Positions 1-20,874 of a DNA stretch of 20,874 nucleotides are shown one piece after another; positions within the stretch are counted from its first letter, which is position 1; every line of letters begins with the position of its first letter. The translations under genes and the position numbers were made by a program. Below the pieces are notes generated by a model, which was given only the letters and a program-made list of their open reading frames with translations, made no database searches and was not told the origin of the DNA. This stretch comes from a virus. The stretch is taken from positions 1-20,874 of IMG/VR virus record IMGVR_UViG_3300043395_002199; one strand, written 5' to 3'.

Positions 1-1209
1 GGCTTCACGGTCGAAGACTTCAGTATCGCCATCACCCCACCCGAGGCGCCCATCATCACCGCCTCGTTCAACAGCGGCAGCAACAAGGTCGCGCTCACGG
101 TGTCCAGTCGCGTCAACGTGCTCTCCGAAACCGACTCGACGTGCGAGTCCGGCATCGGAACGTGGAACGCCGAAGCCAACGCCACCGGCCTGGCATCGTC
201 CAGCACCAACGGGTCCAGCGTTGGCACCAACGCGCTGCGCTTCCAGGCGACAACCACCGCAGACTCCATCGTCCGCACCGGCAACTACGCCGTCGAAGCG
301 GGCGAACTGATCCGCGCTGTCGCCGACATCAAGACGCCCACCACCTCGGGCAAGACCACGCGCGTCGACATCGCCTGGTACGCCGCCGACGGGACCACGC
401 TGCTGTCCACGTCGACCGGCACCGGCGGTACCAACTCGAACATCACCGCCTTCTTCACCCGCACCTGCGATGCGACCGCACCCGCTGGTGCTGCATTCGC
501 TCGGGTGAAGGCCATCGTCGTGGCCCCCACCGCCTCGGACTTCATTGCTGTCGACAAGATCGGCTTGTGGCCGGACCAGTCGGGCTCGTGGTCCATCGGC
601 GGCTACTCGGGCTGGTCCACCAAGTTGGAGCGCAGCGACGACTCCGGCACCACCTGGAGCACTGTGCTCAATGGCGGCGCGCTGGCGACCCGCACCTCGC
701 AGTCCGCCACACTCGACGACTACACCGCGCCCCGTGGCGTGACGGTTCAATACCGCGCGACCACGACGGTGCTCAACGCTACGGGCGGCACCATCGCCTC
801 CTCGATCAGCAACGTCCCCACCGCCAGCATCACCAACGATGGTCTGTGGTGGTTCAAGGTGTTGGCCGATCCGACCCGGAACGTGGGTGGGGTGAAGATC
901 CGCAACGGCTTCACCGAGTCGGTGGAGGAGCAGTCGGGGCAGTTCTGGCCCGTCGGACGCACCCGCCCGGTCGTGGTGTCGAGTGGCATCGGCGGGCGCA
1001 ACGGCAACTACCCGTGGCTGACCACGTCGGTCGCCGAGTTCACCAACCTGGCCAAGGTGTTGGAGTACGCGGGCACCGTGTTGGTGCAGGATCCGACCGG
1101 TGGGCAGAAGTATGTCCGCTTCACTTCGCGCTCATGGTCGACGGTCGGAACAGCGACCCGTCCACTGCGCGAAGGGTCCGTCGACTACGTTGAAGTCGCG
1201 AGCCCCTGA
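1..1209 (+). CDS. Minor tail protein with carbohydrate-binding-like domain (5' end missing)
   Basis: The frame is open from base 1, so the start lies outside the window and 402 codons of the C-terminal part are seen. Roughly residues 38-185 of the fragment look like a CBM4/9-type jelly roll: an NVLSETDSTCESGIGTW opening, Ser/Thr-rich beta strands, and a closing segment FIAVDKIGLWPD. Such domains are common in actinophage minor tail proteins, where they are thought to touch cell-surface glycans. The rest is beta-rich, including WWFKVLADP near residue 280, and resembles tail-fibre or distal-tail modules. Its stop overlaps the next tail gene by one base. A tail role is inferred from the jelly roll plus the DUF5047 neighbour; the exact virion position cannot be told. 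Confidence 0.7.
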   Translation, partial: GFTVEDFSIAITPPEAPIITASFNSGSNKVALTVSSRVNVLSETDSTCESGIGTWNAEANATGLASSSTNGSSVGTNALRFQATTTADSIVRTGNYAVEAGELIRAVADIKTPTTSGKTTRVDIAWYAADGTTLLSTSTGTGGTNSNITAFFTRTCDATAPAGAAFARVKAIVVAPTASDFIAVDKIGLWPDQSGSWSIGGYSGWSTKLERSDDSGTTWSTVLNGGALATRTSQSATLDDYTAPRGVTVQYRATTTVLNATGGTIASSISNVPTASITNDGLWWFKVLADPTRNVGGVKIRNGFTESVEEQSGQFWPVGRTRPVVVSSGIGGRNGNYPWLTTSVAEFTNLAKVLEYAGTVLVQDPTGGQKYVRFTSRSWSTVGTATRPLREGSVDYVEVASP

Positions 1210-2330
1210 TGTACCCGCGTAGCGATGAGTTCACCACCGAGGTGGTGAGCAACGACCAGCGGATCGTCTCGTACTGTGAAGTCTGGTCGGACGACTCCCG
1301 GCTCGCCACCCTTCAGGTCGAGGGGGGCAGCGTTACCGACGACGCAACCCGGCAGGTTCGTCGCGATTGCGTCTTTGACCTGGTCGACCTGGACGGCACC
1401 TACACCCCAGCCGACCTGTCGTCGATGCTGGCGCCCGGCGGCAATGAGGTGCGCCCCTACCGTGGCCTGATCCTTCCCTCCGGCATCACTGAGGCGATCC
1501 CCCAGGGTGTCTACCGGCTGGGCGATGTGGACATCAGCGAGTCGTCCTCCGGGGTGTCCATGTCCTTCAGCGCGCAGGACCGTTCGGAGCGGATCTCGGC
1601 GAACAAGTGGCTGGACCCCTACCAGATCCCCAAGGGCGGCAACGTCGCTGACGTGATCGCCGACATCGCCGTCAACCGTTGGCCGGGCTGCCCACTCGGC
1701 TTCTCTACGGCCGTGACGGAGGCGACCACAAACTGGGGAATGTTGGAGTGGGGCGCCAACTCCGACCCGTGGCGCGACATGGTCAACATCGCCTTCCAGT
1801 TCGGGCTGGACCTCTACTTTGACCGGGTGGGCGTGCTTCAGTTGCGCCCCATCCCCGACATCACTGACACCGCAGCAGCCCTCACCCTGGTGGAAGGTGA
1901 GACGTGTGTCATCACCGACGCCAAGCGCAGGCTGTCGGCATCCCAGACCTTCAACGGCGCGATCGTTGAGGTTGAATCCTCCGACCTCCCCCTCCCCTTG
2001 CGCGGTGAGGCGTGGGACGACGACCCTTCCAGCCTGACCCGTCGCGACGGGAAGTTCGGGCCGAGGCCACAGTGGTACTCAGCCCCCCTCGTGGGCAACC
2101 AGGCCGCCCTGGACGATTCGGCTCGCCGGATCCTGTCCAAGAACCTGGGTCTGACTGAGGCCATCGACTGGTCGATGGTGGTCGACCCGTGTGTCGACTC
2201 GTTCGATGTGGCCAAGGTGACAAGGTCTCGGCTGAAGGTGGACGCCTTGTACATTCTTGACCAGGTCGTCACGCCCTTCGGCCCGGCCGATGCGATGAGC
2301 GCAGTGGCCCGGACTCGGAGGGTGTCATGA
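1209..2330 (+). CDS. DUF5047-type minor tail protein
   Basis: This 373-residue protein resembles the DUF5047 family found in tail modules of actinobacterial siphoviruses. It has an N-terminal DEFTTEVVSNDQRIV segment, a beta-rich first half containing IPQGVYRLGDVDI, and a central region (about residues 150-230) with WGMLEWGANSDPWRDMVNIA and a bulky aromatic/beta stretch. These features recall tail-hub or baseplate-hub proteins. No membrane segment or enzymatic motif is visible. The ATG overlaps the upstream TGA (TGATG), indicating coupled translation, and the gene in turn overlaps the next start by four bases. The family call is by pattern; a hub role at the tail tip is an inference from position and fold-like features. 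Confidence 0.7.
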   Translation: MYPRSDEFTTEVVSNDQRIVSYCEVWSDDSRLATLQVEGGSVTDDATRQVRRDCVFDLVDLDGTYTPADLSSMLAPGGNEVRPYRGLILPSGITEAIPQGVYRLGDVDISESSSGVSMSFSAQDRSERISANKWLDPYQIPKGGNVADVIADIAVNRWPGCPLGFSTAVTEATTNWGMLEWGANSDPWRDMVNIAFQFGLDLYFDRVGVLQLRPIPDITDTAAALTLVEGETCVITDAKRRLSASQTFNGAIVEVESSDLPLPLRGEAWDDDPSSLTRRDGKFGPRPQWYSAPLVGNQAALDDSARRILSKNLGLTEAIDWSMVVDPCVDSFDVAKVTRSRLKVDALYILDQVVTPFGPADAMSAVARTRRVS

Positions 2331-3043
2331 TCGACGAAGACGGCGAACCCGATCTCCCCATGGAGCCGATCGGTACCCGCGACCTGGCGGGAACGCTTGC
2401 ACCAGACCTGGAGTCGCTGGGCTACCGGCTCGCCGAGGTCGTCTCGGTGCAGGCCAACTACTCGATGACGGTGAAGATCGCCGGGTCGAGTACCGCCGTT
2501 GCTGGCGTCCGCTACCTGACGCACGTCCCTCCCCGTCCCGGCTCCAGTGTGTGGCTGATCCGCAACAAGGAGGAGTGGCACGGGGTTGGCACCATGGCCC
2601 ACCAGGCAGGCTGGCCTGTCTGTCGTGTCCGCCGAGCCGCCGACGGCACGTCCTACGCCAGCGGCGCCCAAACGGTGTCGTTCGACACCGAGGACGCCGA
2701 CCTCTGGAGCATGTGGACCAGCGGCACTGATGTGGTCATCCCCATCCCCGGCTTCTACGACCTCAGCGGTGGCCTCCAGTTCGACCTGGATGCGAACAAC
2801 AACGGCTCACGCAGCGTGTTCATCAAGGTGGGCAGCACGGAAGTTGCCTATGACCGGCGCCTGCCAATCTCGGCAAGCACCCCCGTGATCTTGGGGTGTT
2901 CCACCTTGGGCTATCCATGTGTTGCCGGAGATGTCGTCACCCTGGGTGGTGCCCACACCTCCACAACCAACCGCTACCATGTGGGTGGATCTGCCCGCAA
3001 CTCCTACCTGTCTGTTGTCTACCGTGGCCCCCTCGGAGCGTAA
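2327..3043 (+). CDS. Tail protein with OB-like N-terminus and jelly-roll C-terminus
   Basis: A 238-residue protein starting in an ATGA overlap with the DUF5047 gene. Residues about 33-92 (YRLAEVVSVQANYSMTVKI through WHGVGTMA) look like the small OB fold often found in tail-spike and baseplate proteins. Residues about 100-238 form a beta-rich domain with the pattern of a TNF/C1q-like jelly roll: SFDTEDADLW, then FYDLSGGLQFDLDANNNGSR, then a final NSYLSVVYRG strand. Phage C1q-like tips commonly bind host receptors. It is therefore a candidate receptor-binding or baseplate-tip protein, being the last gene of the tail block. The domain calls rest on pattern recognition only, and an adhesin role is an inference. 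Confidence 0.6.
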   Translation: MIDEDGEPDLPMEPIGTRDLAGTLAPDLESLGYRLAEVVSVQANYSMTVKIAGSSTAVAGVRYLTHVPPRPGSSVWLIRNKEEWHGVGTMAHQAGWPVCRVRRAADGTSYASGAQTVSFDTEDADLWSMWTSGTDVVIPIPGFYDLSGGLQFDLDANNNGSRSVFIKVGSTEVAYDRRLPISASTPVILGCSTLGYPCVAGDVVTLGGAHTSTTNRYHVGGSARNSYLSVVYRGPLGA

Positions 3044-3045
3044 CG

Positions 3046-3282
3046 ATGCCAAGCAGTGACCCGCTCCAGGATCTGAAGGATGAGTTCGCCGCCTTGAAGG
3101 CGGACGTCGAGGCCGATCGCCGTGTCGACGCTGTCCGCTTTGAGCGCATCGAGGCCGACATCAAGCGGCTCGAAGACGACCACAAGTCCTTTGTGGCCCG
3201 CTCGTGGGCTATGGTGGTCTTGGTGCTAACCGCCACGGCAGGTGGATTGGTTGCCATCATCACAAGGGCCCCGACTCCATGA
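3046..3282 (+). CDS. Small coiled-coil membrane protein, possible lysis accessory
   Basis: This 78-residue protein has a charged heptad-rich coiled coil (about residues 8-48), then one hydrophobic segment (about 54-72, beginning WAMVVLVL) and a very short tail. The order coiled coil then C-terminal membrane anchor resembles XhlA-like hemolysin/holin-associated proteins. ATG 3046 was chosen because it lies two bases after the preceding stop; an upstream in-frame start at 2896 would sit wholly inside the tail gene. It overlaps the next membrane protein by ATGA. A role in lysis is suggested by the PG-binding and holin genes just downstream, but there is no direct signature. Confidence 0.65.
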   Translation: MPSSDPLQDLKDEFAALKADVEADRRVDAVRFERIEADIKRLEDDHKSFVARSWAMVVLVLTATAGGLVAIITRAPTP

Positions 3283-3782
3283 GTAAGGCACGCAAGGCGC
3301 GCAACCGGGCGGTCAACGTCGCCGCCTGGTCGCTGACGATCGCCTGGGTCCTGATGTTGGCGGTGTTGGTGTGGCCGCACAATGAGGTGACCTTCCCTCA
3401 GGGGAACACCGCCACCGTCACTCCCGCCAAGGTGAAAGAGTTGGGCACCATCACCATCACCTTCCCCGCCTATTGCAATGACGGGCAGGTCGTCACTGTT
3501 GAACGGTGGGCGGACATCTATGGACCTGGCGACCACCGGCTCGCCTCCGAGCGCCTTGGTCAACTCACCTTCTACCCCAAGGCCGGGGGGAAGGTGTGTC
3601 GCGCGCCTGATGTTCAAGAGTTCGGCCTGACCACCGCCTTCCAGGCCTACGGCGAGCAGCCGACCGTGTACCGGATCCGCACCGTGACCTCCTACCAGCC
3701 GATCCGCATCCCCCTGCTGAAGCAGGTTCGGACGGTTGAAGTTGAGGCCACCACTGAGCCCTTCACTGTCATCCCCCGTTGA
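3279..3782 (+). CDS. Membrane-anchored protein of unknown function
   Basis: A 167-residue protein with a very basic N-terminus (KARKARNRA), one membrane segment at about residues 15-32 and a roughly 130-residue soluble C-terminal part. The positive-inside pattern puts the C-terminal domain outside the cytoplasm. That domain holds two cysteines (in YCNDGQ and KVCRAPD) that could form a disulfide, and it is beta-rich. It starts in an ATGA overlap with the preceding coiled-coil membrane gene. I do not recognise the family. The position between a membrane protein and the PG-binding and holin genes makes an envelope or lysis role plausible but unproven. Confidence 0.6.
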   Translation: MSKARKARNRAVNVAAWSLTIAWVLMLAVLVWPHNEVTFPQGNTATVTPAKVKELGTITITFPAYCNDGQVVTVERWADIYGPGDHRLASERLGQLTFYPKAGGKVCRAPDVQEFGLTTAFQAYGEQPTVYRIRTVTSYQPIRIPLLKQVRTVEVEATTEPFTVIPR

Positions 3783-3841
3783 GGTAACCCCCGGCAGGGG
3801 CGGGCCTTCTATCCTGGAGCCTGTCCCCCGAAAGGAACGCC

Positions 3842-4243
3842 ATGACTGCGCCCAAGCCTGCTGCGAAGAAGCCAGCAGCCCGCAAGCCCGCCGCCAAGAA
3901 GCCGGTGGCCGAGCCCGCCCCCAAGTTCGAGCCGTCCGGGCTGGACGAGTTCGCCAGCGTCGGTGATGAGGGCAGCAACCCCCCGGATGCACCGGCTGCG
4001 GTCGACACTGTCGAGCCCGTCGCTGGTCGCCCCAACCTGGTCGACGGCGCACGCGGCCAGCACGTCAAGGATCTGGAGGTCCTGCTGCACGAGCAGGGCT
4101 TCTACGACCGGGCCGCCCCGTCCGGCGTGTACGGGACCTCCCTGGCTCGCGCGGTTCGCCGCGCCCAGGGCCACTTCGGCTTGAAGCCGAACGGCAAGAC
4201 CGATCAGGCCCTGTGGGCCCATCTGGAAGGAGCAGGCAAGTGA
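3842..4243 (+). CDS. Peptidoglycan-binding domain protein without a catalytic domain
   Basis: This 133-residue protein has two parts. Residues 1-28 are a Lys/Ala/Pro-rich tail with repeated AAKKP/AARKP units, similar to histone H1-type tails. Residues about 69-129 match the PG_binding_1 fold: DGARGQHVKDLEVLL, then SGVYGTSLARAVRRAQ, then PNGKTDQALW. No amidase, peptidase or glycosidase motif is present, so it can bind cell wall but not obviously cut it. Start ATG 3842 has an AAAGGA ribosome site close upstream. It is coupled to the holin-like gene by a GTGA overlap. It could be the binding half of a split endolysin, a virion wall-binding protein, or a regulator of lysis. Confidence 0.75.
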   Translation: MTAPKPAAKKPAARKPAAKKPVAEPAPKFEPSGLDEFASVGDEGSNPPDAPAAVDTVEPVAGRPNLVDGARGQHVKDLEVLLHEQGFYDRAAPSGVYGTSLARAVRRAQGHFGLKPNGKTDQALWAHLEGAGK

Positions 4244-4578
4244 GCCTGAAGGAAGCGTGGAGCGGCTTCAAGAGGTGGATCACCTCGCGCCGGACCCTCG
4301 ACTTCGTGGAGCGCGTCGGCACCACGGTCGCCCTCGGCGTTGTGTCGTGGTTGGTGATCGAGGCCACCCAGATCCCCGGCGTGTACGGGGTGCTGATCCT
4401 CGGTGTGCTCAACGGCATCAAGGTGCAACTGGCTAGACAGGTCGGCAACCCCGACTCGGGTGGCTTCGTGGACACCGACCCGGTGCCGCCGCCCATCCCT
4501 GATCCGGTCTGGGATGCCGCTGTCGACTCGACCGTTGTTGACGAGGTCCCCCCGGCCGACCAGGCTCAGGACGACTGA
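4240..4578 (+). CDS. Probable holin
   Basis: A 112-residue protein with two predicted membrane segments (about residues 24-41 and 46-60) separated by a short IEATQIPGVYG turn. It has a basic, tryptophan-containing N-terminus and an acidic, Pro/Asp-rich C-terminus. This size and layout fit small actinophage holins that release endolysin through the cytoplasmic membrane. The start is GTG 4240, overlapping the upstream TGA and preceded by a GGAAGGA ribosome site at about 4225-4231. The partner upstream is a peptidoglycan-binding protein, which supports a lysis role. The family is assigned by topology and neighbourhood rather than a sequence signature, because holins are poorly conserved. Confidence 0.65.
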   Translation: MSLKEAWSGFKRWITSRRTLDFVERVGTTVALGVVSWLVIEATQIPGVYGVLILGVLNGIKVQLARQVGNPDSGGFVDTDPVPPPIPDPVWDAAVDSTVVDEVPPADQAQDD

Positions 4579-4587
4579 AGGAACCCA

Positions 4588-4603
4588 CCGGCCCCCGGGC
4601 CGG
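4588..4603 (+). terminator. Short GC hairpin just after the holin gene
   Basis: CCGGCC (4588-4593) pairs perfectly with GGCCGG (4598-4603) across a four-base loop, ten bases after the holin stop. There is no T tract. It may be a weak first stop for the tail/lysis transcript, with the stronger hairpin at 4653-4686 as the main one. Confidence 0.35.
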
Positions 4604-4652
4604 GCTAGGGTTAGCGTGCGCAACTGGTCATTGCGCCGTCTCCCTTCTGGGT

Positions 4653-4686
4653 AGCAAGGCCCCTCAGGAAACTGGGGGGCCTTGCT
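4653..4686 (+). terminator. Strong 15-bp hairpin with GAAA tetraloop
   Basis: AGCAAGGCCCC (4653-4663) is the exact reverse complement of GGGGCCTTGCT (4676-4686). The stem continues inward with a T-G wobble and CAG/CTG, giving 15 pairs closed by a GAAA (GNRA) tetraloop at 4668-4671. No T-rich tract follows, which is common in high-GC phages. It sits between the lysis genes and the promoter of the gam operon, so it probably ends the late transcript and may act on both strands. Confidence 0.75.
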
Positions 4687-4700
4687 CGTGCCCCCGGTAG

Positions 4701-4728
4701 TTGACCCCTAACCCCTGTTGTGTATGAT
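4701..4728 (+). promoter_or_regulatory. Promoter for the gam operon
   Basis: TTGACC at 4701-4706 and TATGAT at 4723-4728 are separated by 16 bases, a near-consensus sigma-70-like arrangement. The spacer contains CTAACCCC (4708-4715) and TCGACC follows four bases after the -10 (4733-4738); both elements recur at other promoters in this window. A start near 4735 would give a leader of about 24 bases with AGGGAG ahead of ATG 4759. Confidence 0.75.
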
Positions 4729-4760
4729 GGGGTCGACCGTTCAACCCAGGGAGACCCCAT
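4727..4760 (+). repeat. Inverted repeat spanning the gam start region
   Basis: ATGGGGTC (4727-4734) and GACCCCAT (4753-4760) are perfect 8-base inverted arms 18 bases apart. The right arm includes the first two bases of the gam start codon and the left arm begins at the end of the -10 box. In a read-through RNA the hairpin would partly hide the start; a transcript starting near 4735 would lack the left arm. Confidence 0.45.
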
Positions 4761-5361
4761 GAGCCTTGACCTCGACGACTTCTACCGCCCCGAGGCGGAC
4801 CTGTTCGAGCGCGAGTACCGCCAGGCTGTCGAAGACGCCGCCACCCCGCAAGCCGAGCCCGGCGCTGAGCGCACGCCCGCCTTCCGTGTCGACTCAGACG
4901 CGAAGGCCACCTGGGCGATGCGCAAGTTGCGTGGCGTGAAGGCGCACATCCAGTCCAACCGCGACATCGCTGCCGCCGAGATTGAGCGCGTGCAGCAGTG
5001 GCTGGACGCCGTCAACGCGCCACTGGATCGTGACGCCCACTTCTTCACCGGCCTGCTCGAAGACTACGGCCTGAATCAGCGCGCCGAGTTCGACCGCAAG
5101 ACCATCCCCCTGCCCTACGGCACCATCTCCACCCGCGAGGGCACCCCCACGATCACGTTCGTGGACGAGGACGCCTTCGTGGCGTGGGCGACCGAGCACG
5201 CGCCGGACCTGCTGAAGACCACGGTGAAGCCGGTGCTGTCGGAGGCGAAGCGTATCCTCACCATCACCGATGACTTGAAGGTCATCAGTGGTGAGGGTGA
5301 AGTGGTGCCGGGTGCCTCCGGCACTGAGGCCAAGACCACCGTCACGATCAAGACCACCTGA
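4759..5361 (+). CDS. Gam-like host-nuclease inhibitor protein
   Basis: A 200-residue protein resembling the Mu Gam family, which binds free DNA ends and shields them from host exonucleases. Residues 45-100 form a long helical segment (DSDAKATWAMRKL, then RDIAAAEIERVQQWLD) as in the Gam coiled coil. Residues 100-160 contain the family-like stretch RKTIPLPYGTISTREGTPTI followed by AFVAWATEHAPDLLKTTV. The length is close to that of Mu Gam. Start ATG 4759 has AGGGAG just upstream and a good promoter 30 bases away; an in-frame start at 4720 would lie inside that promoter. It leads a two-gene operon with a strand-annealing protein, a classic pairing for phage recombination. Confidence 0.8.
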   Translation: MSLDLDDFYRPEADLFEREYRQAVEDAATPQAEPGAERTPAFRVDSDAKATWAMRKLRGVKAHIQSNRDIAAAEIERVQQWLDAVNAPLDRDAHFFTGLLEDYGLNQRAEFDRKTIPLPYGTISTREGTPTITFVDEDAFVAWATEHAPDLLKTTVKPVLSEAKRILTITDDLKVISGEGEVVPGASGTEAKTTVTIKTT

Positions 5362-5383
5362 CATGACCACCCAGGAGACGACC

Positions 5384-5998
5384 ATGACCGAACCGACCAT
5401 GACCACCGAGTCTGCGGCAGCACTACGCAAGCCCTTCCCCCCTGAGGCGATCGGCAAGTTGCCGCGCGGCAAGGTGTTCCTCGACTATGTCGGCCACGCC
5501 GCCGTCACCGACCGCCTGCTCCAGGTCGACCCCCTGTGGTCGTGGGAGCCGTTCGCCGTCAACGCTCAGGGCCTGCCCGCCCTCGACGAGGATGGGAGCC
5601 TGTGGATCCGCCTGACGATCTGCGGGGTGACCCGCATCGGTGTCGGCGATTCCTCCAACGGCAAGGGCCGCAAGGAACTGATCGGTGACGCCATCCGTAA
5701 CGGCGCGATGCGCTTCGGTGTGGCGCTGGACCTGTGGTCCAAGGAAGACCTGTCCGACATGGAGGGCAACCAGCGCGTCTCCGAGGAGACCCTGAACGGC
5801 CTTCGTGCCCGGCTCGGCTCCTGCACGCCAGAGCAGGCTGCCCGGGGCAAGGACCTGTGGGTCAGGGCTGGCCTGCCCGCCTTGAACGATCTGCGGGAGC
5901 GTCACGTCGACATCGTGTCCGGCATCATCGACACGGTGCTGGACGAGCCTGCCGGACAGCAGGCCTTCGACACGCCGGAGCCCGACGGTCAATCCTGA
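5384..5998 (+). CDS. Rad52/DdrA-like single-strand annealing protein
   Basis: A 204-residue protein whose residues about 27-122 show the pattern of phage Rad52-superfamily annealing proteins: FLDYVGHAAVTDRLLQVDP, then WSWEP, then LWIRLTICGVTRIGVGD, then KELIGDAIRNGAMRFGVALD. These proteins coat single strands and anneal homologous DNA. The C-terminal part is helical and acidic, as in proteins that contact SSB. Three in-frame ATG ACC codon pairs occur at 5363, 5384 and 5399; 5384 was chosen because CAGGAGA lies six to twelve bases ahead. Gam upstream and SSB later in the window support a recombination role. The exact subfamily (Erf, Sak or DdrA) cannot be told by eye. Confidence 0.65.
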   Translation: MTEPTMTTESAAALRKPFPPEAIGKLPRGKVFLDYVGHAAVTDRLLQVDPLWSWEPFAVNAQGLPALDEDGSLWIRLTICGVTRIGVGDSSNGKGRKELIGDAIRNGAMRFGVALDLWSKEDLSDMEGNQRVSEETLNGLRARLGSCTPEQAARGKDLWVRAGLPALNDLRERHVDIVSGIIDTVLDEPAGQQAFDTPEPDGQS

Positions 5999-6200
5999 CG
6001 GCTGTCCCTGATCGCCTGACGACGGCCGTCTGAGCGCGCACGACGCCTCCGGGTACGCCGATCACGGTGCTTCCCGGAGGCGTTGCTGCGCCGCAGCGCC
6101 TGTACCCAGTCCACCCGCCTCACCCGAGCAGTCTAGGCCGCTGACGGCCCGCACAGCGATCCTGGTGGGGTAACCTGCTCGACGCGCTACACCCCGATGC
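5999..6200. other. Noncoding region after the gam operon
   Basis: About 300 bases (5999-6300) lack a supported gene, the longest gap in the window. It contains an 11-bp hairpin at 6043-6083, a small hairpin at 6085-6097, and from 6201 the promoter and structured leader of the replication operon. GACGGC (5997-6002) can also pair with GCCGTC (6025-6030). Short open frames at 6067 and 6197 have no ribosome site. I see no tRNA or recognisable recombination site in 6098-6200. Confidence 0.6.
6043..6083 (+). terminator. Strong hairpin terminator after the annealing-protein gene
   Basis: ACGCCTCCGGG (6043-6053) pairs perfectly with CCCGGAGGCGT (6073-6083) around a 19-base loop that can itself form a small CCG/CGG stem. 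A second hairpin, GCTGC/GCAGC with a three-base loop, follows at 6085-6097. There is no T tract. The position 45 bases after the operon's last stop fits a transcription end. Confidence 0.7.
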
Positions 6201-6229
6201 TTGCCCCTCCAGGGGCCCGACGCTACGGT
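6201..6229 (+). promoter_or_regulatory. Promoter for the replication operon
   Basis: TTGCCC (6201-6206) and TACGGT (6224-6229) are separated by 17 bases. The predicted start near 6236 gives a leader of about 65 bases containing a strong hairpin. The -35 resembles the TTGCAC elements at 16517 and 19914. Confidence 0.6.
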
Positions 6230-6240
6230 GGGCAGTGAAA

Positions 6241-6270
6241 GCCCCCGCGACGCGACGAACGTCCGGGGGC
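6241..6270 (+). promoter_or_regulatory. Structured leader hairpin of the replication operon
   Basis: GCCCCCG (6241-6247) pairs with CGGGGGC (6264-6270) and, after one bulged base, GACG (6249-6252) pairs with CGTC (6260-6263). GGGC at 6230-6233 can pair instead with GCCC at 6241-6244, so two exclusive folds are possible. It lies 18 bases before the leader-peptide ribosome site and could act as an attenuator or a translation control. Confidence 0.45.
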
Positions 6271-6300
6271 GTGGCCAGCAACCTGAACGGAGGTGCTGAC

Positions 6301-6372
6301 GTGAGTCAGCCTACAAGGCGTCCCCAGAGCCGCACAACCAGCCAGCCCCAGCGTGTCGAGGGGGGCCGATGA
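6301..6372 (+). CDS. 23-codon leader peptide upstream of the initiator gene
   Basis: A GTG start at 6301 is preceded by an almost ideal GGAGGT ribosome site (6289-6294) with six-base spacing. The frame runs 23 codons and its TGA overlaps the initiator ATG (ATGA). The peptide is Pro/Arg/Gln/Ser-rich (VSQPTRRPQSRTTSQPQRV) and has no visible fold. GCTGAC (6295-6300) and GTCAGC (6305-6310) form a 6-bp stem whose GTGA loop is the start codon plus one base, a GNRA-type tetraloop. The best ribosome site in the operon thus serves the leader and not the initiator, which suggests translational coupling. A control role is inferred; the peptide itself may do nothing. Confidence 0.55.
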   Translation: MSQPTRRPQSRTTSQPQRVEGGR

Positions 6373-7205
6373 GCATCATCCGTGGGCCACGCCCCGAATC
6401 CGGCTACTCGATCCTGCGCAACGCCATCGTCCGTGACGACCGGCTGTCGTTCAAGGCGCGGGGCCTGCTCGCCTACCTGCTGTCGCATGACGAGGGCTGG
6501 CGGGTCTCCGCCGACCTGCTCGCCCAGCAGGGGCCCGACGGCCGCACCGCGATCCTGTCGGGCATGAAGGAGTTGGAGGAGGCGGGCTACCTGGTGCGGG
6601 TGAAGGACCGCAGCGAGGATGGGACCTTCGCCACTCACACCGTGGTCTACGAGGAGCCCCAGACCGAGAGTCCGGTTTGTCCGAAGTCAGGTTTCCCGAC
6701 GTCGGATGAACGGCCGTCGGATAACCCGCTTTCAATAGAAGTACCATCACAAGAACAACCAAGTAAGAACAAAGATGCTGCCCCGCCCCAGGCGGGCCAG
6801 CCCGCAGCCCCGTCGGCAGCAACTCAGTTGCCCCCGGCCAACGGGACGACAGCAACTCCCTTGGCGGGGGCGGTCCCGGAGCCGACCGTCAACCAGCGAG
6901 CCAACCTCTTGGCCAAGGCCTACTGCGACGCTCGCCCCATGAGTAACTTCCCTGCCGTCGCTGGAATCGTCCGCAAGGCCATCAACGCCGGTCACCCCGA
7001 TGAAGACATCACGCTCGCGCTCGGCCGCATCATCGCCAACAACCGGTCCCTTTCGGTGGAGATCCTGCGCGTCGAACTGGAAGGCCACGGCGACTACCGG
7101 CAGGGTCGACAGTCCGGCACCCAGCGGTACGTCGAAGCCAGCCGGGAACTGGGCCAGGCCTCACCGGCACTGTCGGCAGCCCAAGCCCTGGCGGTGGAGG
7201 CGTGA
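6369..7205 (+). CDS. Winged-helix replication initiator-like protein
   Basis: A 278-residue protein with an N-terminal winged helix (about residues 13-95): YSILRNAIVRDDRLSFKARG, then LAYLLSHDEGWRVSADLLA, then GMKELEEAGYLVRV and a wing ending in THTVVYEEP. This type is typical of phage O-like initiators and related DNA-binding replication proteins. Residues about 97-165 are a low-complexity linker, and about 174-275 a helical C-terminal domain of the sort that contacts loaders or helicases. The linker DNA carries four iteron-like repeats and an AT-rich stretch, as in lambda gene O. It starts in an ATGA overlap with the leader peptide, with a possible GAGGGG ribosome site just ahead, and ends in GTGA overlap with the next gene. 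Confidence 0.7.
   Translation: MSIIRGPRPESGYSILRNAIVRDDRLSFKARGLLAYLLSHDEGWRVSADLLAQQGPDGRTAILSGMKELEEAGYLVRVKDRSEDGTFATHTVVYEEPQTESPVCPKSGFPTSDERPSDNPLSIEVPSQEQPSKNKDAAPPQAGQPAAPSAATQLPPANGTTATPLAGAVPEPTVNQRANLLAKAYCDARPMSNFPAVAGIVRKAINAGHPDEDITLALGRIIANNRSLSVEILRVELEGHGDYRQGRQSGTQRYVEASRELGQASPALSAAQALAVEA
6670..6724. repeat. Four iteron-like repeats inside the initiator gene
   Basis: The core GTC(N)GGNT occurs at 6670 (GTCCGGTTT), 6686 (GTCAGGTTT), 6701 (GTCGGATGA) and 6716 (GTCGGATAA). Spacings are 16, 15 and 15 bases, all in one orientation. TTGTCCGAA at 6677-6685 matches seven of nine bases of the actinobacterial DnaA box TTGTCCACA. Confidence 0.6.
6670..6776. other. Candidate replication origin
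   Basis: Four evenly spaced repeats are followed at once by an A-rich segment, 6721-6776, with about 38 percent GC by hand count, inside a genome that is otherwise clearly GC-rich. The whole lies within the coding linker of the initiator gene. This is the layout of lambda-type origins, where the initiator binds iterons in its own gene and melts the flanking AT-rich DNA. The assignment is by analogy and position; no origin activity can be shown from sequence. Confidence 0.55.
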
Positions 7206-7546
7206 ACGCCGAGGAGGCCGCGCAAGTCCTGGCCATCGCTGCGACCCTCGACTTCAAGCACACCCCGCCGACGGCCGACGACGCCAAGGCCCGAGCCATC
7301 ACCTGGTCCGCTGCCCTCGATCACGACCTGGTGCTCGCCGACGCCCGGGGCATCGTCGTGAAGCACTACGCTGAGCGGGACGAGACCATCACCCCGGCCA
7401 TGGTCAACCGCGCCTGGCGCAGCATCCGCACCAAGCGGAACCAGGATGCAGCCCGCCAAGCCCGCAGCATCGAAGCCGTCCGTGGTGTGCCGATGCCGGA
7501 TGTGGTCCGGCAGATGCTGACCGGCTTGGGGAAGGATGAGGGATGA
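7202..7546 (+). CDS. Possible helicase-loader-like protein
   Basis: A 114-residue, mostly helical protein starting with GTG in overlap with the initiator stop. The pattern NAEEAAQVLAIAATLD, then ITWSAALDHDLVLADARGI, then DETITPAMVNRAWRSIR resembles small phage proteins of the helicase-loader type (SPP1 gp39-like). In these, alternating helices end in a motif such as I-x-P-x-x-V. Its place directly after a winged-helix initiator fits a loader that brings the host DnaB helicase to the origin. No ATPase motif is present. Similarity is weak and judged by eye, so a general replication accessory protein is the safer reading. Confidence 0.45.
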   Translation: MNAEEAAQVLAIAATLDFKHTPPTADDAKARAITWSAALDHDLVLADARGIVVKHYAERDETITPAMVNRAWRSIRTKRNQDAARQARSIEAVRGVPMPDVVRQMLTGLGKDEG

Positions 7547-7725
7547 GCGCGCAGCCATTGCAGTGGGCCACCTACGCCGGACGCCGTCACCTGTTCGATC
7601 GCTCCACCCAAGGCCACCCCATCTGCGGCAGCGAAGGCGACTTCGGGATGGAGGGCACCAACGCCGTCCCCTGCCCGGTGTGTGTGGCGCACCTGTTCCG
7701 AGCCTTGGACAAGGCGTGGGGCTGA
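7543..7725 (+). CDS. Small putative zinc-binding protein
   Basis: A 60-residue protein beginning in an ATGA overlap with the preceding gene. Cys28, Cys44 and Cys47 (CPVC) with His50 could form one zinc site. An aromatic N-terminus (LQWATYAGRRHLF) precedes a GHPICGSEGD turn. No family is recognised. The position between replication genes and an HNH nuclease suggests nucleic-acid binding, but this is only context. Confidence 0.55.
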   Translation: MSAQPLQWATYAGRRHLFDRSTQGHPICGSEGDFGMEGTNAVPCPVCVAHLFRALDKAWG

Positions 7726-8084
7726 AGCGCAAGACGCCGCTGCGCAACACCAAGCCGATGCAGCGTGGCGGTCGACTGAAGCCGCGCTCAGCCAAGCGTG
7801 ACGCCGAGATGGTGGAGCGACGCAAGTTGGTCGCGGTGCTCCTCACTCAGAACCCCTGGTGCCAGGCCTGCGCCGTCACCCCGGTGGGCGCAACACCGGC
7901 CCGGCGATCGGTTGACGTTCACGAGAAACTGCGCCGCTCGCAAGGCGGATCCATCCTCGACGAATCCATCTGCCTGTGCCTGTGCCGCCTATGCCACGAC
8001 TGGATCGGGCAGAACCCGCAGGCCGCTGTTGCACTCGACCTGGCGATGTGGTCGTGGCAGGCTGGCGGCACTAACCCCGGATAG
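7716..8084 (+). CDS. HNH endonuclease
   Basis: A protein of about 122 residues with a basic N-terminus (LKRKTPLRNTKPMQRGGRL) and an HNH core. Residues Cys49/Cys52 (WCQAC) and Cys90/Cys93-His94 (CRLCHDW) would bind structural zinc, and His69 in VDVHEKLRRSQGG is the likely catalytic histidine. This is the phage HNH type that nicks or cuts DNA. GTG 7716 gives a ten-base overlap with the previous gene; the ribosome site is weak (AAGG very close to the start), so the start is uncertain. Phage HNH proteins of this kind often assist packaging next to terminase, but here the gene lies in the replication operon, about 4.5 kb upstream of the terminase genes. Confidence 0.7.
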   Translation: MGLKRKTPLRNTKPMQRGGRLKPRSAKRDAEMVERRKLVAVLLTQNPWCQACAVTPVGATPARRSVDVHEKLRRSQGGSILDESICLCLCRLCHDWIGQNPQAAVALDLAMWSWQAGGTNPG

Positions 8085-8092
8085 TGTACGAT
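8071..8092 (+). promoter_or_regulatory. Promoter for the 8123 operon
   Basis: TACGAT (8087-8092) is preceded by CTAACCCC (8071-8078) and followed four bases later by TCGACC (8097-8102), matching the gam promoter in both elements and in the GTG immediately before the -10. The -35 is poor (TGGCGG, 18-base spacer). A start near 8099 leads to AAGGAG and GTG 8123. Confidence 0.6.
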
Positions 8093-8122
8093 CGCATCGA
8101 CCTCAACCAGAAGGAGACCACC

Positions 8123-8410
8123 GTGAGTACCCTCGACCAACTCACCGCAGGTGACTTGACCCCCCGCCACCTCACTCGCACCATCGACTTCATCAACCCG
8201 CAGAACGTCCGCATCATCGGCACGCTCAACTCCGTCGCTTCCACCTACCACTCCTTCCTGGCCCGGGAAGACAAGTTGAACGTGACCATCAGCGTCAAGG
8301 CCGACGGCTGGACCCGCACCGAGACGCTCCCCCTCGACAAGCCCGTCACCCTGCTGCCCGTGCCGCAGATCGAGGACCTGGTGGACGCCCTGGTCGAGGA
8401 GCAGCGATGA
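8123..8410 (+). CDS. Conserved-looking phage protein of unknown function
   Basis: A 95-residue protein starting at GTG 8123, six bases after a perfect AAGGAG. An in-frame GTG at 8084 overlaps the promoter -10 and is rejected. The chain looks like a small alpha/beta domain: TAGDLTPRHLTRTIDFI, then NVRIIGTLNSVAS, LNVTISVKADGW, and a closing helix IEDLVDALVEEQR. No catalytic or metal motif is seen. It is the first gene of a three-gene operon with a winged-helix protein and a short basic protein, all joined by ATGA overlaps. Confidence 0.65.
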   Translation: MSTLDQLTAGDLTPRHLTRTIDFINPQNVRIIGTLNSVASTYHSFLAREDKLNVTISVKADGWTRTETLPLDKPVTLLPVPQIEDLVDALVEEQR

Positions 8411-8877
8411 CCGCCGCCACGCAGGAGCCATTCCTGCCCTACGACGGGACCAGCGGCTGGTCCGGCTCGGATGCCTCGCAGGCTCGCGCCGAGTACGCCG
8501 ACGCCTCCGGCCTCACCTCCGAGCGACAGATCCAGGTCGTTGACGCATTGGCGCTGGCCGGGAACACCGGCGGGACCTGGAAGGAACTGGGCGCCTACCT
8601 CGGTTGGCACCACGGCACCATCTCCGGCGCCCTGTCCGTCCTCCACCAAGGCAACTACATCGCCCGGCTCGTCGAGCAGCGCAACAAGTGCTCGGTGTAC
8701 GTCCACCCCGACTTCATCTTCGGCCGCGCCACCTCCGAGCCCCGCGCCACCCAAGCCGGACTCAACCGCCAGGCCGTCGCGGCAGCCCTCCGCATGGCCG
8801 ACAAGGCCGCAGCCGACGGCATCCTGATCGACCCCCACCAACTCCGTGCCACCCTCGAAGGGATCACCAACCGATGA
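8407..8877 (+). CDS. Winged-helix DNA-binding protein
   Basis: A 156-residue protein. Residues about 38-102 form a MarR/IclR-like winged helix: RQIQVVDALALAG, then GGTWKELGAYLGWHHGTISG as the helix-turn-helix, then ALSVLHQGNYIARL, and a beta wing ending KCSVYVHPDF. The C-terminus (about 112-156) is helical. It could regulate phage genes or act at a DNA site in replication or packaging. No ligand or dimerisation domain is recognised. It starts in ATGA overlap with the upstream gene and ends in ATGA overlap with the downstream one. Confidence 0.65.
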   Translation: MTAATQEPFLPYDGTSGWSGSDASQARAEYADASGLTSERQIQVVDALALAGNTGGTWKELGAYLGWHHGTISGALSVLHQGNYIARLVEQRNKCSVYVHPDFIFGRATSEPRATQAGLNRQAVAAALRMADKAAADGILIDPHQLRATLEGITNR

Positions 8878-9086
8878 ACGGCGAGATGAACGCAACCCAG
8901 CAGGCCCAGGCAATCCTCGATGAGGCCAACGAACTTGAAGCCAAGCGCCGCTTGCAGCGGATGCACGACCGATCCAAGGGTCCGGGCACTGTCCCTCAGT
9001 CCCTGACCGGTCGGGCCTTGCGCCGTGCGCAGCGCGGGCGCTTCTCCATCCTCAACTCCCACATGCGGACCTGGTGGAAGGCGTGA
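8874..9086 (+). CDS. Small basic protein of unknown function
   Basis: A 70-residue protein starting in ATGA overlap; a second in-frame ATG at 8886 is possible. The N-terminal half is a helix rich in Ala, Gln and Glu (MNATQQAQAILDEANELEAK). The C-terminal half is strongly basic (RALRRAQRGRF). No known domain is seen. It ends the operon that starts at 8123. Confidence 0.55.
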   Translation: MNGEMNATQQAQAILDEANELEAKRRLQRMHDRSKGPGTVPQSLTGRALRRAQRGRFSILNSHMRTWWKA

Positions 9087-9107
9087 GCCCAGGAACGCTC
9101 GCTCCCA

Positions 9108-9123
9108 CCAACCCGGGTATGCT
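9108..9123 (+). promoter_or_regulatory. Weak promoter for the 9164 gene
   Basis: TATGCT (9118-9123) follows CCAACCCG, a variant of the CTAACCCC element, but at a shorter distance than at other promoters. No convincing -35 is visible. A start near 9130 leads to AAAGAGGAG and ATG 9164. Confidence 0.4.
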
Positions 9124-9163
9124 TGCCCGATCTAGGGGAGCATCCCATCCGAAAGAGGAGACC

Positions 9164-9415
9164 ATGGCCGTCGCCAGCAAGCCGCCCACCAAGGCCGTCC
9201 AGGCTGACCTGGAGAGGCTTGCCGTGACCACGCAGATGATGCGCGAGCACTCGGCGCAGGTGAAGACCCTCTCCGCCAAGCGCCGCACCATCGCCCTACG
9301 CTTGCGCGACAAGCAGGTCACCTACAAGGCCATGGCCGAGGCGATGGGCATCACCGAGGTCGCCGTCTTCAAGATCCTGAAGGGCGACGAGGGCCGCGTG
9401 CCCCCCCGAACCTAG
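9164..9415 (+). CDS. Small helix-turn-helix protein
   Basis: An 83-residue protein starting at ATG 9164 with AAAGAGGAG directly upstream. Residues about 42-73 form a helix-turn-helix: RTIALRLRDKQVTYKAMAEA, then MGITEVAVFKILKG. The first 40 residues are a charged helix (LERLAVTTQMMREHSAQVK) that may dimerise. It stands alone between two short gaps and has its own promoter-like sequence, as expected of a small regulator. Its target is unknown; the recurring CTAACCCC element near several promoters is one candidate. Confidence 0.6.
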   Translation: MAVASKPPTKAVQADLERLAVTTQMMREHSAQVKTLSAKRRTIALRLRDKQVTYKAMAEAMGITEVAVFKILKGDEGRVPPRT

Positions 9416-9437
9416 TAGCCTGTTCACTGGAGGACGC

Positions 9438-11348
9438 ATGACCACGTCCACCTTGACGCATGCCCGCAATGCGGTCATTGCCGATGGACCCACCCTCATC
9501 ATCCGCTTCCGTTACAGCCCCGAGCGGGTCGATGACGTGCGCCGCATCACCGGCCGCAAGTGGAACCCGCAGCGCAAGGAATGGACCGCGCCCATGTCGA
9601 GCGCGGTGGAGGTGAAGGCCTTCGCCGACGCCCACGGCATTCCGTTCCTGACCGACGCCCCCGCCGGTGAGGATCAGCCGCTGGTCGTGTCCCGCTCCGG
9701 CAGCAGCCTGCTGCTGACCTTCGGCTACCACCCCACGCTCATCGAGCGGGTCCGGGAACTGCCCGGTGCGACCTGGTCCAACCACTCCAACGGCTGGCTG
9801 GTCGACCTGGAGGCCGCCATCGAGGTGGCTGAACTGGTGGAGCGGGGCCCCTCCGAGGTCACCACCCAGGCCAAGGCCGTCCTCGACGACGCGCACGCTG
9901 CGCTGCGCCGCATCGAGATGTCGAAGGCCACCGACAGCGACTTCGAGGTGCCGGGCTTCGGTGTTGACCTGTACCCCTTCCAGCGTGCGGGCATCGAGTA
10001 CGCCTGCCAGGTGCGCAACTGCATCATCGCCGACGAGCCCGGCCTGGGAAAGACCCGCCAGGCCCTCGGCGTGCTGCACATGACCGAGGCCTTCCCCGCC
10101 CTCATCGTGGTGCCCGCCGTGTCCCGCATCAACTGGCGGCGCGAGGCCACCAACGCACTGCCCGGCCGGACGGTGGAGATCCTGAAGGGTGTCAACCCGC
10201 AGCCGAGGCTAGACTGGCCCGACGTGACGATCGTGTCCTGGGATGCGGTCTACGCTCACGTCGACTACCTGCCCGAACTGAAGGGCTTCGTCGCCGACGA
10301 ATCACACCTGGCCAAGAACCCGCAGGCCCGCAGGACGAAAGCCTCCTACGTCGCCAGCGACAAGGTCGTCGACAACGGCATCACGCTGTGCCTGTCTGGC
10401 ACGCCAGTGCTCAACGGCCCGAAGGAACTGATCCCCCAGTTGCGGATCGCCCGCCTCCTCGGCTTCTTCGGTGGTGCCAGCGGCTTCACCAAGCGGTACG
10501 GCAAGGCCAACAACCTGGGTGAGTTGAATCGCCGCCTGCGCTCCGTCGGCTACGTCCGTCGCCGCAAGGAGGAGGTGCTGAAGGATCTCCCGCCGAAAGT
10601 GTGGGCCGACGTCGTCGTCGAAGGCGACCCCAAGATCATGGCCCAGTACCGCAAGGCCGAGGCCGACATCGTGGAGTACCTGGCGGAGAAGGCCCGCCGC
10701 CTGGCGGCATCGTCAGGCGCCTCGGTTGGTGAGCAGTCGGAGGCCGCGTGGCGTGCAGCGATGCGAGCCAGTGCCGCCGAACACCTGGTCGCCATCACCG
10801 CGCTGAAGCAGTTGGCTGCGCAGGCCAAGATGAAGGCCGCCCACGAATGGATCGACGACTTCCTGGGCTCGGGCAAGAAACTGGTGACGTTCGGCTGGCA
10901 CCGCGACATCGTCAACACTCTCGCCGACCGGTTCGCCGGTGGGGCCAAGGTGCAGGGCGGCATGAGTGACGCCGCCAAGCAGCAGTGGATCGACGCCTTC
11001 CAAGAGGACGACGACCAGAAGGTGATCTCCTGCCAGATCAAGGCCGCCGGTGTAGCCATCACCCTCACCGCAGCATCCGACGTGCTGTTCCTGGAGCAGG
11101 GCTGGACCCCGGCCGACATGGACCAAGCATCCGACCGCTGCCACCGCATCGGACAGGTTGACTCGGTGACCGCGTGGAACATGATCTGCGAGGGGACCAT
11201 CGACGAGGACTTCGCCGAACTGATCGCCGCCAAGCGCCGCATCGTGGACGCTGCAACCGACGGCAAGGATCCCGAGGAGGACCAGAAGCAGTCGGTGCTG
11301 GGTGACCTGGTGGTCCGTCTTGCCGAGCGTGGACTGGCGGGACACTAA
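9438..11348 (+). CDS. SNF2-family helicase with tandem HARP-like domains
   Basis: A 636-residue superfamily 2 ATPase. Two HARP-like repeats lie at the N-terminus: about residues 18-65 (RFRYSPERVDDVRRI, then KWNPQRKEW) and 78-130 (LTFGYHPTLIERVRELP, then TWSNHSNGW). The helicase core follows: Walker A DEPGLGKT (Lys205), DESH as motif II (Asp287), LSGTPVLN as motif III, and QASDRCHRIGQ as motif VI (around residue 570), the SNF2 hallmark. This layout matches SMARCAL1, whose paired HARP domains support strand annealing and fork regression. ATG 9438 has GGAGG close ahead. It probably remodels phage forks or recombination intermediates with Gam, the annealing protein and SSB. Confidence 0.85.
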   Translation: MTTSTLTHARNAVIADGPTLIIRFRYSPERVDDVRRITGRKWNPQRKEWTAPMSSAVEVKAFADAHGIPFLTDAPAGEDQPLVVSRSGSSLLLTFGYHPTLIERVRELPGATWSNHSNGWLVDLEAAIEVAELVERGPSEVTTQAKAVLDDAHAALRRIEMSKATDSDFEVPGFGVDLYPFQRAGIEYACQVRNCIIADEPGLGKTRQALGVLHMTEAFPALIVVPAVSRINWRREATNALPGRTVEILKGVNPQPRLDWPDVTIVSWDAVYAHVDYLPELKGFVADESHLAKNPQARRTKASYVASDKVVDNGITLCLSGTPVLNGPKELIPQLRIARLLGFFGGASGFTKRYGKANNLGELNRRLRSVGYVRRRKEEVLKDLPPKVWADVVVEGDPKIMAQYRKAEADIVEYLAEKARRLAASSGASVGEQSEAAWRAAMRASAAEHLVAITALKQLAAQAKMKAAHEWIDDFLGSGKKLVTFGWHRDIVNTLADRFAGGAKVQGGMSDAAKQQWIDAFQEDDDQKVISCQIKAAGVAITLTAASDVLFLEQGWTPADMDQASDRCHRIGQVDSVTAWNMICEGTIDEDFAELIAAKRRIVDAATDGKDPEEDQKQSVLGDLVVRLAERGLAGH

Positions 11349-11361
11349 CCGCTGTTACGAT
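11345..11361 (+). promoter_or_regulatory. Promoter giving a leaderless ParB/terminase transcript
   Basis: TACGAT (11356-11361) is preceded by TGT, an extended -10, and by CTAACC (11345-11350). A start at normal distance would fall at about 11367-11369, two to four bases from ATG 11371. No ribosome site lies between. Confidence 0.55.
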
Positions 11362-11370
11362 GTTGGCACC

Positions 11371-12552
11371 ATGCCAGCAGACATCAAGGTCGCCGTCGAG
11401 ACCGTCGCCATCTCGACCCTGCGCCCGCACCCGCTCAACGCCCGGCGCGGCGACGTCGACACCATCAGCGAATCGCTGGCCACACACGGCCAGTACCGCC
11501 CGGTCGTCGCCAGCCGCCGGACCAACCACATCCTCGGCGGGCATCACGTCATCAAGGCCGCCAAGAAACTGGGCTGGCGCACCATCGCCGTCACCTGGGT
11601 CGATGTCGATGCTGACGGGGAGCGCGCCATCCTGCTGGCCGACAACCGCACCAGTGACCTGGCCACCTACAACGACTCAGCACTGCTCGGACTCCTGGAG
11701 TCGCTGCCCGACCTGACCGGCACCGGCTTCACCCAGGCTGACCTCGACTCACTCACCTCCTTCGACACCTCCGGCCCGACCGGTGATGGATCCACCTCCT
11801 CACCGGTCGACACCGACCCGAAGGTGCGCGTCGGGCAGTGGCGCTTCAGCGTCGCCAAGGACGCCTACACCCCATGGGCCGATGAGATCCTGGTGCAGGT
11901 CGAGGGTAAGCGCAGCGTGGTCGCCCGCCACCTTCGTGGACTGCTCGGCATCCCCGAGCCCGTCGCCAAGCCCATCACCCCCGTCGCCAACACCGAGGCC
12001 GTCACCGAGACCGTCGACATCGACTCGGTCAAGCCGTACCCCGCCAACGCCCGCCAAGGTGACGTCGGCGCGATCGTCGAATCACTCGCGGTGCATGGCC
12101 AGTACCGGCCCATCGTGGTGAACCGGCGCGACGACACCATTCTCATCGGCAACCACACCTGGCGTGCAGCCAAGGGGCTCGGCTGGGACCGCATCGCTGT
12201 GGCCTGGGTCGATGTTGACGAGGTGCAGGCCGCCAAGATCGTCGTCGTCGACAACCGCACCTCCGACCTGGCCACCTACGACACCGACGGCCTGCGCGAC
12301 CTGCTGCGCGAGGTCGGCAACCTGTCCGGCACCGGCTACCTCCCCGAGGATGTCGCCGACATTCTGGACGGTGGATCCGGTCGGCCTGGACCGGGTCCCG
12401 CCGGTCGCACCACCATCAAGATCGGCGACTGGGGCATGCGCGTCACCGCCGAGGTGTTCAACCCGTGGGCCCGTGACGTTGACGGGCCACGCGACATCGC
12501 CCAGCGTCTCGGCCTGCCCATGGATTCATGTGACTTCGGAGAGGACTTCTAA
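11371..12552 (+). CDS. ParB-like protein with two tandem modules
   Basis: A 393-residue protein built from two copies of one module. Copy 1 has a ParB-like N-domain (about residues 8-128: HPLNARRGDVDTI, HGQYRPVV, ILGGHHVIKAAKKLGW, ADNRTSDLATY) and a small C-domain (about 150-200: VRVGQWRFSV, TPWADEI, ARHLRGLLGI). Copy 2 repeats this at about 211-330 (YPANARQGDV, HGQYRPIVV, LIGNHTWRAAKGLGW, VDNRTSDLATY) and 345-390 (IKIGDWGMRV, NPWARDV, AQRLGLP). Copy 1 has GGHH where copy 2 has the more usual GNHT. ParB-like folds bind DNA and CTP or act as nucleases. ATG 11371 has no ribosome site, suggesting a leaderless message. It is joined to TerS by a one-base overlap. Confidence 0.75.
   Translation: MPADIKVAVETVAISTLRPHPLNARRGDVDTISESLATHGQYRPVVASRRTNHILGGHHVIKAAKKLGWRTIAVTWVDVDADGERAILLADNRTSDLATYNDSALLGLLESLPDLTGTGFTQADLDSLTSFDTSGPTGDGSTSSPVDTDPKVRVGQWRFSVAKDAYTPWADEILVQVEGKRSVVARHLRGLLGIPEPVAKPITPVANTEAVTETVDIDSVKPYPANARQGDVGAIVESLAVHGQYRPIVVNRRDDTILIGNHTWRAAKGLGWDRIAVAWVDVDEVQAAKIVVVDNRTSDLATYDTDGLRDLLREVGNLSGTGYLPEDVADILDGGSGRPGPGPAGRTTIKIGDWGMRVTAEVFNPWARDVDGPRDIAQRLGLPMDSCDFGEDF
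11641..12279 (+). repeat. Direct DNA repeat from the ParB module duplication
   Basis: The 30 bases at 11641-11670 recur at 12250-12279 with three differences, encoding DNRTSDLATY both times, 609 bases apart. Other parts of the modules are similar in protein but more diverged in DNA, so the duplication looks old, with this block best conserved. Confidence 0.7.
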
Positions 12553-13061
12553 TGGCCACCCGTCCCGCCCCCGGAACCAACCGTGCCGGAGCCAAGACCC
12601 GCAACGGTCGACCGGGCCTGCTCAACGACAAGGTCGCCACCAAGTTGGTGGAGGCCATCAAGGGCGGCAACTACAACGAGGCGGCAGCCCGCTACGCCGG
12701 TGTGTCCATCGCCCAGTTCTATGTCTGGATGCAGCGCGGCCGGGCCGAACGCGACCGGCTCGCCGGTGACCCCAAGGCCAAGCCCAACACGGCCGAGGCC
12801 AAATACCTGTCGCTGGTGGAGGCCGTGGAGGAGGCGCAGGCTGAAGCCGAGGTCCGCAACGTCGCCCTGATCCAACGCTCCGCCCAGTCGACCTGGCAGG
12901 CAGCAGCCTGGTGGCTGGAGCGCAAGATGCCCGCCAAGTGGGGACGCTACGACCGACAGGAGATCACCGGCGCTGGCGGTGGGCCTGTCCAGTTGAACGT
13001 GTCCACCGAGGACCTGGAGCAGAAGGTCGCCCAGGTTCTGAGCAAGCGCAAGGCCGACTAG
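12552..13061 (+). CDS. terS: Terminase small subunit
   Basis: A 169-residue protein directly ahead of the large terminase subunit. The N-terminus is basic, and about residues 27-65 form a helix-turn-helix (KLVEAIKGGNYNEAAARYAG, then VSIAQFYVWMQRGR). A long helix follows (KYLSLVEAVEEAQAEAEVRN), then WWLERKMPAKWGRYDR, a pattern often seen in small subunits of this type. It should bind the packaging site and hand DNA to the motor. The start overlaps the ParB stop (TAATG). The stop is immediately followed by the GTG of the large subunit. Confidence 0.8.
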   Translation: MATRPAPGTNRAGAKTRNGRPGLLNDKVATKLVEAIKGGNYNEAAARYAGVSIAQFYVWMQRGRAERDRLAGDPKAKPNTAEAKYLSLVEAVEEAQAEAEVRNVALIQRSAQSTWQAAAWWLERKMPAKWGRYDRQEITGAGGGPVQLNVSTEDLEQKVAQVLSKRKAD

Positions 13062-14687
13062 GTGGCGGGCGGTCGCATCATCGACCGCATCCTCCAAGCC
13101 ACCCCGGAGGAGCGGTTCGCCATCTATGCCTCCATGACCCCGGAGGAGTTGTACTCGATCAACCTCATGCTGGACGCGGAGATCGACAACCCGTGGGCCC
13201 TGTACGAGGATGACCCGGTCGGCTTCGTCACCAAGGGGCTCGGCGAGTCGCTGTGGTCGCGGCAGCGCGAGATCATGGAGTCGCTGAAGGTCAACAAGCG
13301 CACCGTCGTTCCCGCGTGCCACGCCCCCGGCAAGTCTCACCTGGCCGCCCGCGCTGTCGCCTGGTGGATCTCGGTCCACCCGCCCGGCACCGCCATCGCC
13401 GTCACCACCGCCACCACCCACCGCCAGGTCCGCAACATCCTGTGGCCCCACATCCGACGGCTGGCCGCCAACCACGACCTGCCCGGCGAGGTCCTGACGG
13501 TGCAGTGGAAGATCGACAACACCGTCGTGTCCTACGGCTTCAGTCCCGCCGCCCATGACGAGACCGCAGTGCAGGGCATCCACGCCCCTCACCTGCTGGT
13601 CGTGGTCGACGAGGCTGGTGGTGTCGGTGACCTGATCGGTGGCGCGCTCGAAGCACTCATGACCGGTGGGCACACCCGACTGCTGGTGCTGGGCAACCCG
13701 CCGACCGATGCAGAAGACACCTGGTTCGAGCGGATCTGTTCCAGCGACCTGTACAACGTCATCCCCATCTCTGCATACGACACGCCCAACTTCACGGGCG
13801 AGGAGACCGACTGGTGTCGCTCCTGCCCACCGCACGTCGAACCTCACCGCGTCGCTTACCACCTGGTCGACCAGACCTGGGTGGAGGACGTGGTCAACGA
13901 GTTCGGTGACGATTCCCCGTTCGTCGAGGCCCGCGTTCACGCCAAGTTCCCGCGCGCCACCGCCAACAAGGTCATCCCCTTCACCTGGTGCGAGAAGGCT
14001 GCCGAGAACGATGACCCCACCGAATCCAACCTGATCCGGCTCGGCATCGACATCGCCTCCGACGGTGGTGACGAGTTCGTCATCGCCAAGTCCGACGGCT
14101 TCACCGCCGAGATCACCCACCGCTCCAGCGGTCAGGTCAACCAGAACGCGGTCGACGTCGCAGCCGTTGCGCTGTCCCACATCAACGCCGCGTGCGACGA
14201 GCAGGCCAAGCGCCCCGGCAACAAGCGGGTGCGCGTCAAGATCGACGTGCTCGGTGTCGGCTGGGGTGTGGTCTCGCTACTCCAGCGGTGGGGTGAGGAG
14301 GGCAAGCACGCCGCCGAGATTGTCGCGGTCAACGTGGCCGAGCGCGCCATCGACGGCGAGAAGTTCATGAACAAGCGTGCCGAGATGTGGTGGAACGGCC
14401 GCACCCTGCTGCAACCACGCAAGGATGCCGACGGCATGGAGCGCATCGAGGCCCGGATCAACGTGGACCGCAAGGTCATGGCCCAGTTGTCGGCCCCCAC
14501 CTTCGGCTCCGATGGGGCTGGCCGGGTCCAGATCGAGAAGAAGACCGCGATGAAGCGGCGGGGCGTGTCCAGTCCCGACCGCGCAGAGGCGATCCTGCTG
14601 GCGTGGTACGAGCCGGAGGGTGCTGAGCCGCCGGTGGTGGCACCGATCGGCCTGTCCTCGGGCAGCGCGTGGGGCTCCATCTTCTGA
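13062..14687 (+). CDS. terL: Terminase large subunit
   Basis: A 541-residue DNA-packaging motor and nuclease. The ATPase domain has a Walker A-like HAPGKS (Lys91), adenine-side VTTATTHRQVRNILW, and Walker B VVVDEAG (Asp183, Glu184), followed by LLVLGNPPTD as a coupling motif. The C-terminal RNase H-like nuclease begins at GIDIASDGGDE (Asp330), continues with VKIDVLGVGWG, and ends near SPDRAEAILLAW with its acidic residue. The length is normal. The start is GTG 13062, directly after the TerS stop, with AAGG inside the TerS end as a poor ribosome site, so translation is probably coupled. Oddly, no portal gene follows; small unknown genes do. Confidence 0.92.
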   Translation: MAGGRIIDRILQATPEERFAIYASMTPEELYSINLMLDAEIDNPWALYEDDPVGFVTKGLGESLWSRQREIMESLKVNKRTVVPACHAPGKSHLAARAVAWWISVHPPGTAIAVTTATTHRQVRNILWPHIRRLAANHDLPGEVLTVQWKIDNTVVSYGFSPAAHDETAVQGIHAPHLLVVVDEAGGVGDLIGGALEALMTGGHTRLLVLGNPPTDAEDTWFERICSSDLYNVIPISAYDTPNFTGEETDWCRSCPPHVEPHRVAYHLVDQTWVEDVVNEFGDDSPFVEARVHAKFPRATANKVIPFTWCEKAAENDDPTESNLIRLGIDIASDGGDEFVIAKSDGFTAEITHRSSGQVNQNAVDVAAVALSHINAACDEQAKRPGNKRVRVKIDVLGVGWGVVSLLQRWGEEGKHAAEIVAVNVAERAIDGEKFMNKRAEMWWNGRTLLQPRKDADGMERIEARINVDRKVMAQLSAPTFGSDGAGRVQIEKKTAMKRRGVSSPDRAEAILLAWYEPEGAEPPVVAPIGLSSGSAWGSIF

Positions 14688-14702
14688 CCCCTCCCGCCAT
14701 CC

Positions 14703-14723
14703 CTAACCTGGGTGTGGTATGCT
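14703..14723 (+). promoter_or_regulatory. Promoter for the small-gene cluster
   Basis: TATGCT (14718-14723) has an extended -10 TGG immediately ahead and CTAACC at 14703-14708, fifteen bases from its start to the -10 as at the gam promoter. CTCGG (14722-14726) and CCGAG (14733-14737) form a small hairpin at the transcript start. AGGAAGGGAG precedes ATG 14752. Confidence 0.55.
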
Positions 14724-14751
14724 CGGCATGCACCGAGGAAGGGAGATGGTC

Positions 14752-14979
14752 ATGACCGCACCAATCACCACACTGCCCGCGCCTACACCGGTCCACGCCT
14801 CCGAGATCGGCTGGGCCGTCGAGCCGTACCGAGGCTACGTTCCGGCCTGCATCTGCGGCTGGAAGTCGAGCGACCCTAAGCCCTACTTCAGCCACGGCGG
14901 CGCGCTGCGCGCCTACATGCGCGAGCACTCCGACCACATCTCTGCCCGCGACCACTACATCCTCCAGGAGGAGTCATGA
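14752..14979 (+). CDS. Small protein of unknown function
   Basis: A 75-residue protein. ATG 14752 is favoured because GGGAG lies six bases ahead; in-frame ATGs at 14719 and 14746 lie in the promoter or too close to the ribosome site. It has a Pro/Thr-rich start and a core with two cysteines (PACICGWKSSDPK) and several histidines (FSHGG, REHSDHIS), which could bind a metal. No family is recognised. It is the first of about eight coupled small genes. Confidence 0.6.
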   Translation: MTAPITTLPAPTPVHASEIGWAVEPYRGYVPACICGWKSSDPKPYFSHGGALRAYMREHSDHISARDHYILQEES

Positions 14980-15221
14980 GCACCCAGCACTTGAAGGACC
15001 AACTGGAGGCCATCGAGATCATCGAGCGCACCTTCAACCAGGTGATGCCCAAGCCCGGCTCCATGCTGCACGCGAGCGTCTCCGACGCCTGGAACGCGGC
15101 GCACGACGCGAACACCGCGCTACGCATGGCCATCGCCGAGGCTGAGGCCGATGCACGCTGGGCCGCCATCCCGCCCGAGCAGATGGGCACCGCCCTGCTC
15201 GCCGCACAGAACATCGACTGA
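14976..15221 (+). CDS. Small helical protein of unknown function
   Basis: An 81-residue protein starting in ATGA overlap, with AGGAGG of the previous gene end as ribosome site. It looks wholly helical: LKDQLEAIEIIERTFNQVM, then NAAHDANTALRMAIAEAEA. It has no cysteine, membrane segment or catalytic motif. Its stop overlaps the next ATG by one base. Confidence 0.6.
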   Translation: MSTQHLKDQLEAIEIIERTFNQVMPKPGSMLHASVSDAWNAAHDANTALRMAIAEAEADARWAAIPPEQMGTALLAAQNID

Positions 15222-15346
15222 TGGACGACAACGAGACGGCCTACGTCACCCTTGCCTGCGGACACGCCGTTGAAGACCTGCTGACCGCGATCGACACCGG
15301 CCGCGTCTTCTGCCATGTCTGCGACCAGATGGAGGACCTGGCATGA
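15221..15346 (+). CDS. 41-residue zinc-ribbon-like protein
   Basis: This short gene starts at ATG 15221 (TGATG overlap) and ends in ATGA overlap with the next gene, so it fits the gene chain exactly. The sequence contains LACGHAVEDLL and, near the end, VFCHVCDQM. Cys13 with His15, and Cys31 with Cys34, can form one zinc site. Similar single-zinc micro-proteins are frequent in phage accessory regions. No function can be given. Confidence 0.55.
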   Translation: MDDNETAYVTLACGHAVEDLLTAIDTGRVFCHVCDQMEDLA

Positions 15347-15540
15347 GTACCGAGGAGCAGGCCTACGCCGAGTTCGTCGAGCGCGAGGAGCAGCACGCAT
15401 ACTTTCAACACCTCACCCGCCAGTGGGCCTACGAGGATCCCGAGCGTGCGCTCGAACACCTGGAGGGGGCCGTCGGCAGGGACTGTTTCATCGACTACAT
15501 GGAGCGGGCCTACCAGTTGTGGGCGGAGAAGCGCGCATGA
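15343..15540 (+). CDS. Small acidic protein of unknown function
   Basis: A 65-residue helical protein, rich in Glu, Tyr and Trp (MSTEEQAYAEFVEREEQHAY, then ALEHLEGAVGRDCFIDYMER). It starts and ends in ATGA overlaps with its neighbours. No motif is recognised. Confidence 0.6.
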   Translation: MSTEEQAYAEFVEREEQHAYFQHLTRQWAYEDPERALEHLEGAVGRDCFIDYMERAYQLWAEKRA

Positions 15541-15767
15541 CCACCTACACCAGCCAGCACTGGGCCGACCAGATCGGTGAGCAGATCCACATCCACCACG
15601 TCGGTGTCGACGGCATCATCCGCGAGGTCGACTGGGACGGGAGGGTGTGGGTCAACACGCTGGCCCCCTTCAGTGTCCGCACCCTCGCCGGTCGACTCAT
15701 CACCCAACCGGCCGGGAAGACCCTGCCCTTCTGGCCGCACCAACTCACACCGAAGGAGGCCCCATGA
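15537..15767 (+). CDS. Small beta-rich protein of unknown function
   Basis: A 76-residue protein starting in ATGA overlap. The middle (IHIHHVGVDGIIREVDWDGR, then VWVNTLAPFSVRTLAG) looks like a small beta barrel or SH3-like fold. It ends with a Pro-rich tail and an ATGA overlap. No enzymatic motif is seen. Confidence 0.6.
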   Translation: MTTYTSQHWADQIGEQIHIHHVGVDGIIREVDWDGRVWVNTLAPFSVRTLAGRLITQPAGKTLPFWPHQLTPKEAP

Positions 15768-15865
15768 TCGGGATCCTGATGGCCCTCGGAGCCCTTGCGC
15801 TACTGTGGTGGCTGTCCCGCAACGACGACGACGTCGACCACGACTGGCGGGACATGCTGCTGTGA
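15764..15865 (+). CDS. 33-residue single-pass membrane micro-protein
   Basis: Start ATG 15764 has an excellent AAGGAGG site just upstream and overlaps the previous stop (ATGA); the end overlaps the next GTG (GTGA). Residues 2-17 (IGILMALGALALLWWL) are a membrane helix, followed by an acidic cytoplasm-type tail (RNDDDVDHDWRDMLL). Micro-proteins of this form can modulate membrane enzymes or holins; nothing specific is known here. Confidence 0.6.
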   Translation: MIGILMALGALALLWWLSRNDDDVDHDWRDMLL

Positions 15866-16251
15866 GCACATGGACATGCAACGTGTGCTGGACCACCGGT
15901 GACGGGAGAGACCCGACCGAGGCGATGGATCGCTGGAAGCAGCACTACCTGATCGAGCACTACCGGCCCACCGGAGGTCCCCGTGAACGTCGTGATCCAG
16001 CCATTGCTGGCCCTGCTCTTGCTCGGGTCCGCTACCCCAAGCGCGCCCCCCGCCCCAGTGGCCCAGCCTTCACCCCCGGTGCCCTACGAGATCCTGAAGC
16101 ACTCCGCGCCGAGCGCGAAGCCCTCATCGAAGCCAAGGCCGAAGGCTTCGCCCAAGCCAGTGAGTCGGAGCAAGACCAGGCTGGTGCTGAAGGTGAAGGC
16201 CAAGCCCAGCCCCAAGCCGAAGCAGAGCCTGCCGACCGGTTCGGTTGGTGA
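15862..16251 (+). CDS. Zinc-finger-like protein overlapping the transglycosylase gene
   Basis: A 129-codon frame from GTG 15862 (GTGA overlap with the micro-protein gene). Residues 1-42 look like a single C2H2-type zinc finger: WTCNVCWTTGDGRD, then AMDRWKQHYLIEHYRP, with Cys6, Cys9 and two histidines. From 15983 on, the frame runs through the transglycosylase gene in another frame for 269 bases, encoding a Pro/Arg then Glu/Ala/Gln-rich tail (EALRAEREALIEAKAEGFAQ). The first 20 codons of the overlap have poor third-position GC in this frame, so the transglycosylase frame is favoured there. Either the tail is a passively open frame or both are translated. The N-terminal part is the more certain. 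Confidence 0.5.
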   Translation: MSTWTCNVCWTTGDGRDPTEAMDRWKQHYLIEHYRPTGGPRERRDPAIAGPALARVRYPKRAPRPSGPAFTPGALRDPEALRAEREALIEAKAEGFAQASESEQDQAGAEGEGQAQPQAEAEPADRFGW

Positions 16252-16507
16252 GTACCAGGCCTGGGCCAAGGCTCGGGTCAGTGCGAGCCAGTGGCCATGC
16301 CTGCGTGAACTATGGGACCGTGAGTCGGGCTGGGATCCAACCAGCGACAACCCCACCTCGTCGGCCTACGGCATCCCGCAGATCATCGGCATGAAGCCGG
16401 GCACCGGATGGAAGCGCCAGATCGAGCGCGGCCTGTCCTACATCGACCACCGCTACGGCACGCCGTGCTCCGCACTTGCTGCGCACGACTCGAAGGGCTG
16501 GTATTGA
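15983..16507 (+). CDS. Secreted lytic transglycosylase-like muralytic protein
   Basis: A 174-residue protein. Residues 1-17 (IQPLLALLLLG core) form a signal or anchor sequence. Residues 18-85 are a Pro/Lys/Ser-rich linker with repeated KPSPKPK units. Residues 88-174 form a compact lysozyme-like domain of a type widespread in actinobacteria and their phages: WPCLRELWDRESGWDP with Glu114 as likely catalytic acid, NPTSSAYGIPQ, then GLSYIDHRYGTPCSA and GWY at the end. Cys106 and Cys162 may be bridged. It should cleave glycan strands outside the membrane. GTG 15983 has GGAGGT seven to twelve bases upstream. It lies in the early-type small-gene cluster, not beside the holin, about 11 kb away. Confidence 0.8.
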   Translation: MNVVIQPLLALLLLGSATPSAPPAPVAQPSPPVPYEILKHSAPSAKPSSKPRPKASPKPVSRSKTRLVLKVKAKPSPKPKQSLPTGSVGEYQAWAKARVSASQWPCLRELWDRESGWDPTSDNPTSSAYGIPQIIGMKPGTGWKRQIERGLSYIDHRYGTPCSALAAHDSKGWY

Positions 16508-16516
16508 CCCGGGTGC

Positions 16517-16545
16517 TTGCACCGCTAACCCCGGTTCGCTACACT
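16517..16545 (+). promoter_or_regulatory. Promoter for the whiB/ssb operon
   Basis: TTGCAC (16517-16522) and TACACT (16540-16545) are 17 bases apart. CTAACCCC (16525-16532) lies fifteen bases ahead of the -10, and CGACC directly follows the -10. AGGGAG is at 16565-16570. Confidence 0.7.
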
Positions 16546-16580
16546 CGACCAAACAGCACTCACCAGGGAGCGACGTGACC

Positions 16581-16769
16581 ATGTCAGACCCCCGCGCCAT
16601 GATGGACGGGTTCACCGACGGGCCCGACTACGCCACCGTCTACGCCGAGCGGTTCCGCCCAGCCTTCAACTGGTACACGGCCAAGCCGTTCCCGTTGGTG
16701 GACGTGCCGTCGGCGGGCACCACCCTTGACCGCCAGCGCGTGCTGGACGAAGCGACCCGAAAGAGGTGA
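16581..16769 (+). CDS. Small protein of unknown function
   Basis: A 62-residue protein. ATG 16581 lies ten bases after AGGGAG; the in-frame GTG at 16575 lies four bases after it and is an alternative. The sequence (MSDPRAMMDGFTDGPDYA, FNWYTAKPFPLVDVP, LDRQRVLDEATRKR) has no recognised motif. Its stop overlaps the GTG of the WhiB-like gene, so the two are translated together. Confidence 0.55.
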   Translation: MSDPRAMMDGFTDGPDYATVYAERFRPAFNWYTAKPFPLVDVPSAGTTLDRQRVLDEATRKR

Positions 16770-17131
16770 TCGGCAGCGACGGGGACGCCCCCCGCTACCC
16801 AGACTTTGATGGATCCCAGACCTGCGCCACCACTGACCCCGAGGCCTACTTCCCGGTCAAGTCGGACGGCGAGCCACTCGAACGAGCGGCCGACGCCCGG
16901 CGACTGTGCCAGCACTGCCACTTCCTGGACGAGTGTGGCGAGTGGGCCATTCACCACCTGGTGAAGGGCATCTGGGGTGGCATGACCGAAGCACAGCGCA
17001 AGAAGATCCGACACAAGCGCCGCATCAAGGGCATCAGCCTGGACGCGGCAAGGCTCCACGAGGAGTCAATGGCACGGCAACGAGAGCAGCGCAAACAGCG
17101 CCGCGAAGACCAGAAGGAGACCATCGCATGA
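16766..17131 (+). CDS. WhiB-family iron-sulfur regulator
   Basis: A 121-residue protein with the four cysteines of WhiB proteins: Cys20, Cys48, Cys51 and Cys57 (C, then CQHC, then DEC), which hold a 4Fe-4S cluster. The GIWGG turn (residues 68-72) and a following basic stretch (RKKIRHKRRIKG) form the DNA-contact part. WhiB proteins bind the primary sigma factor and alter promoter choice; phage copies such as WhiBTM4 can antagonise host WhiB proteins and block superinfection. The C-terminal tail (about 90-121) is unusually long, charged and helical (QREQRKQRREDQKE). GTG 16766 is in GTGA overlap. It could modulate the promoters described in this window. Confidence 0.9.
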   Translation: MIGSDGDAPRYPDFDGSQTCATTDPEAYFPVKSDGEPLERAADARRLCQHCHFLDECGEWAIHHLVKGIWGGMTEAQRKKIRHKRRIKGISLDAARLHEESMARQREQRKQRREDQKETIA

Positions 17132-17361
17132 CCCTGTTCCGACGCCGCCGGGCGCCCCAGCCGCCCCGGCCCATCATCCACATCACCGGCCTGGGTGAAT
17201 ACGACCTGGCCGAAAGCCCGCAGTGGCGCTACGTCACCACCCTCGAAGGCCGTGTCGTCGACTCCGGCCACCGCTTCAAGAGCCGCGACTCCGCAGTGAA
17301 GGCGGCCAACCGCCGCATCGCCCAGGGCTTCACGACCTTCGATGAATGGAGCATCGCCTGA
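17128..17361 (+). CDS. Small alpha/beta protein of unknown function
   Basis: A 77-residue protein, starting in ATGA overlap with AAGGAGA seven bases upstream. A basic N-terminus (RRRRAPQPPRP) precedes a small fold: IIHITGLGEYDLAESPQW, then YVTTLEGRVVDSGHRFKSRD, then SAVKAANRRIAQG. The strand-strand-helix pattern resembles DUF1508-like or dsRBD-like mini-domains, but no firm match can be made. Its stop overlaps the ssb start. Confidence 0.6.
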   Translation: MTLFRRRRAPQPPRPIIHITGLGEYDLAESPQWRYVTTLEGRVVDSGHRFKSRDSAVKAANRRIAQGFTTFDEWSIA

Positions 17362-17852
17362 TGTCCAGCACCGACATCGTCCTGTACGGACGCCTCACCG
17401 AAGACCCGTCCCTGCGCTTCACCCCCTCCGGCAAGCCGGTTGCATCGTTCCGCGTGCTCACCTCCCGTTCTCGGAAGAACGACCAGACCAACGAGTGGGA
17501 GAACCTCGACACCACGGGGTGGAACTGCTCCGCCTGGGATCGCCTGGCCGAGAACCTGTGCGAGTCGCTGGCCAAGGGTGACCCGGTCATCGTGACCGGC
17601 CGCGCCTACCAGCGCCAGTACGAGACCCGCGACGGCGGCAAGGGGTACAGCCTCGACGTGCAGGTCACCTCCGTCGGCCCGGACCTCCGCTACGCCCAGG
17701 CCAGGACGCACCGCCCCCAGCGCAACGACGCCGCACCCCAGCAACAGCGCCAGCAGCAGCGTCCGGCGGCCAACGACGACCCGTGGGCCAGCAGCGCCCA
17801 GCCGGTCAACGACCCGTGGTCCACGCCCGTCAACGACGAGCCCCCGTTTTGA
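17361..17852 (+). CDS. ssb: Single-stranded DNA-binding protein
   Basis: A 163-residue SSB. The OB fold spans about residues 1-112 (VLYGRLTEDPSLRFTPSGKP, then FRVLTSRSR, WNCSAWDRLAENLCESLAKG, VIVTGRAYQRQYE, LDVQVTSVGPDLRY). A Gln/Pro/Asn-rich linker follows, and the tail ends in NDEPPF, the acidic tip that recruits partner proteins. ATG 17361 overlaps the upstream stop (TGATG); an in-frame ATG at 17346 would lack a reason to be used. It should coat strands at forks and help the annealing protein. A perfect 17-bp inverted repeat begins two bases after its stop. Confidence 0.93.
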   Translation: MSSTDIVLYGRLTEDPSLRFTPSGKPVASFRVLTSRSRKNDQTNEWENLDTTGWNCSAWDRLAENLCESLAKGDPVIVTGRAYQRQYETRDGGKGYSLDVQVTSVGPDLRYAQARTHRPQRNDAAPQQQRQQQRPAANDDPWASSAQPVNDPWSTPVNDEPPF

Positions 17853-17853
17853 T

Positions 17854-17900
17854 GATCTGGTGTGCTAAGGTTTAGAACATGAGCCTTAGCACACCAGATC
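17854..17900 (+). repeat. Perfect 17-bp inverted repeat around the HNH start codon
   Basis: GATCTGGTGTGCTAAGG (17854-17870) is the exact reverse complement of CCTTAGCACACCAGATC (17884-17900), with a 13-base loop (17871-17883). The ATG 17879 lies in the loop, and the likely ribosome site TAAGG (17866-17870) lies in the left arm. The hairpin begins two bases after the ssb stop, so it may also end the ssb transcript. Confidence 0.9.
17863..17871 (+). promoter_or_regulatory. Possible extended -10 promoter for the HNH gene
   Basis: TGC followed by TAAGGT (17866-17871) forms an extended -10. A start seven to eight bases on would fall at about 17878-17879, the A of the start codon. Such an RNA would be leaderless and lack the left arm of the hairpin. 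No -35 at correct spacing is visible. Confidence 0.35.
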
Positions 17901-18334
17901 GCGTGGCGTTGCGCATCGAGAAGTTCACAGAGCAACAGGGCGAGTGCCTGGTGAGCCTGTACTCGATAGGTTCACACGGTTACGCGCAGATCGGTTGGAA
18001 TGAAGATGGAAAGAGCGTGGTGACTGTCGCGCATAGGGCGCTTTGGATCTCCCGACGCGGCCCTGTGCCGGAAGGACATGTGGTGGATCACATCTGCCAC
18101 AACAAGCGGTGCGTGCGACTCGACCACCTCCGCCTTCTGACCAACTACGAGAACGCCAGGCGAACCAATGGCCGCGACTGGCCTCTTGGTGAGTGTGTGA
18201 ACGGACATCCAAACAGCGAACTGGTTACCGCAAGTTCCGGCAAGCGCATCTGTCGCCCCTGTCGGAACGAGTGGCAGCGGCGGTACCGAGCCAAGCAGAA
18301 AGGTCTAGGCCATGGCGACGATCAACGCCGGTGA
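17879..18334 (+). CDS. Free-standing HNH homing-type endonuclease
   Basis: A 151-residue HNH_3-type protein. The core (residues 50-90) reads VAHRALWISRRGPVPEGHVV, then DHICHNKRCVRLDHLRLLTN, with Asp70-His71 and Asn75 of the active site. A second zinc motif follows (CVNGHPNSE, then CRPCRNEWQRRYRAK, using Cys106, His110, Cys125 and Cys128). The gene is visibly poorer in GC than its neighbours, uses codons such as ATA, AGG and GGT more freely, and its end overlaps the next gene by 23 bases. These are signs of a recent arrival. Start codon and ribosome site are enclosed in a perfect hairpin. Free-standing HNH nucleases spread by cutting phages that lack them. Confidence 0.85.
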   Translation: MSLSTPDRVALRIEKFTEQQGECLVSLYSIGSHGYAQIGWNEDGKSVVTVAHRALWISRRGPVPEGHVVDHICHNKRCVRLDHLRLLTNYENARRTNGRDWPLGECVNGHPNSELVTASSGKRICRPCRNEWQRRYRAKQKGLGHGDDQRR

Positions 18335-18494
18335 GCGATACCGGCATGTGGTCGACAAGCAGGAGAGGGGCCTGGTCACCGTCTGGTCACCGGGCCCCAC
18401 CTCCGGCACCTACTGGGTGATTCCCGACGGCCAGGAGCGCGCGATCATCGCCAAGCGCCGCGAACTGGTCTCCCCCCACCTCCGCAGGAAGTAG
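18312..18494 (+). CDS. Small basic protein of unknown function
   Basis: A 60-residue protein with AAAGG about eight bases before ATG 18312. It looks like a small beta domain: YRHVVDKQERGLVTVWSPG, then SGTYWVIPDGQERAIIAKRR, with a basic tail. Its first 23 bases lie inside the end of the HNH gene, in another frame, suggesting the HNH gene ran into it on insertion. No family is recognised. Confidence 0.6.
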   Translation: MATINAGERYRHVVDKQERGLVTVWSPGPTSGTYWVIPDGQERAIIAKRRELVSPHLRRK

Positions 18495-18501
18495 GAAGGA
18501 C

Positions 18502-19440
18502 GTGCCCACCGTGGCCCTCATCCCGCAAGACACCACCGTCTACATCGCTGGCCCCATGCGGGGCATCAAGAACTTCAACCGCGAGGCGTTCGACGCGGCC
18601 GAGCACCGGCTCATCGAACTGGAGTACACCCCGTACAGCCCGGTGTTCGCCGACATCCTGCACTACGGGGAGGAGGTCATGGTCTCGCCGAGCGGTGACC
18701 TGGTCGACATCCTGCACACCGGCTTCGACTACCGGGAGACCATCGGCCTAGCCATCAACATCGTGGCCAGCAAGGTCGACGCGGTCTGCGTGCTGCCCGG
18801 CTGGCAGAACAGCAAGGGCGCTCGGCTGGAGGTGGAGGTCGCCAAGCATGTCGGCATCCCCATCATGTGCTTGACCGAGGAGGGGTTGGTGCCCCGAGTC
18901 CGAGCGATCGGCCTGTCCGGCTACGCCCGCTCCGGCAAGGACACGGTCGCCGGTCTGCTCGCCCCCCGCTACACCCGGGTGGCGTTCGCCGACATCCTGC
19001 GCGAGTTCCTGCTGCGCCTGGATCCGCTGGTACTGCACGACGCCAGCGGCGACTGGACGGTCGAGCAACTGCTCCGCGTCCACAAGGGCGACTGGGAGGC
19101 GATCAAGCCGATGGGCATCCGCCCCCTGCTTCAGCGCCTGGGCACCGACGCCGGTCGAGCCCTGCTGGGTGACACCGTGTGGATCGACGCTGCCCTCGAC
19201 CGCGTGCCGGACGGGTCCAAGATCGTGGTGACGGACTGCCGCTTCCCCAACGAGGCGCAGGCCATCAAGGATCTGGGTGGGGAGGTGTGGCGCGTCGACC
19301 GCGAGGGCTACGGCCCGATCAACGCACACCCGTCCGAGTCCGCCATGGATGACTGGGACTTCGACGTCCGGCTCACCAACAACTCGACCCTCATCGAACT
19401 GGCCGACCAGGTCCGCCGCCACGAGGAGGCTGCATCATGA
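18502..19440 (+). CDS. DUF4406 / deoxynucleoside monophosphate kinase fusion
   Basis: A 312-residue two-domain protein. Residues about 10-128 match DUF4406, related to nucleoside 2-deoxyribosyltransferases: VYIAGPMRGIKNFNREAF, then AVCVLPGWQNSKGARLEVE, then HVGIPIMC. Residues about 134-310 match a T4 gp1-like dNMP kinase: P-loop GYARSGKDT (Lys146), VAFADILREFLL, RPLLQRLGTDAGRALLGD, VVTDCRFPNEAQAI (Asp245), then HPSESAM. The kinase makes dNDPs from dNMPs; the first domain may trim or exchange bases. The fusion suggests linked steps in nucleotide supply. GTG 18502 has AGGA five bases ahead; GTG 18511 is possible. It ends in ATGA overlap. Confidence 0.85.
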   Translation: MPTVALIPQDTTVYIAGPMRGIKNFNREAFDAAEHRLIELEYTPYSPVFADILHYGEEVMVSPSGDLVDILHTGFDYRETIGLAINIVASKVDAVCVLPGWQNSKGARLEVEVAKHVGIPIMCLTEEGLVPRVRAIGLSGYARSGKDTVAGLLAPRYTRVAFADILREFLLRLDPLVLHDASGDWTVEQLLRVHKGDWEAIKPMGIRPLLQRLGTDAGRALLGDTVWIDAALDRVPDGSKIVVTDCRFPNEAQAIKDLGGEVWRVDREGYGPINAHPSESAMDDWDFDVRLTNNSTLIELADQVRRHEEAAS

Positions 19441-19619
19441 CCGAACCCACCCCCGAGCAGGGCACCATGCCACCCAACCCGATCACCCCCATGATGGAGG
19501 GGGCTATCGCTGCGGTCGAGATGTTCCGCGCCTACTTGGAGGCTGGACTCACCGAGCGCCAGGCCGCCATGCTGGTCGGCGAGACCATGGCCGCCATGGC
19601 AGCGAGGTCCGACCAGTGA
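19437..19619 (+). CDS. Small helical protein of unknown function
   Basis: A 60-residue protein starting in ATGA overlap with the kinase gene. After a Pro-rich start it is helical and Met/Ala-rich (MMEGAIAAVEMFRAYLEA, then LTERQAAMLVGETMAAMAAR). The second part resembles a short helix-turn-helix hairpin but lacks basic residues. It is coupled to the next gene by GTGA. Confidence 0.6.
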   Translation: MTEPTPEQGTMPPNPITPMMEGAIAAVEMFRAYLEAGLTERQAAMLVGETMAAMAARSDQ

Positions 19620-19933
19620 GCCCGTCGGTGTCGGCGGTCGACATGACGCTGGTTGAGCCGCATGTGGATGCAGACCAGTCGGCCTGGCGCCTTCGGGTGC
19701 AGGTGGACGGTGACGAGCCTGACTGGGTGCTCAACATCTCGATGACGGGCTGCCGCGAGTGGACCGCGCCCGAACTGTCGAAGCGCCCCCTGCTGTCCGG
19801 CACCACCTTGAAGATCCCGCTGAACCCTGGGGCCAACGGCACTCAGACGCTGGACACACCAATCGTGGTGGTGGGTGGCCCGCCCGCCGTTTCGGCGTGG
19901 TGCGACCGGATGTTTGCACCCAACCCCAGTTAG
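19616..19933 (+). CDS. Protein of unknown function
   Basis: A 105-residue beta-rich protein from GTG 19616 (GTGA overlap). Strands include WRLRVQVDGDEPDWVLNISM and TPIVVVGGPPAVSAW, with a loop GCREWTAPELSKRPL between. No motif is recognised. The promoter of the next operon overlaps its last codons, with the -35 at 19914. Confidence 0.55.
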   Translation: MSPSVSAVDMTLVEPHVDADQSAWRLRVQVDGDEPDWVLNISMTGCREWTAPELSKRPLLSGTTLKIPLNPGANGTQTLDTPIVVVGGPPAVSAWCDRMFAPNPS

Positions 19934-19942
19934 CGGTACGAT
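19914..19942 (+). promoter_or_regulatory. Promoter for the 19981 operon
   Basis: TTGCAC (19914-19919) and TACGAT (19937-19942) are 17 bases apart. The spacer holds CCAACCCC (19920-19927), and TCGACC (19947-19952) follows the -10 by four bases, as at 4733 and 8097. TGGAGA precedes ATG 19981. Confidence 0.7.
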
Positions 19943-19980
19943 CGACTCGACCGATCCAGACCAGACCACCTGGAGACCAG

Positions 19981-20496
19981 ATGACCAAGACCACCAAGGT
20001 GACCTTCACCGACGATGAAGTCCTCGCCACCCTCACCCGCCTCGAAGACCGCCGCTGGCCTGGTGCCTGGCGTGCTGTCGACCTCGCCGACCGGCTCATG
20101 TCCGACACCGGCAAGCGCGACATCCTGATCGCCACCCCAGGCGACGCCTACTCCGACCGGATCCGCCGGTGCGTGGCCATCCCCGCCTTCGACCGGCAGT
20201 TGCAGCGCCTGGTCGACGAGGGGAAGATCGCCGCCGTCAGCCCGGCCGACCCGGCATGGAGGGGTCTGCGTGGCAAGACCCCCTGCTACACCTCGTTGAA
20301 CATGGCCGAGTTGGCCCAGGCCAACCTGGTCCAGGAGCGCATGCAGCGCGCCGAGGTCGACCACGCCGAGCAGCGCCTCGCCGCCTTCCTGCTCACCGCT
20401 GAGCCCTTCAACGGGCTGGGTCGCTGCGGCCGACACGTCAAAGTCGACGCCCGCGTCCTGACCACCCTCCTCACCATGGCTGGAGCCCCCGAATGA
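19981..20496 (+). CDS. Protein of unknown function, possible DNA-binding
   Basis: A 171-residue, charged, mostly helical protein. It starts at ATG 19981 with TGGAGA about five bases ahead and its own promoter. Residues 10-90 (FTDDEVLATLTRLEDRRWPG, WRAVDLADRLM, AFDRQLQRLVDEGKIAAVSP) have the order of a winged-helix domain: helices followed by a short strand pair at LRGKTPCYTSL. A long helix follows (MAELAQANLVQERMQRAEVD). No conserved family was recognised. It is coupled to the last gene by ATGA. Confidence 0.6.
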   Translation: MTKTTKVTFTDDEVLATLTRLEDRRWPGAWRAVDLADRLMSDTGKRDILIATPGDAYSDRIRRCVAIPAFDRQLQRLVDEGKIAAVSPADPAWRGLRGKTPCYTSLNMAELAQANLVQERMQRAEVDHAEQRLAAFLLTAEPFNGLGRCGRHVKVDARVLTTLLTMAGAPE

Positions 20497-20874
20497 CCGC
20501 CGTCCCCGGATCCACCGCCGTCATCGAGTTCGCCGACGGCACTCGTGTGCCCGTCACCTGGAACAGCGACGGTCGTTTCTGGCAGTCCCAGGCACTCGGC
20601 CGCACCTGGAGCCCCCTATCCCTCGGGGGGCTGGATGCCATCCTCATCGACATCAAGCCGCCGGAGCCCGTCCTCCCGACCGAGCCGGGCTCGGCTGTGC
20701 TGGCCCGCCTGCACAAGGATGAGGAGCCCGTCGTCCTGTACCGCACTGCGTCCGGTCAGTGGGTGACCTGCTACGGCATCTGGGTGGACGACAGCCGACT
20801 CATCGACCCCGTACCCATGACCCTGGTGCCGACCGAAGTGGTCCGCTCACTGGTCAGCCGCACCACCGGCGACA
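20493..20874 (+). CDS. Protein of unknown function (3' end missing)
   Basis: The frame is open from ATG 20493 (ATGA overlap) to the last base, giving 127 codons. It appears beta-rich with two similar units: STAVIEFADGTRVPVTWNSD followed by FWQSQALGRTW, and SAVLARLHKDEEPVVLYRT followed by GQWVTCYGIW. Each has strands ending in a tryptophan-containing turn, so an internal repeat is likely. No family is recognised and the end is not seen. Confidence 0.6.
   Translation, partial: MTAVPGSTAVIEFADGTRVPVTWNSDGRFWQSQALGRTWSPLSLGGLDAILIDIKPPEPVLPTEPGSAVLARLHKDEEPVVLYRTASGQWVTCYGIWVDDSRLIDPVPMTLVPTEVVRSLVSRTTGD

Follow-up and report, generated by a model that had tools for sequence, protein, structure and literature searches.

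The question raised by the window, a virus record of 20,874 bases that we analysed over its entire length, is whether short repeats and an A-rich block lying within the gene for a replication initiator constitute a replication origin. Origins of actinobacterial phages are poorly mapped, and the sole experimental study that we found among open-licence papers, of the mycobacterial prophages Miko, Rachaly and Jeeves, suspected an origin in or beside repA, with no repeats found in the regions that its authors searched (PMC7157519). The record most likely represents part of the genome of an uncultured actinobacterial phage, as the large terminase that it encodes is ~52% identical to the terminases of Arthrobacter phages such as Wheelbite and Laroye. 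We found no phage match to the window at the nucleotide level, and searches of viral contigs with single proteins turned up no close relatives.

A repeat array and an A-rich block within the initiator gene

The gene in question (6369-7205, plus strand) encodes a protein of 278 amino acids that matches PHROG families of helix-turn-helix DNA-binding and replication-initiation proteins (best match 5e-26). The protein is predicted to comprise an N-terminal winged helix (aa 3-98), a disordered linker (~aa 100-170) and a C-terminal helical domain (aa 174-238). It is the first 98 residues that match the phage replication-initiation families in PHROG; the score against Pfam HTH_36 is 21.3, under the cut-off of 25. 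In the structure model, pLDDT is above 90 over most of aa 20-100 and ~45-50 over aa 101-160, and the DNA of interest encodes the first part of this predicted disordered stretch. The array lies, as had been proposed from the sequence, in the part of the gene that encodes the linker. The better fold matches of the N-domain included RctB domain 1, DnaD and a RepA_N-type Rep, at Z scores of 7-8 that are suggestive, not decisive. A sequence search of the PDB with the N-domain returned just weak MarR-like matches, and no homologues of the C-terminal half were found in the phage records searched.

Four copies of GTC(N)GGNT start at 6670 (GTCCGGTT), 6686 (GTCAGGTT), 6701 and 6716 (both GTCGGAT, in which the optional N is missing); the iterons that contain them take up nt 298-357 of the gene. 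These positions, the spacing of 15-16 bp and the A-rich block that follows are exactly those of the original prediction. Nowhere else in the window do four copies fall inside 60 bp, and none of 300 dinucleotide shuffles produced such a cluster. As defined from relatives (see below), the iteron unit is 15 nt long, with a palindromic core of 10 bp joined to a spacer of 5 nt that is often A/T-rich. On the plus strand of the window, the first iteron (6666-6680, GAGAGTCCGGTTTGT; unit GAGAGTCCGG TTTGT) is degenerate and holds the copy at 6670. It is followed by iteron 2 (6681-6695, CCGAAGTCAGGTTTC; unit CCGAAGTCAG GTTTC), iteron 3 (6696-6710, CCGACGTCGG ATGAA), which has a perfect 10-bp palindromic core, and iteron 4 (6711-6725, CGGCCGTCGG ATAAC).

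We dropped self-match at a lag of 15 as a proof in itself. The array scores 20/30, which is equalled at several other places in the window and is unexceptional against synonymous recoding (p = 0.18), so that it is the clustering of the motif and the evidence from relatives that carry the case. Lag-15 repeats also occur at 3846-3912, in a coding stretch of lysine/alanine/proline type (CTGCGAAGAAGCCAGCAGCCCGCAAGCCCGCC); these are unrelated to the array.

Directly downstream lies the putative DNA-unwinding element, an A-rich block at 6730-6779 (plus strand). The 50 bases from 6730 are, at 34% GC, the GC minimum of the 20.9-kb window, the next lowest value being 42% at 17847. The block holds the hexamers AAGTAC at 6739 and AAGAAC at 6751 and 6765, a triplet inside 30 nt that was seen in 0 of 300 shuffles and whose members, judging by their coordinates, fall in two different reading frames. 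The second A+T-rich patch of the window (17847-18237, 42-50% GC) coincides with a small HNH-like gene (17879-18334) and is possibly a recent insertion.

A further feature that had been put forward, and a check that had been proposed, gave no support. The near DnaA box TTGTCCGAA at 6677 is present but has two mismatches to TTRTCCACA; because such two-mismatch sites occur in the window at chance level (63 against 58 expected), it carries no weight, and within 3.9 kb of the array there is no site with one mismatch or fewer. Cumulative GC skew falls steadily through the window with no minimum at 6.7 kb, a profile that is uninformative because the sequence is a fragment.

Recurrence in relatives and conservation at the DNA level

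We examined 80 viral-contig, 16 phage and 28 genome loci. These relatives were picked by similarity of the N-domain and hence are not independent samples, a dependence that use of a non-redundant set lessens only partly; their start codons were set mechanically, which makes zone coordinates approximate. 15-nt repeats and then an A-rich block come right after the winged-helix region in most loci from viral contigs and phages, a favourable outcome for the original prediction, which had named absence of these elements from related phages as evidence against it. Among the exceptions are BruhMoment and Ponzi, in which we found no clear array or AT-rich block and which therefore may use another site. 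Across 62 non-redundant linkers, the autocorrelation peaked at lag 15 (0.39 against a background of ~0.26) and again at lag 30. The winged-helix regions of these genes had no lag-15 peak, and arrays in non-coding DNA gave 0.40. AAGAAC is present in the A-block of 33 of the 62 loci (3.0 expected from neighbouring DNA), and consecutive AAGNA(C/T) motifs in the relatives' A-blocks are most commonly spaced 14-15 nt apart.

This recurrence bears on whether the repeats simply came together by chance, in a linker of low complexity. Such an explanation can point to the degeneracy of one copy in four and to the frequency of loose matches to the core in DNA of 66% GC (51 sites with two or fewer mismatches). 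The failure of every shuffle to yield the cluster, together with relatives that carry the same design in the same place, makes chance an extremely improbable source of the array.

Alternatively, the repeats could be a by-product of selection on the protein, with the linker peptide (GFPTSD-ERPSDN, then a Q/E/K/N stretch) serving as a flexible spacer. The predicted disorder of the linker fits this idea, as does the lag-15 score of the window array, which lies within the range of synonymous recoding. However, A/T-ending codons of the A-rich block are far above synonymous expectation, with none of 400 recodings of the same peptide as low in GC, and in relatives the arrays run in differing reading frames and continue past stop codons. 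In six of them (L020, L022, L027, L030, L052 and L053), the initiator gene is cut to the winged-helix domain and the array lies in non-coding DNA past the stop codon.

From sequence strictly past the stop codons of these six relatives, and from nothing else, we built a DNA profile. This non-coding profile matches the window solely at 6681-6752 (19.2 bits, E 3e-4), with a weaker match to the same palindromes on the reverse strand. The alignment takes in iterons 2 and 3 and leaves iteron 1 outside; it contains one 15-nt insertion (6707-6721), a whole extra iteron, such that with iteron 4 the window exceeds the profile by one repeat. Over all loci, the profile gave 56 matches at E<=0.1, all of them in the linker zone and none elsewhere, and in five sets of shuffled DNA it scored at most 8.2 bits. 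Iteron cores encode PTSxx-type peptides in 30 loci, where they are translated in one frame, and peptides of S-G/D type in 16 loci, where they are translated in another; the three reading frames of relatives contain AAGNAC 34, 32 and 30 times. Because the iterons encode differing peptides in two frames while AAGNAC is equally common in all three, and because the repeat and A-rich signature sometimes sits just outside the gene, these comparisons argue that the constraint acts on the DNA and not on the encoded protein. We consider the protein-level explanation very unlikely.

When genome-contig relatives were scanned with the non-coding profile there was no significant match, yet similar arrays with different core sequences are visible in them by eye; evidently, the iteron sequence diverges along with the initiator. 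Circular plasmids of Brevibacillus laterosporus and Prescottella equi that encode homologous initiators have similar 15-bp arrays in the same place in the gene. In six gammaproteobacterial loci (L108, L111, L114, L116, L119 and L122), 15-nt repeats of CCGGATACGG type are followed by ACTACTAC runs and further on by GTAGTAGT runs; the runs after the iterons resemble DnaA-trio elements.

Strict DnaA boxes are concentrated in the same zone of the relatives, 29 of the 33 found in 319 kb falling at gene nt 250-500, in 18 loci. In ten loci (L020, L022, L026, L028, L030, L038, L046, L052, L053 and L058), such boxes (TTATCCACA) lie at gene nt ~287-330, between the winged-helix region and the iterons, often two or three together and ~12 nt apart. 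Their placement suggests that host DnaA takes part in the origins of these relatives.

A joint reading of these observations, which we put forward tentatively as possible rather than probable, is that the 15-bp palindromic iteron and the AAGAAC-repeat block form one inherited origin design of phages and plasmids of Actinomycetota, Bacillota and Gammaproteobacteria. DnaA boxes would have been added in some lineages, truncation of the protein would have left the design outside the gene in others, and the initiator would recognise the repeats of the A-block as single-stranded DNA, which would make them a second recognition code.

Comparison with known origins

Judged by sequence, the best-documented relative of the window initiator is gp20 of Staphylococcus phage 80alpha, whose N-domain is homologous (BLASTP E 3e-18, 33% over 99 aa; hhalign 99.5%). 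The 80alpha gene contains the palindromic iterons CCAACGTTGG, CCGTTAACGG, CCAACAATGG and CCGTTAATGG at exact 15-bp steps, followed by an AT-rich block of 15-bp repeats in the same place in the gene as in the window, and both elements fall inside the annotated putative origin of that phage. Genes for an annealing protein and an SSB are likewise common to the two, in the same region or fragment. 80alpha differs in its AT-rich iteron sequences and its other C-terminal half, and also in the gene that comes next, which encodes a DnaC-like loader in 80alpha and, in the window, a 114-aa protein matching just families of unknown function. Because ORF20 of 80alpha could not be complemented in trans and ORF20-21 were enough for plasmid replication, the authors of that work placed the origin in ORF20 (PMC5499656).

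The 80alpha findings also bear on the possibility that the repeats serve as an operator, to which the winged-helix protein would bind for autoregulation or early-gene control, rather than as an origin. An operator would accommodate the palindromic form of the sites, their location in a gene for a DNA-binding protein, and their placement 3' of the stop codon in the six relatives with truncated genes. They are, however, ~300 nt into the gene or after it, not at its promoter, and the A-rich block after them is conserved and contains repeats of its own; in 80alpha, the counterpart lies in the annotated putative origin and its gene could not be complemented in trans (PMC5499656). We therefore regard an operator as unlikely.

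The locus had been described as lambda-style, and this holds for the arrangement, although not for kinship. In lambda ori, as in the window, the initiator gene contains four iterons of palindromic form together with an A-rich block, with the iterons at nt 349-433 of gene O as against nt 298-357 here. The lambda iterons are, however, 18 bp long and 20-24 bp apart in the lambda annotation, compared with the 15-16 bp spacing of the window. Kinship with lambda O is not supported by sequence, as profile comparison detected no relationship (hhalign probability 0.35%, E 0.17), and the matches of the window initiator to PHROG families labelled O-like are weak (1e-4 and 3e-4).

Several other systems share parts of this arrangement. 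In phage SPP1, oriL lies in gene 38, so that direct repeats and an AT-rich unwinding element bound by gp38 are inside the initiator gene (PMC6316719); SPP1, which we liken to the window by description alone, differs in having another origin besides oriL and in encoding a helicase and loader itself. In the RepA_N plasmid pSK41 and the hybrid pPR9, the origin is central in rep and encodes a dispensable linker, the N-domain is a winged helix, and pPR9 carries the HTH family pfam13730 (PMC5703833). RepA_N-type Rep folds match the window N-domain at Z 7.7 (4pql) and 7.1 (5kbj), values below 8 that are not decisive and are similar to those of other initiator and regulator folds, and pSK41 Rep belongs to another sequence family. 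The RepA proteins of Miko, Rachaly and Jeeves are larger, at 320-350 aa, than the 278-aa window initiator.

A model for initiation and its setting in the fragment

The best explanation of the evidence as a whole, and one that we consider very probable, is that the region from ~6666 to 6779 is a replication origin of the 80alpha kind, a putative site of initiator binding, melting and helicase loading. The core of the original prediction, that the initiator gene itself contains an origin made up of iterons and an AT-rich block, is strongly supported by the comparative evidence. We infer that the initiator, probably dimeric, would use its winged-helix domain to bind the tandem array of four palindromic 15-bp iterons, and that the nucleoprotein array would strain and then melt the adjoining A-rich block. 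The AAGAAC-type repeats, ~12-15 nt apart, may be held single-stranded by the initiator, which we offer as a suggestion only. The C-terminal domain of the initiator, the product of the next gene, or both would then bring in the replicative helicase, presumably that of the host because no DnaB-type helicase was recognised in the 20.9-kb fragment.

The next gene (7202-7546, plus strand), which overlaps the initiator gene, encodes the helical 114-aa protein, with matches to PHROG 6055 and 8924, both of unknown function, and a helical structure model of low confidence (pLDDT 62). It occupies the position of the helicase loader of lambda and 80alpha, and the phage records searched for its homologues contained none. 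Other genes near the initiator fit a replication region: the one at 4720 encodes a Mu Gam-like protein and the one at 5288 a single-strand annealing protein. Elsewhere in the fragment, an SNF2-type helicase is encoded at 9438 and there is an SSB gene at 17346.

The combination of a winged-helix initiator, 15-bp palindromic iterons and an AAGAAC block provides a searchable signature that is amenable to tests by silent mutation and to the building of small vectors, and arrays located outside the gene make the role of the DNA separable from that of the protein. Elsewhere in the window, the ParB-like protein encoded at 11302-12552 consists of two similar halves (~aa 29-163 and 226-356), an internal duplication.
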